Assembly: GCA_022571365.1 (NCBI GenBank)
Contig: JACZXZ010000001.1
Location: forward strand, 39,534 to 103,533
Origin: Pseudomonadota bacterium
GTDB taxonomy: Bacteria; Pseudomonadota; Alphaproteobacteria; G022571365
Direction of reading: 5' to 3'
Length of the DNA stretch: 64,000 nt
A model generated the notes under the pieces. It searched no databases. It was not told where the DNA came from and was given only the letters and a program-made list of their open reading frames with translations. This document shows positions 1 through 64,000 of this stretch, piece by piece. Positions within the stretch are counted from its first letter, which is position 1. Each line of letters starts with the position of its first letter. The position numbers and the translations under genes were made by a program.

Positions 1-268
1 CACCGGGGAGGAGCTGACCACGGCCGGCGGCAAGGCCAAAGAGGACGTGTTGTCCATTTACCAGGAGGAGACAGAGACGGCGCCCGGCGGAGAGGGGGAA
101 GAGCAAACCCACGCCGACGGAGAGAAGACGGCTGACTCGGCCGACCCGGCCGACCCGGCTGACTCGGCTGACGACGCAGGCGCGCGCGCGGGCGCCAAGG
201 AAGGCGGAGAGGAGACGGCTGACCCGGCCGACGACGCAGGGGCGCGCGCGGGCTCCGAGAAAGAGTGA
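1..268 (+). CDS. rpoZ: RNA polymerase omega subunit, C-terminal part (5' truncated by window edge), low-complexity acidic tail
   Basis: Frame open from the window edge reads TGEELTTAGGKAKEDVLSIYQEE..., an omega-like C-terminus; located immediately upstream of a Rel/SpoT gene as in many Alphaproteobacteria. Confidence 0.65.
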   Translation, partial: TGEELTTAGGKAKEDVLSIYQEETETAPGGEGEEQTHADGEKTADSADPADPADSADDAGARAGAKEGGEETADPADDAGARAGSEKE

Positions 269-374
269 GTCAGGGGTGACGCATGGCTGGAAAGGACCTG
301 CCGTGTCGCCGCCACAGGTTTTTCGCATCTGATCCAGTTTCGGGCCGGGGCGGGCATGGGCCTGCCGTGGTGCC

Positions 375-2516
375 ATGATCCGTCAATTCGAGCTTGTCGA
401 GCGGGTGAAGGCGTACGACCCCGCCGCTGACGAAGACGCCCTCAACCGGGCCTATGTCTTTTCCATGAAGGCGCACGGCCTGCAGAAGCGGGCCTCGGGC
501 GACCCCTATTTCTCCCATCCCCTGGAAGTCGCCGGCATCCTGACCGAGTACCGGCTTGACAGCGCCTCGATCGTGACGGCGCTTCTCCATGACACCGTGG
601 AAGACACGCTCGCCACGCGCGAGCAAATCGAGTCGCTGTTCGGCAAGGAGATCGGGCGCCTCGTCGACGGCGTGACCAAGCTGTCACGCATCGAACTCCA
701 GTCCGACCAAGCCCAGCAGGCGGAGAACTTCCGCAAGCTGGTGCTGGCGATGTCCGAGGATATTCGCGTGCTGCTGGTGAAGCTCGCCGACCGGCTGCAC
801 AACATGCGCACGCTGCGCCATATCGGGGATCCAGAAAAGCGCAAGCACATCGCCCGCGAAACTATGGAGATCTACGCTCCGCTGGCCGAGCGTGTCGGCA
901 TGCACGACATGAAGGACGAGCTCGAGGACCTGGCCTTCGCGGAGTTCAACCCGGATGCCCGCGAATCGATCCTGGCGCGGCTTGGCTTCCTGCGCGCCCG
1001 CGGCGAGGATCTGATCGTCCGTATCATCGACGAGTTGAAGCGGATCCAGTCCAAAGGAGGGCTGAAGGCCGAAGTTTCGGGCCGCGAAAAGTCGCCCTAT
1101 TCGGTGTGGCGCAAGATGCAGCGGAACCATGTCGGTTTCGAGCAGCTCTCCGACATCATGGCGTTTCGCGTCGTCGTCGCCACGGTGGCCGAGTGCTATC
1201 AGGCGCTCGGCATCATCCACAGCCACTATCCGATGGTGCCGGGCCGGTTCAAGGACTACATCTCGACACCGAAGCCAAACGGCTACTGCTCTATTCACAC
1301 CGGCGTGATCGGGCCTGAGCGCCATCGCATCGAGATTCAAATTCGTACCACCGAGATGCACGAGATCGCCGACCGCGGCGTCGCCACCCACTGGGTCTAC
1401 AAGCAGGGCAGGGCCAGGACCGAGGGCCCCCAATACCGCTGGTTGCGCGAGCTCCTGGACATCCTGGAGCACGCCGCGGGCCCCGAGGAATTCCTCGAGC
1501 ACACCAAGCTCGAAATGTTCCGGGACCAGGTGTTCTGCTTTACCCCGAAGGGCGATCTGATTGTGCTTCCGCAGGCCGCGACCCCGGTCGATTTCGCCTA
1601 TGCCATCCATTCCGAGATCGGAGACACCTGCGTCGGCGCCAAGATCAACGGCCGCATTTCGCCGCTTAAGACCATACTCAAGAACGGCGATCAGGTGGAG
1701 ATCCTGACGTCCAAAACCGGCACGCCCAATCCGGAATGGGAGCGCTTCGTCGTTACCGGTAAGGCACGCACCCGCGTCCGCCGGTTCGTCCGCACCCAGC
1801 AGCGGGCGCAATATATCGACCTGGGCCGTTCGATCCTCCAGAAACAGTTTGAACGGGGGGGCTACGAGTTTTCCCCGAAGACGCTCGAAGAAGTGCTTGA
1901 GACCTTCCGGTGCAGCTCCGTCGACGACCTCTACGCCGACCTCGGCCAAGGCCTCCACACCGGCGGCGAGGTGATGGGCGCGGTCTTTCCCGAGACCAAG
2001 GCCAAGGGCGGCAAGGTCCTCCCGCCCCGCCGGGCCCGGACCAAGAAAGACAAGGATAAGGAGCACGCGATCCCGATCCGCGGCCTCATCCCTGGAATGG
2101 CAGTGCACTTCGCCGGCTGCTGCCACGCCCTTCCGGGCGATCGCATCGTCGGTATCGTCACCGCCGGCAAGGGTGTCACCGTCCACACCATCGACTGCGA
2201 GGCCTTGGAAAGCTTCACGGATACGCCCGAGCGCTGGCTCGACCTGGCGTGGGATGTCGATTCGAACGACCAGGAGGGCCATGTCGGCCGCATCACCGTC
2301 GTCGTCGCCAACGAGCGGGGCAGCCTGGGGAGTCTTTCGACCGTGATCGGCAGGAACGACGGCAATATCACCAATCTGAAGATCACCAATCGGTCGACGG
2401 ACTTTTTCGAGATGACGATCGACATCGAAGTCCAGAACGTGAGGCACCTGACGAATATCATCGCGGCCTTGCGCGCGACCCCAGCCATCAACTCGGTGGA
2501 ACGGGCGCGCGGATGA
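375..2516 (+). CDS. Bifunctional (p)ppGpp synthetase/hydrolase RelA/SpoT family
   Basis: 713 aa; HD hydrolase (HDTVEDT), synthetase region (GRFKDYISTPKPNGYCSIHT), TGS and C-terminal ACT-like regions. Confidence 0.95.
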   Translation: MIRQFELVERVKAYDPAADEDALNRAYVFSMKAHGLQKRASGDPYFSHPLEVAGILTEYRLDSASIVTALLHDTVEDTLATREQIESLFGKEIGRLVDGVTKLSRIELQSDQAQQAENFRKLVLAMSEDIRVLLVKLADRLHNMRTLRHIGDPEKRKHIARETMEIYAPLAERVGMHDMKDELEDLAFAEFNPDARESILARLGFLRARGEDLIVRIIDELKRIQSKGGLKAEVSGREKSPYSVWRKMQRNHVGFEQLSDIMAFRVVVATVAECYQALGIIHSHYPMVPGRFKDYISTPKPNGYCSIHTGVIGPERHRIEIQIRTTEMHEIADRGVATHWVYKQGRARTEGPQYRWLRELLDILEHAAGPEEFLEHTKLEMFRDQVFCFTPKGDLIVLPQAATPVDFAYAIHSEIGDTCVGAKINGRISPLKTILKNGDQVEILTSKTGTPNPEWERFVVTGKARTRVRRFVRTQQRAQYIDLGRSILQKQFERGGYEFSPKTLEEVLETFRCSSVDDLYADLGQGLHTGGEVMGAVFPETKAKGGKVLPPRRARTKKDKDKEHAIPIRGLIPGMAVHFAGCCHALPGDRIVGIVTAGKGVTVHTIDCEALESFTDTPERWLDLAWDVDSNDQEGHVGRITVVVANERGSLGSLSTVIGRNDGNITNLKITNRSTDFFEMTIDIEVQNVRHLTNIIAALRATPAINSVERARG

Positions 2517-2523
2517 ACCGGTC

Positions 2524-2805
2524 GTGACAGGCCCCCTGGCACGGACCGCCGGGCGGCTGGATGCTGGGTTTGACCCCATCCTTGCCTTGCCCGAGCAGTT
2601 GATCCTGGGGTATCTGTTCCAACCCATCCGGCAGGTGCCGTTGGCGATGATCGCCGGCAGCCTGCCGACTGTCGTCGTGGCCTGGTTCGTCTTCTATTGG
2701 CCGTTCAAGCGCCTGGTCGCCGGGTATCACGCCGAGCGGCGCAGCCGGCTCCGGCGCGAGTCCTTAAGGCTAGCACGCGCGCGCGAGCAGGAGGTTCGGA
2801 CATGA
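2524..2805 (+). CDS. Short DUF2062-like membrane protein (C-terminal portion only)
   Basis: 93 aa, GTG start; hydrophobic [21 protein letters not shown] resembles the C-terminal part of DUF2062 proteins; no room for the N-terminal domain. Confidence 0.45.
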
Positions 2806-3563
2806 ACGTGGGACGGCAGCTCCGCCTTGGCGTGAACATCGATCACGTCGCCACCATTCGCAATGCCCGCGGCGGACGCCACCCGGACCTCCTGCGGGCG
2901 GCGCGGCTCGCCGCCCAGGCGGGGGCCGACGGGATCACCGCGCACTTGCGCGAGGATCGCCGCCACATCTCGGATGAAGACATCCGGCGTTTGCGATCAG
3001 AGATCGACCTGCCCCTCAACATGGAGATGGCGGCGACCGACGAAATGCTCCAGATCGCGCTGCGCGACCCGCCCCATGCGGTTTGCATGGTGCCCGAGAA
3101 GCGCGAGGAGCGGACCACCGAGGGCGGTCTCGATGTGGTGGCGGGATTCAACCACTTGCGGGACTTTGTGGAGCGGCTCGGGGGGGCCGGCATCCGGGTC
3201 GCGATGTTCGTCGAGCCTGATCCCGCCCAGATCGACGCGGCGAAGGCACTGCGCGCGCCGGTGGTGGAATTGCACACCGGCGCCTATTGCACGGCCGAGG
3301 GCGCGGCGCGCGAAGCCGAACTCGAGCGCATCGTAGCCGCGGCGGCCCATGCCGAGGCCGTGGATCTGGAATGCCACGCCGGCCATGGCCTCGGCTTCGA
3401 TACGGTGGGCCCGGTGGCGGCGATTGCGGCCATTGTCGAGCTCAATATCGGCCATTTCCTGATCGGCGAGGCGATCTTTGGCGGCTTGCAATCGGCCGTC
3501 AAACGCATGCGCGCTTTCATGGACGAGGCGCGGGCCGAAGCGCTTGGCGAGCGCCGTGCCTGA
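2802..3563 (+). CDS. pdxJ: Pyridoxine 5'-phosphate synthase
   Basis: [29 protein letters not shown]... characteristic PdxJ N-terminus; ATG at 2802 within longer ORF. Confidence 0.95.
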
Positions 3564-3584
3564 GCCGTCGCCGCCCGGCCGTCG

Positions 3585-3992
3585 ATGATCCTGGGCATCG
3601 GCAGCGACCTCGTCGATATCCGGCGTATCGAGCGCACGCTCGAGCGCTTCGGCGACCGGTTCACCACCCGCGTCTTTACCGAGACCGAGCGCAAGAGGTC
3701 GAGCCGCCGCGCCGACCACGCCGCCAGTTACGCCAAGCGGTTCGCCGCCAAGGAGGCGTGCTCGAAGGCCCTCGGCACCGGCTTTCGCAACGGTGTCTCC
3801 TGGCGCGACCTGAGCGTCGTCAACCTGCCTTCCGGCAAGCCGACGATGGCGCTCACCGGCGCCGCCGCCAGGCGGCTGGCCGAGATAACACCGTCCGGGA
3901 TGGTGGCCCAGATCGATCTCACCATGGCCGATGATCACCCGCTCGCCCACGCGATCGTGGTAATCTCCGCGGTTCCCGAAAGGCGGGAATGA
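3585..3992 (+). CDS. acpS: Holo-[acyl-carrier-protein] synthase
   Basis: [50 protein letters not shown] motif. Confidence 0.95.
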
Positions 3993-4091
3993 AGGCGTTG
4001 ATCGCGCCTTTGAGGGCCAGGCGGGGCTCGATTTATCATCCCATATTCCAGAAGCGTTCTGGTATAAACTTATTCGATTTCAAATAGATAA

Positions 4092-4883
4092 ATGAAAAAA
4101 TTCATATTCCGTAAGAACTCCGGCGGCCTTTGGGAGACGGTCAAAACCATCCTCTACGCGGTCCTGATCGCCCTCGTTGTGCGCACCGTGGCCTTCGAGC
4201 CGTTCAATATCCCTTCGGGTTCGATGAAGCCGACTCTCCTGGTCGGCGACTATGTGTTCGTGTCGAAATACGCCTATGGCTACAGCCGGCATTCCTTGCC
4301 GTTCGGCCCACCGCTGTTCTCCGGGCGGGTGTTCTTCACCGAACCCGAGCGCGGCGACGTCGTCGTCTTCAAGCTGCCGCGGGATAATGAAACCGACTAC
4401 ATCAAACGAATCGTCGGCCTGCCGGAAGACCGCATCCAGGTGAGGGGCGGCGTGCTCTACATCAACGGCGAGCCGGTCGAGCGACAACCTGTCGGGGATG
4501 GCGTTCGGTCCAACGGGACCGGCGGAATGCCCTGGTGCCCGGAAGCCCTGTCGGGCAGCTGGACGAATCGCGTTACCGAGTACCTGGAGACTCTGCCGGG
4601 CGGCAAAACCCATCCCATTATCGAGGTCACGGATTGCGCGATGCTGGACGACACGGGTGTCTACAGGGTGCCCGAGGGGCATTACTTCGTCATGGGTGAC
4701 AACCGGGACAATTCCGCCGATAGCCGGGGCGATGGCAGAAAGGGATGGTTTGTCCCCGCCGAAAACCTGGTCGGCCGTGCCGAAATCCTGTTTTTCTCCA
4801 CCGACGGCGGGGCGCGGTGGTGGGAGCTCTGGAAGTGGCCGGGCGCCATTCGCTTCGACCGCATTTTTAAAACGATCGAGTAG
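4092..4883 (+). CDS. lepB: Signal peptidase I
   Basis: PSGSMKPTLLVGDYVFV, RGDVVVFKLP, DYIKRIVGLP, MGDNRDNSADSR boxes. Confidence 0.97.
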   Translation: MKKFIFRKNSGGLWETVKTILYAVLIALVVRTVAFEPFNIPSGSMKPTLLVGDYVFVSKYAYGYSRHSLPFGPPLFSGRVFFTEPERGDVVVFKLPRDNETDYIKRIVGLPEDRIQVRGGVLYINGEPVERQPVGDGVRSNGTGGMPWCPEALSGSWTNRVTEYLETLPGGKTHPIIEVTDCAMLDDTGVYRVPEGHYFVMGDNRDNSADSRGDGRKGWFVPAENLVGRAEILFFSTDGGARWWELWKWPGAIRFDRIFKTIE

Positions 4884-5575
4884 TGAGGCCGAGGCCGCGC
4901 AGGCACCGCGAGCTGGAACAGGCGCTGGGCCATCGCTTCGCCCGCCCGGCGTTGCTGGAGGAGGCGTTGACCCATGCGAGCGCCGCCTCTGGCGGGGTCG
5001 CCTATGAGCGTCTGGAGTTCCTGGGCGACCGGGTGCTTGCCCTGGTGATGGCCGATCTTTTGCTCAGGCGTTTTCCCGAGGAGCCGGAAGGAGATCTGGC
5101 CCTCCGTCATGCCGCGCTCGTGCGCCGCGAGGCCGTTCTCAGCGTGGCCGAGGCCGTTGACCTCGGTCGCCATCTCATCCTATCGAAGGGCGAGAGCGAG
5201 GCCGGCGGGCGCTTGAACCCGACGATCCTCGGCGACGCCTGCGAGGCGGTGATCGCGGCGCTTTATCTGGATGGCGGATTCGCCGCCGCCCAACGGTTCG
5301 TCGAGGACCGGTGGACGCCGCTCGTCGCCATGGATGTCGAGCCGCCTCAGGACGCCAAGACGGCGCTCCAGGAATGGGCCCAAGGCCGGGGCAAGCCCCT
5401 GCCGACCTACGAGACCCTGAGCGTCGCGGGGCCGCCCCACGAGCCGACCTTTGTGATCGAGGTCCGGGTCGAGGGCCTGGAGCCGGCGACCGCCAGCGGA
5501 TCCTCGAAGCGTGCGGCGGAGCAGGTCGCGGCCGCCGCGCTCTTGGAACGGGTGGCCGCCACCGACGATGCCTGA
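4883..5575 (+). CDS. rnc: Ribonuclease III
   Basis: YERLEFLGDRVL signature and C-terminal dsRBD. Confidence 0.95.
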   Translation: MRPRPRRHRELEQALGHRFARPALLEEALTHASAASGGVAYERLEFLGDRVLALVMADLLLRRFPEEPEGDLALRHAALVRREAVLSVAEAVDLGRHLILSKGESEAGGRLNPTILGDACEAVIAALYLDGGFAAAQRFVEDRWTPLVAMDVEPPQDAKTALQEWAQGRGKPLPTYETLSVAGPPHEPTFVIEVRVEGLEPATASGSSKRAAEQVAAAALLERVAATDDA

Positions 5576-6488
5576 GGCGGGCGAGACAAGCCGCTGCGGC
5601 TTCGTGGCGCTCGTGGGCGCGCCCAATGTCGGCAAGTCGACCCTCATGAACAACCTGGTCGGCGCCAAGGTGTCGATCGTCACGCCCAAGGTGCAGACCA
5701 CCCGCACCCGCGTGCTGGGCATCTGCATCCGCGGCGCCTCGCAGCTCGTCTTCGTCGACACGCCCGGCATCTTCATGCCCAAACGGCGGCTCGAGCGGGC
5801 CATGGTGAGCGCGGCCTGGCGCGGCGCCGCCGACGCCGACATGGCCGTGGTCCTGGTCGATGCGGCTCAAGGGCGTGAAGGCGCGGTCGACACCGACACG
5901 GGGCGCATCGTCGAGAGACTCAAGCGAGGGGAGCGCAAGGCGATCCTGGCGCTCAACAAGATCGATCTGGTGAAGCGGGAGAGGTTGCTCGGGCTGGCCG
6001 AGGAGCTCGGCCGGACGGGCGTCTTCACCGACACCTTCATGATCTCGGCCTTGACCGGCGACGGGGTCCAGGATCTCTCGGACTTCCTGGCGGCGAACGT
6101 GCCCGAAGGCCCGTGGCTGTTCCCCGAAGACCAGCTTTCGGACATGCCCGAGCGCCTGCTGGCCGCCGAGATCACGCGGGAGAAGCTGTTCCTCCAGCTT
6201 CACCAGGAGCTGCCCTACAGCCTCGCGGTCGAGACCGAGAGCTGGGAGGAGTTCGACGACGGCAGCGTCAAGATCAACCAGATCATCTATATCCAGCGCG
6301 ACAGCCAGAAGGCCATCGTCCTCGGCAAGGGCGGCCGCCAGATCAAGGCCGTGGGCCGGGCGGCGCGCGAGGAGCTCGAGGTCCTCTTCGGCCGCCGGGT
6401 GCATCTGTTCCTCCATGTCAAGGTGCGCCCGGACTGGATCGACGACCCCGAGCGCTACCGCGATCTGGGGCTGGACTACAACGCGTGA
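5568..6488 (+). CDS. era: GTPase Era
   Basis: GAPNVGKSTLMN, DTPGIF, NKID and C-terminal KH region; ATG at 5568 overlaps rnc stop. Confidence 0.95.
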   Translation: MPEAGETSRCGFVALVGAPNVGKSTLMNNLVGAKVSIVTPKVQTTRTRVLGICIRGASQLVFVDTPGIFMPKRRLERAMVSAAWRGAADADMAVVLVDAAQGREGAVDTDTGRIVERLKRGERKAILALNKIDLVKRERLLGLAEELGRTGVFTDTFMISALTGDGVQDLSDFLAANVPEGPWLFPEDQLSDMPERLLAAEITREKLFLQLHQELPYSLAVETESWEEFDDGSVKINQIIYIQRDSQKAIVLGKGGRQIKAVGRAAREELEVLFGRRVHLFLHVKVRPDWIDDPERYRDLGLDYNA

Positions 6489-6491
6489 GCC

Positions 6492-7202
6492 ATGGACTGG
6501 GCCGACGAGGGGATCGTTTTATCGGCGCGCAAGCACGGCGAGAGCGCGGCCATCGTGACCTTGCTCACCCGCGCGCACGGGCGCCATCTGGGGCTGGTCC
6601 ACGGCGGCGCGGGCCGGCGCGGGCGCGGCGTCTACCAGCCGGGCAACCGGGTGGCCGCCAGGTGGCGGGCGCGGCTCTCCGAGCATCTCGGCACCTATGT
6701 TTGCGAGCTGGAGCGCAGTGTCGCCGCGGCGTTTCTGGACGACCCGGCCCGCCTTGCGGGCCTGAGCGCGGCCTGTGCCGTGGCCGAGGCGACGCTGCCG
6801 GAGCGCGAGTCCCATCCGGCCGTGTTCGAGGCCATGCTCGCCTTGCTCGAGGCCTTCGAGACGCCGGGCTGGGACCAGGCCTATGTGCGCTGGGAGCTGG
6901 GCTTGTTGCAAGAGCTTGGCTTCGGCCTCGACCTGTCGAAATGCGCGGCCACCGGCGTCAAGGACGCGCTCGTCTACGTCTCGCCCAGGACCGGCCGGGC
7001 GCTGTCGCTGTCGGCGGGCGGGCGCTGGCGCGACCGGCTGTTGCCCCTGCCTGGCTTCCTGATCGGCCAGCCCGGCGCGGGCACGGTCGCCGACGGGCTG
7101 GCGCTCACCGGCTATTTCCTGGAGCGCCACGTCCTCTCCCCTGGGCAGCGGTCGTTGCCCGCCGCGCGGACGCGTCTGGCCGAGCGCTTCGCCCCCCGCT
7201 GA
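6492..7202 (+). CDS. recO: DNA repair protein RecO
   Basis: MDWADEGIVLSARKHGESAAIVTLLTRAHGRHLGLVHGG...; position downstream of era. Confidence 0.9.
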   Translation: MDWADEGIVLSARKHGESAAIVTLLTRAHGRHLGLVHGGAGRRGRGVYQPGNRVAARWRARLSEHLGTYVCELERSVAAAFLDDPARLAGLSAACAVAEATLPERESHPAVFEAMLALLEAFETPGWDQAYVRWELGLLQELGFGLDLSKCAATGVKDALVYVSPRTGRALSLSAGGRWRDRLLPLPGFLIGQPGAGTVADGLALTGYFLERHVLSPGQRSLPAARTRLAERFAPR

Positions 7203-7442
7203 CGCGGGGCGAAGAAAGGCGTTGCCGAGCCGTGCGCGACGCCTTCATGGCGGTCGGCCCACGGACCCTCGCCGAGGCGCTCGACCGGGTGGTTTCAGAA
7301 CTGGAGGAGGTGGCCGGCATGTCATCCACGGCGGGCTGAAGCAACACAACCGGTTGGGTGGTGCTGGCGACAAGCTACGATATCTGGTAGTTAAGGGCCA
7401 TTGTTAGTAAGGGCCATTGTGACCGAGTAGTTGAGGGCCATC

Positions 7443-9677
7443 ATGACCGAGGCATCCGCCATCGGGGAAATCCGCCCGACGCCGCTCACCGAGGCGCTCA
7501 GCGAGCGCTACCTGACCTACGCCCTCTCGACCATCATGACCCGGTCGCTGCCCGACGTGCGGGACGGCTTGAAGCCGGTGCACCGGCGCCTGCTCCATGC
7601 CATGCGCCAGCTTCGGCTCGACCCCGGTGCCGGCTTCAAGAAATGCGCCCGGGTGGTCGGCGACGTCATCGGCAAGTACCATCCCCATGGCGACGCCGCG
7701 GTCTACGACGCGCTGGTGCGGCTGGCCCAGGATTTCGCGGTGCGCTATCCGCTGGTCGACGGCCAGGGCAATTTCGGCAACATCGACGGGGACAACGCCG
7801 CGGCCATGCGCTACACCGAGGCCCGGCTGACCGAGGTTGCCGGGGCTCTGCTCGAGGGCATCGACGAGGACGCGGTCGACTTCCGTCCGACCTATGACGG
7901 GGAGGATGAGGAGCCGATTGTCCTTCCGGCCAACTTCCCGAATCTCCTGGCCAACGGCGTGACCGGAATCGCTGTCGGCATGGCGACCAGCATTCCGCCG
8001 CACAATGCCGGCGAGATTTGCGACGCCCTCCGCCACCTGATCAAGCACCCCAAGGCCACCGTGGCGAAGCTGGTCGAGTTCATGCCCGGCCCGGACTTCC
8101 CCACCGGCGGCGTGCTGGTCGAGCCGCGCGCCAATATCATCGAGGCCTACCGAGGTGGCCGCGGCAGCTTCCGGCTCCGCGCCCGCTGGCACACGGAGGA
8201 CCTGGGCCGCGGCCAGTACCGGATCGTCGTCACCGAGATTCCCTACCAGGTGCACAAGGCGCGACTGGTCGAGAAGATCGCGGAGCTGCTCGCGGTGCGC
8301 AAACTCGCCATGCTCGCCGACGTGCGCGACGAGTCGGCGGCCGAGCTCAGGGTGGTCCTCGAGCCCAAGAGCCGCACCGTCGAGCCGGCGATGCTGATGG
8401 AGTCCCTGTTCCGCCAGACCGAGCTGGAGACTCGGATCAGCCTCAACATGAACGTGCTCGACGCCGGCCAGACGCCCCGGGTGATGGCCCTTGACGAGGT
8501 GTTGCGGGCCTTCCTCGACCATCGCCACGCGGTGCTGGTGCGACGCACGCGCCACCGCCTGGCCAGGATCGAACGCCGGCTCGAGATACTGAGCGGGTAC
8601 ATCATCGCCTTTGCCAACCTGGACGAGGTCATCGCCATCATCCGCAAGGAGGATGCGCCGAAAGGGGTGTTGATGAAGCGCTGGGGGCTCACCGAGGTGC
8701 AGGCCGACTCGATCCTCAACATGCGTCTCCGAACCCTGCGGCGACTCGAAGAGGTGGCCATCGGCAAGGAGTTGAAGGAGATCGAGGTCGAGCGGGCGGC
8801 GCTCAAGAAGCTGCTCGCCGACGAGGGAAAACGCTGGCGGGCCGTGGCGGACGAAATCAAGGCCGTCAAGCGGCGCTTCGGCCCGGACACGGAGCTCGGC
8901 CGCCGCCGCACCGAGCTGGGCGGGCCGCCGCCGGAGGTCGTGATCCCGCTCGAGGCCATGGTCGAGCGCGAACCCGCCACCGTGATCTGCTCGGAGAAAG
9001 GATGGATTCGGGCCCTCAAGGGCCATCTCGACGAGTCCTCGGATCCGAGCGACAAGGTCAAGTACAAAGAGGGTGACAAGGCCAGGTTCCTGATCCGCGC
9101 CGAGACCACCGACAAGCTGGTGATCTTCGCCACCAACGGCCGCTGCTACACCATCGGCGTGGACAAGCTGCCGCGCGGTCGCGGCCAGGGCGAGCCACTG
9201 CGGCTGATGATCGACCTTCCCAACGACCACGAGGCGGTGGCGATGTTCGTCCACCGGCCCGGCTCCAAGCTGCTGGTTGCCGCCAGCGACGGCCGTGGCC
9301 TGGTCGTCGCCGAGGACGAGATCATCGCCCAGACGCGCAGCGGCAAGCAGGTGTTGAACGTCTCTGGCGACGTCGAGGCCCAGGTCTGCGTGCCGGCCGA
9401 AGGCGACGCCGTGGCGGTCCTCGGAGAGAACCGCAAGCTGTTGATTTTCAAGCTCGCCGAGGTGCCGCGGAGGAGCCGCGGCCGGGGCGTGATCCTGCAG
9501 CGGTACGCCAAAGGAGGGCTCGCCGACGCCAGGGTCTTCACCCTCTCGGAAGGGCTGGCCACGCGCAGTGGCGAGCGGACCCGCACCTTCACCGAGCTCG
9601 GCCCGTGGATCGGCCGGCGCGCCAACGCCGGACGCCTGCCGCCCTCCGGCTTCCCGAGGTCGAACAGATTCAATTGA
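7443..9677 (+). CDS. parC: DNA topoisomerase IV subunit A
   Basis: [52 protein letters not shown]; ParC-like C-terminal beta-pinwheel region. Confidence 0.93.
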
Positions 9678-9870
9678 AGCCGGCCTCCTTCGGCGCCGAT
9701 ATACCTAAGGCCCCCGGCTTCGAGGGCGGCTCGCTTGCTGAGTGGACCATCGCTTCCGGCTGGCTTTCGGCGGCCGCTTTCAGACCAGCGGCACGGCGGC
9801 CATCGCCCGACCCGGACACCCGGCCGCGTCGCCCGGTTTCGCGCTAACGAGGGGGGCCAAGGGAGCACAG

Positions 9871-10416
9871 TTGCAGGCGCTCGCATCATTCGTCCGCTTG
9901 GTGAGCCGGATCAACGACGCCGTGGGCCGGGGTGTCGCGTGGCTGGTGCTCGCCATGGTGCTGCTGACCTTCCTGGTGGTGATCCTGCGCTATGGGTTTG
10001 CGCTCGGCTGGGTGTGGATGCAGGAGTTTTACGTCTGGCTGCACGGCATCGTGTTTATGATCGGCGCCGGCTATACCCTGCTCCATGATGGCCACGTGCG
10101 GGTCGACGTGTTTTACCGGGCCAAAGGCCCCCGCTTTCGAGCCTGGGTCGACCTCTTGGGCGCGCTGCTGCTCCTGCTGCCGTTCACCCTGGCGATCGCA
10201 TTTGTGAGCTGGCCTTACGTCCTCGATTCCTGGCTCAGACTCGAGGACTCTTACGAGGCCGGTGGCATGCCCGCGCTGTTCCTGCTGAAAACGGTGATCC
10301 TGGGCTTCTGCGTCGTGATCGGGATGCAGGGGTTATCGCTGGTGGCGCGCAGCCTGTTGATCCTGGCCGGCCACCGGGAATTCGAGCCCGGGAGGGAAGG
10401 GCGCGAAGCCCTGTAG
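9871..10416 (+). CDS. TRAP transporter small permease subunit (DctQ family)
   Basis: 4-TM protein, VILRYGF..GW.W.QEF..WLHG motif; TTG start at 9871 likely. Confidence 0.85.
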   Translation: MQALASFVRLVSRINDAVGRGVAWLVLAMVLLTFLVVILRYGFALGWVWMQEFYVWLHGIVFMIGAGYTLLHDGHVRVDVFYRAKGPRFRAWVDLLGALLLLLPFTLAIAFVSWPYVLDSWLRLEDSYEAGGMPALFLLKTVILGFCVVIGMQGLSLVARSLLILAGHREFEPGREGREAL

Positions 10417-10418
10417 CA

Positions 10419-11981
10419 ATGGGTCCAGAGTTCCTCAGCCTGCTGATGTTCCTCGTCACCTGCGGCGTGCTGCTGTTGGGGTTTCCCGTCGCGTTTTCGC
10501 TGGCCGGGACCGCGCTCATCTTTGCCGGCATCGGCACCCTTTTCGGTGTTTTCGACCTCCCCCTCCTGGGCGGCCTGGGGTCGCGCTATTTCGGCGTCAT
10601 GGTCAACCAGGTTCTGGTCGCGGTGCCGCTGTTCGTGTTCATGGGGGTCATGCTCGAACGCTCGAAGGTGGCCGCGCAGCTGCTGGAGACCATGGGCCTT
10701 TTGTTCGGCTCGGTAAGGGGCGGGCTTGGGTTGTCGGTGATCTTCGTCGGTATGCTGCTGGCGGCCTCGACCGGCATCGTCGGCGCCGCGGTGGTGACCA
10801 TGGGCTTGCTGAGCCTGCCGACCATGATGAAGGCGGGCTACGATCCCAAACTCGCCTGCGGCATCATCTGCGCCTCGGGCACCCTTGGCCAGATCATCCC
10901 GCCGTCGATCGTCCTGGTGTTGTTGGCAAGTATCCTGCAGGGCGCGAACACCAAGGCGCAGCTGGCTCTGGGCAATTTTGCCCCGAAGCCCGTCTCGGTC
11001 GTCGATTTGTTCGCCGGCGCCTTCATCCCCGGCCTGCTCCTGGTGGTCCTTTATATGGCCTGGGTTCTTTTCGTGGCCGCGACCCGCCCCGACGCCTGCC
11101 CGGCGATCCGGGATGCCGGTGAACACGGTGCGCTCGGGCCGCGGGTCCTGCGCGTGCTGGTGCCGCCCATAATCCTGATGCTGGCGGTCTTGGGCTCGAT
11201 CATCGTCGGCGCCGCTACGCCGACCGAAGCGGCCGCGGTCGGCTCGGTCGGCGCGCTGCTGCTCGCCGGCCAGCGCCTCGATGAACGGCGCGCCCTGCCG
11301 ATCTACCTCGCCGGCGCCTGCCTGGGTATGATCGTCCTGCTCTCGACCTTCTTCGACCTGCGCGTCCAGAAGGCGAACCTGCCCCTGGACGATCTGCTGG
11401 CGCTCATCGCTGTCGCGGGGTGTTGCGGGGGTCTCGTTTGGGGCATGAGTGTCAGCCTGATTCGAGTCCACCGGACCAGAATTCTGCACGACGTGATGCA
11501 GTCGACCTTGAAAATCTCGTCGATGGTTTTCGTCATTCTGCTCGGCGCCTCGATGTTCTCGCTGGTGTTTCGTGGGTTCGGCGGCGACGAGCTGGTTGGA
11601 GCGTTTCTCCAAGACCTGCCGGGCGGCGTGTTTGGCGCCATGGTCGTGGTCATGGTCGTGATGTTCTTGCTAGGCTTCTTCCTCGACTTCATCGAGATCA
11701 TGTTTGTGGTGGTGCCGATCGTCGGGCCGATCCTGCTCACCATGGGGCTCGACCCGATCTGGCTGGGCGTCATGATCGGTATCAACCTGCAGACCAGTTT
11801 TCTGACGCCGCCCTTTGGCTTCGCCCTGTTCTATCTACGCGGGGTCGCCCCGGCCGCGATCAAGACCACGGATATCTACCGGGGCATCGTTCCGTTCGTC
11901 GTCATCCAGTTGCTCGCGCTGGGCGTGGTGGCGATGTTTCCGGGGTTTGCCACCTGGCTGCCCAAGGCCCTTTTCGGCTAG
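10419..11981 (+). CDS. TRAP transporter large permease (DctM family)
   Basis: 520 aa multi-TM; FPVAFSLAGTAL, ASGTLGQIIPPSIVLVLL, GVMIGINLQTSFLTPPFGFALFYLRGV. Confidence 0.93.
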   Translation: MGPEFLSLLMFLVTCGVLLLGFPVAFSLAGTALIFAGIGTLFGVFDLPLLGGLGSRYFGVMVNQVLVAVPLFVFMGVMLERSKVAAQLLETMGLLFGSVRGGLGLSVIFVGMLLAASTGIVGAAVVTMGLLSLPTMMKAGYDPKLACGIICASGTLGQIIPPSIVLVLLASILQGANTKAQLALGNFAPKPVSVVDLFAGAFIPGLLLVVLYMAWVLFVAATRPDACPAIRDAGEHGALGPRVLRVLVPPIILMLAVLGSIIVGAATPTEAAAVGSVGALLLAGQRLDERRALPIYLAGACLGMIVLLSTFFDLRVQKANLPLDDLLALIAVAGCCGGLVWGMSVSLIRVHRTRILHDVMQSTLKISSMVFVILLGASMFSLVFRGFGGDELVGAFLQDLPGGVFGAMVVVMVVMFLLGFFLDFIEIMFVVVPIVGPILLTMGLDPIWLGVMIGINLQTSFLTPPFGFALFYLRGVAPAAIKTTDIYRGIVPFVVIQLLALGVVAMFPGFATWLPKALFG

Positions 11982-12062
11982 CAGCGCGGCGCTTGACGAA
12001 AATCGGCGAGGGATATTCCCCCGCCGTCGGGACAGCCGCCTTGGTGCGTGCCGGGGCAAGCC

Positions 12063-13205
12063 TTATCCGGTCGACGGCTCCGCGTATTTGAAGGGCAGGC
12101 CGCGCGCCGCCAAGTAAGCCTGTTCCGACGTCTTGGACCAAGCGATCGCGTCCTTGCGGAAATTGAGCGCGCTGTCGAAGACTTCGCGGCTCAACCGGTC
12201 CCGGGACGCAAGGTCGTTCAGGACCTGGCCGGCCAGCTCGCCGAGACCGTACAAAATCTCGTTGCTGAAACGCCTGAGCTGGACGTTGTGCTGCGTGAGC
12301 AACACCAGCAACGCGGTGTTGTTGCGGGCGATGAACTCGCCCAGCACAAGGTGGTTCACCGCCGCGTTGGCGGCTTCGATAAGCGCCTTCAGATCGCCCG
12401 GCAAGGCCTCCCACTTCTTGATGTTGATGAAGTTATCGAGGCAGGTCGCCGGTTCCTGCCAGCCTGGGTAGTAGTAGAACTTGGCGCTTTTGTAGAGACC
12501 GAAGGCGAGATCGTTGTAAGGGCCGACCCACTCGGTCGCGTCGATCGCGCCTGACTGAAGCGCGGGCTGGATCTCGGCACCCGGCAGGTTGACCACGTTG
12601 CCGCCGGCGGCCTTGACCACCTCGCCCCCCAGTCCCGGAATGCGCATCTTCAGGCCCTGATAGTCGTCGAGCGAGTTCATCTCCTTGTTGAACCAGCCGC
12701 CCATTTGGACCCCGCTATTGCCGCTGGCGAAGAACTTGCAGCCAAGCTCGCCATAGACCTTGTCGGCGAGCTCCTGGCCGCCGCCATACTGGATCCAGGC
12801 GTTAAGCTCTTGCGCCGTCATGCCGAACGGTCCCGAGGGGATGAACTGCGTCGCGGGAACCTTGCCTTTCCAATAGTATGGCGCGCCATGACCCATTTCG
12901 ACGGTGCCGCCAGAGACCGCGTCCATGGCTTCGAACGCCGGGACGATTTCACCCGCGCCGCGAACCTTGACGGTCAGGCGACCCCCCGAACCGCGGGTGA
13001 TGAAATCGGCGAGCAGGTTGGCGCCGGTGCCCAGGCCGGGAAAGTTCATCGGCCAGGTGGTGACCATCGTCCATTCCATCAGACCCTGGGAGATGGCGGG
13101 CTTGGGAAAGCTGGCGGCAGCGGTGGCCGCGGCGACGGCGCCGGTCGCCCGCTGCAAGAACGAACGGCGTTTCATGTTTCTTCCCCTGATGCGTTTCATG
13201 TCCAC
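12063..13205 (-). CDS. TRAP transporter substrate-binding protein (DctP family), Tat-type signal
   Basis: MKRRSFLQRATGAVAAATAAASFPKPAISQ twin-arginine leader; W.MVTTWP and WVGPYNDLAFGLYK...YYPGWQEP as in TRAP SBPs. Confidence 0.9.
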   Translation of the reverse strand: MDMKRIRGRNMKRRSFLQRATGAVAAATAAASFPKPAISQGLMEWTMVTTWPMNFPGLGTGANLLADFITRGSGGRLTVKVRGAGEIVPAFEAMDAVSGGTVEMGHGAPYYWKGKVPATQFIPSGPFGMTAQELNAWIQYGGGQELADKVYGELGCKFFASGNSGVQMGGWFNKEMNSLDDYQGLKMRIPGLGGEVVKAAGGNVVNLPGAEIQPALQSGAIDATEWVGPYNDLAFGLYKSAKFYYYPGWQEPATCLDNFINIKKWEALPGDLKALIEAANAAVNHLVLGEFIARNNTALLVLLTQHNVQLRRFSNEILYGLGELAGQVLNDLASRDRLSREVFDSALNFRKDAIAWSKTSEQAYLAARGLPFKYAEPSTG

Positions 13206-13283
13206 GAGGTCTCCCGATTAAATTCCTGGCGGATCGATACCCTCCGCCGGCAAGCAGCCACCTCGCCAAAGGTTGGCAGGTGG

Positions 13284-13337
13284 CCAACTGTCAGTGAACG
13301 ACCAACTGTCGGTAAATAGCCCGCTGTCGGTAAACAT
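13284..13337. repeat. Three tandem 18-bp imperfect repeats upstream of dctP-like gene
   Basis: ccaactgtcagtgaacga / ccaactgtcggtaaatag / cccgctgtcggtaaacat, exact 18-bp period. Confidence 0.85.
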
Positions 13338-13407
13338 CGAGGATTATAGTTGCCCGCCGATGCGGCGCAACAAATCGTCCCATCGGCCTTGCGGCACGGG
13401 TGCCGTA

Positions 13408-14142
13408 TCAAACCTCTAGCAGCCGCCAGCCGTCTCCTCCGAGTGCCTGAAGCGGCTGGAAGCGGACCTTGTAGGCCATCTTGGGACTGGCTTGGATCCA
13501 GTAGCCGAGATAGACGAACGAGAGGCCCTCGGCCTGCGCCTGCCGGATCAGCTGTAGCACCGTGAACGTCCCGAGGCTGCGTTTCGTCACGGCCGGGTCG
13601 AAGCAGCTGTAGACTGCCGAAAGGCTATCCGGCAGCCGGTCGTTGAGAGAGGTGGCGACCAGCTCGCCCAAGGGGCTGCGGAATTCGGTGATGAAGGTGT
13701 CGACCGGGCTGTCCTCGACCATGGCCTGATAGTCGGCGAAGCTCATCGCCGACATTCCACCGCCGTTGTGGCGCGACCGCTGGTAGCGCGCGAACAGCCG
13801 GTATTGTTCCGCCGTCGCTCGGGCCGCCAGCTCGCGGACCGCGAGGTCGGCATTGGCGTTCAAGACCCGGCGCAGGGATCGGCTCGGGGCGAACTCCCGG
13901 ACCACGACCCGGACCGGCACGCAGGCGCGGCAGCTCGGACAGAGCGGCCGGTAGACGATGTGGTGGCTGCGGCGAAAGCCGGCCTGGGACAAGGCGTCGT
14001 AGACTTGAGCGGACTCGGGGCCGGTGAGATCGGTGAAGATGTCCCGCTCGACACGGTCGGCCAAATAGGGGCAGCGCCTGGGCGCCGTGCGGTAGAACCG
14101 GCGCGGTATTTTTGCGGTTTGTGGGCTTGAGGAGGACAACAT
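13408..14142 (-). CDS. bpt: Aspartate/glutamate leucyltransferase (N-end rule, Bpt/Ate family)
   Basis: CPYLADRVERDIFTDL, GFRRSHHIVYRPLCPSCRACVPVRV, YLGYWIQASPKMAYK. Confidence 0.92.
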   Translation of the reverse strand: MLSSSSPQTAKIPRRFYRTAPRRCPYLADRVERDIFTDLTGPESAQVYDALSQAGFRRSHHIVYRPLCPSCRACVPVRVVVREFAPSRSLRRVLNANADLAVRELAARATAEQYRLFARYQRSRHNGGGMSAMSFADYQAMVEDSPVDTFITEFRSPLGELVATSLNDRLPDSLSAVYSCFDPAVTKRSLGTFTVLQLIRQAQAEGLSFVYLGYWIQASPKMAYKVRFQPLQALGGDGWRLLEV

Positions 14143-14453
14143 CGCCTTCGCCCTTGAAATCCCTGGAGGTGGCCGGCGGCAAGTCATGCCTGACTGTCTC
14201 GGAATCGGTGCCGGCCGCCTGTCATTTCCGGTCAAGGAAATTTCCGGTCAAGGAAGCCGTGTAGCCCCTTGCGCGCGAGCCTGTCAATGGATTGGCGCCG
14301 GGACCGGCGCTTGGAGCCGGCTACCCCCACGCCGGACCAGGCTGGAACCACCTCCCAGGACCGAATTGAGGTCGCCCGCCCATTCGCCGCTCGCCGATGG
14401 CGTTGCGGCTGGGGGAGGCATCGAACAGCGCGCAGGGTGTCCACCCGGCCGGT

Positions 14454-16277
14454 TCACCGTCGCCGCCGCTTGAGCACGTACATGCGCATCAGGCCATAGC
14501 CCTTGGCGGCGGGCATGTGGCCGACGTACTCGCAGGTGAGCGACGCATCGCCGTCCAGCGCCAGGCCTGCCGCGAACGGCTCGGTGACGTAGACGTTGCC
14601 TTCGGGCGTGGCGGGCTCGAGGCGCGCCGTGCGGGTGACGTGGCTGCCGAAGTAACCCGAATCCTTGACCACGTAGTCATAGCCCTCGAACACCGGTCCG
14701 ACATGGGCGCCGACGCGCAGCGCCAGATGCGCCGGCAGGCCGAGCGCCTTCAGGTCGATAACCCCCATCGCCGCTTGCAGATCGAGCGCCAACTGCGCCG
14801 CGACCGGCGCGTCGCTGGCCACCACGAACAGCCCGTCGCCCCAGGTATTGCGGTACAGGACGTCCGAGCCATAGCGGTCGAGAACCGCGCCCAGGCTGCC
14901 CATCACCTCCTTGTGAAACACCGGAAGCTGAGGTTCGCGCAGTTTGCTGAATCCTTTGAAGTCGCTGAACAGCATCGCGCGGATCGCTCGCTCGTGCTCG
15001 GAAAAGCCGGGCGATGCCACCGGTTGTCGCACGGTCCGACGGACGGCCCTCACGGCCGCTGCGGTGGGGGCTGCCACGTCGATGACGTGGGATCTCATGC
15101 CGATGCTGCGCCAAAACGCCACGTCGGTCGCGGTACCTCCCTCACCGCCGGCCTCTTTGCCGTCCCAGACGGCCGCCTGTTCGACCTCCGCGTCGAGGAA
15201 GGTGGCGCGGAGCAGCGCGAGTCCCATGGCCAACCGCGCGGCGTAGGTGAACAGCAGGTCGTCGCCCATGTAGCTGTCCTCGGTGGCGTAAGTGATCGAG
15301 GTTGCCTTGGCCAGGCAGTCGTCGAAGCGCCGGCTCCAGCCAGGACCGCCCGGCTTGACCGAGATGCGTTTGAACTCGTCCTTGTCGAATGGCAGGACCA
15401 CGTGAAGTTCCGCGCTACTCGACAGCAGCGTTTCGGCGAACAGGATGTCGGCGCCGCAAGCCAGTGAGCCATAGCCAAATCCGACCGACCCCTCATCCAG
15501 ATGGGCCGCGATTCGCTGCGCCACCGGGTGCTCTGATTCGGCGGGAAAGCGCCCGGGCGCGCCTGGCGCCGAGATCATGTGCCCCAGGAAGGTGATGACT
15601 CGCGGCGGCGTGAGCGGCGCCAGAATTGCCGGGTCGATGGCTCTCTCCGCACAAATGAGGCGCAGTTGCCGGCGCGTTGTCGCGAGCGCAGCGTAGTCGC
15701 CGCCATGGGCTGCCGCTGCCCGCTCCAGGGCGGCGCCGGCATTGTCCAGGTCATCGAGCAGCAGCGCGGCCTCCGCCTCCGTGGCGGCCCGGTAGTAGGC
15801 CTTTCCAGGATCAGCGAGGCTGGTCCTCGATAAGGCGTCCAGCACCCTGCGGGCGAGATCGGTGGCTCGTGCCGGCTTGCCGGCGAGCAGCCACATGGTC
15901 GCCGCGTTGACGCCCGGGTAATAGTCGCCCGTGCGGTCGAAAACCACCTCGTAGAGGCCGGCGGTAATCACTGCGCGCGATGCCCGCTCAGCCCCTTCGG
16001 CCTCCAGCGCGTAGTCCTTTTCCAGTCGGGCGCCCAGCGCGGAAATGTCCACTTCCGGCCGCCCGGCTAGGCCGTATTCGTCAAACCGCGCCCGCGCCTG
16101 CTCCGTCGCCCCGCTTCGCGCCAGAGTCCGCACCGCGAGATACCTCAGCCCCAGGTGATCCGGGTGAGCCTCCAGGCCTCTGTTGGCAAGATCGTAAGCG
16201 GTAAGGAAATCGCCCGCGCGCTCGACGCCTTCGACCTTAGCGACCCACTCTTCGGCGGAGAACGTCTGCTCAAGCAT
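14454..16277 (-). CDS. TPR-S + SLOG-like (Rossmann) + class III nucleotide cyclase domain protein
   Basis: 607 aa; N-terminal TPR-like (DYYPGVNAATMWLLAG), central FGYGSLACGADILFAETLL...LHVVLPF, C-terminal cyclase FSDFKGFSKL ... RNTWGDGLFVV ... GSHVTRTARLEPATPEG. Confidence 0.85.
   Translation of the reverse strand: MLEQTFSAEEWVAKVEGVERAGDFLTAYDLANRGLEAHPDHLGLRYLAVRTLARSGATEQARARFDEYGLAGRPEVDISALGARLEKDYALEAEGAERASRAVITAGLYEVVFDRTGDYYPGVNAATMWLLAGKPARATDLARRVLDALSRTSLADPGKAYYRAATEAEAALLLDDLDNAGAALERAAAAHGGDYAALATTRRQLRLICAERAIDPAILAPLTPPRVITFLGHMISAPGAPGRFPAESEHPVAQRIAAHLDEGSVGFGYGSLACGADILFAETLLSSSAELHVVLPFDKDEFKRISVKPGGPGWSRRFDDCLAKATSITYATEDSYMGDDLLFTYAARLAMGLALLRATFLDAEVEQAAVWDGKEAGGEGGTATDVAFWRSIGMRSHVIDVAAPTAAAVRAVRRTVRQPVASPGFSEHERAIRAMLFSDFKGFSKLREPQLPVFHKEVMGSLGAVLDRYGSDVLYRNTWGDGLFVVASDAPVAAQLALDLQAAMGVIDLKALGLPAHLALRVGAHVGPVFEGYDYVVKDSGYFGSHVTRTARLEPATPEGNVYVTEPFAAGLALDGDASLTCEYVGHMPAAKGYGLMRMYVLKRRRR
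14753..14789 (-). repeat. Direct repeat copy 1 (inside cyclase gene)
   Basis: ggtcgataacccccatcgccgcttgcagatcgagcgc; 29-bp exact core also at 19406-19434. Confidence 0.9.
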
Positions 16278-16578
16278 GGATGGCTCCTGTGGGCGGCTGA
16301 CCGAAGCCGCCGCAACATCGCCTCAAGGCAGGGATCATAGCGCGGGCATCGGCTGGCGCAATCGGCCGTGGCGCGCCGGTGTTTTCGAACCCCGCGACGG
16401 AGTCGTTACACACCTATGCTGCCGGCTTGGCCGGTGCCTTGAAGCGAGGGGCGGGTCCCCTCAGACGAGCCTACGCGCAGCCCGCTGCCGATCCGGCTCG
16501 TCGATGACGACTTGAGGCGTGTCATGTCGGGCCTCGCGTTGTAGGCTTGTCGGCGTCCATTTTTAAGGGGGATCAGTC

Positions 16579-17277
16579 ATGCGCCGTCGGTCCGCCGCCC
16601 TGTTCGTGCCTGTGCTGCTTCTATGGCCAACCGCTGACTTCGGCCCCTCCGACATGTTGACCGTCCCGGCAATCCTTGCGGCGGAAACATGCACCGGGTT
16701 TGCCTGTCCTGAGCTTGCGGGTCACGTGTGGCAGGTGCCTTCTGGGATCGGCAGCGAAGAGGAAAGCAGTGACAGCATCGATGCCGACGGGGACGGGGTT
16801 CCCGACGATCGGGACCAATGCGTTGGGGCGATTCCCGGAGCGAGCGGCGCGGATGCGACCGGGTGCCCGACGGATTTTGACCCTTATGCCAAACTGAGTT
16901 TTCAAGACGACAAGCAGAGACGTTGGTACCGGCGGTTCTGGACGGGCGATTGCGACAACCTCAGCTTCTTCACCTGCCTGCCGGGCAGGCCGTACTGGTA
17001 CGATGTCCTCAAGCGGGCCCTGGCCAATGTGCCGGCGGGTGATTTGGGCCGCCTGACGAACCGGCTGTGGTCCCTGGGCCGCCTGATCGGCTATGAATGG
17101 GCCAAGGAAAACGATATCCGCAGGATAGACACGGACGATCTGCAAGTCTGGAGCGGGGCCTTGACCACTGCCAGCGACCTGGACAGGACCATCGACCGGA
17201 TCAAAGCGGAGGCGATGGAGAAGTTGAGCGCCCCGACCGGGATCGGCGGCGCGGATGGTAACCTCGACCAGAGTTAG
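16579..17277 (+). CDS. Secreted hypothetical protein with thrombospondin type-3-like calcium-binding repeat
   Basis: Hydrophobic N-terminus, DADGDGVPDDRDQC...GCP motif, several Cys; good start after ttaagggggatcagtc. Confidence 0.7.
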   Translation: MRRRSAALFVPVLLLWPTADFGPSDMLTVPAILAAETCTGFACPELAGHVWQVPSGIGSEEESSDSIDADGDGVPDDRDQCVGAIPGASGADATGCPTDFDPYAKLSFQDDKQRRWYRRFWTGDCDNLSFFTCLPGRPYWYDVLKRALANVPAGDLGRLTNRLWSLGRLIGYEWAKENDIRRIDTDDLQVWSGALTTASDLDRTIDRIKAEAMEKLSAPTGIGGADGNLDQS

Positions 17278-17445
17278 CTGACGTGACTGGGAAAGCGAGA
17301 TAGGGCGCACTCGCCCCGGCCGCTTTCACCTCAAGCGGGAGCGAACATGAAACCGTGGCGTCGCAAGCATCGGGTGTCGAATCGAGTGGCGCCGGGGGAC
17401 GCCGAGCATCCGCGCGGTCCATGAGCTTTGAAACAAGAGCTGCGC

Positions 17446-19272
17446 CTAGCGCGTTTGAAACAGCTTGGTTAGCGCGAGGATGATCATGACGGCGATGAAC
17501 AGAAGGCCGAGCCGGTAAAAGATAAGGCAGCCGAATGCGAATATCAGAAAAGCGATAAGGTGATTGAGGCGCGGCCATTTCATCGGCCAGAAATCCATGT
17601 CGTCCAGACGATCCAGGCATTCTTCTCTGGAAAGTTTCGTCAGATGGGAAATGTCCGCCCCCTCGCTTTCCAGGTAGGACCGCAGTTCGTTTCGGCTTTG
17701 CCGGGCGGCGAAGTTGAGAACGTAGACGGGCCCGAACAAAACCATCAGGGCCAGAACAAAACCAAGGAAAATGGCCATCGCACTGGTGAAATTACCGGCG
17801 CCGCCGACTGTAAACAGGGTCGCCGCCAGCCGGGACAGGCCCGGCCAAGACACGCCTGCGGCGAAGAGGAAATCGAAGGCGGCTTTGATTTCGCCAAAAG
17901 AGAACTCGAGAATATCCGGTGCGTCGGTTCGCAAGTACAGATTTTGAATATGCATCATGTAGAAAATGAAAAATACGATCATGGATACGTAGGAAGAATT
18001 CTTGAAAAATAGCTGAAAGGCCTGAAATCCACGTCGAGTGTCGTTCGAATTCACGTCTGGAATCAGACGAACAACTTTGCTTTGTCTTGCATATCTATAG
18101 ATCATGTTCGAGAGCGCAAAGAGGAAGGCGTAGAAACTCAGAATTATCGCAAGGCTCATCCCCTGGGCCAGGTAGGCAGCCAGACTGAATAAGGCGTTCG
18201 CGGTGGGTGACACCTCTCTGCCGGGGGCGGTGAGCAACGCCGCGACTGACCAGTCCATTTCGTCGAAACCAGGTGGAAACGCGCCGTCCATAAGCGGGCC
18301 GCCGGTCATGAAGTACCATTCGGTCATGCACTGCGCGAATGAGATGAGAGACAACAGCAGCGCCCATTTGGCGCTGTTGTTCACGACGTTCCGCCAATCC
18401 CGAAAGATCGTCTCTTCGCTGACCGGCCGCCACTGCTGGCCAACCACCATATTGTGGCGGACGAGCTGGTGCAGCACGGTCTCCACGTTTTGAAAGGTGA
18501 CCAGCATCAAGAAGATGATGGCGGGAAACGCCGCGACATAGGTCACTGACCAATTGATCGCCCAGACAAAACCTATCTCCTTGCGGAAAGGGCTGCCGTC
18601 ATCGGCGGTCAGCTCAGCCGGATAGAATGCGACGCCAACCAGGAAGCTTGCCACGACAAGGAGGAAGCCAAGCAGGATCGCACCGAAAAAAACGAACTGG
18701 GGCGAAACCTCCTGAGCTCGCCAGACCAGCTTCGCGATCTTGCTGGCCGCCTTGGCAATGGGCCGCTCCGTGGCAATGCGGTCGGCTTCGGCGATTTCCT
18801 GCTGGAAGCGGTCTTCCGCCTGAGGCTGGGATTCCTTGGGCGGCGCGTCTCGCTCGACCTCAGCTTCAGCCTTCCCCGAGGGACGGCTTATGATCCTTTC
18901 GACCGTCGCCAGGAATCGCAGGAATTCGGGATGGTGCAGGTTCTCGTGCCAGTCGGCCAGGCGCGCCGCCTGTATCGGCCTGAAGGCGAGGGGAATTGGG
19001 ATGTCGTCGATGAGAACCGGGACGAGGATGTCCCGGTTTGCGGCTTCATTTGCTTCCGCCTTTATCCAGCGTGAGGTCACCGAGTACTTGGACCATACAA
19101 CGATGACGCAACTTGCGGCGTTCAATGCCGCCTCGATAACCTCGTCGTACGATTTGCCGGGGGGAATTTCCTTGTCCCACCAGACGGACCAACCGTTCTG
19201 TTCGAGGGCTTCCACGAGTACCTGCACCCGCGGCTGGTCCTGGCTGGCGTAGCTGATAAAGATGTCGCTCAT
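17446..19272 (-). CDS. TIR-domain protein with C-terminal multi-transmembrane region
   Basis: MSDIFISYASQDQPRVQVLVEALEQNGWSVWWDKEIPPGKSYDEVIEAALNAASCVIVVWSKYSVTSRWIKAEANEA...VPVLID TIR fold; then about 7-8 hydrophobic helices. Confidence 0.92.
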   Translation of the reverse strand: MSDIFISYASQDQPRVQVLVEALEQNGWSVWWDKEIPPGKSYDEVIEAALNAASCVIVVWSKYSVTSRWIKAEANEAANRDILVPVLIDDIPIPLAFRPIQAARLADWHENLHHPEFLRFLATVERIISRPSGKAEAEVERDAPPKESQPQAEDRFQQEIAEADRIATERPIAKAASKIAKLVWRAQEVSPQFVFFGAILLGFLLVVASFLVGVAFYPAELTADDGSPFRKEIGFVWAINWSVTYVAAFPAIIFLMLVTFQNVETVLHQLVRHNMVVGQQWRPVSEETIFRDWRNVVNNSAKWALLLSLISFAQCMTEWYFMTGGPLMDGAFPPGFDEMDWSVAALLTAPGREVSPTANALFSLAAYLAQGMSLAIILSFYAFLFALSNMIYRYARQSKVVRLIPDVNSNDTRRGFQAFQLFFKNSSYVSMIVFFIFYMMHIQNLYLRTDAPDILEFSFGEIKAAFDFLFAAGVSWPGLSRLAATLFTVGGAGNFTSAMAIFLGFVLALMVLFGPVYVLNFAARQSRNELRSYLESEGADISHLTKLSREECLDRLDDMDFWPMKWPRLNHLIAFLIFAFGCLIFYRLGLLFIAVMIILALTKLFQTR

Positions 19273-19397
19273 ATGCCTTCGTGGCCTGATCGACGAGCCG
19301 CGAGGCTTGGCGTGCCGGATTTGCGGCCGCCGCTCGAAAGCGCGGATCAGGGATAGTCAGACTTTCTCTTTACTCTGTCGAGGGTTTGATTCCCACG

Positions 19398-19434
19398 GGT
19401 TGATGACCCCCATCGCCGCTTGCAGATCGAGCGC
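19398..19434 (-). repeat. Direct repeat copy 2: fragment of cyclase coding sequence upstream of TIR gene
   Basis: ggttgatgacccccatcgccgcttgcagatcgagcgc; 35/37 identical to 14753-14789; reads ALDLQAAMGVIN on minus strand. Confidence 0.9.
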
Positions 19435-19506
19435 TCGAACGATCGGATCGCGCGGCCGCCGGAGCCCTCGTTTCACATGGCACTCACAGGGCAAAGGTCC
19501 GGGCCC

Positions 19507-20478
19507 TCACGCCACGCGGTCGGGCGGCTCCTTGCCTTCGAAGAAGGCCTTGACGTTTTCCAGAACGCGGAAGCCCATGGCCTCCCGCGTTTCCTTGGAG
19601 GCGCTCCCCAGGTGGGGCAGCAGGACCACGTTCTCTATCTCAATGAGATTCTTACTCGCCTCGGGCTCGTGCTCGTAGACGTCGAGCCCGGCGCCGGCGA
19701 TCACCCCCTCTTTCAGGGCGGCCGCGAGCGCGGCTTCGTCAACCACGTTGCCGCGGGAGGTGTTGATGAGAAACGCGGACGGCTTCATGAGTTTGAGGCG
19801 CTGGCTGTTGATGAGATGTCGCGTCTCGGCCGTGGCGGGGCAGTGGAGCGACACGAAGTCCGCTTCCCGCAAGACATCTTCGAGCGAATCCCGTGGCTCA
19901 CCGCCCACGGCCTTGGCCTCCTCATGGGAAGACAGATAGGGGTCGTAATAGATGATCTTCATGCCGAAACCGTGATGGGCGCGTTTGGCGATGGCCTTGG
20001 CAATCCGGCCCATGCCGATGATGCCAAGGGTCTTGCCGGAGATTTTGGCCCCCAGCATGTGGGTTGGCCGCCACCCGGTCCATTCGCCGTTGCGCAAGTG
20101 CCGTTCGCCTTCCCCGGTGCGGCGCGCCACCATGAGGAGAAGCGTCATGGCGATGTCGGCGGTGCACTCGGTCAGCACCTCGGGCGTGTTGGTCACCACA
20201 AGGCCGTGCCGCTTGGCGGCCTCGCAGTCGATGTTGTCGAAACCGACCCCGAAGTTGCCAAGGATTTTCACGCGCTTGGGCTCGACGCTCAAAATTTCCG
20301 CCGTGATCTTGTCGGTCACGGTGCAGAGAAGACCATCGGCCGACTGCAGGGCCTCCTGAAGTTCGACCGCGCTCATCGGGCGGTCCTCCGCGTTGAGCCG
20401 GGCGTCGAACAGCTCACCGAGCTGCTGTTCCACGGCCTCGGGCCATCTGCGGGTAACAAGGACTTTCGGCTTGGCCAT
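19507..20478 (-). CDS. 2-hydroxyacid dehydrogenase (hydroxypyruvate/glyoxylate reductase family)
   Basis: MAKPKVLVTRRWPEAVEQQL..., LGIIGMGRIAKAIAKRA NAD-binding, NTSRGNVVDEAAL, adjacent to serine-glyoxylate aminotransferase. Confidence 0.9.
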   Translation of the reverse strand: MAKPKVLVTRRWPEAVEQQLGELFDARLNAEDRPMSAVELQEALQSADGLLCTVTDKITAEILSVEPKRVKILGNFGVGFDNIDCEAAKRHGLVVTNTPEVLTECTADIAMTLLLMVARRTGEGERHLRNGEWTGWRPTHMLGAKISGKTLGIIGMGRIAKAIAKRAHHGFGMKIIYYDPYLSSHEEAKAVGGEPRDSLEDVLREADFVSLHCPATAETRHLINSQRLKLMKPSAFLINTSRGNVVDEAALAAALKEGVIAGAGLDVYEHEPEASKNLIEIENVVLLPHLGSASKETREAMGFRVLENVKAFFEGKEPPDRVA

Positions 20479-20488
20479 ATCTTCGCCG

Positions 20489-21673
20489 TTAAGCTGGATT
20501 CGCGCGCCAATACTCGCAGGCAGCGCCGACGCCGCTGCCCGGCTCGACGTCGACGCCGACATCGCGCATGGCCATCTCGACCCCGGCGATGGCGCTGCAG
20601 AGCATCAGCTCATTGAGGTCGCCCAGATGCCCGATGCGGAAAAGCTTGCCGGCGACCTCGGCCAGTCCCGCGCCGAGCGCCAGGTTGTACTTCTTGAAGG
20701 CGGTGGCGATCACCTCCGCGCCGTTGGTGCCTTCCGGCACCATGATTGCGGTTACGGTGTCCGATTCCCACTTCGACTCCTTGGCGCAGAGCTTGAGCCC
20801 CCAGCCCTTCTTCGCCGCCTGGCGAACACCCTCGGCCAGCCGGTAGTGGCGCTTGAAGACGTTCTCGAGGCCCTCCTCGAAGAGGATGTTGAGCGCTTCG
20901 CGCAGGCCGCGAAGCAGCGGCATCGAAGGGGTGTAGGGGAAGAAGCCGTCCTTGTTGGTTTTGAGCATGTCTTCGAAGGAAAAGTAGACGCGCTTCAACC
21001 CCGCTGTCTTATGCGCCTCAAGCGCCTTCGGGCCGGCGCAGACGATACCGAGGCCGCAGGGCAGCATAAGGCCCTTCTGGGAGCCGCAGATCGCTACGTC
21101 CACGCCCCATTCGTCCATACGGAAGTCGACGCTGGCGATGGAGCTGATGCCGTCGATGTAGTAAAGCGCTGGATGGTTGGCGTCATCGATGGCCTTGCGC
21201 ACGGCGGCGATGTCGCTGGTCACCCCCGTCGTGGTTTCGTTGTGCACGACCATCACGCCCTTGATCTCGTGGCCGCTGTCGGCCGCGAGGATCTCGCCGA
21301 TCTTGTCCGGCGGGGCACCCTCACCCCACTCGCACTCGATCACCCGGACGTCGAGACCCAGGCGCTCCATCATGTCGATCCACAGATGGCTGAATATGCC
21401 GAAGCGGCAGGTGAGGACCTTGTCGCCGGGCGAAAGGGTATTGGAGAGCGCCGCTTCCCAGGCGCCGGTGCCCGACGACGGGTAGATGAAGACGATCCCT
21501 TCCTTGGTCCTGAGGACCTTCTTCATATCCTCGTATAGGGGAAGGGTGAAGTCGGGAATCTCGAGATTGCGCTGATCCTCCTGCTGGATGCGCATGGCGT
21601 TCAGGATACGGTCCGGGATGTTGGTCGGACCGGGAATGAAGAGAGAATGATAACCAGTGTGCGCGCGCGCCAT
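20489..21673 (-). CDS. Class V aminotransferase, serine-glyoxylate aminotransferase type
   Basis: SLFIPGPTNIPDRILNAM, YPSSGTGAWEAALSNTL, VDVAICGSQKGLMLPCGL. Confidence 0.9.
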   Translation of the reverse strand: MARAHTGYHSLFIPGPTNIPDRILNAMRIQQEDQRNLEIPDFTLPLYEDMKKVLRTKEGIVFIYPSSGTGAWEAALSNTLSPGDKVLTCRFGIFSHLWIDMMERLGLDVRVIECEWGEGAPPDKIGEILAADSGHEIKGVMVVHNETTTGVTSDIAAVRKAIDDANHPALYYIDGISSIASVDFRMDEWGVDVAICGSQKGLMLPCGLGIVCAGPKALEAHKTAGLKRVYFSFEDMLKTNKDGFFPYTPSMPLLRGLREALNILFEEGLENVFKRHYRLAEGVRQAAKKGWGLKLCAKESKWESDTVTAIMVPEGTNGAEVIATAFKKYNLALGAGLAEVAGKLFRIGHLGDLNELMLCSAIAGVEMAMRDVGVDVEPGSGVGAACEYWRANPA

Positions 21674-22034
21674 TAATCCCCCCTTTTTAAAATCCGATGA
21701 GACTTGCCTGATCTGAGCCCCTGATTGGGCTGGGCACGAAGCGCAGGAGGATAGTGTTTCCGTCCCTGGGTATCAACTTCCCCTTATGGGTTTCGTTTTA
21801 TGCGATCCCTCCGCCGGACTCAGAGCCTGGTTGCCGCGGGTTTGGGGGGAGGGTTTCCTGCGCGCCGCTCGCCTTACTTTTCGCCGCCGATAAGGGTGAT
21901 GTAACGGCCGCCCCGCCCGCTTCCCCTAGGGCCGCGAACGTCGGCGGATAAGGATGTTCCCGGTGGGCCGGGCACGATCGCGAAGATCGAGCGGTCTAGC
22001 TCGGCGGGATCGTAGCCCGCTGACCATGCCCCTC

Positions 22035-22079
22035 ATAGGTCGGGAGCTGTGCCGCGATAGGTCGGGAGCTTGTTCCGCG
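22035..22079. repeat. Two tandem 22/23-bp repeats in intergenic region
   Basis: ataggtcgggagctgtgccgcg / ataggtcgggagcttgttccgcg. Confidence 0.85.
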
Positions 22080-22186
22080 TTGGCCATCCGAAAACCCGTT
22101 CTGGGCCATCGCTGTCGGCTCCAAGATGTCGTCTGGAGCCTATTTCAAAAGTCGGACATGGTCGCCCGGGCGCCACGGCGGCGGGC

Positions 22187-23416
22187 CTAGCCCGCGCTGT
22201 CCACGGCGGTGCTGCTCAACAGCCGAGTCTCGAAGCCGATCGCCGTCAGTCCGGCGAGGATCTCCTGGACGTGGTCGGCATTTCGGGTCTCGACCACCAC
22301 GTCCAGCTCGGCCAGCTTGACGGGAAGGTCGTAGAACAGCCGCTGGTGATAGACCTCGATGATATTGGCGCCGGTATCGCCGATGAGTTGGGCGACCTTG
22401 GCGAGCACGCCGGGCTGGTCGTTGATCGTGACCCTGAATCGCACGATCCGGCCCTCGCGCACCAAGCCGCGCATCAGGATCGAGCCCAGGAGCCGGGCGT
22501 CGATATTGCCGCCCGAGACGACAAGGCCCACGCGCCGGCCGGTGAATCGCTCGCGATGGCTCTGGAGCGCGGCGAGTGGTGCGGCGCCGGCGCCTTCGGC
22601 GACGATTTTCTCCGCCTCGAGCATCGTCTGAACGGCCCGCTCAAGAGCGTCTTCACCGACCAGCAGCACGTCGTCGACCAGTTTCTCCACGATCGGCCGG
22701 GTCAATTCGCCGGGCCGTTTGGCGGCAATGCCCTCGGCAATGGTCTGGCCGCCCGAGGTCGTTGGGATGTGGTGAATCGCCTGATACATGGAGGGGTAGA
22801 GCGCTGCTTCGACGCCGATGATCGAGATCCCCGGCTTGAGCGCTTTAGCCGCGATGGCGTTGCCGGAGATCAGACCGCCGCCGCCGATCGGAATGATGAG
22901 CACATCGAGGTCGGGCACCTCGGCCAACATTTCCAATGCGACGGTGCCCTGGCCGGCGATGATGCGCTCGTCGTCATACGGGTGGACGAAAGTTCGGCCC
23001 TCCTCGGCCGCGATCCCAACTGCGTGATCGGTCGCCTCGGCCAGGCCTTCGCCGTGCATGATTATCTGTGCGCCCAGGAGCCGGGTTTGCTCGATCTTGG
23101 TGAAGGGCGTCCCCTCCGGCATGACGATGGTCGCCGGGACGTCGAGCCGGCGCGCGTGATAGGCGACGCCCTGGGCGTGATTGCCGGCCGAAGCGGCGAC
23201 CACGCCGGCCGTGCGTTCCCGATCGCTCAGGCTCAACATCTTGACCAGGGCGCCCCGGTCCTTGAAGGAACCGGTGTATTGCAGGTTCTCGAGCTTCAGC
23301 CAGACCTGGGCCTCCGTGAGCTCGCCGAGCCGGCGGGCCAGGATGGTCGGTGTCTTGACGACGGCCCCGTGGATGGTCTCGGCGGCGGCGCGGATATCGT
23401 CGACGGTTACGGTCAT
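22187..23416 (-). CDS. Threonine ammonia-lyase (catabolic type, C-terminal ACT domain)
   Basis: KLENLQYTGSFKDRGAL PLP motif, SAGNHAQGVAYHA, IPIGGGGLISG, C-terminal ACT region. Confidence 0.92.
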   Translation of the reverse strand: MTVTVDDIRAAAETIHGAVVKTPTILARRLGELTEAQVWLKLENLQYTGSFKDRGALVKMLSLSDRERTAGVVAASAGNHAQGVAYHARRLDVPATIVMPEGTPFTKIEQTRLLGAQIIMHGEGLAEATDHAVGIAAEEGRTFVHPYDDERIIAGQGTVALEMLAEVPDLDVLIIPIGGGGLISGNAIAAKALKPGISIIGVEAALYPSMYQAIHHIPTTSGGQTIAEGIAAKRPGELTRPIVEKLVDDVLLVGEDALERAVQTMLEAEKIVAEGAGAAPLAALQSHRERFTGRRVGLVVSGGNIDARLLGSILMRGLVREGRIVRFRVTINDQPGVLAKVAQLIGDTGANIIEVYHQRLFYDLPVKLAELDVVVETRNADHVQEILAGLTAIGFETRLLSSTAVDSAG

Positions 23417-23549
23417 GGCACGCCCGCGGTCATGGCATATGACAGTTCTTCAGCAACCTGCCGGGGTGATGCTACGATTTTGGGTACGGGCCGACAACCG
23501 GGTTGCGGATGTGGCGGCCGCCTCGCCGGTCGAGGCCCTTTCATCCCGT

Positions 23550-25979
23550 TCACCGCGGCACCAGCTCGAGCACGCCGAGGGCGCCGTCGCGGATATCCTG
23601 GCGCCGGCCGGCGAGGCGGACATATTCGAGGTCGCGCCAGCGTTCGATGAAGTCGCGGTAGTGGGCCGACAGCGGGTTGCCCGACTGGCCGGACGCCACC
23701 ATGAACAGGGACTCGCTCAGATTCGCGAGATTGTAAATCCCGCGGTAGCCGGGCCCGTGGATCTGAGCGAAGGGCTCTTGGTCGTCGTGGATATGGCTTT
23801 CCCCTTTGTTGATGGTGAAGCTGCCGCCGTCCGCCGCCACGCGAGGACTGAGAAGGTTGCCGAGGAGGGGAATGCGATCGAACAGCCGATGGCGGAATCT
23901 GGCGTAGTGAGCCTCGCCCCAGCGCCAGGCTCGCATATCGCCGGCATAGGCATCGGTGAGCGAATCAAGGGCCTCCTCCAGGGCGGCGGCGATCCGGTCC
24001 TCGCAGCCTTCGGTCGCCGGCGTGGTCACGTCGTCGCACCACTCGGGGGCGCGGGTCAGCATTCCCTTGAGCACGAGGGGCCTGAGGCTCCAATAGTCAT
24101 CGAACATATCCTTCAATTCATCGGCATAGATCAGGCGGTTCAGCGCCCTGAGCCAAGCCGAGAAAATGAGCGGCTCGGGCCGGTTGCGATCCATCCGGCC
24201 GTCCCAGCCGCGGAGCAGGGCGTGCGCGGCCCGCGCGCGCGGGCTACGGGGTTCGACGTCAAGGAGCAACGGCAGCAGATCCCGCGCCATGGGCGAGACG
24301 ACGTCGCCCTGGATGGAGGCGGTGGTTGCCAGGGTCTGCGGGCCGGTCTGGTCGAGTAATTCGTGGATGCGGCGGACCCTGTAGGGGTTGCCCCATTCCA
24401 TCGAGATGAAATAGGGGTAGCTGTCGCCGACCAGCTTGTTGTTGGCGTTGACGAGGCGGCCGGAGGCGGGGTTGAGGCTGTGCGGCAGCCGCTCGAAGGG
24501 GATGAAGCCGATCCAGTCATGATCGCCGGTCCAGCCCGGCGCCGGAGTGTAGCCGGTGCCGCTTTTGCGCAGGGGCACGCGGGCCGCGGCGTAGAACCCG
24601 ATATTGCCCTGGATGTCGGCGTAGACGATGTTCTGCTGGGGCGCGTGGAAGCGGCTGAGCGCGGCGACGAAGTCATCCCATCCCCGGGCGTGATTGAGGC
24701 GATAGAGCGCCTCCGCGGTCCGGTCGTCGCCGCGGAGATAGGGCGCCGCCAGGGCCAGGACGCGCCCGTCGCCGGGAAAATCGTCATCGACGTTCAGCAG
24801 ATCGGAGATGATCGGGCCGTGACGGCTCTCGCGCACCGTCAGCACCACGTCGTCGTTGCCCCTGACCCGGATGATCTCTTCGCGCGTGATCAAAGGCTCG
24901 GCTCCCTCGGGCGTGAGATAGCGGCCGGGATCGTCGGGGTCGAGGCGCTCGATGAAGAGATCCTCGGTATCGGCGTAGGTGGTGGTGAAACCCCAGGCGA
25001 TATATTGATTGTGGCCCAGAAGGATGAAGGGGACGCCGGGAACGGTGGCGCCGGCGATATCCAAACCGGGCGCGTGGACGCGGGCGAGATACCATATGAT
25101 CGGCGCGCTTAGCTCCATATGCGGGTCGTTCGCCAGGATCGGCTTGCCGGTGCCTGTGTGGCGGCCGTCGATCACCCACTGGTTGGAGGCGCCGCCGAAT
25201 CCTTCCGCGAGCCGGGCCTGTGGGCGGTCCGGATGCGGGCGCCGCACCGGCTCGATGCTGGACGCGCGGGGCGAGCCCGTCGGCGAGAGCCCAGCGGAGG
25301 CGTTGCGCCGCGCTGAACGCCCCGCCAGGGTCACCGGGGCATCGTCCGGATAGGGCGGCCATAGCGCGGCGATCTGCTCCGCACTCAGCCGCTTGGCGAG
25401 CCGCGCGCGCAACAGCTCGCTCCGCCAGTTGGTGGAAAGCCGCACCGCCATGAGCTTGCCCCAGAGCAGGGAATCAGCGGGATTCCACGGCTCGGGACGA
25501 TAGCCCAGGAGATAGAACTCCGGCGGCCAGGCGCCCGAGTGGCTGTCGAGGTAGGCATTGACCCCCGCGGCATAGGCGCGGATTGCTCCCTGCACCTCCG
25601 GGGCCAGGCGGGCGAAATCCCGTTCGACAAGCCGGTAGAGTCCCAGGGTCCGCATGTACCGATCGAGCCTGAGCGCGGGCTCGCCGAGTATCTCGGCCAG
25701 GCGCCCGGCGCCGAGGCGGCGCTGCATGTCCATCTGCCACAGCCGGTCCTGGGCGTGGACGAAGCCCAGCGCGAAATAGGCGTCCTCAAGGGTCTCGGCG
25801 AAGATGTGGGGCACGGCATTGGCGTCGCGGATGACCTCCACGGCTGCCCCAAGGCCCGTGAGCCGGACCTGGCCGCTGAAATCCGGGAGCGAGGTCCGAA
25901 GCCAGAGATACGCGCCGCCCACACCGAGCAGCACGAACACAAGGGCCAGCGCGAGACCGCGCCGCAGCCGCCGCATCAC
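23550..25979 (-). CDS. Penicillin acylase family (Ntn-hydrolase) protein
   Basis: 809 aa; N-terminal TM/signal, GGASNQWVIDGRHTGTGKPILANDPHM catalytic Ser region, FTTTYADTEDLFIERLDP. Confidence 0.93.
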   Translation of the reverse strand: MMRRLRRGLALALVFVLLGVGGAYLWLRTSLPDFSGQVRLTGLGAAVEVIRDANAVPHIFAETLEDAYFALGFVHAQDRLWQMDMQRRLGAGRLAEILGEPALRLDRYMRTLGLYRLVERDFARLAPEVQGAIRAYAAGVNAYLDSHSGAWPPEFYLLGYRPEPWNPADSLLWGKLMAVRLSTNWRSELLRARLAKRLSAEQIAALWPPYPDDAPVTLAGRSARRNASAGLSPTGSPRASSIEPVRRPHPDRPQARLAEGFGGASNQWVIDGRHTGTGKPILANDPHMELSAPIIWYLARVHAPGLDIAGATVPGVPFILLGHNQYIAWGFTTTYADTEDLFIERLDPDDPGRYLTPEGAEPLITREEIIRVRGNDDVVLTVRESRHGPIISDLLNVDDDFPGDGRVLALAAPYLRGDDRTAEALYRLNHARGWDDFVAALSRFHAPQQNIVYADIQGNIGFYAAARVPLRKSGTGYTPAPGWTGDHDWIGFIPFERLPHSLNPASGRLVNANNKLVGDSYPYFISMEWGNPYRVRRIHELLDQTGPQTLATTASIQGDVVSPMARDLLPLLLDVEPRSPRARAAHALLRGWDGRMDRNRPEPLIFSAWLRALNRLIYADELKDMFDDYWSLRPLVLKGMLTRAPEWCDDVTTPATEGCEDRIAAALEEALDSLTDAYAGDMRAWRWGEAHYARFRHRLFDRIPLLGNLLSPRVAADGGSFTINKGESHIHDDQEPFAQIHGPGYRGIYNLANLSESLFMVASGQSGNPLSAHYRDFIERWRDLEYVRLAGRRQDIRDGALGVLELVPR

Positions 25980-26261
25980 CGCCCCCTTCGACCTAAGTCA
26001 CGGTGACGGTGGCTTCTTCTTTTCGGCGAAATGATCGCGCGTGGCCCCCGCCGCTTCTTTGTCCTGGATTCCTCGGCGGCGATGATGCCATCCGGCGGTT
26101 GGGCGATCAAGCCAGGCGCCGTCGCGGATGTCCAGGCGCCGTCCGGCGGGACCAAGGCCCCGCTTTGCCGGTGGACAGATCGTTCGGCTCTCCGCTAGAG
26201 TCTCGCCCGCGCCGCGGCCGGACCGCGGGCTTGTGGTCCACCGAAAAGGGTAGGGGAGGCG

Positions 26262-27479
26262 ATGACCGGTCCCTTGGGCGGTCTGCGCGTTTTCGATCTG
26301 ACCCGCGTCATGGCCGGACCGACCTGCACCCAGTTGCTCGGCGATCTGGGCGCGGAGGTCATCAAGGTCGAGCGCCCGGGGGTCGGCGACGACACGCGCA
26401 ACTTCGGACCGCCCTTCCTCAAGGACGCCGCCGGCAACGATACGACCGAAAGCGCCTATTATTTGAGCGCGAACCGCAACAAACGCTCCATCACCATCGA
26501 CCTGGCGGAGCGGGACGGCCAGGACCTGGCGCGGCGGCTCATCGCCCACTGCGACATTTTGGTGGAGAATTTCAGGGTCGGCGCCCTCGCCAAATACGGC
26601 CTTTCCTATGCGCACCTCAAAGCCGACTTCCCCCAGCTGATTTACTGCTCGCTCACCGGCTTCGGCCAGACCGGGCCGTACGCTTCCCGGCCCGGGTACG
26701 ACGTCGTCGCCCAGGCCATGGGCGGGATCATGAGCGTGACCGGCGAGGCGCAAGGCGAGCCCCAGAAAGTCGGCGTTCCGATCGCCGACATCATGGCGGG
26801 GATGTACGCCGCGATCGCGGTCCTCGCCGCCGCCCGCCATCAGGCGGTGACCGGCGAGGGCGAGTACATCGATCTCGGGTTGCTGGACACCCAGGTCGCG
26901 TGGCTCGCCAATCAGGGGATGAACTACCTGATCTCCGGCGAGCCCCCGGCGCGGCTCGGCAACGCCCACCCGAACATCGTCCCCTACCAAGTGTTCGAGA
27001 CGGCCGACGGTTACGTCGTGATCGCGGTCGCCAATGACGCCCAGTTCCAGCGCTTCTGCGAGTCCGCCGGGGTCGGCGAGCTCGCCTCCGAGGAGCGGTT
27101 CCGCACCAATACCGCCCGGGTGCGCAATCGCGCGGCGCTGATCGACCGGCTCAAACCCATTCTGGCCCAGCACCCCACGCAGTACTGGCTCGACAGCCTC
27201 GATCGCCTGAACGTCGTTTGCGGACCGATCAACACCCTCGACCAGGTGTTCGCGCATCCCCAGCTGCGCCACCGGGACATGGTCATCGACATGCCCCATG
27301 CGCTGGCCGGCAGGAATCCGGTCAAATTCGTCGGCAATCCGATAAAATACGCCAACAACCCGATCGCCTACCGCTACCCGCCGCCGACGCTGGGCCAGCA
27401 CACCGGGGAGGTCTTGAAGGAACTCCTCGACATGGGCGAGGAGGAGCTCGAGGGGCTGCGGACCCGCGGCGTCATCTGA
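26262..27479 (+). CDS. CaiB/BaiF family CoA-transferase
   Basis: LRVFDLTRVMAGPTCTQLLGDLGAEVIKVERPG; NRNKRSITIDL; CGPINTLDQVFAHPQ. Confidence 0.95.
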   Translation: MTGPLGGLRVFDLTRVMAGPTCTQLLGDLGAEVIKVERPGVGDDTRNFGPPFLKDAAGNDTTESAYYLSANRNKRSITIDLAERDGQDLARRLIAHCDILVENFRVGALAKYGLSYAHLKADFPQLIYCSLTGFGQTGPYASRPGYDVVAQAMGGIMSVTGEAQGEPQKVGVPIADIMAGMYAAIAVLAAARHQAVTGEGEYIDLGLLDTQVAWLANQGMNYLISGEPPARLGNAHPNIVPYQVFETADGYVVIAVANDAQFQRFCESAGVGELASEERFRTNTARVRNRAALIDRLKPILAQHPTQYWLDSLDRLNVVCGPINTLDQVFAHPQLRHRDMVIDMPHALAGRNPVKFVGNPIKYANNPIAYRYPPPTLGQHTGEVLKELLDMGEEELEGLRTRGVI

Positions 27480-27645
27480 TCGGCCCCGCGGGGTCATCTG
27501 ACCGGCCCCGCGGGAAGACATGGTTTAAGGCCCGGTGAGAGACGGGGGCGGTCGATCCGTCTAGCTGTCCCCGGAGGCCGACCTTCACGAGTTCGCGGCA
27601 TCGGAGGATCGTTATATCCCCTCACCCTGGCCTTCCCCCCCTGGG

Positions 27646-27718
27646 GGAGAGAGAGGGACCCGTGTAAGCGGGGGGTGAGGAGAGAGAGGGACCCGTCCTA
27701 AGCTTGACGAAGGACGGG
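27646..27718. repeat. Intergenic direct repeat pair plus hairpin (REP-like/terminator-like)
   Basis: ggagagagagggacccgt at 27646-27663 and 27679-27696; CCCGTCCT...AGGACGGG 8-bp perfect stem at 27692-27718. Confidence 0.6.
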
Positions 27719-27745
27719 AGGCCGGGCGGATGCCGCCGGCCTCGC

Positions 27746-28636
27746 TTAACGGAATGTGACCGAGACCTGCATCGCTCCGGTCGGCAACCCTTCGTAGCGC
27801 ACCGTGACGGTTTGCCCGGGCTGGGGCGGCCGCGGCCGGGCGAAGGAGCCGAGGCTGATGATGTCCCCGGCTTTCAGTTTGATCCGGCTTTCGGCCAGAT
27901 GCTCGGCCAGCCAGATGACGGCATTCAAAGGGTGGCCGAGGATCGCCTTGCCGGACGCCTTCGACAGCTGATTTCCGCTGGCGTCGGTCGTGATGACGGT
28001 CATGGTGCCAAGCGCGTCGACAAAATCGACGCCGGGGGAGATCGGCACCGGCGCGCCGATGACCCCAAGCCGGGCGCCGACATTAATGGCGGTAATCATT
28101 TCCGGGCTCAGGGGTTCGCCCTCGGCCATGGCCAGGTCGGCGAGTTCGACAAACGGAATGACGGCCTCCAAATGGCGCGCCACCTCGAGCGGGGTTTTCG
28201 CGTCATTCACTCCCTCGTCCTTCACGGTGACCAGGAGATCGGGTTCGAAGATGGGCCGAATCCCGTAATCCACCGACACTTCCGCTCCATCCGGCAGCAG
28301 CATGCCTTCGAGCAGCACGCCGTGCACGGAGGTCGTGGCCCCGAACATCTCCCGCGCCGCCTTGCTGGTGAGCCCGACCTTGTAACCGATCGGCCGTCCG
28401 AGCTCCCGGGAGAGGCGCGCCACCAGGGCGGTCTGGGCGCACAGCGCTTCCGCCATCGTGAGCTCCGGCCCCAGGCTCTTGACCGGCCTCTTGTCCACGT
28501 AAGCGGCGGTCATTTGGACGATCCGGTCGGCGTCGCAGGCGTGCGCCTGGGCGGGCGGGACGGGTAGGACGGACAGAGCGAGGGCGAGAATCGGCAGGGC
28601 GAACAGAGCTATTAGATGCCCTCCGCGCCTTGCCAC
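27746..28636 (-). CDS. 2-keto-4-pentenoate hydratase/fumarylacetoacetase-fold protein with predicted signal peptide
   Basis: MhpD-like IGYKVGLTSKAAREMFG..., LGHPLNAVIWLAEHL; N-terminus LIALFALPILALALSVLPVPPAQAHA looks like a cleavable leader. Confidence 0.8.
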   Translation of the reverse strand: MARRGGHLIALFALPILALALSVLPVPPAQAHACDADRIVQMTAAYVDKRPVKSLGPELTMAEALCAQTALVARLSRELGRPIGYKVGLTSKAAREMFGATTSVHGVLLEGMLLPDGAEVSVDYGIRPIFEPDLLVTVKDEGVNDAKTPLEVARHLEAVIPFVELADLAMAEGEPLSPEMITAINVGARLGVIGAPVPISPGVDFVDALGTMTVITTDASGNQLSKASGKAILGHPLNAVIWLAEHLAESRIKLKAGDIISLGSFARPRPPQPGQTVTVRYEGLPTGAMQVSVTFR

Positions 28637-28643
28637 GCGGTCG

Positions 28644-29807
<1,164 letters not shown>

Positions 29808-30031
29808 TTACAATGGCAACGCAACCTTTGCCAAGTCACCAGAGTGGGGGGGTGTCCCGGCCGTCCAAGGGAGGCGGGCTGGGCCGGTTGTGACGGCCGC
29901 GGCCGGGCGGGCCTTCGGGCGGCGCCTGTGGGCGTGCCGGCGCCGGCCTGGGTAGGCTGGAGTCAATAGGCCGGTGTCGAGGGGTCGATGGGGCGGGTCC
30001 AGCCTGCCTGCCCGCCTGCGGGCCGATCCGT

Positions 30032-30063
30032 CCTCCGCAGCAGCGGCGCTGCCGCTGCGGAGG
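30032..30063. terminator. GC-rich hairpin downstream of rpoH
   Basis: CCTCCGCAGC...GCTGCGGAGG 10-bp perfect stem; no obvious U-tract. Confidence 0.35.
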
Positions 30064-30163
30064 GCCGAAGCCTTCGGCGGAGAGCCCGAAGTCGTACGGC
30101 GGACGGGGCGTCGATTTCGATCTCGGACCGGGTCGGTTTCCTCCGGCCCGTTCGCAGGGCCCC

Positions 30164-31045
30164 TCAGTTGCCGAGCAACTGCGAGATGTCCTCGGCTCGC
30201 TCGGAGAGCGCGGAGCGCAGCTTGTCGAGCGCCTTGCGTTCGATCTGTCGGATACGCTCTTTAGAGACCCCGAAGGTGGCGCCAATCTCGGCGAGCGTAC
30301 TGCGCTCGTCCTCAAGAAAACGGCTGACGATGATCTGCCGCTCGCGCGGCGAAAGGCGGTCGAGCGCCGCATGCAGCCACTGCGACCGCGCGGTGTCGTC
30401 CTGGTCGGCCGCGACCAAATCCTCCGGCGACGGTCCCTCGTCGGGCAGGAGGTCCTGCGCCTCCTCCAGCTCGTCGCGGCCGATCGGCACGTTGAGCGAT
30501 CGGTCGCTTGACGCCAGGTGGGAGTCTATGCGCTCCACCTCCGAAAGCGGCACGCCGAATTCGGATGCGATGCTCACCCGGTCATCGTAGGAGAGGGTTC
30601 CGTCGGGCTTTACGACCCGGCTGCCGCGGATGCGCCGGAGCTTGAAAAACAGGCTGCGGTGCATCGGCGTGGTGGCGAAACGGACGATCGAGGAGTAGCG
30701 CAGGATGTGGTCCTGTATCGCCGCGATGATCCACCAGGTGGCGTAGGTCGAGAAACGCACTTCGCGCTCGGGATCGAAGCGCGTGGCGGCTTGGGTCAAA
30801 CCGATATTGCCTTCCTGGATGAGGTCGCCGAGCGGCAGACTCGAGTAGCGGAAGTTCCAGGCGATCCGGACGACCAAGCGGGCGTGGCTTTCGATAAGCT
30901 CGTGTAATGCCGCTTCGTCGCCGTCCTGGCGCCAACGCCGGCCCAGCTCGAATTCCTGCTCGCGTTCGAGATAGGGCGCCTCCATCGCTGCCGAAATGTA
31001 ACGGCGATCGCTGCGTTCGGTATTAGAGAAGTTGACGAAGGACAT
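30164..31045 (-). CDS. rpoH: RNA polymerase sigma-32-type factor
   Basis: ARLVVRIAWNFRYSSLPLGDLIQEGNIGLTQAATRFDPEREVRFSTYATWWI; C-terminal HTH GVSKERIRQIERKAL. Confidence 0.92.
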   Translation of the reverse strand: MSFVNFSNTERSDRRYISAAMEAPYLEREQEFELGRRWRQDGDEAALHELIESHARLVVRIAWNFRYSSLPLGDLIQEGNIGLTQAATRFDPEREVRFSTYATWWIIAAIQDHILRYSSIVRFATTPMHRSLFFKLRRIRGSRVVKPDGTLSYDDRVSIASEFGVPLSEVERIDSHLASSDRSLNVPIGRDELEEAQDLLPDEGPSPEDLVAADQDDTARSQWLHAALDRLSPRERQIIVSRFLEDERSTLAEIGATFGVSKERIRQIERKALDKLRSALSERAEDISQLLGN

Positions 31046-31094
31046 GAGGCGATATCCCCACGGTGTATGCGAGCACGCAGCGTGACACGACGGG

Positions 31095-31124
31095 TGACTT
31101 ACTATCGAGTCGATACTATATAAT
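31095..31124 (+). promoter_or_regulatory. Putative marR promoter with internal palindromic operator
   Basis: TATCGA-G-TCGATA palindrome (31103-31115) immediately upstream of TATAAT (31119-31124), weak -35 tgactt at 31095. Confidence 0.5.
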
Positions 31125-31172
31125 GGGCGAGATTGGCTTGCAAGAGTATTTTCGACTCACTACTATTCAGCC

Positions 31173-31766
31173 GTGGTTGATCGCAAAAGTTCTTCCGAGG
31201 GTCAGGTAGCCGAGCTGATCGACTGTATCGGTCGGCTTGCTCATTTCCTGCAGTTCGTCGAGGGCCTCAACCCGGCCCAATGGGAGGCGCTGCGCTTCCT
31301 GGCGCGGGCCAACCGCTATTCACAAACGCCCGGCGCGTTGGCCTGCTTTCTTCGCACCAGCAGGGGCACCACCTCGCAAACGCTCCGCGTTCTCGAGAGC
31401 AAAGGCTACGTTCGCCGCTTCCCGGACCGCCGCGACCGCCGCGTGGTCCAGCTGGAGCTCACGCCGGCCGGCGCGGCGCTGCTCGACCACGATCCGATGC
31501 TTCGCATTCAGGAAGCTGCGGCCAATCTGTCGGGCGAGATGGGGAGCGACCTTGCCGAGGGGCTGAGTCGCATTCTGCACGCCGTAGAGAAGCGGTGCGG
31601 CCTCGATGAATTCGGCGTGTGCTGGGAGTGCGGCCACTTCCTGGTCAACAACGCCGCCGACGATAGGGCGGGCCCGCACCGCTGTGGCCTGACCGGCGAT
31701 CCCCTGCGTGAGGCCGAGACCCGCCTGCTCTGTGTCAACACCATCCCGATCACCCCGCAAGCTTAA
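31173..31766 (+). CDS. MarR family transcriptional regulator with Cys-rich C-terminal extension
   Basis: GALACFLRTSRGTTSQTLRVLESKGYVRRFPDRRDRRVVQLELTPAG wHTH; C-terminal GVCWECGHF...HRCGLTG. Confidence 0.9.
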   Translation: MVDRKSSSEGQVAELIDCIGRLAHFLQFVEGLNPAQWEALRFLARANRYSQTPGALACFLRTSRGTTSQTLRVLESKGYVRRFPDRRDRRVVQLELTPAGAALLDHDPMLRIQEAAANLSGEMGSDLAEGLSRILHAVEKRCGLDEFGVCWECGHFLVNNAADDRAGPHRCGLTGDPLREAETRLLCVNTIPITPQA

Positions 31767-31909
31767 GCCGCCTCGCTCCCGCTGAGGCCGCATCCCGCGG
31801 CTCTCAAGGCGCTGTCTCCGGCCCTCTTCGAGGCGGCCGGTCTCGTATCGGCCGCGCCAGGGGCGTCAGGCTTCCGCGACCGCCCTGGCAAAGCCGGCCA
31901 CCGGCCCGG

Positions 31910-33133
31910 CTATTCGGTGAAGGCCTGGATTCCGGTCTGCGCCCGGCCCAGGATCAGGGCGTGGATGTCGTGGGTGCCCTCGTAGGTGTTGACCGACTCC
32001 AGGTTCAGGACATGGCGGATAACGTGGAATTCGTCGACGATGCCGTTGGCGCCATGTATGTCGCGCGCCATGCGTGCGATCTCCAGGGCCTTGCCGGCGG
32101 AGTTGCGCTTGAGCATGGAGATCGCCTCGGGCGTCATGCGCCCCTCGTCCATCAGCCGGCCGAGCCTGAGACAGCTCTGGAGTCCAAGGGTGATCTCGGT
32201 CTGCATGTCGGCGAGTTTTTTCTGAACCAGCTGGTTGGCCGCGAGCGGCCGGCCGAACTGGGTGCGCTCGAGCGCATAGGAGCGGGCCGCGTGCCAGCAG
32301 AACTCGGCGGCGCCCAGTGCGCCCCAGGCGATGCTGTAGCGCGCCCCGTTGAGGCAGCCGAACGGCCCCTTGAGTCCCTTGACGTTGGGCAGCAGATTGT
32401 CCTCGGGCACGAACACATCGTCCATGACGATCTCGCCGGTGATCGAGGCCCTGAGCGAGAACTTGCCTTCGATCTTGGGCGTGGTGAGCCCCTTCATGCC
32501 TTTCTCCAGGAGGAAACCGCGGATCTCACCGTCGTCGTCTTTCGCCCACACCACGAAGACGTCGGCGACCGGCGAGTTGGTGATCCACATCTTGGCGCCG
32601 GACAGCTGATAGCCGCCGTCGGCCTTGCGCGCGCGGGTTTTCATGCCGCCCGGGTCGGAGCCATGGTCGGGCTCGGTGAGGCCGATGCAGACGATCCATT
32701 CGCCTTTCGCCAGCTTGGGCAGGTACTTCTGCCGCTGCTCCTCGGTGCCGTAGGCGTGGATGGCGTCCATGCCCAGGCTCGACTGGACGCTCAAACACGA
32801 GCGATAGGCCGAATCCACGCGCTCGAGCTCGCGGGCGATGAGGCCGTAGGACACGTAGTTGACTCCGGCGCAGCCGTAGCCCTTGAGCGTCGCGCCCAGG
32901 AATCCCAGCGCCCCCATCTCGGTCATGACCTCACGGTCGAAGCGCTCGTGGCGATGGGCCTCCAGGATGCGCGGCATCAGCTTGTCCTGGGCGTAGGCCC
33001 GCGCGCTGTCGCGAACCATGCGCTCCTCCTCGCTGAGTTGGTCCTCGAGGACCAAGGGGTCATCCCACTGGAAAGCGGCCGCTGCCGCTTCCTTGGTCGA
33101 CTCTTTGGGCGCGGCGACCTGTCGTTGCGTCAT
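31910..33133 (-). CDS. gcdH: Glutaryl-CoA dehydrogenase-like acyl-CoA dehydrogenase
   Basis: [62 protein letters not shown] at 33133 (c) inside longer ORF. Confidence 0.9.
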
Positions 33134-33490
33134 CTCTCTTTTCGCTCGCAATGTCCCGGAGCCAGTGCCTTCCAATATACGTTCCTTCAGGCGCCTTTCC
33201 CAACAATACCTTTCCCAACAATCTATGTTCACCGGACGGCGTGGTCGGGCGCGGCCGCGGGGGCGCCGCCTGGCCACGCGCGGGAAGATGTGAAAGCGCG
33301 CCTCAAGTCCCAATGCGGGTTCGCCAGGCGGCCGGGGGCAAATCAAGCGGGTGTAATCCGGCCATGCCCCATGCCTTGTGCCGGTCAAGGCCGCGGCATC
33401 GCTGTGCCCTATGATTGCCCCGGTAGGGGGCCGGATGTATAACCCTGAAGCTTCGTCTCTCATGGGAGAAGAGCATTCAGGGAGGAAATC

Positions 33491-34729
33491 ATGCCCAGGA
33501 ATCCTCATCAGGAACAGTCGCCGAAGCTGTTCGTCCGCGCGGCGCTCCTCGGCGCCGTAGCCGCCGCCTTCTTGGCGGGTGCCCCGGCCGCGGCCGATGA
33601 GAAGGCGAGGATCGGCGCGCTCGTGCCGATGACCGGACCGCTTCAGGACTTTGGCGAGCCAACGCTGAACGCCATCCGGCTGGCGGTCGATCAGGTCAAC
33701 CAGGGGGGCGGCTTGCTCGGCGGCACGCTCGGGATTGCGGTCGGTGATACCCAAACCAGCCCGCAAGCCGGGGTCGATGCCGCGAACATGTTGGTCTCGC
33801 TGGAAGGGGTGAGCGGCATCGTCGGCGCCGCGTCGAGCGGCGTCACCATGCCGGTGGCCAGGAGCGTCTCGAGCGTCAAGGGGGTGCCGCAAATATCGGG
33901 CGCCTCGACCTCGCCGGCCATCACCACTCTGGACGACAAGGACTTCCTGTTCCGGACCACGCCGCACGACGCGCTGCAGGGCATGGTTATGGCCGACATC
34001 GTGAAGAAGAAGGGCTTCGACACCGTCTCGGTCATCTACGTCAACAACGACTACGGCGACGGCCTTCAGAAAGCCTTCGCAGACGCGTTCGTAAAGCTGG
34101 GGGGCAAGGTGGTGGCGTCGCTTCCCTATGAGGAGAAGAAGGCCTCCTATCGGGGCGAGTTAGCCCAGCTGGCCAAGGGCGACCCGCAGATTCTCGTAAT
34201 GATCGCCTATACCGGAGACGGCGTTCCCATTCTCCGCCAGTCCCTCGAGCAGGGGTATTTCTCCAAGTTTGTCTTTTCCGATGGGATGAAGGCGCCGGAG
34301 ATCATCGATCAGGTCGGCGCCGAATACCTCAACGGCTCCTTCGGCACCGCGCCGGAAGCAGTCGAAACCGACTCCTCGAGGCGCTTCAAGGAAGCCTACG
34401 AGGCCAAGTACGGCGAGCTGCCGCCAAAGCCCTTCCTCGACACGGCCTATGACGCCGCGTTCCTGCTGGCCCTCGCCATCGAGAAGGCCGGCAGCGCCGA
34501 GGGCAGAGCGGTGCGCGATGCGCTGCGTTTCGTGGCCAACCCGCCGGGCACCCCGATCCTGCCGGGCGAGTGGGCGAAGGCGAAGGCGCTTCTCGCCCAG
34601 GGCGAGGATATCGACTATGCCGGCGCGGCCGGTTCGCAGAATTTCGACGCGGCTGGTGACGTGCCGGGGACCATCGGGCACTGGGTCATCGAGGACGGCC
34701 GGATCAGGACCGTCGAAATTCTGGAATAG
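33491..34729 (+). CDS. ABC transporter substrate-binding protein (branched-chain amino acid type)
   Basis: Signal peptide; [50 protein letters not shown]. Confidence 0.92.
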
Positions 34730-34856
34730 CCTGCGTCACGGCGCTGCACCACAAATTCAGCAGCCTTGTCTGCGGGCTTTCCTTTCGGCCCGGTTCCGCG
34801 CCCGGCCGGTCAGCCGGACCCCCGGCGACCTCGGCTGTTGCCCCTCTTGCTCCGGA

Positions 34857-35819
34857 TCACCGGCCGCGCCTTTCTCCCTCATCGCCCGTGACGGACGGGG
34901 GCTTCTCCTTCAGCATGCCCTCGGGTCGCGTCAGCAGGATGATCTGGAGCATGAGGCCGATGAGAAACGGGCGCAGGGCCGCCGCTTGAGTCATCAGCTC
35001 CGGCGGCATTCGGTTGGCCAGGAATCCGGTAATCGACCATATGAACCAGATGACCAATGCGCCCAGGATGGCGCCCCGGTTGTTGCCGCTGCCGCCGGCG
35101 ATCAGCATGACCCATACCAGGAACGTCGCGAACATGGGATCGAAAGCTTCGGGGCTGATGAAACCGAAAGAGTGGGCATAGAGCGCCCCGCCCAGGCCCA
35201 TGATCATGGAGCCGAGGATAAAGGCCTCCAGCCGGAACCGCAGGACGTTCTTGCCCACCGCGCTCGCCGCCAGCTCGTTCTCCCGAATGGCCCTGAGGAC
35301 CCGCCCCCAGGGCGCCCGCAAGAGCCGTTCGATGGCGAGATAGACGATGAGGACGATGGCCAGCACGATCAGCAGATAGACGAGCGTCTGGACCTCTGGG
35401 GAGAGCGTGTCGAACGGCTTGGGAATGCCCTTGATGCCCCGCACGCCATGGGTCAGCCAGGCCTCATTTTTCAGGATAAGGCGGACGATCTCGCCGATGC
35501 CGATGGTGGCGATGGCGAGGTAGTCGGCGCGCAGATTAAGGGTCACCAGCCCGATCAAGAGAGCGAGCAACCCTGAGGCCACCATGGCGCCGATCAGCCC
35601 CACCGGAAAGGGCAGGTCGAAGCCGCCCAAGTAGTTGGGGCTGGGCGGCGTGGTCAGGATGGTGGTGGTGTAGGCGCCGACCGCGAAGAAGGCGGCGATG
35701 CCGATATTGAACAGCCCGGCAAATCCCCACTGCACGTTAAGGCCCAGGCTGAGCACCGCGTAGATGCCCGCGAACGTCAGGAGAGGAATCAAGTAGCCGA
35801 TCAGCCCGGTGAGTTCCAT
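34857..35819 (-). CDS. livM: Branched-chain amino acid ABC transporter permease LivM-type
   Basis: MELTGLIGYLIPLLTFAGIYAVLSLGLNVQWGFAGLFNIG; RAIRENELAASAVGKNV; start at 35819(c) inside longer ORF. Confidence 0.9.
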   Translation of the reverse strand: MELTGLIGYLIPLLTFAGIYAVLSLGLNVQWGFAGLFNIGIAAFFAVGAYTTTILTTPPSPNYLGGFDLPFPVGLIGAMVASGLLALLIGLVTLNLRADYLAIATIGIGEIVRLILKNEAWLTHGVRGIKGIPKPFDTLSPEVQTLVYLLIVLAIVLIVYLAIERLLRAPWGRVLRAIRENELAASAVGKNVLRFRLEAFILGSMIMGLGGALYAHSFGFISPEAFDPMFATFLVWVMLIAGGSGNNRGAILGALVIWFIWSITGFLANRMPPELMTQAAALRPFLIGLMLQIILLTRPEGMLKEKPPSVTGDEGERRGR

Positions 35820-36682
35820 TACCTCGATCTTCCCCCGAACAGGCCGGTCGGCCTTACGATCAAGATGATGACCATGAGCGCGAAGGCGACGGCCGACTTG
35901 TAGGCCGGTGAGAAGAACAGGGTGGACATCTCCTCGGCGATTCCGACCGTCATGCCGCCGGCGATGGCCCCGTAGGGCTTGCCGATGCCGCCCATGATGG
36001 CGGCCGCGAACACCGGCAGCAGCATATTCCAGCCCATGAAGGGCTGCAGCCGCGTATCCATGGCGAGGAAAATTCCGGCCCCCGCGGCGAGCGCGCCACC
36101 CAGCGCCCAGGTCCACATGATGACGCGCTCGGTCTCGATGCCGGTGATTTCAGCGAGGTCCATGTTGTCGCTCATCGCGCGCATGGCCTTGCCCATCTTG
36201 GTGTATTGCAGGAACAGGTGGAGCAATATGACCAGAATAATGACGCCGGCCAGAATCACGAGGTGGTCGGGCTTGATGCGCAGGCCGAAGATTTCGAGCG
36301 GAAACTGGATTCCCGGCTCGTAAACCAGGCTCTGCGGCCCCCAGATGAACTGGACCAGGCTGCGAAGCATGAGCCCGACGCCGAACGAGGAGATCAACAG
36401 AATGACCGGCGCGGTCCGGCGCAGCCGTTTGTACAGGACCCGATCTATCGCGATCGCGACCACGGCGCCGCCGGCCAGGGCCATGGGGAAGGCCGCGTAG
36501 ATCGGCCAGCCCAGCCCGGCGACGAAGACCAGGGCTAAATAGGCGCCGACCGTCATCATGTCGCCATGGGCGAAGTTGGCGAAGCGCAGAATGCCGAAAA
36601 GCAGCGATAGCCCGACCGCGCCCAGCGTAATAATGCTGCCCAGCACGATGCCGAAGATGAGAACCTGAAGGATTTCAATCAC
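35819..36682 (-). CDS. livH: Branched-chain amino acid ABC transporter permease LivH-type
   Basis: GIVLGSIITLGAVGLSLLFGILRFANFAHGDMMTVGAY. Confidence 0.93.
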   Translation of the reverse strand: MIEILQVLIFGIVLGSIITLGAVGLSLLFGILRFANFAHGDMMTVGAYLALVFVAGLGWPIYAAFPMALAGGAVVAIAIDRVLYKRLRRTAPVILLISSFGVGLMLRSLVQFIWGPQSLVYEPGIQFPLEIFGLRIKPDHLVILAGVIILVILLHLFLQYTKMGKAMRAMSDNMDLAEITGIETERVIMWTWALGGALAAGAGIFLAMDTRLQPFMGWNMLLPVFAAAIMGGIGKPYGAIAGGMTVGIAEEMSTLFFSPAYKSAVAFALMVIILIVRPTGLFGGRSR

Positions 36683-36704
36683 GCCGCACGCAGCGCCTTG
36701 GCCA

Positions 36705-37409
36705 TCATCCGCCGAGGAACATTTCCATCACGTCGGGGTTGGCCAGCAGGTTGGGGCCGGTGTCTTCGAACCGGCTCCGACCCATGGTCATGAGGTAACC
36801 GCGATGGGCGAAGCTCAAGGCGCGTTTCGCATTCTGCTCGACCATCAGGAAGCTGATTCCGAGGTCGTTGATGGTCCGGATCCTTTCGAAGATCAGGTCG
36901 ACGACCTGGGGAGAAAGACCCGCCGTCGGTTCGTCCAGCATCAAAAGCCGCGGCGTCAGCATGAGCGCCCGGCCGATCGCCACCATCTGCCGCTCGCCGC
37001 CGGAGAGCAAGCCCGCGGCCTGGCGCCGCTTGTCCTTGAGCGGCGGGAAAATCTCGAAGACATGGGCGAGCTGCTCCGAGAAGTCGTCGGTGCGGATGAA
37101 GGCACCCATCTCCAGGTTTTCTTTGACGGTAAGCGACGGGAACACATTGTACTCCTGGGGCACGTAGGACATGCCGCGGCGCACGATGATGCTGCTGCGC
37201 AGGTTGGTGATCTCCTCGCCACTGAAGAGGATTCGGCCTTCGCGCACCGGCACCAGGCCAAAAATGGCTTTCATCACCGTTGACTTGCCGGCGCCGTTGG
37301 GGCCGATGATGACGACGATTTCACCGGGCTCGACCCTGAGTTCGACACCGTGAAGGATATCGGCGCCGCCGTAGCCGCCGTATATGCCGTTCACTTCGAG
37401 CAGGCTCAT
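36705..37409 (-). CDS. livF: ABC transporter ATP-binding protein LivF-type
   Basis: IIGPNGAGKSTVMKAIFGL, LSGGERQMVAIGRALM, LMLDEPTAGLSP. Confidence 0.95.
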   Translation of the reverse strand: MSLLEVNGIYGGYGGADILHGVELRVEPGEIVVIIGPNGAGKSTVMKAIFGLVPVREGRILFSGEEITNLRSSIIVRRGMSYVPQEYNVFPSLTVKENLEMGAFIRTDDFSEQLAHVFEIFPPLKDKRRQAAGLLSGGERQMVAIGRALMLTPRLLMLDEPTAGLSPQVVDLIFERIRTINDLGISFLMVEQNAKRALSFAHRGYLMTMGRSRFEDTGPNLLANPDVMEMFLGG

Positions 37410-37530
37410 TGGCGCGTCCGTCCGCTGTCAATCCCGGCCCCCCGGGGAGCCGAGCGCGGCACGCGGCGGGATGGCCGCCGGCTCGTTGCCGGTTGCGGCC
37501 GGCCGCTCCTCGACCGGGTTGCTCGCACGC

Positions 37531-38328
37531 CTAATGCCTGCTGTCCTGATGCGCGCCCCCCGAGGCCCCGACCATATCGCCGCCGAGATAGGCCTCGATG
37601 ACTCCTTCGTTGCGCCGGATCTCATCCATGCTGCCCGTGGCGAAAACGCGCCCCTGCGCCATGACGATAATCGGGTCGCACAGCTTGGCAATCATGTCCA
37701 TGTCGTGCTCGATCACGCAGAAGGTATAGCCGAGCTCCTTGTTAAGCCGGAGGATGTTGTCGGTCAATTTGGCAAGCAGCGTGCGGTTCACCCCGGCACC
37801 GGGCTCGTCAAGCAGGATCACGCGGGAATCGGACATCATCGCCCGACCGAGTTCCAAGAGCTTCTTCTGACCCCCGGACAGATTCCCGGCAAGCTCGTTC
37901 TTGACCTCGGAAAGCTGCAGGAAATCGATGGCCTTCTCGGCTTTGCGGCGCAACTCGCGCTCCTCGCGCCGCACCTTGCCCCAGCGCAGCCAGGCGGAAA
38001 CCATCGACTCACCCGATTGCCCGCTTGGCACGACCATCAGGCTTTCCAGCACCGTCATGCGACTGAAGGCGTGCGGAATCTGGAAGGTCCGGATCAGCCC
38101 AAGGTGGAACAGCCGGTGCGGCGCCATGCCGGTGATGTCGCGTCCGGCGAGTTCGATGCGGCCGGAGTCGGGCCGCATGAAGCCGGCGATGATATCGAAC
38201 AGTGTCGTCTTGCCGGCGCCGTTGGGGCCGATGAGCCCGGTGATGGTGCTTTCGGCAATATCCAGGGTGCAGCCGTCTACCGCGCGAATGCCGCCGAACG
38301 TCTTGACCAAGTTTCGAACCGAAATCAC
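37531..38328 (-). CDS. livG: ABC transporter ATP-binding protein LivG-type
   Basis: LIGPNGAGKTTLFDIIAGFMRPDSG, LSGGQKKLLELGRAMM, LLDEPGAGVN. Confidence 0.95.
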   Translation of the reverse strand: MISVRNLVKTFGGIRAVDGCTLDIAESTITGLIGPNGAGKTTLFDIIAGFMRPDSGRIELAGRDITGMAPHRLFHLGLIRTFQIPHAFSRMTVLESLMVVPSGQSGESMVSAWLRWGKVRREERELRRKAEKAIDFLQLSEVKNELAGNLSGGQKKLLELGRAMMSDSRVILLDEPGAGVNRTLLAKLTDNILRLNKELGYTFCVIEHDMDMIAKLCDPIIVMAQGRVFATGSMDEIRRNEGVIEAYLGGDMVGASGGAHQDSRH

Positions 38329-38596
38329 GGGGACGGGATTCTGAATTGTGTCGTATGGAGTCCGGGTGAGCCTTTTAGGTTATAGGGATTTGGCACCGAT
38401 CGACAGGGGGTGCGGAACCGAGTGGATGCCGGCCACGAGAGGGATTGCGCCAAACCGGCGCGCCAAAGGCACGAATCACATGCCGGCAGCCGCGTCTTGC
38501 GGTTCCGGGACGAGGGTATTACGACGCCCGCTTGGCGCTGAAGCCGGAAGGTGGTTCCCAGGCTGAAAGGCGAAACCGCGTCCGCGCGCGGTCCTG

Positions 38597-39046
38597 CTAT
38601 TTCTTCGCGCGGCGCCCACGCTTCGGATGACGCGCCTTGCGGCCGAGGCCGATCTTCTTGGCGAAGGCCGAACGCTGGGCGGCGTAATTCGGCGCGACCA
38701 TGGGATAGTCCGGTGCCAGGCCCCACTTTGCCCGGTATTCATCCGGGGTCAGATTATAGGTGGTGCGCAGGTGGCGCTTAAGCATCTTCAGCTTCTTGCC
38801 GTCATCAAGGCAGATGATGAAGTCCGGCGTCACTGACCTGCGGATCGGAACGGCCGGTTTCAGCGGTTCCCGTTTGACCTCGCCGAGGCCGCTTTCAAGC
38901 GCGTTCAAGGAACCGTACACCGACTTGATGGTGTCAGCGATTTGCGTGGCCGGCAGCAAGTTATTGCTGACATAGGCGGACACGACTTCCGCTGTCATGC
39001 GCAGGATCTCCCCCTGGGGAAATTTTGCTGAATTGTCCTCGCTCAT
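38597..39046 (-). CDS. mucR: MucR/Ros family transcriptional regulator
   Basis: ICLDDGKKLKMLKRHLRTTYNLTPDEYRAKWGLAPDYPMVAPNYAAQRS. Confidence 0.92.
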   Translation of the reverse strand: MSEDNSAKFPQGEILRMTAEVVSAYVSNNLLPATQIADTIKSVYGSLNALESGLGEVKREPLKPAVPIRRSVTPDFIICLDDGKKLKMLKRHLRTTYNLTPDEYRAKWGLAPDYPMVAPNYAAQRSAFAKKIGLGRKARHPKRGRRAKK

Positions 39047-39499
39047 TTGGCACTTACCTTTGTTAGCATTGAGTTAGAATTCCTTCATTGCATACCATTG
39101 CTTTTTTGTCAATTCAAAACAAAACCATTCAGAGTATTAAAGTCTTGTCATGCATTAGTCAGTAAGAAAACCTCGGATGAAAAGGGGGATAGCTGATTTT
39201 CACCGGTTCCTAATCTGTTGTGCCCAAAGAAAGGCATGGCGAGCCGCCCGCCACCGTGAGACCAGCCCGGGCCATGAGAGCCTCTCGCTCGATGCCGGCA
39301 TCATATTATTGTTCAGGCGCTTGTCCTGGCCGCTATGTGCTTTGTATGTTCCGCGTCTTATGCCGCTTTCTTTCCCGATCCTGCTTCGGGCTACGACGGC
39401 GGAAGCCTCGTCGCGACAGTTTGTGGCAGGCTGGCGTGGGGCTGCGACATATGGTATTGAGAAACATGACTTGTAAGGAGTTGTTGCCGATCTCGGACC

Positions 39500-39934
39500 A
39501 TGAAGAAAGAGACCATCGCCATCGCCAGCGACCATGCCGGCCGCGAGCTCAAAAACATCCTCAAGGAAGAGCTTGCAGCCCTGGGCTACGGGGTCATGGA
39601 TCTCGGTACGAATGACCACGAGAGCGTCGACTATCCCGATTTTGCCAACGCCCTGGCCGCGGTCCTCAAGGAGAACAAGGCAAGCCGCGGGGTGCTGGTC
39701 TGCGGCACCGGCATCGGCATCAGCATCGCCGCCAACCGTCACCCGGAAATTCGCGCCGCGCCCTGTCACGATGCGCTCAGTGCGCGTCTGGCGCGGCAGC
39801 ATGTTGACGCCAACGTGCTCGCCTTTGGCGGGCGGCTCATCGGCGTCGAGACCGCCAAGGACTGTCTCAGGGTTTTTTTGACGACGGCCTTTGAAGGCGG
39901 CCGTCACGCGCGTCGCGTCCAAAAGCTCGCGTGA
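39500..39934 (+). CDS. rpiB: Ribose-5-phosphate isomerase B
   Basis: [37 protein letters not shown]. Confidence 0.95.
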
Positions 39935-39969
39935 CGATCCGGCTATATCAAGCAAGAAGAGCGTTATCC

Positions 39970-41283
39970 ATGCGGCCCGCAAAAACTGCCGATAGCACGG
40001 ATTTCCTGGACCGCCACTTCACCGAGCGCTTGGCCGAGAGCGATCCCGACCTTTTCCGGGCGATCGTGGGCGAGATCCGCCGCGAGCAGGATCAGATCGA
40101 GCTGATCGCCTCGGAAAATATGGTGTCAAGGGGCGTGCTCGAGGCCCAGGGATCGGTGCTCACCAACAAATACGCCGAAGGCTACCCGGGCCGGCGTTAC
40201 TATGGCGGTTGCGAGCATGTCGATGTCGCCGAGTCGCTTGCCATCGAGCGCGCCAAGGCCCTGTTCGACTGCGCCTTCGTCAACGTCCAGCCCCATGCCG
40301 GCGCCCAGGCCAATGGGATCGTCTTCTTCGCCCTTTTGCAGCCGGGCGACACGATCCTGGGCATGTCGTTGGCGGCTGGCGGTCACCTCACCCACGGCGC
40401 CCCGCCCACTTTCTCGGGCAGGTGGTTCAAGGCCGTGCAATACGGCGTCGGCCGCGAGGACGGGCTGATCGACTTCGAAGAGGTCTTCCGCCTGGCCCGC
40501 GAGCACAAGCCGAAGCTCATCATCGCCGGCGGCTCGGCCTACGCGCGGATCATTGATTTTCCCCGCTTCCGGGCTATCGCCGATGAGGTCGGCGCCTATT
40601 TGATGGTCGATATGGCCCATTTCGCGGGCCTGGTTGCCGGCGGGGTCCATCCGAGTCCGCTGCCCCATGCCCATGTGGTGACCACGACGACCCACAAAAC
40701 CCTGCGCGGCGCGCGGGGTGGCATGATTCTAACCAACGATCCCGAGCTCGCAAAAAAGTTCAACTCCGCCACCTTTCCGGGCGTCCAGGGCGGGCCTTTG
40801 ATGCATGCCATCGCGGCCAAGGCGGTGGCGCTCGGCGAGGCCTTGCAGCCCGAGTTCAAGGTCTACGCGCGACGGGTCGTGGACAACGCCCAGGCGCTCG
40901 CCGCGACGCTCATGGAGCGCGGGGTCGACATCGTCACGGGCGGCACCGACACGCATTTGATGCTGGTTGACCTTCGGCCCAAGGGACTGACCGGCAAGGA
41001 GGCCGAGCGGAGCCTCGAAGCCGCCGGGATCACCTGCAACAAGAACGCCATTCCGTTCGACCCGGAAAAGCCTTCGATCGCCTCCGGGATCCGGCTTGGC
41101 ACCCCGGCCGCCACCACGCGCGGTTTCGGCATCGCCGAGTTCCGCCAGGTGGGGGAGATGATCGGCGATGTCCTCGATGGCCTGGTCGCCAATCGAGATG
41201 ACAACACCCGGGTCGAGTCCGAGGTCCACGGCAAGGTGCTGGAGCTGTGCCGGCGCTTTCCGGTTTACCCGGACATAGCATAG
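39970..41283 (+). CDS. glyA: Serine hydroxymethyltransferase
   Basis: [55 protein letters not shown]. Confidence 0.97.
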
Positions 41284-41300
41284 CTTGACAGGGGGATTCG

Positions 41301-41762
41301 ATGCGCTGCCCGTTCTGTGGTCATGACGATACCCAAGTCAAAGACTCGCGGCCGACCGAGGACAACACGGCGATCCGCCGCCGGCGGTTCTGTCCCGATT
41401 GCGGCGCGCGGTTCACTACTTTTGAGCGCGTTCAACTGCGCGAGCTGACGGTTATCAAGAAGGGGGGGAAGCGCCAGCGGTTCGATCGCGACAAACTGGC
41501 GCGCTCGATCCAGATCGCCCTGCGTAAACGCCCGGTTCCGGAAGAGCGCGTCGAGAGGATCATCAACGGCATCGTACGGCAGCTCGAAAGCTCGGGCGCA
41601 AGCGAGATTCCCTCCGAGGTGATTGGCGAGATGGTGATGGACACCCTCGCCAATCTCGACCAGGTTGCCTATGTGCGGTTCGCGTCGGTCTACCGCAACT
41701 TCCGCGAAGCCAAGGACTTCGAGGACTTCGTGGGTCAGCTGAGTGGCCGAGACGAAGACTGA
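41301..41762 (+). CDS. nrdR: Transcriptional repressor NrdR
   Basis: [42 protein letters not shown]. Confidence 0.97.
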
Positions 41763-42864
41763 TCCCGCCGATCTTGCTCATATGCGGGCGGCGCTGGGCT
41801 TGGCCCGGCGTGGCCTGGGCAATGTCTGGCCCAACCCGGCCGTCGGCTGCATCCTGATGCGGGACGGGCGGGTGGCGGGCCGGGGCTGGACCCAGCCGGG
41901 CGGCAGGCCCCATGCCGAGGCCGAGGCCCTTGGCCGGGCCGGGCAAAACGCGCGCGGCGCCACCGCCTATATCACCCTCGAGCCATGCAGCCACCAGGGC
42001 CAGACGGCGCCCTGCGTGGAGGCTTTGCTCGCGGCCGGCATCGCCCGCGCGGTGATCGCCTGCCAAGACCCCGATCCACGGGTCTCGGGCCGCGGCATCA
42101 CGCGGCTCGGCGACGGCGGTGTCGAGGTGACGACCGGGCCGTGCGCGGCCGAGGCCGAAGAGGTCAACGCCGGATTCTTCCTGCGCGTGCGCGCGAACCG
42201 GCCCCTGGTCACGCTCAAGGTGGCGACGAGCCTGGACGGCCGTATCGCCCTCCATGACGGCGAGAGCAAGTGGATCACCGGCGAGACCGCCCGGGCCTGG
42301 GCGCACCGCCTGCGCGCCTGCCACGACGCGGTCATGGTCGGGATCGGCACGGCGCTGGCCGACGATCCGAAACTGACCTGCCGCCTGCCCGGGCTCGCCC
42401 ATCGCTCGCCCGTGCGCGTCGTCGTCGACAGCCGCCTGCGTCTTCCCCTGTCGAGCCAGGTCGTGGCCGGCGCGCGGGAGCCGCCGACCTGGCTGATCAC
42501 CCGGAGCGACGGCGACGAGCGGCGCCGCCGGGCCTATGCCAAGCGCGGCGTCGAGGTGATCGCGATCGACGCCGATGATCATCTCCCCATGCTCAAAGTG
42601 GTGCAGGAGCTCGGGCGGCGTGGCGTCACCCGCCTGCTGGTCGAGGGCGGAAGCCAAATCGCCGCCGCGCTTCTCCGCCAGGGCTTGGTTGACCGCCTCG
42701 CCTGGTTTCGGGCGCCGCGGCTCATCGGCGGCGACGGCGTTGCGGCGGCCGCCGCCTTCGGCGTCGACCGGCTCGAGGACATGGCGCGCTTCGAGCGCAT
42801 CTCGGTCGTCCGCGCCGGCGAGGATATTCTGGAAACCTACCGGCGGAAACCTACCGGCGGCTGA
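41743..42864 (+). CDS. ribD: Riboflavin biosynthesis deaminase/reductase RibD
   Basis: [36 protein letters not shown]-terminal reductase domain. Confidence 0.95.
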
Positions 42865-42929
42865 CCTAGGGCGGGCCCGCTGTCCGCCGCGACCGTCCCG
42901 GACGCCGCCGCCAACGAGAATTTGCAACA

Positions 42930-44180
42930 ATGCCTCACCAACACGCCCTCATCCTTCTGCGCTTCATCATCGTCGGCGTCATCGCCGGCATATTCTCGGG
43001 CTGGTACTGGGGCGAGGCGATGGTTGAGATCGCCTGGCTCGGCAAACTGTTCCTGAACGCGCTCAAGATGATGATCATCCCGCTCATCTTGGCGGCGGTC
43101 ATCAGCGGCGTCGCCGCTCTCGGGGACATCCGCAAGCTGGGCCGCACCGGCGGGATCACCCTGGTCTATTACCTCATCACCACGGCCATCGCGGTGTTGA
43201 TCGGGCTGGTGATGGTCAACCTCATCCAGCCGGGGGTGGGCCTGAATATCGAATCGGCCGGGTTATCGGAAAGCATCGCGGCCAAGCAGGACATCGGTGT
43301 CAGCGACATCCTGCTTTCCATGGTTTCGCCCAACCTCGTGGCTTCCGCCGCGGAGATGCAACTCCTGCCGCTGATTCTCTTCGCCATCGTGTTTTCCGCC
43401 GCCCTCACGACGCTGGGAAGGACCGGCGAGCACGTCATTCTGTTTTTCAACGGCGTCAACCAAGCCATGATGAAGCTCGTCACCTGGCTCATGTACTTCG
43501 CGCCGGTGGGCATCTTCGCCCTGATCGCGGGCCGGCTGGGCCAGGCCGGCGGCGGGGACGCGTTTCTCAACGAAATTCAGGCGGTTGGCTTGTACATCGG
43601 AACCGTGCTCAGCGGCCTGGCCATCCATTTTGTCGTGCTCTTCTCGATCCTGTTTTTCATCGGAGGGCGAGGGACGGACTACCTGGTCGGGATGCTGCGC
43701 GCCCTCCTCACGGCCTTCGGCACGGCCAGCTCGTCGGCCACCCTGCCGCTCACCATGGAGTGCGCGCGGGAAAACAAGGTCGACGAACGCGCCGTCCGAT
43801 TCGTCCTGCCACTGGGCAGCACGGTGAACATGGACGGCACGGCGCTCTACGAGGCCGTCGCCGTGATGTTCATCGCCCAGGCTTACGGGATAGAACTGGG
43901 GCTCGGGCCGCAGATCATCATCCTGGTGACGGCCACCATGGCCGCCATAGGCGCCGCCGGAATCCCCGAAGCCGGGCTGGTCACGATGGTGATCGTTTTA
44001 AACGCGGTGGGGCTGCCACTGGAAGGCATCGGGCTCCTGCTGTCCGTGGACTGGTTCCTCGACCGCTTCCGCACCTCAGTCAACGTGTGGGGTGATTCGG
44101 TCGGGGCGACGGTGGTTCACCGCTTTCTGCCTGGCGAGGGCAAGCACGGGATAGTGGAAACTGACCGCCGCCGGTCTTAA
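42930..44180 (+). CDS. Dicarboxylate/amino acid:cation symporter (DAACS family)
   Basis: FGTASSSATLPLTMECARENKVDERAVRFVLPLGSTVNMDGTALYEAVAVMFIAQ signature. Confidence 0.95.
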   Translation: MPHQHALILLRFIIVGVIAGIFSGWYWGEAMVEIAWLGKLFLNALKMMIIPLILAAVISGVAALGDIRKLGRTGGITLVYYLITTAIAVLIGLVMVNLIQPGVGLNIESAGLSESIAAKQDIGVSDILLSMVSPNLVASAAEMQLLPLILFAIVFSAALTTLGRTGEHVILFFNGVNQAMMKLVTWLMYFAPVGIFALIAGRLGQAGGGDAFLNEIQAVGLYIGTVLSGLAIHFVVLFSILFFIGGRGTDYLVGMLRALLTAFGTASSSATLPLTMECARENKVDERAVRFVLPLGSTVNMDGTALYEAVAVMFIAQAYGIELGLGPQIIILVTATMAAIGAAGIPEAGLVTMVIVLNAVGLPLEGIGLLLSVDWFLDRFRTSVNVWGDSVGATVVHRFLPGEGKHGIVETDRRRS

Positions 44181-44190
44181 GTTTAAGGCT

Positions 44191-44784
44191 ATGTTTACGG
44201 GAATCATCACCGATCTCGGCAACGTACGCGCGATTGAGCCCGGCGCCGACACCCGGTTCGTTTTCAACACCGGTTACGATACCGATGACATCGCCATCGG
44301 CGCCTCGATCGCCTGCTCCGGTGTCTGCCTGACCGCGGTCGACAAGGGGCCGGGATGGTTCGCGGTCGAGGCCTCGGCGGAGACCCTCGACCGGACAACG
44401 CTCGGCGGCTGGCGCGTCGGCTCGCCGGTCAACTTCGAACGGGCGCTCAAGCTGGGTGGCGAGCTCGGCGGCCATATGATGATGGGCCATGTGGACGACG
44501 TCGCCGAAATCGTGAGCCGCATCCCGGAGGGCGGCAGCCTGCGCTATGTTTTCGAGGTGCCCGAGGGGCTCCAGCGTTTCATCGCGCCCAAGGGGTCGAT
44601 CGGGCTCGACGGCGTTTCGCTCACCGTGAACGAGGTGGACGGCGCGCGTTTCGGCGCTAACATCATCGATCACACCTGCGGCCACACGAGTTTCGGGAAC
44701 GCGCGGATCGGTGACAAGGTGAACCTGGAAGTGGACGTCATCGCGCGCTATCTTGCGCGGCTTGTTGACAAGGAGCAGGCATGA
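44191..44784 (+). CDS. ribE: Riboflavin synthase alpha subunit
   Basis: MFTGIITDLGNV..., tandem lumazine-binding repeats (ACSGVCLTAV; SIGLDGVSLTVNEV). Confidence 0.95.
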   Translation: MFTGIITDLGNVRAIEPGADTRFVFNTGYDTDDIAIGASIACSGVCLTAVDKGPGWFAVEASAETLDRTTLGGWRVGSPVNFERALKLGGELGGHMMMGHVDDVAEIVSRIPEGGSLRYVFEVPEGLQRFIAPKGSIGLDGVSLTVNEVDGARFGANIIDHTCGHTSFGNARIGDKVNLEVDVIARYLARLVDKEQA

Positions 44785-44787
44785 CCG

Positions 44788-45906
44788 ATGAGCTATAAAG
44801 AAGTTGTCGCGCCCATCGAGGAGGCCATCGAGGAGGCCCGCAACGGCCGGATGATCATCGTGGTCGATGACGAAAACCGGGAGAACGAGGGCGACCTGGT
44901 CATCCCCGCCCAGATGGCGACCCCGGAGGTGATCAACTTCATGGCCAAGTACGGGCGCGGGCTGATCTGTCTGGCGCTGCCGCGGGAGCGAATCGAAAAA
45001 CTCGGCCTGTCGCTCATGACCCCAGACAATCGGTCGCGCCATCAGACCGCGTTCACCGTGTCGATCGAGGCGCGCGAGGGCATCACCACCGGAATCTCCG
45101 CGCCCGACCGGGCCCGGACCATCGCCATCGCCATCGATCCCACGAAGGGCAAGGATGATATCGTCAGCCCCGGCCACGTCTTCCCCCTGATCGCCCGGGA
45201 TGGCGGGGTCCTGGTGCGCGCCGGCCATACCGAGGCGGCCGTGGACGTCGCGCGCCTGGCCGGTTTCAATCCATCCGGTGTGATCTGTGAGATCATGAAG
45301 GACGACGGCACCATGGCGCGGCTGCCGGACCTTGTGGATTTCGCCAAGCTCCATGGCCTCAAGATTGCCACGATCGCCGATTTCATCGCCTACCGCCGCC
45401 GTCACGACCGCATCGTGGAACGCCTCGTCGAATCAGAGCTCGATAGCCGCTTTAGCGGGAAGTTCCACATGATCGTCTACGTCAACAAGGCGACCTACGC
45501 CGAACATGTGGCGCTGGTGAAAGGCGACATTGACGGACCCGGCCCGGTGCTCGTCCGGATGCATGCCTTCAATGTGCTTACCGACGTGCTCGGCGACCGC
45601 AGCGCCGGGCGCGGTTACGAGTTGCAGACCGCCATGCAGATGATCGGCGAGGAGGGCCGCGGCATCGTGGTGCTGATCCGCGAGCCGATGCCGACCAGTC
45701 TTTCCGACCGCGTCCGCGCGCAAGTGGGGGATCAGACCCAACCCGTCCCGGGACTCAGGGACTATGGCGTCGGGGCCCAGATTTTGCTCGATCTCGGCGT
45801 CAGGGACATGATCTTGTTGTCGAACACCAAGCGAGCCATCGTCGGACTCGAGGGCTATGGGCTTAGCGTGGTCGAACGGCGGCCGATACCGCCCCCGAAG
45901 GGTTAG
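44788..45906 (+). CDS. ribBA: Bifunctional DHBP synthase/GTP cyclohydrolase II-like RibBA
   Basis: MIIVVDDENRENEGDLVIPA, DGGVLVRAGHTEAAVD; C-terminal RibA-like domain. Confidence 0.94.
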   Translation: MSYKEVVAPIEEAIEEARNGRMIIVVDDENRENEGDLVIPAQMATPEVINFMAKYGRGLICLALPRERIEKLGLSLMTPDNRSRHQTAFTVSIEAREGITTGISAPDRARTIAIAIDPTKGKDDIVSPGHVFPLIARDGGVLVRAGHTEAAVDVARLAGFNPSGVICEIMKDDGTMARLPDLVDFAKLHGLKIATIADFIAYRRRHDRIVERLVESELDSRFSGKFHMIVYVNKATYAEHVALVKGDIDGPGPVLVRMHAFNVLTDVLGDRSAGRGYELQTAMQMIGEEGRGIVVLIREPMPTSLSDRVRAQVGDQTQPVPGLRDYGVGAQILLDLGVRDMILLSNTKRAIVGLEGYGLSVVERRPIPPPKG

Positions 45907-46383
45907 ATGGCGACGGCCCCTCACGTCATGATCGTCGAGGCGCGATACTACGAAGAGATTGTCGACGAACTGGTGCGCGGCGCGGTCCAGGCGCTGGAAG
46001 GGGCGGGCGCCACGTACGAGCGGTTCACCGTGCCGGGCGCCTTCGAGATTCCGGCCGCCATCCGCTTTGCCATCCGCGCGCGGGATTCCGACCCGGCAGG
46101 TTCCACGGCAGGTTCGCGGTTCGACGCCTACCTGGCCCTTGGCTGCGTGATTCGCGGGGAGACCAGCCACTACGATTATATCTGCCGGGAAAGCGCCCGC
46201 GCGCTGCAGGATCTGGCATGCCAGCACAGCCTGGCCCTGGGTTACGGCATCTTGACCGTGGAAAACCGGGAACAAGCCCGGGTCCGGGCCGCCGTGGATG
46301 AGAGAAACAAAGGCGGCGAGGCGGCGCGCGCCTGTCTGCGTATGGTCGAGCTGAAGCGCCACTTCCATCTCTTTCCCGGATAA
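45907..46383 (+). CDS. ribH: 6,7-dimethyl-8-ribityllumazine synthase
   Basis: VPGAFEIPAAI, ALGCVIRGETSHYDYI. Confidence 0.95.
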   Translation: MATAPHVMIVEARYYEEIVDELVRGAVQALEGAGATYERFTVPGAFEIPAAIRFAIRARDSDPAGSTAGSRFDAYLALGCVIRGETSHYDYICRESARALQDLACQHSLALGYGILTVENREQARVRAAVDERNKGGEAARACLRMVELKRHFHLFPG

Positions 46384-46391
46384 CCGGGGGG

Positions 46392-46904
46392 TTGACGGCG
46401 ATGGCCGGCGGCACCCGGAAGGCTTCGGCCACGGCACGGCGCCGGGCCGCGCGTCTGGCGGCGGTGCAGGCGCTGTACCAGATCGAGCTGACCTCCGACC
46501 CGGCCGACGCGGTGGCGCGGAAATTCCTCGAACATCGACTCGGCCGGGAGCGCGATGACGAGATCGAGGCCGATCAGAGCCTGTTCGCCGATATCGTGCA
46601 GGGCGTGGCGTCGCGGCGCCGGGAGCTCGACGCGTTGATCGCCTCGGTCCTGGTTGAGGGTTGGACGGTCGAGCGGCTGGAACTGGTCCTCAAGCTGATT
46701 CTGAGAGCCGGCGCCTACGAGCTTCAGGCTCGGCCCGACGTGCCGGCGCGGGTCTGCATCACCGAATATGTCGACCTCGCCCACGCGTTCTTTGACGGCA
46801 AGGAGCCCGGTCTCACGAACGGCGTGCTCGACCATCTGGCGCGTATGCTTCGGCCGGACGAGATGGGATTGTTGAAGCGTGAGCGGCAGAAAACCACCGG
46901 GTGA
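46392..46904 (+). CDS. nusB: Transcription antitermination protein NusB
   Basis: ARRAARLAAVQALYQIE, LRAGAYEL...EYVDLAHAFFDGKEPGLTNGVLDHLAR. Confidence 0.93.
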   Translation: MTAMAGGTRKASATARRRAARLAAVQALYQIELTSDPADAVARKFLEHRLGRERDDEIEADQSLFADIVQGVASRRRELDALIASVLVEGWTVERLELVLKLILRAGAYELQARPDVPARVCITEYVDLAHAFFDGKEPGLTNGVLDHLARMLRPDEMGLLKRERQKTTG

Positions 46905-47868
46905 GTTCGCGCTCATCGCGCGCTACTTCGCACCGCTTGCCAAAGGCTATCCCGGCGCCCTGGATCTCACCGACGACGCCGCGCTGGTCGAGGTCGATCC
47001 GGGCTGCCGGCTGGTCGTGACCGCGGACGCATTGGTGGCCGGCGTCCATTTCCTCGCCGACGATCCGCCCGATCTGGTTGCCAAGAAGGCGCTCCGGGTC
47101 AGCCTCTCCGATCTTGCCGCCATGGGTGCGCGCCCGTTCGCCTACATGTTGACCGTGGTCCTGCCGACCGATACGGCCGCCGACTGGCTCGAGCGCTTTG
47201 TCGCCGGATTGGCGGCGGACCAGGAGACGTTCGGCCTCTCGCTCATCGGCGGCGACACGGTTGCCGCCGCCGGGCCGGTGAGCCTGTCGGTGACCGCCCT
47301 GGGACAGGTCCCGGTGGGCGCGGAGCTTCGTCGCTCGGCGGCGCAGGCCGGAGACGCCGTGTTTATCTCCGGCACCGTTGGCGACGCCGCCCTCGGGCTC
47401 CGGATCCTGCGCGGAGAGGTGGGCGGGCTGGCGTCCGCCGAGCGCGACCACCTGGTCCGGCGCTATCGGCTACCCGAGCCGCGCCTGAACTTGGGAAGCC
47501 GTCTCGCCGGCCTCGCCCGGGCGGCGATCGATGTCTCCGACGGGCTTGTCGCCGATCTCGGTCACATCTGCACCGCTTCGGGCCTGGCGGCCGTGATCGA
47601 AGCCGCGCAACTTCCCCTGTCGGCCGCCGCGCGGACTGCGCTGGAGCGGGATCCAGGGCTCATGAAGGTGGTGCTCACCGGCGGCGACGACAACGAGTTG
47701 CTGTTCACCGTTCCCGAAGACGACAGGGACAGGGTGCGGGCGCTCGCCGACGAGATCGGACTGAAGCTGACCCAAATCGGCGGCATCGTCGAGGGGTCCG
47801 GCGTCAAGGTCGTCGATGAAGCCGGGGCGGAGATCGCTCTCGGGCAAGGCGGCTGGCGGCACTTCTGA
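46879..47868 (+). CDS. thiL: Thiamine-phosphate kinase
   Basis: GEFALIARYFAPL...DDAALVEV, AAMGARPFAYMLTVVLP, IGGDTVAA; overlaps nusB. Confidence 0.94.
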   Translation: MSGRKPPGEFALIARYFAPLAKGYPGALDLTDDAALVEVDPGCRLVVTADALVAGVHFLADDPPDLVAKKALRVSLSDLAAMGARPFAYMLTVVLPTDTAADWLERFVAGLAADQETFGLSLIGGDTVAAAGPVSLSVTALGQVPVGAELRRSAAQAGDAVFISGTVGDAALGLRILRGEVGGLASAERDHLVRRYRLPEPRLNLGSRLAGLARAAIDVSDGLVADLGHICTASGLAAVIEAAQLPLSAAARTALERDPGLMKVVLTGGDDNELLFTVPEDDRDRVRALADEIGLKLTQIGGIVEGSGVKVVDEAGAEIALGQGGWRHF

Positions 47869-48156
47869 ATCGCGGCGCCCTTAGCCTTCGCACGAGCTTC
47901 ACCAACTGAGGAAGAAACAGTCGGTCGCCCAAAGCAGTCGGCGCCCGCGGCCACGGCCTTGAGGAGTTCCCGGAGCCGTTGGCTCCCGTCTCGCTAACGC
48001 GCCAAGCTTAGGGGCGCCGCCCCGGGCCACGCATTGGTTGCGTTCGGCTGCGGGTTCTGGCATTTTCCGCGCGCCTTTCCCACCGCTTAGACAGCGGAAC
48101 CTGGGCGTCCTTCCGGCCAGGGTCCTTGGCGCGTAGTTTCAAAGGGGTCTCCGTTG

Positions 48157-50235
48157 ATGTCCGAATGGTCCTGGTTCATTCTGGCCTCAGGCGTGCTGGC
48201 GCTCCTCTACGGGGCGGTCGCCAGCCGTCAGGTTCTGGCGGCGAGCGCCGGCTCGGAACGCATGCAGGAGATCGCCGCCGCGATTCAGGAGGGCGCGCGC
48301 GCCTATCTCAACCGCCAGTACCGGACCATCGCGCTGGTCGGCATCGCGATCGGCGTGCTGCTCGGAATCCTGTTGGGACTCTACGTCGCCGTCGGCTACT
48401 TCATCGGCGCGATCCTGTCCGCCGCCGCCGGCTATATCGGCATGAACGTGTCGGTGCGGGCCAATGTGCGGACCGCGGAGGCCGCCCGCTCCGGCTTGAA
48501 ACCGGCGCTCGCCATCTCCTTCAAGGCGGGCACCGTGACCGGCATGCTGGTGGTCGGCCTCGGCTTGCTGGGCGTTTCCGCGTATTACATGATCCTGCGC
48601 GGCCTCGGGATGGAGCTGCGCCCGATCCTCGAGGCGCTGATGGCGCTGGGCTTCGGCGGTTCGCTGATCTCGATCTTCGCCCGCCTGGGCGGCGGCATCT
48701 TCACCAAGGGGGCGGATGTGGGCGCCGACCTGGTCGGCAAGATCGAGGCCGGCATTCCCGAGGACGATCCGCGCAACCCGGCGGTGATCGCCGACAACGT
48801 CGGCGACAATGTCGGCGACTGCGCCGGCATGGCCGCCGACCTGTTCGAGACCTACGCCGTGACCATGGTCGTGACCATGCTGCTCGCGGCCCTGTTCTTT
48901 GAGGGCGCCCTTCAGGAAAAAATGATGCTCTATCCGCTGGCGATCGGGGCGGTGTGCATCATCGGCTCGATCGTGGGGATCTTCTTCGTCCGCCTCGGCG
49001 CCGACGAAAAGATCATGAAGGCGCTGTACAAGGGATTCATCGCCAGCGCCGCGATCTCGGCGGTGCTGGTCGCCTTCGTGACCTGGAACATGCTGGGCTT
49101 CACCGACGAATACCGGATCGGCGAGCGGGTCTTTCAGGGACGCCACCTGTTGTACTGCGGGCTGGTCGGCCTCGCCGTCACCGGCCTTTTGATCTGGATC
49201 ACCGAGTACTACACCGGCACCCACCACCGTCCGGTGAGAAGCATCGCCCAGTCGTCGACCACCGGGCATGCCACCAACATCATCCAAGGCCTGGCGGTGT
49301 CGATGGAGGCAACCGCCCTGCCGGTGATCGTGATCTCAGCCGGCATCATCGTCGCCTATCTCAATGCCGGCCTGTTCGGCATTGCCATCGCCGCCACGAC
49401 CATGCTGGCGCTGGCCGGCGTGGTGGTCGCGCTCGACGCTTACGGCCCGGTGACGGACAACGCGGGCGGCATCGCCAAGATGGCGGATATGCCCGAGGAC
49501 GTCCGCAACATCACCGACGCGCTCGACACCGTGGGCAACACCACCAAGGCGGTGACCAAGGGCTATGCCATCGGCTCGGCCGGCTTCGCCGCCCTGGTGC
49601 TGTTCGGCGCCTATACCGAGGACCTCAAGCATTACTTTCCGGAGGTCGAGACCACGTTCCGCCTGCAGGACCCCTTTGTCGTGATCGGTTTGTTCATCGG
49701 GGGGCTGTTGCCCTACCTGTTCAGCTCGCTCGCGATGAGGGCGGTCGGCCGTGCCGGCGGCCTGGTGGTGTTGGAGGTGCGCCGTCAGTTCAGGGAGATT
49801 AAGGGAATCATGGAGGGCACCGCCAAGCCCGAATACGGCCGTGCCGTCGATCTTTTGACCAGGTTGGCGATCAAGGAAATGATCGTGCCGTCGATGCTGC
49901 CGGTGCTGGCGCCGCCCGTTCTCTACGTCATCGTTCGCGTGATCGCCGGCCAGGCCGCCGCCTTCACGGCGGTCGGCGCCATGTTGCTGGGCGCCATCGT
50001 CACCGGTCTGTTCGTCGCCATCTCGATGACCTCGGGCGGCGGCGCCTGGGACAACGCCAAGAAGCTCATCGAGGATGGCAGCCATGGGGGCAAGGGATCG
50101 GAGGCGCACAAGGCCGCGGTCACCGGCGATACGGTGGGCGATCCCTACAAGGACACCGCCGGTCCGGCCATCAACCCGATGATCAAGATTATCAACATCG
50201 TTGCCATTCTGGGTCTGGCCATCCTGGCGGCGTAA
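48157..50235 (+). CDS. hppA: H+-translocating membrane pyrophosphatase, K+-independent type
   Basis: [73 protein letters not shown] (Lys at the K+-dependence position). Confidence 0.96.
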
Positions 50236-50322
50236 TCCACGGGATCATTCGCCGCCCGATAAGGCGCGACGGGTGGACGCCGGGCCTTGACGGGTGAACT
50301 TGGGGCGCGCCGCGGGCGGGCG

Positions 50323-50784
50323 CTATCTGTTAAAGGGATCTCTGGTGTAGAAGTTGCCGAAATTGTCGATGAGCTGCTGGAAAAAGGTCAGCTCCCTGCC
50401 TCTGGTGGGCGTGGTCCGGTCGATCATCTCGAGCGTCTGGCCGTCCTCAAGGTTGTAATGGCGGATATTCTTGACGAGTCCCCCGTCGTCGAACTCGATG
50501 ATGACAACCTGCTGATCGAGGATTTCCGGCTCGAAGAAAGCAAAGCTCTTGGTCTGTTTGCTGATGTAGTACCAAGTCTTGTTGTCGAAGGTGGCGATGC
50601 TCGACGGCGTGCCCAGGAGATCGATGACCTCCTCCTCGCTGTATATGCCCGGCTGGATTTCGGCGAGCAGCTCGGGATCCGGGAGGTTGCCACGCGTTTC
50701 GACCGGCAGTGAACAGGCGGCAAGCATCCCGGTGATCGCGCCCACGGCTAGGAATATGGTAAGATGGCTGGTCCGGTTTGACAT
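50323..50784 (-). CDS. bamE: Outer membrane assembly lipoprotein BamE/SmpA
   Basis: Lipobox LAAC; IQPGIYSEEEVIDLLGTPSSIATFDNKTWYYIS; start at 50784(c). Confidence 0.85.
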   Translation of the reverse strand: MSNRTSHLTIFLAVGAITGMLAACSLPVETRGNLPDPELLAEIQPGIYSEEEVIDLLGTPSSIATFDNKTWYYISKQTKSFAFFEPEILDQQVVIIEFDDGGLVKNIRHYNLEDGQTLEMIDRTTPTRGRELTFFQQLIDNFGNFYTRDPFNR

Positions 50785-50920
50785 CGGCCGACGATTCACA
50801 ACTCCATCCTGTTTGATCCGTCGCCGGTTTGAAGCCGGTTCATCAAACGCCCATGTCTTGGCGAACGAACATGGCACCGATGGCCAAGACCTGTCAACCA
50901 GACCGTGCCCGGAAAACCCG

Positions 50921-51466
50921 GTGAGTCTGAGGAGCTTTTTCCGCCGCTCGACCGTTAAGGAAAGCGCCCACAAGCTGTATCTGAAGCTGGTCGGTCAGGC
51001 GCGCCGGCCGGAGTTCTATACGAGCTGCGGGGTGCCGGACACGCTGGACGGCCGGTTTGACATGATCGTGCTCCACGCTTTCCTGTTGATGGCTCGGTTG
51101 AAGCGCGACCGCGACGAGGCCGCGCCTCTGCGCCAGGCTCTGTTCGACGTCATGTTCGCCGACATGGACCGGAGTTTGCGCGAGATGGGGGTCGGCGATC
51201 TCGGCGTCGGCCGACGGGTCAAGGCCATGGTCAGGGGCTTCTATGGCCGTCTCGCCGCCTACGAATCGAGCCTCTCCGCCGACGATGATACCGCGCTCGC
51301 GGCGGCGCTCAGGCGCAATTTGTATGGCACCGTCCAGCCTGAGATCGCACATCCCGCCCGGATGGCTCATTATGTCCGGCGCGAGGCCGCATCGCTTGCC
51401 CGCCAGGACCTCGAGGATCTACTTGCGGGGCAGGTCACGTTTGGGCCGCCGCCGGCCGGAACTTAA
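50921..51466 (+). CDS. Ubiquinol-cytochrome c chaperone family protein
   Basis: LYLKLVGQARRPEFYTSCGVPDTLDGRFDMIVLHAFLLMARL; GTG at 50921. Confidence 0.88.
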   Translation: MSLRSFFRRSTVKESAHKLYLKLVGQARRPEFYTSCGVPDTLDGRFDMIVLHAFLLMARLKRDRDEAAPLRQALFDVMFADMDRSLREMGVGDLGVGRRVKAMVRGFYGRLAAYESSLSADDDTALAAALRRNLYGTVQPEIAHPARMAHYVRREAASLARQDLEDLLAGQVTFGPPPAGT

Positions 51467-51617
51467 GCGCGCCCGGCCGTGAGTCGCCCACACCAGGCGT
51501 TGCCGTTGACCGGTTCCGCCCGGGGCTTGTATGCTTGGCTCGGACCACAGGGACGAGTCGTTCCAGAGAGACTCGACGGCGCGACCCTTCTGGTCAAGCG
51601 CTTGCACGGTGAAAAAC

Positions 51618-52163
51618 ATGCTCGATCGGCAAGCTGCATTTTCACGCATCATCGCCACCGACGGCCTGGATGCGAGCGGCGTGGTGCATGAAATCGAGGC
51701 CAGCGTCGATGAGCGGACGGCTCTTGCCCGGCGTTTCGGGCTCAAGTCGCTCGACGGCTTGACCGCTACCGTGCAGCTTAAACCCGTTGGCGGCGGGATG
51801 GTGCGAGTCGACGGCAGATTCATGGCCGACGTCGTGCAGACCTGTGTGGTTACCCTGGAGCCCATTGCCGCCCATATCGCGGACTCCTTTACGGTCGACT
51901 ATTCCCCCGAGGTCGAAGACGGCTCGCACCGGGAGGTGATTATCGCACCGGACGCCGAGGACCCGCCGGAGCCGCTCGTCGACCGGAAGATCGATATCGG
52001 CGAGGCCGTCGCGCAACACCTGGCTCTGGTGCTGGATTCCTATCCGCGGGCGCCGGGGGCGACGATCGGGCCCACCGTGGGTGATCGGAGCGCAAAACCG
52101 GACAGCGCCGATGCATCCGGGCCATTCTCCGCCCTGGCGGCGCTGAAGAATCGACAGGGCTAG
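51618..52163 (+). CDS. yceD: DUF177/YceD family protein
   Basis: Position before rpmF; FMADVVQTCVVTLEPIAAHIADSFTVDYSPE. Confidence 0.85.
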   Translation: MLDRQAAFSRIIATDGLDASGVVHEIEASVDERTALARRFGLKSLDGLTATVQLKPVGGGMVRVDGRFMADVVQTCVVTLEPIAAHIADSFTVDYSPEVEDGSHREVIIAPDAEDPPEPLVDRKIDIGEAVAQHLALVLDSYPRAPGATIGPTVGDRSAKPDSADASGPFSALAALKNRQG

Positions 52164-52256
52164 GCTGGCAAGCCGCTTGTCGCGGATCGGATTTTTCGTT
52201 AAGTAACTCAATTACAACCTCCGCCCGATCACGACTTCCACCTGAGGCACAGAGAG

Positions 52257-52439
52257 ATGGCGGTTCCGAAGAAGAAAGTATCCATATCGCGCCGGAAGAA
52301 GCGCCGTTCGCATCACGCGCTCAGGCCGGCGGCCCACGTGGAATGTTCCAATTGCGGCGAGTTGAAGAGACCTCATCACCTGTGTCCCGCATGTGGTTAT
52401 TATAATGGCCGCGAGATCATCAAGGCGGGGGGCGCTTGA
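52257..52439 (+). CDS. rpmF: 50S ribosomal protein L32
   Basis: [22 protein letters not shown]...[12 protein letters not shown]. Confidence 0.97.
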
Positions 52440-52469
52440 CCCTTCGATGGGCTTTCGGGAGCTGAGCGC

Positions 52470-53516
52470 TTGAGTGGACAGATCACCATCGCGCTCGACG
52501 CCATGGGCGGCGCCCGTGCGCCCGCCACGGTGGTTCGGGGGGCCAATATCGCGCTCAGGCGTTTTCCCCAGACGCAGTTCATGCTGTTTGGCGACCAGTC
52601 TCAGCTGCAGCGGCTCTTGAAGCGGCGGCGAAGGCTCAGGAAGGCATGCACCATTCACCACACCGAGGAAGTGGTGAGAGACGATGCCAAGCCATCGGTG
52701 GCGCTCAGGACCGGGCACCGGACGAGCATGCGGCTTGCCATTGACGCGGTGGGTGACGGCGCCGCCGACGGCGTGGTTTCGGCCGGCAACACCGGCGCCC
52801 TCATGGCCATGGCGAAATACGTGCTTAAAACCTTGCCCGGCATCGACCGCCCGGCCATCGCCACGTTCTTCCCCACCAGCCGAGGGGAGAGCGTCATGCT
52901 CGACCTCGGCGCCAACGTCGACAGCGATGCCGAGAATCTGGTCCAGTTCGCCGTCATGGGCGAGGTGTTCGCCCGCAGCGTCCTGGGCCTCATTCAGCCG
53001 ACCGTCGGCCTGTTGAATGTCGGGGCCGAAGACGTGAAAGGTCGTGAGGCGGTGAAGACGGCGAGCGCCGTGTTGCGCGACAGCGACCTGCCGATCGAGT
53101 TTCATGGCTTCATCGAGGGCGACGACATTACCGCCGGCACCGTCGACGTCATCGTCACGGACGGGTTTACCGGCAATATCGCGATCAAAACCGCGGAGGG
53201 GACGGCACGCCTCTACACCGAATTCTTGCGCCAGGCGTTCAAAAGCTCACCGTTCGCCCGGCTCGGTTACCTGCTGGCGCGGCGGGCGCTCAAGAAGTTA
53301 CGGGCGCAGGTCGACCCCCGCGGCTATAACGGCGCCATGTTCCTGGGCTTGAACGGCATTGCGGTCAAAAGCCACGGCAGCACCGATGCGCTGGGCTTGG
53401 CCAACGCGATCGGCGTGGCCATCGACATGGCGAAGGGCGGGATCAACGAGAAGATCAAGGAGGAATTTCAGCGCTTAGCCCTGGCCCGCGAGAACAAGTG
53501 GCGGGCGGTGTCGTAA
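52470..53516 (+). CDS. plsX: Phosphate acyltransferase PlsX
   Basis: [41 protein letters not shown] start. Confidence 0.95.
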
Positions 53517-53518
53517 TA

Positions 53519-54490
53519 GTGCATCGGTCCCGAATCATCGGCTGCGGCGCTTACCTGCCCGAGCGCATTATGACCAACCACGAGCTCGCGCGCATGGTCG
53601 AGACCTCCCACGAATGGATCGTCTCGCGCACGGGCATATGCCAGCGTCACATCGCCGCGGAAGACGAGTGCACGTCGGACCTGGCGCTCAAGGCGGCGCA
53701 GGCAGCGATGGACGACGCGGGTATCACGGCGGACGACATCGATCTCATCGTGCTGGCGACGACGACCCCCGACCAGACCTTCCCGGCCACGGCGACCCAG
53801 GTCCAGGCCAAGTTGAACATGACCCGCGGCGCCGCCTTCGACGTGCAGGCGGTCTGCGCCGGCTTCCTCTACGCCCTTGCGATTGCCGACAATTTCCTGA
53901 CGGCGGGCCAGGCCGAGACCGTGCTGGTGATCGGCTCGGAAACTTACTCGCGCATCCTCGACTGGCAGGATCGGAGGACCTGCATCCTGTTCGGTGACGG
54001 GGCCGGCGCGGTGATGCTGCGCAGGGCCGACGGCAACGGCAACAGCAACGACCGCGGCGTGCTGTCGACCCATCTGCATTCGGACGGCCGTCTCCATGAC
54101 CTGCTCTATGTCGACGGCGGGCCGTCCTCGACCCAGACGGCGGGCCATGTGCGCATGGCCGGGCGCGAGGTGTTCCGTCACGCCGTGATCAAGCTGACCG
54201 AAGCGGTGGAGGAGGCGCTCGAGGCAAATGACCTCACCGCCAAGGACATCGACTGGCTGGTTCCCCACCAGGCCAACAAGCGGATCATCGACGGCATGGC
54301 GCGCAAGCTCGGTCTGGCGCCGGAGCAGGTGGTGCTGACCATCGACCGGCACGCCAACACCTCGGCCGCCTCGATCCCCCTGGCGCTGTGCGAAGCCGTG
54401 CGCGACGGGCGCATCAAGCCGGGCCATCTGATCCTGATGGAGGCTATCGGCGGGGGCTTGAGCTGGGGGTCGAGCCTGGTGCGTTGGTGA
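53519..54490 (+). CDS. fabH: Beta-ketoacyl-ACP synthase III
   Basis: [59 protein letters not shown] start likely at 53519. Confidence 0.95.
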
Positions 54491-54613
54491 GGGCGGGTCC
54501 AGGCGTTTCCGCGGCAAGGGCCGAGGGCCGTCTATGTATATAATTGACGGGGTTAGTTGCTGACGTTACGATTCAGCTTCAACAATAATAAGGAATAATA
54601 AAGGAGGAGCGAC

Positions 54614-54934
54614 ATGGCCGGAAAGACGGTCACCCGGGCGGATCTGAGCGAGGCGGTTTATCAGGAGGTTGGCCTGTCGCGCAACGAATCGGCGGACCTC
54701 GTGGAGTCGATTCTGAAAGAGATTTCCGACGCCCTCATCCGCGGCGAAGGGGTCAAGGTCTCCTCGTTCGGCAGCTTCTCCGTGCGCCAGAAGGGACGGC
54801 GCATCGGCCGCAACCCGAAGACCGGTGAAGAAGTGCCCATTTTGCCTCGTCGGGTGCTTGTCTTCCGCGCTTCCCACGTGCTCAAGAACCGCATTAACGA
54901 CACCCTTACCGATACCGCCGGGGCCGCTTCCTGA
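54614..54934 (+). CDS. ihfA: Integration host factor subunit alpha
   Basis: [59 protein letters not shown]. Confidence 0.95.
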
Positions 54935-54936
54935 CC

Positions 54937-55404
54937 ATGGCGTCTGCGTCCCGCCAAACAGGTCCCTCCCGGCGCGCCCCCAAGTCGGCCGCCGCCTTCC
55001 GCACGATCAGCGAGGTTGCCGCCGGGCTCGACGTCCCCCAGCATGTCCTGCGCTTCTGGGAAGGAAAGTTTCCCCAGGTAAGGCCCCTGAAACGCGGCGG
55101 TGGCCGGCGCTATTACCGTCCCGAGGACGTGGCGTTGCTGCGCCGCATTCGCGAGCTGTTGCACCACGACGGCTATACGATCAGAGGGGTGCAGAAACTG
55201 CTCAAAGAGGGCGCGGTCAAGGCGGCGCCCGGGCCGGTTGGCGACAAGCCTCCTGGGTCCGCCGGGAGCGAGGCTCTTCCTGCGGGCGCCGGGGGAGAGC
55301 ACAGGGCGGGACGCGGGCTCGATGCGCGGCAACGCGGCGAGCTCAAGGGACTGTTGGCGGAGCTTGGTGAGCTGCGCGATCTATTGCGCCGCGAGATCGA
55401 TTGA
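54937..55404 (+). CDS. MerR family transcriptional regulator
   Basis: [51 protein letters not shown]. Confidence 0.93.
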
Positions 55405-55579
55405 CCGCGGCGTTGCCTCGCGGGTATCGCGCGGTTTTATAGTCCGCGGTCGGGACTCTAGGGTGGCGTGAGTGTGACGCGAAACGGCCCGAATTGTCCC
55501 GTTCGTTCCCAAATTCTCCCATTTCGCCGATTCCCGCGGCCTTGTCAAACGGCCTGGAAACCCTTAGTCTCCGGGCCAT

Positions 55580-55656
<77 letters not shown>

Positions 55657-55967
55657 TTTTTTGCAAAGGCTTAGCGCGGTCCTTCGGGGCCGCGTTTCCT
55701 CATGGATGGCGTTGCTACCCGAAATATGGCAAAACTGGCTCCATGCCGACCGGCCCGCTGGCGCGCGGGAATGCCACCAAACCGGGCTTCGTTGCCTTCG
55801 AGCAAAAGCTTGCCGACCTGCTCCTTAGAGTATGCGGCCTGCGCGCGGGGGTGGCTGAAAGCCAGCCGGGCGTGCCCCGCTCGACCTCTTCGTATTCGGG
55901 TTAATCGTATCGACGGCTGGCCGAGGTGATAATGGTAGCATTGGTCAATTAGGTGTTGGCAGTATAG

Positions 55968-57386
55968 GTGAGAGCTGGAACGAGAATCATGATCGGAAAG
56001 GTCAATCGTAAAGCGCGTTCCAGGCAGGGCGGCGGCACTGCCTTCATTGCTTGTGCGATCGCGGCGATTCTATTTGCGGCCACGCCGGCCCACTCGGCAA
56101 CGGAAGACGTCACCTACACGCCCGACGTCAGCTTCACGCTGCTAACCGGCATCGCAGAGGGCAAGCTAGTCTATATAGGTCGGGGCGGTGAAATCGACGG
56201 GATCGTCAATCCGACCTTGCGGGTTCGTGAAGACGCCGTGGTGCAGATTACATTGATCAACGGCGAGGGCGCGGAGCACGACATCGTATTTCCCGATTTC
56301 AAGGCGGCTTCCGAGCGGATCGTCGCCCCAGGCGCGAGCAGTACGATCGTGTTCCGCGTCGGCAGCGCGGGATCGTACGTATATTTCTGCGCCGTGCCCG
56401 GCCACCGTGAGGCGGGCATGGAAGGAAATATGGTGGTTGAGGAGGCCAAGGCCGAAAAAGCCCCTGAGGCCATCAGCGTCGTTCGCGCCCCAACCGATCT
56501 CCCTCCGCCGATTGGGGATCGCCCTCCCACCACGGTGCGATACGAGCTGGAGACCGTGGAGATGGAGGCCCGGCTGATGGACGGGACGACGTACACCTAC
56601 TGGACGTTCAACCGCACCGTCCCTGGCCCGTTCCTACGCGTCCGCGTCGGCGATACGGTCGAGGTGAGATTGAAGAATGACCCGGACAGCATGATGATCC
56701 ACTCGATCGATCTTCACGCCGTCAACGGCCCTGGTGGCGGTGCGACCCTCACGCAGGTGTGGCCGGGCGAAGAGAGGGTCTTCACCTTCACGGCCCTGAA
56801 CCCGGGCCTTTACGTTTATCACTGCGCGACGCCGATGGTAGCTCACCACATCGCGAACGGCATGTATGGTCTGATCCTGGTCGAGCCCGAGGGCGGTCTG
56901 GCGCCCGTCGACCGCGAGTTCTACGTCATGCAGGGCGAGATATACACCGAAGCCGCGTTCGCCATGCACGGCCACCAGGAATTCAGCGTCGAAAAGCTGC
57001 TCGACGAAAGCCCTGAGTATTTCGTTTTTAACGGGTCGGTCGGGGCGCTCACCGAGGCGCATCCGTTGCGCGCCGAAGTCGGCGACATCGTACGCATCTT
57101 CTTTGGGGTCGGTGGGCCTAATTTCACCTCGTCCTTCCACTTGATCGGCGAGATTTTCGACCGGGTCTACGAATGGGGAGGCCTCCAGTCTCCTCCTGCC
57201 AGCGGGGTGTCGACGATATCGGTGCCACCGGGAGGTGCCGCGATGGTCGAATTCAAGCTCGACGTGCCCGGAAGGTACCTCCTGGTCGACCACGCGCTCT
57301 CCCGTTTGGAACGCGGTCTTGTCGGCTATCTCCAGGCGGATGGGCGTTTGGACCCTGCGATTTACCACCAGGGACCCGCGCAATAG
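55968..57386 (+). CDS. nirK: Copper-containing nitrite reductase NirK with additional N-terminal cupredoxin domain
   Basis: N-domain type-1 Cu ligands EHDIVF...FCAVPGHREAGM; NirK motifs HSIDLHAVN, YVYHCATPMVAHHIANGM, ALTEAHPL, SSFHLIGEIFD. Confidence 0.92.
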   Translation: MRAGTRIMIGKVNRKARSRQGGGTAFIACAIAAILFAATPAHSATEDVTYTPDVSFTLLTGIAEGKLVYIGRGGEIDGIVNPTLRVREDAVVQITLINGEGAEHDIVFPDFKAASERIVAPGASSTIVFRVGSAGSYVYFCAVPGHREAGMEGNMVVEEAKAEKAPEAISVVRAPTDLPPPIGDRPPTTVRYELETVEMEARLMDGTTYTYWTFNRTVPGPFLRVRVGDTVEVRLKNDPDSMMIHSIDLHAVNGPGGGATLTQVWPGEERVFTFTALNPGLYVYHCATPMVAHHIANGMYGLILVEPEGGLAPVDREFYVMQGEIYTEAAFAMHGHQEFSVEKLLDESPEYFVFNGSVGALTEAHPLRAEVGDIVRIFFGVGGPNFTSSFHLIGEIFDRVYEWGGLQSPPASGVSTISVPPGGAAMVEFKLDVPGRYLLVDHALSRLERGLVGYLQADGRLDPAIYHQGPAQ

Positions 57387-57502
57387 CAGCGGCCGAAGGC
57401 AAGCGGACCTTGGTCAACACACCGCCTTCGGGGCCGCGTTTCTGCCTCCTTCCACCCATCGCTGTCCAACTCGCCATGGGGAAAGCGGCGAGGCCGTCAT
57501 GC
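57312..57502 (+). repeat. Duplicated segment copy A (3' end of nirK plus downstream)
   Basis: gtcggctatctccaggcggatgg...cagcggccgaag...gtcaacacaccgccttcggggccgcg... aligns to 60432-60622 at offset about 3120. Confidence 0.92.
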
Positions 57503-57561
57503 GCCCCGTCTCGAGGCAGCCACAATCGAACTCAGGCCCCGGGGGTGCGGAGGGCTCACAC

Positions 57562-58143
57562 CTAGAAGCGAATGCCGTAGCGAATGCCCAGGGTGTCTTG
57601 GCCGTGATTTCGGTCGCACAGGTCGGCGTTGGAGATATGGTCGAGCATGAGCGAGATGCTGTGGCGCGCGCCAACAATCACACCCACCGAAATCGATTCC
57701 CGAAACAGAAGACGGCAACCAAGATCGTTTCTGCCCGCCGTATTCGAATTGCGCTTGCCATTGTGCACCGTTCCGCCGAACGTTAGCTCCGCGAAAAAGC
57801 TCTCGTAGATGTCGGCGGTCCAGCTGAGTCCAAAGTACAATTGGCTGGTGTTGCCGCTGGTGTTGGCGGACACGCCGAGGTGAGGGCGCGGGGAGAACAC
57901 GAAACTCAGGAATTCGGGTGACGTAAACAGGACCTCGGCGTTGATGTCGGCCCCGCCCTCGGTATGCGAGGTGATCAGCCCGGCATCGTGATAGAGGACT
58001 CCGCCTCGGGCCTCCGACAAGATTCCAGCCAAGCCCGGATTGTCGGGAGCATGGATAGCCGCGTCGGCCAGGGCCTGACGCGGTTGAGGCAGGACAGCCA
58101 TCAACAGGCCCACTAGGGCCAATATATATCGGAAAAATGGCAT
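57562..58143 (-). CDS. Acyloxyacyl hydrolase/lipid A deacylase (PagL-like) outer-membrane beta-barrel
   Basis: Signal peptide; GARHSISLMLDHISNADLCDRNHGQDTLGIRYGIRF with His-x-Ser-Asn motif and terminal Phe. Confidence 0.82.
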   Translation of the reverse strand: MPFFRYILALVGLLMAVLPQPRQALADAAIHAPDNPGLAGILSEARGGVLYHDAGLITSHTEGGADINAEVLFTSPEFLSFVFSPRPHLGVSANTSGNTSQLYFGLSWTADIYESFFAELTFGGTVHNGKRNSNTAGRNDLGCRLLFRESISVGVIVGARHSISLMLDHISNADLCDRNHGQDTLGIRYGIRF

Positions 58144-58410
58144 TCTTGTCCCCCCTTTGGTATTGGCAAGTATAGCTGCACAATTGTCGGCATCACAAGC
58201 TCAGATTTCGCTTGACCTTGTTCGAATTGAATGATTCGCGTGTCAAAATACAGATCGAGCAGGCGGCGAATGACAATTCTAAATGACAATTCCACTAGGG
58301 CGGGAAGCCCAGCTTCACGGTTCCGACCGCCGCCATGGCCGCTTCCGATTGCGACGGAGACGAGGGCCCGCTCGCCGCAAGGAATGTTATGATCCGGGAT
58401 TTCCCAGATG

Positions 58411-58537
58411 ATTCCTCCCACCCATCGCGGTCCAACTCGCCATGGGGGAAGCGTCGCATCCGCCATGTATGTTTTGCTATAAGGAAGCCATGGCGCGGCG
58501 GCTTTCACGATTCCTCGCCGTTCTTGCGCTGCCGGAC
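58411..58537 (+). repeat. Duplicated segment copy C, with decayed lipoprotein signal-peptide start
   Basis: ttcctcccacccatcgcggtccaactcgccatg...gttttgctataaggaagcc...cggcggctttcacgattcctcgccgttcttgcgctg aligns to 60565-60690. Confidence 0.92.
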
Positions 58538-58612
58538 TCGTCCCAAGACGCTGCTCGTGCTATGTTTGTTGATAACCAGCGGGAGTCGTCTGGGAAATCT
58601 GGGATAGAATAG
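58490..58612 (+). pseudogene. Truncated paralogue of the 60648-60956 lipoprotein (signal peptide only, then divergent)
   Basis: MARRLSRFLAVLALPDSSQD... versus MRRLSGFLAVLALTGLAAGACS. Confidence 0.65.
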
Positions 58613-58634
58613 GGAGACGCGGGAGCTCTCGGGG

Positions 58635-60434
58635 ATGGCTAGCATTTCGGCGCGGCGAAAGTTTCTCCTGGTCCTGATCAAGCCGTCGCACTACGACGAC
58701 GATGGCTACGTGATCCAGTGGTGGAAGGCCTGGATCCCGTCGAATTCCCTTGCCGCGCTCTATGGTCTCGCGCTCGATATGATCGAGCGCAAAGTCTTCG
58801 GCGACGAGATCGAGATCGTCCTGGAGGCTTACGACGAGATGAACACCCTGATCCCCTTCCGGAAGCTCCTCCGCCTGTTCCGTAACAACGACAACTTCGG
58901 GCTGGTGTGCCTGACCGGCGTGCAGTCGAACCAGTTTCCGCGCGCCATGGACATCGCACGCCGGTTCCGCGAGGCCGGCGTGCCGGTGGCGGTGGGCGGC
59001 TTCCATGTCTCCGGCTGCCTGGCCATGCTGGACGAATTGCCCCCCGATCTGAAGCAAGCCCAGGAAATGGGAATCAGCTTCTTTGCGGGCGAAGCGGAGG
59101 AGCGCCTGGAGGATTTCCTGCGCGACGCCATCACGGGACGCCTCGAGCCGGTCTACAACTACCTGAACGACCTGCCGGGGTTGGAGGGCCAGGTCGTTCC
59201 CTTCCTGCCCGAGCGGCTCCTGCGCGGCTACGACGGCATCATCTCCAGCTTCGACGCCGGGCGCGGCTGTCCCTTCCAGTGCAGCTTCTGCACCATCATC
59301 AACGTCCAGGGCCGCAAGTCACGCTATCGCTCGGCCGACGATATCGAGCGCATCATTCGGGCCAATGCCGCCCAGGGCGTGACCAAGTACTTCATCACCG
59401 ACGACAATTTTGCCCGCAACCGGAACTGGGAGGCGATTTTCGACCGCATGATCGAACTGCGGGAAGAGGAGGGCATCGGCATCCATTTCCTGATTCAGGT
59501 CGATACGCTCTGTCACAAGATCCCGAATTTCGTGGAAAAGGCCGCGCGCGCCGGATGTACGCACGCCTTTATCGGCCTCGAGAACATCGATCCCGAGAAC
59601 CTGCTGGCGGCCAAGAAGAAGCAGAACAAGATCACCGAGTACCGGCGCATGTTCCAGGATTGGCGCGCGGCGGGGGTCATGACCTATGCCGGCTATATCA
59701 TCGGCTTCCCGGTCGATACGCCCGAATCCCTGGCCCGGCACATGGAGATCATCAAAAAGGAGCTCCCGGTCGATATCATCGAGTTCACCATCCTCACGCC
59801 GCTGCCGGGTTCGGAGGACCACAAGAACCTCCACGACCAGGGCGTCCCGATGGATGCGGACATGAACCGCTACGACCTGGAGCACCCGACCACGGACCAC
59901 CCCCTGATGAGCCGTGAGACCCTGCAGAACTTCTACCGCCAAATCTGGGACCTCTACTACACGGACGAGCACGTGGAAACGCTGATGCGCCGGGCCATGG
60001 GCTACGGCATCAAGCCGGTGCGCGTCTGGCAGAACGTTCTCGAGGTCTATGGAGTCATGCGCTTCGAAGTGTTGCATCCGCAACAGGGCGGCTTCTTCCG
60101 CCGCAAGGCGCGGACCCAGCGGCGCCCTGGATACCCCATCGAATCTCCACTTGTTTTCTACCCGAAGCGCGTCTGGCAGACCCTGGCGACCTATATCCCC
60201 TGGGGCGTTTACGCCTGGAAGCTCCATCGCATGCGCAAGCGCATCCAGAAGGACGAAACGGCCCGGACTTACAGGGACTTTTCCATGACTCCGGTGGAGG
60301 ACGCGGAGCACGAGGCGCTGGAAATGTTCGAGTTGAACGAGGCGACCAAAGCGATGGTGGCCAAGGCCCAGGCCGAGGTGGCCGCCCGCGAGGCGCACAA
60401 GATCCGGACTGCCCCGGCCGCGGCGGCGGAGTGA
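58635..60434 (+). CDS. B12-binding-type radical SAM protein
   Basis: CPFQCSFC (CxxxCxxC), RYRSADDIERIIRANAAQGVTKYFITDDNFARN, N-terminal cobalamin-like Rossmann region. Confidence 0.9.
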   Translation: MASISARRKFLLVLIKPSHYDDDGYVIQWWKAWIPSNSLAALYGLALDMIERKVFGDEIEIVLEAYDEMNTLIPFRKLLRLFRNNDNFGLVCLTGVQSNQFPRAMDIARRFREAGVPVAVGGFHVSGCLAMLDELPPDLKQAQEMGISFFAGEAEERLEDFLRDAITGRLEPVYNYLNDLPGLEGQVVPFLPERLLRGYDGIISSFDAGRGCPFQCSFCTIINVQGRKSRYRSADDIERIIRANAAQGVTKYFITDDNFARNRNWEAIFDRMIELREEEGIGIHFLIQVDTLCHKIPNFVEKAARAGCTHAFIGLENIDPENLLAAKKKQNKITEYRRMFQDWRAAGVMTYAGYIIGFPVDTPESLARHMEIIKKELPVDIIEFTILTPLPGSEDHKNLHDQGVPMDADMNRYDLEHPTTDHPLMSRETLQNFYRQIWDLYYTDEHVETLMRRAMGYGIKPVRVWQNVLEVYGVMRFEVLHPQQGGFFRRKARTQRRPGYPIESPLVFYPKRVWQTLATYIPWGVYAWKLHRMRKRIQKDETARTYRDFSMTPVEDAEHEALEMFELNEATKAMVAKAQAEVAAREAHKIRTAPAAAAE

Positions 60435-60690
60435 CGCCGTCTCGTCGGCTATCTCCAGGCGGATGGCCGTTTAGACCCTGCGATTTACCACCAGGGACCC
60501 GCGCAATAGCAGCGGCCGAAGCAGCGGACCTTGGTCAACACACCGCCTTCGGGGCCGCGCCCCCACTTCCTCCCACCCGTCGCTGTCCAACTCGCCATGA
60601 GGAAAGCGTCAAGACCGTCATGTGCGTTTTGCTATAAGGGAGCCATTATGCGGCGGCTTTCAGGATTCCTCGCCGTTCTTGCGCTGACGG
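60432..60690 (+). repeat. Duplicated segment copy B (nirK tail remnant fused to lipoprotein head)
   Basis: Reads RLVGYLQADGRLDPAIYHQGPAQ* (NirK C-terminus) then continues into the lipoprotein start. Confidence 0.92.
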
Positions 60691-60956
60691 GCTTGGCGGC
60701 AGGCGCCTGTTCCCTGCGCCCGTTCCCGACATCCTCGCCAACAGCGCTTGAGAAAGCGCTTCAGGACTCGCCCGCGGCGCCCATTTCGGTTTGCTACAGC
60801 AAGGCGACGACCACCCCGGAAGAGATCATCAAGGCCGTCACCAAGAGTTGTGCGGGGCCCGACGCGCGTCTGGTCTTCTATGGCCAGGACGGCCTACCCA
60901 ACGAATGCCCGCTCCTCCAACCGGCCCGGGCGACGTTCCTGTGCGTCGCGCAATAA
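60648..60956 (+). CDS. Small putative lipoprotein
   Basis: MRRLSGFLAVLALTGLAAGACSLRPF lipobox-like AGAC; 102 aa. Confidence 0.75.
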   Translation: MRRLSGFLAVLALTGLAAGACSLRPFPTSSPTALEKALQDSPAAPISVCYSKATTTPEEIIKAVTKSCAGPDARLVFYGQDGLPNECPLLQPARATFLCVAQ

Positions 60957-61052
60957 TCGCGGGTGGGTCACGAGGCCTCGACGCGATAGCAGCCCGTTCG
61001 GGCGGTTTGCCGCAAGCCGCAGACCCGCCTGCGCCGCTTTTGCTTTCCTGAG

Positions 61053-61961
61053 CTAGAACCGGTAGGCGAGCTCGAGGCCGACGGTGTCCGTGCTCGCAAC
61101 CGGCAGCAGGGTGAACCCCTGGTCGTTGTGGAACGGGTTTTCCTCGTAGACGAATTTGCCGATGAAGTAGCCCAGCGCCGCGCCCAGGAACAGGTCGGAG
61201 GCCCAGTGCTTGTTGTCGTTGATGCGCGCTAAGGACGCCAGGGTCGCAAACGTGTAGGCACCCACCCGGATGGCAACGCTGTGCTGGTATTCGGAGGCGA
61301 CCACGGAGGCGATCGCGAAGGCGTGGGTGGCGTGGCCGGAGGGGAAGGATTTTCCGCCACCGGGGCCTTCGAAGTCGTCATTGTCCAGGCTCTGGTTCGG
61401 TCGCGCGCGTCCCGACAGCCGTTTTATGCCCTCGGTCAGGCCGGCCGCCAGAAGAAAGCTTTCCGCGCTTAGGAGCGCGGTTTCTTGGAGCCGTGCTCCT
61501 TCGACGGTGTCCTTGAGGCCGTATCGGAGGAACCCGCCGGCGACGTAGGCCACCGGCAACGCCGGGGCGATCCACGCCCGGTCGCCGAAGGCCTGGAAGA
61601 TGTTCGCGGCCTCGTCGGTGCCGCCGCTTTTCAGGTCATCCTGCCAGAAGTCCTTTATCTCCTCGTCGAGCAGGAAGAAGCCCCCGGTCACGACCCCGAC
61701 GAAGCCGGCGTCGACCCAGTCCCGCCCGTCCCAACGGAGCGGCGAAGTCAGGATCTTGGCCCCGTCCTCGATATACTCCAGCCAATAGTCGGCCCGGAAT
61801 ATGGAGTAGGAGGTCCGGGCATACCTGGAATCGGAACCCGCCGCGCTGGCCTGCGCCGGCGCCGGCGAGTCCTGCCCACTCGTCTGCGCCGCCACGGGAA
61901 CCGAGGCAAACGCCAGGCATGCGAAGACGATCAATCCGGTTCGGGATGAATTTCCGTTCAT
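61053..61961 (-). CDS. PAP2 family phosphatase, exported
   Basis: Signal peptide; KRLSGRARP, SFPSGHATHAFA, NDNKHWASDLFLGAALGY. Confidence 0.9.
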   Translation of the reverse strand: MNGNSSRTGLIVFACLAFASVPVAAQTSGQDSPAPAQASAAGSDSRYARTSYSIFRADYWLEYIEDGAKILTSPLRWDGRDWVDAGFVGVVTGGFFLLDEEIKDFWQDDLKSGGTDEAANIFQAFGDRAWIAPALPVAYVAGGFLRYGLKDTVEGARLQETALLSAESFLLAAGLTEGIKRLSGRARPNQSLDNDDFEGPGGGKSFPSGHATHAFAIASVVASEYQHSVAIRVGAYTFATLASLARINDNKHWASDLFLGAALGYFIGKFVYEENPFHNDQGFTLLPVASTDTVGLELAYRF

Positions 61962-62239
61962 ATGGTTTCGCGTGGCCGGCCGCGGGCTCCCCTCCGCGTG
62001 CGGCGTTTGACTCCCCCCTGGTTCGCCTAGGCACCTACAATAGCCCGAGGAAATCGCCTGTGGCCAGCCCTCCGCCTGAATCGCGGACGGCGCCCGCGAT
62101 GGCCGCCGCCCCTGGAATCACTCCGGCTGCCGGCAAGACCGAAGATTATCGCAAGGCCAAGCCCACGACCAGCCGGCCGCCGAACGCCGCCCGGGAGTCG
62201 CTTACGCCATGCTCCTGGGAATGCCCGAGGGGGCCGGTG

Positions 62240-62518
62240 TCAGCTCTCGGTAAGCAAGGCCCGGCCGGCGCCGGTCAGCTTGCAGACCAGCCAGTCCGGC
62301 TTGATCGGGTTCGAGAACCAGGGCTCGGCCCAGCCCTGCTCGAGACAGCTGCGGATGGTGCGGGAATCGATGCGTTTGCCTTCCCGGTCGAACAGGGGCA
62401 GCTTGTCGCCCGGCTGGCCGAGCCCGCGGACAAGCCAGCCGCGCTGCGCGGCGGTCGGCCTAGCCCGTGCCCTGGCCCCTCCCGGGAGTCGCAACGCTAT
62501 GACGTCGGCTCCGGCCAT
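62240..62518 (-). CDS. Hypothetical protein, 92 aa
   Basis: Compact ORF in otherwise empty interval; C-terminal WLVCKLTGAGRALL resembles a small winged-helix-like end. Confidence 0.4.
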   Translation of the reverse strand: MAGADVIALRLPGGARARARPTAAQRGWLVRGLGQPGDKLPLFDREGKRIDSRTIRSCLEQGWAEPWFSNPIKPDWLVCKLTGAGRALLTES

Positions 62519-62675
62519 GGGTCTTTTAAGTCCGGTTTTTGATCCGATCCTTAAATCCGGTCTTTAACTCTCCAGCGCACGATGACGCGGCCGCCATCCT
62601 AGGCTAGATTGCGCGTTACGCCAAGGTGGGTGTATCCGGGGTGCCGCCCGCCGGACCGTCAAAGGGGAGGGGGCC

Positions 62676-62990
62676 ATGAGTATTCGCATGATTTACATCA
62701 CGGTGGGGTCGGCGGGCGAGGCGCGCGCCCTCGGCCGCGCTCTGGTTCACGAGCGGCTCGCCGCCAGCGCCAATATCATCGAAGGCGCGACCTCGTTCTT
62801 CTGGTGGCAGGGCGAGCTCCAGGAAGCCAGCGAGGCGGTGCTTGTCGCGAAGACGAAGAGCGCCCTGGTCCCTCGGGTTATCGCCAGGGTGAAGGCACTG
62901 CACAGCTACGACTGTCCGTGCGTCCTCTCCCTGCCGGTCGAGGACGGCAATCCGGACTATCTCGACTGGGTCGCGAAGGAGACCGTTTAG
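62676..62990 (+). CDS. cutA: Divalent cation tolerance protein CutA
   Basis: ALVHERLAASANIIEGATSFFWWQGELQEASEAVLVAKTK, Y.CPCVLSLPVEDGNPDYLDWV. Confidence 0.93.
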   Translation: MSIRMIYITVGSAGEARALGRALVHERLAASANIIEGATSFFWWQGELQEASEAVLVAKTKSALVPRVIARVKALHSYDCPCVLSLPVEDGNPDYLDWVAKETV

Positions 62991-63013
62991 TCGGGTTAGT
63001 CGGGTTAGTCGGG
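62987..63013. repeat. 9-bp tandem repeat x3 spanning cutA stop codon
   Basis: ttagtcggg ttagtcggg ttagtcggg. Confidence 0.9.
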
Positions 63014-63305
63014 CCATTCGGGCGCCGCCGCGCGGCGGGGACTGGGGCGGCTCCACTACTGGGGCCACGGTTTCCCCCGTCCGGTCCGGGACAAGCCCGC
63101 CGCCTCGCGTGGCTTCCCGGGACTTGCCGGCGCGCCGGCGCCAGGGAGCGGCGATTCGCAGCGCGTAGCGCCTGATCGGGGGTCTTGGATCGCCTCCGCC
63201 GCCGCTCTTGAGGCCGAGCGAGCGCCGAATCACGCTCGGCCCGACGCCCTTGCACTACCATAGTACCGCTCATATAAGTGCTTGCGATTGCGCGTATTTT
63301 AGCCT

Positions 63306-63333
63306 TTGACGTGGCCGGAGCCTGTGGCATACT
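63306..63333 (+). promoter_or_regulatory. Putative promoter of rplM-rpsI
   Basis: TTGACG (63306-63311), about 16-bp spacer, CATACT (63328-63333). Confidence 0.45.
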
Positions 63334-63402
63334 CCGCGCGCCCCGCCGGGGCCAAGCTACCTCGGCGACCTCGCCGCTACCTTGCCGTCACATGCATGAG
63401 CG

Positions 63403-63876
63403 ATGAAAACCTATTCGGCCAAAGCCTCAGAGCTGGACAAGAAGTGGTATCTGGTCGACGCCGACGGCGTGGTGCTGGGTCGGCTCGCCGCGGTCATCGC
63501 CAGCCGGCTGCGCGGCAAGCACAAGCCGACCTACACGCCGCACATGGATTGCGGCGACCTTATCATCGTCATCAATGCCGAGAAGGTGCACCTGACCGGC
63601 AACAAGCGCAAGGACAAGCTGTTCTACTGGCATACCGGATATCCGGGGGGCATCAAAGAGCGCACCATGGCCCAGATTCTCGACGGCAAGCACCCCGAAC
63701 GAGTCGTCATCAAGGCGGTTGAGCGGATGATCCCGCGCGGGCCGTTGGGGCGCCGGCAGATGGAGCACTTGAACGTCTATTGCGGGCCGAGTCACCCCCA
63801 TGCGGGGCAGCGGCCGGAGATCCTCGATATCGCCGCGATGAATCCGAAGAACAAAAGGGACAGAAGGAGCCGTTGA
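63403..63876 (+). CDS. rplM: 50S ribosomal protein L13
   Basis: [55 protein letters not shown]. Confidence 0.97.
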
Positions 63877-63878
63877 CC

Positions 63879-64000
63879 ATGGCCGAGAAGGATACGGCAA
63901 CCCCGGCCGAGAAGGACGCGGCAACCCCGGCCGAGAAGGACGCGGCGACCCCGGCCGAGAAGGACGCGGCAACCTCGGCCGAGAAGGACGCGGCAACCCC
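63879..64000 (+). CDS. rpsI: Probable 30S ribosomal protein S9 with repetitive N-terminal extension (3' truncated by window edge)
   Basis: ATG right after rplM; reads MAEKDTATPAEKDAATPAEKDAATPAEKDAATSAEKDAATP; identity inferred from rplM-rpsI synteny, S9 core not in window. Confidence 0.6.
   Translation, partial: MAEKDTATPAEKDAATPAEKDAATPAEKDAATSAEKDAAT
63897..64000 (+). repeat. 24-bp coding tandem repeat, 4.3 copies visible
   Basis: gcaaccccggccgagaaggacgcg at 63897, 63921, 63945, 63969, 63993 (truncated). Confidence 0.95.

What the first reader, a model, noticed from the sequence alone, without database searches (positions are those of the whole stretch)
57312..60690. Three interleaved diverged copies of a nirK-tail/lipoprotein-head segment
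Copy A (57312-57502) is the real nirK 3' end plus downstream DNA. Copy B (60432-60690) begins directly after the radical-SAM stop, still encodes the NirK C-terminus RLVGYLQADGRLDPAIYHQGPAQ* and runs into the lipoprotein start. Copy C (58411-58537) overlaps the end of A and the head of B. The simplest reading is that nirK was once followed directly by the lipoprotein gene, and tandem duplication plus insertion or deletion placed the pagL-like and radical-SAM genes between them.
Basis: seen in the sequence. Interest (0 to 1): 0.65.

Follow-up and report, generated by a model that had tools for sequence, protein, structure and literature searches.

The report
Scrambled gene junction around mobile-element ends
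Downstream of a copper nitrite reductase gene, a stretch of DNA occurs in three diverged pieces because a block of other genes was inserted with duplication of its borders, and the middle piece lies between two ends of a small mobile-element-like repeat; it is a neat fossil of genome rearrangement rather than a new system.

Summary
A (57311-57504) matches B (60434-60625) at 90%; C (58412-58538) matches B (60567-60693) at 86%; A and C overlap by 55 bp at 85%. No other copy exists in the genome. B links a nirK 3' tail, the intergenic region and a complete lipoprotein gene, so an ancestral nirK-lipoprotein order is well supported.

These are the only family matches in the 64 kb window (about 26 ends genome-wide; five pairs 210-324 bp apart, this one included). 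C is therefore probably not a plain third tandem copy. The anatomy reads best as a 2.9-kb block (pagL, MITE-like element holding C, radical SAM gene) inserted between nirK and the lipoprotein gene with about 194 bp duplicated at its borders. Tandem duplication followed by two insertions is not excluded.

No genome of the same order is held and reads are unavailable, so the empty site and assembly could not be tested. The event class is known: rearrangement linked to mobile-element ends. Interest is modest. Capture of a host 5' gene fragment by a bacterial MITE-like element is the most novel surviving reading.

The parts
55989..57386 (+). nirK, copper nitrite reductase with an N-terminal cupredoxin-like domain; intact parent of copy A
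   Evidence: TIGR02376 353 bits, cut-off 296; Pfam cupredoxin and multicopper oxidase domains
57311..57504 (+). Copy A: native nirK 3' end plus the first part of the old nirK-lipoprotein intergenic region
   Evidence: 89.7% identical to 60434-60625 over 194 columns
57505..60433 (.). Inserted block: pagL, MITE-like element holding C, radical SAM gene; bounded by copies A and B
   Evidence: Limits set by the repeat borders; that it entered as one block is inference
57562..58143 (-). PagL-like lipid A deacylase gene
   Evidence: PF09411 63.5 bits
58390..58420 (+). Left arm of the MITE-like element (first 31 positions of the end family), outer end facing pagL
   Evidence: nhmmer E 2.3e-6 with a model built without the window; R1 hit E 2.3e-5 in the whole genome
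58412..58538 (+). Copy C: 3' half of the old intergenic region plus a truncated, decayed lipoprotein gene head
   Evidence: 85.8% identical to 60567-60693
58535..58607 (-). Right arm of the MITE-like element (71 of 74 positions), outer end facing the radical SAM start codon 28 bp away
   Evidence: nhmmer E 1.2e-10; independent BLAST match to contig 58 at 76% over 76 bp
58635..60434 (+). Radical SAM protein gene, uncharacterised, 599 aa; 64% identical paralogue on contig 86
   Evidence: PF04055 65 bits; paralogue
60434..60706 (+). Copy B: nirK tail, whole intergenic region and lipoprotein head
   Evidence: Matches to A and C; only three copies in the genome
60648..60956 (+). Intact small lipoprotein gene (102 aa), distant homologues in 30 other genomes of the class
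   Evidence: ORF; homologues at 26-50% identity

Best explanation
Ancestrally nirK was followed directly by the lipoprotein gene. A block of about 2.9 kb (pagL on the minus strand, a MITE-like repeat element, the radical SAM gene on the plus strand) came to lie between them, with about 194 bp of nirK tail plus intergenic DNA duplicated at its two borders (A and B). Such a border duplication is what a single crossover of an incoming circle that carried the same segment would leave, or a replicative repair event. Copy C is a second, separate duplication: a 115-127 bp piece of intergenic DNA plus lipoprotein head that fills the interior of the MITE-like element between pagL and the radical SAM gene, probably copied in at a short shared sequence (TTCCTCCCA occurs in both the element end and the host DNA). 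Shown: the repeats, their borders, the element arms and their orientation, the intact flanking genes. Inferred: the order of events, the single-block entry, the crossover and the copy-in step. A and B could still recombine and remove the block.
For: Repeat borders and identities. Only three copies in the genome. Element ends at both borders of C: E 2e-6 and 1e-10, no other window hit better than E 2.5 and no comparable hit on the reversed window. The seed motif occurs 13 times in the genome against 0 for its reversed control. About 26 family ends in 2.3 Mb, giving a rough chance of about 1e-7 for both borders of C. Four other copies are also bounded by a pair of outward-facing ends, 252-324 bp apart, so a 210-bp pair around C fits the family. 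A, B and C are about equally distant in their overlap (6, 8 and 9 differences in 55), so C is not a recent copy of either neighbour. A keeps the nirK hairpin, B has a 2-bp deletion in it, consistent with B being the relic.
Against: No empty-site relative could be found, because no held genome belongs to the same order. Target-site duplications are not recognisable at the C-bearing element. No DDE_Tnp_1 transposase was found in the genome, though other transposase families were not searched. In G007, a class-level relative with 29 ends, no pairs were seen, so the family is not always two-ended. The element search was seeded from the window motif, which biases the first 17 positions. GC3 of pagL (0.73) and radical SAM (0.86) does not mark them as foreign.
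Confidence: 0.5

Rival explanations
1. One reading: a tandem duplication of the nirK tail-lipoprotein head unit came first; pagL then entered the first intergenic copy and the radical SAM gene the junction between the units, with loss of the first lipoprotein gene. A plus C is then the first unit and B the second.
For: A and C together span the whole unit, and B repeats it in full. The order A-C-B is what this model predicts. The three copies are about equally diverged.
Against: A and C overlap by 55 bp, so the pagL insertion needs its own duplication. Two ends of one repeat family in inverted orientation would have to land independently on the two borders of C, unless the element itself drove both insertions.
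Confidence: 0.28
2. The element ends and C form a transposed unit: a MITE-like element that had taken up the intergenic region and lipoprotein head elsewhere moved to the pagL-radical SAM gap.
For: Arms face outward with C inside, as in a transposable unit. The span of 218 bp fits the family.
Against: There is no second copy of the C-bearing element in the genome and no target-site duplication; landing 2 kb from its source by chance is unlikely.
Confidence: 0.12
3. Assembly chimera: variants of one locus from several strains were joined in a metagenome assembly.
For: The genome is in 116 contigs and its contig ends at the window end; no read data are at hand.
Against: The copies differ by 10-17% and each has its own borders and element arms; collapsed or chimeric joins usually sit on near-identical repeats. 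The block carries intact genes.
Confidence: 0.07
4. The repeats are kept for a function, such as a shared regulatory or RNA element of the three genes.
For: A GC-rich hairpin lies after the nirK stop in A; C puts the lipoprotein upstream region in front of the radical SAM gene in the same orientation.
Against: Hairpin energies are not unusual against shuffles (z -1.6 and -0.4). No promoter-like or terminator-like site in A, B or C. C shares no sequence with the 5' part of A.
Confidence: 0.03

Closest known systems
Bacterial MITEs and Tn3-derived TIMEs (PMC4133298)
   Same: Small, dispersed, no transposase gene, inverted ends; TIMEs are reported to mobilise neighbouring DNA and to form mosaic elements with foreign DNA between their ends.
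   Different: Here the ends are about 22 bp and diverged, most copies show only one recognisable end, movement is not shown, and the sequence is a different family. TIME internal DNA was taken up by composite transposition; here only a 115-127 bp host piece lies inside.
Mobile insertion cassettes (named in PMC4133298)
   Same: Passenger DNA between inverted ends without a transposase gene.
   Different: Here the passenger is a decayed gene fragment, not an intact gene.
Single-crossover (Campbell-type) integration with direct-repeat borders (own knowledge)
   Same: Inserted block flanked by direct repeats that contain the host junction.
   Different: No plasmid or phage gene remains in the block, and the repeats are 10% diverged.

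Membership tests
MITE (small non-autonomous inverted-repeat element) | Short element (about 30-300 bp), multicopy in the genome | tested here: met
   About 26 ends at E below 0.02 in 2.3 Mb; paired copies 210-324 bp
MITE (small non-autonomous inverted-repeat element) | Terminal inverted repeats | tested here: inconclusive
   Five outward-facing pairs in the own genome including the window's; most copies have one recognisable end, and none of 18 stretches in G007 has a pair
MITE (small non-autonomous inverted-repeat element) | Target-site duplication | tested here: inconclusive
   Outer flanks tend to T-N-A; one of five pairs (L187) has matching flanks, the window pair does not (sequences)
MITE (small non-autonomous inverted-repeat element) | No transposase inside; partner transposase in the genome or its relatives | tested here: inconclusive
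   No ORF of a transposase seen inside; PF01609 absent from the genome; other families not searched
Tandem duplication of the nirK-lipoprotein unit | Whole unit repeated head to tail | tested here: inconclusive
   A plus C tile one unit and B is the other, but A and C overlap by 55 bp and C is bounded by element ends
Copper nitrite reductase NirK | Match above the curated TIGR02376 cut-off | tested here: met
   353.4 bits against 296.3

The most novel reading that the evidence does not exclude
A bacterial MITE-like element captured a host 5' gene fragment (intergenic region plus signal-peptide start of a lipoprotein gene) and holds it 100 bp in front of a radical SAM gene in the same orientation, a bacterial counterpart of the gene-fragment capture known from plant Pack-type elements.
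Probability: 0.2. Interest if true: 0.45.

Novelty: new member of a known kind. Interest (0 to 1): 0.25.

Why it matters
It is a readable record of how genes came between two former neighbours, with duplicated borders and element ends still visible. If the capture reading holds, small transposase-less elements in bacteria can pick up host gene starts and place them before other genes. If not, it remains an ordinary rearrangement, useful mainly to warn that a nirK tail after the radical SAM gene is a relic and not a second nirK.

Tried and rejected
Repeat family as the source of A/B/C: rejected, only three copies genome-wide. Empty-site relatives: none held in the order; 80 nirK loci of other species lack the lipoprotein, pagL and radical SAM genes at E 1e-3, a relaxed search found nothing convincing downstream of nirK, and lipoprotein homologues in the class are not next to nirK. 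Known RNA family for the element: none; consensus fold negligible. IS4/IS5-type transposase as partner: none found. Second dispersed family as the origin of the intergenic region: best window hits fall in A and B but at E 0.2-0.5, so not claimed. Foreign codon usage of the block: not seen. Extension of A, B, C beyond their borders: not significant.

Full report
Observation. Self-comparison confirms three diverged direct repeats. A (57311-57504) matches B (60434-60625) at 89.7%. C (58412-58551, reliable to about 58538) matches B (60567-60706) at 83-86%. A and C share 55 bp at 85.5%. Per segment, A and B differ at 4 of 75 bases in the nirK coding part and 13 of 103 in the later intergenic part; C and B differ at 12 of 78 upstream of the lipoprotein start and 6 of 49 in its head. 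The B segment has no further strong match in the 2.3-Mb genome.

Genes. nirK passes the curated copper nitrite reductase cut-off; the minus-strand gene is PagL-like; the 599-aa gene is a radical SAM protein below every NCBIfam cut-off, with a 64% paralogue on contig 86; the 102-aa lipoprotein has no Pfam or NCBIfam match but has distant homologues in 30 other genomes of the class. The nirK tail in B starts at the last base of the radical SAM stop codon and is in frame with that gene. The radical SAM C-terminus resembles that of its paralogue, so the gene does not look cut short by B.

What bounds C. The repeat search showed a 24-bp inverted repeat at 58392-58415 and 58582-58605. Its core motif with up to two mismatches occurs 13 times in the genome and its reversed control 0 times. 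The other occurrences are ends of a dispersed family. A profile from 15 ends that excluded the window finds exactly two places in the 64-kb window: 58390-58420 (plus, 31 positions, E 2.3e-6) and 58605-58535 (minus, 71 positions, E 1.2e-10); the next hit has E 2.5 and the reversed window gives nothing comparable. A sequence model finds about 26 ends below E 0.02 in the genome. Five pairs face outward 210-324 bp apart, the window pair included. A rough estimate for both borders of C falling within 20 bp of correctly oriented ends is 1e-7; the family was seeded from the window motif, so the first 17 positions are favoured, but the right arm also agrees over the 45 positions beyond them.

The family elsewhere. 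In 57 other genomes searched it appears in one class-level relative, G007, with 29 matches; 18 fetched stretches there show no pairs. It has no Rfam match and no folding signal. No DDE_Tnp_1 transposase is in the own genome. It is called MITE-like here, not a proven MITE: inverted ends are met in part, target duplications are mostly unrecognisable, movement is untested.

Reading. B is the only place where nirK tail, intergenic region and full lipoprotein gene are joined, so that order is ancestral. The block 57505-60433 sits between A and B, which repeat 194 bp; this is the border structure of a single-crossover integration or of a replicative repair event. C is inside the element between the divergently oriented pagL and radical SAM genes. 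The left junction has a shared TTCCTCCCA between element consensus and host DNA, which suggests a copy-in at short homology. The three copies are nearly equidistant (6, 8, 9 differences in 55), so the order of events cannot be read from divergence. Tandem duplication first, with two later insertions, stays possible but must accept two independent element ends at the borders of C and an extra 55-bp duplication.

Limits. No genome of the same order is held, so the simple order was not seen in a relative. 80 nirK loci of other species lack the neighbours. Assembly error cannot be excluded without reads, though 10-17% divergence between copies argues against it. No regulatory role is supported: no promoter or terminator match in the copies, hairpins not unusual.

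Comparison. Transposase-less elements that carry or mobilise foreign DNA between inverted ends are known in bacteria (TIMEs, MITEs, mobile insertion cassettes; PMC4133298). This case differs in family, in decay and in holding only a host gene fragment. It is filed as a new member of a known kind, with modest interest.

Noticed in passing
L140:1496-2830 (own genome, contig 58): A copy of the element family is interrupted by a unit of about 1.16 kb with its own inverted ends (GGTAGTGCCTCAGTTT / AAACTGAGATACTACC) and a direct repeat CCTAAACT, and this unit contains an intact-looking NAD-binding oxidoreductase gene (1677-2564, minus): a second transposase-less family with a passenger gene.
   Followed up: partly
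G007 (29 matches), for example L193, L196, L198: The same end family is abundant in one distant class-level relative and absent from 56 others; in L196 and L193 the contig stops about 180-215 bp inside the element, which hints at near-identical copies there.
   Followed up: partly
own genome, e.g. L137, L144, L152, L157, L162 and window 58607: The outer end of the element often points at a gene start 30-120 bp away; this orientation bias was not tested statistically.
   Followed up: no
window 60432-60509: The nirK tail in B is in frame with the radical SAM gene; only the TGA stop separates them, so readthrough would add 24 NirK residues. Probably chance.
   Followed up: partly
window 63862-64000: Two 67-bp copies at 87% at the very end of the window, which is also the end of contig 42; the assembly probably stopped in a tandem repeat.
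   Followed up: no
G000:C86:45148-46917: 64% identical paralogue of the radical SAM gene; several class relatives also hold two or three copies of this uncharacterised family.
   Followed up: no
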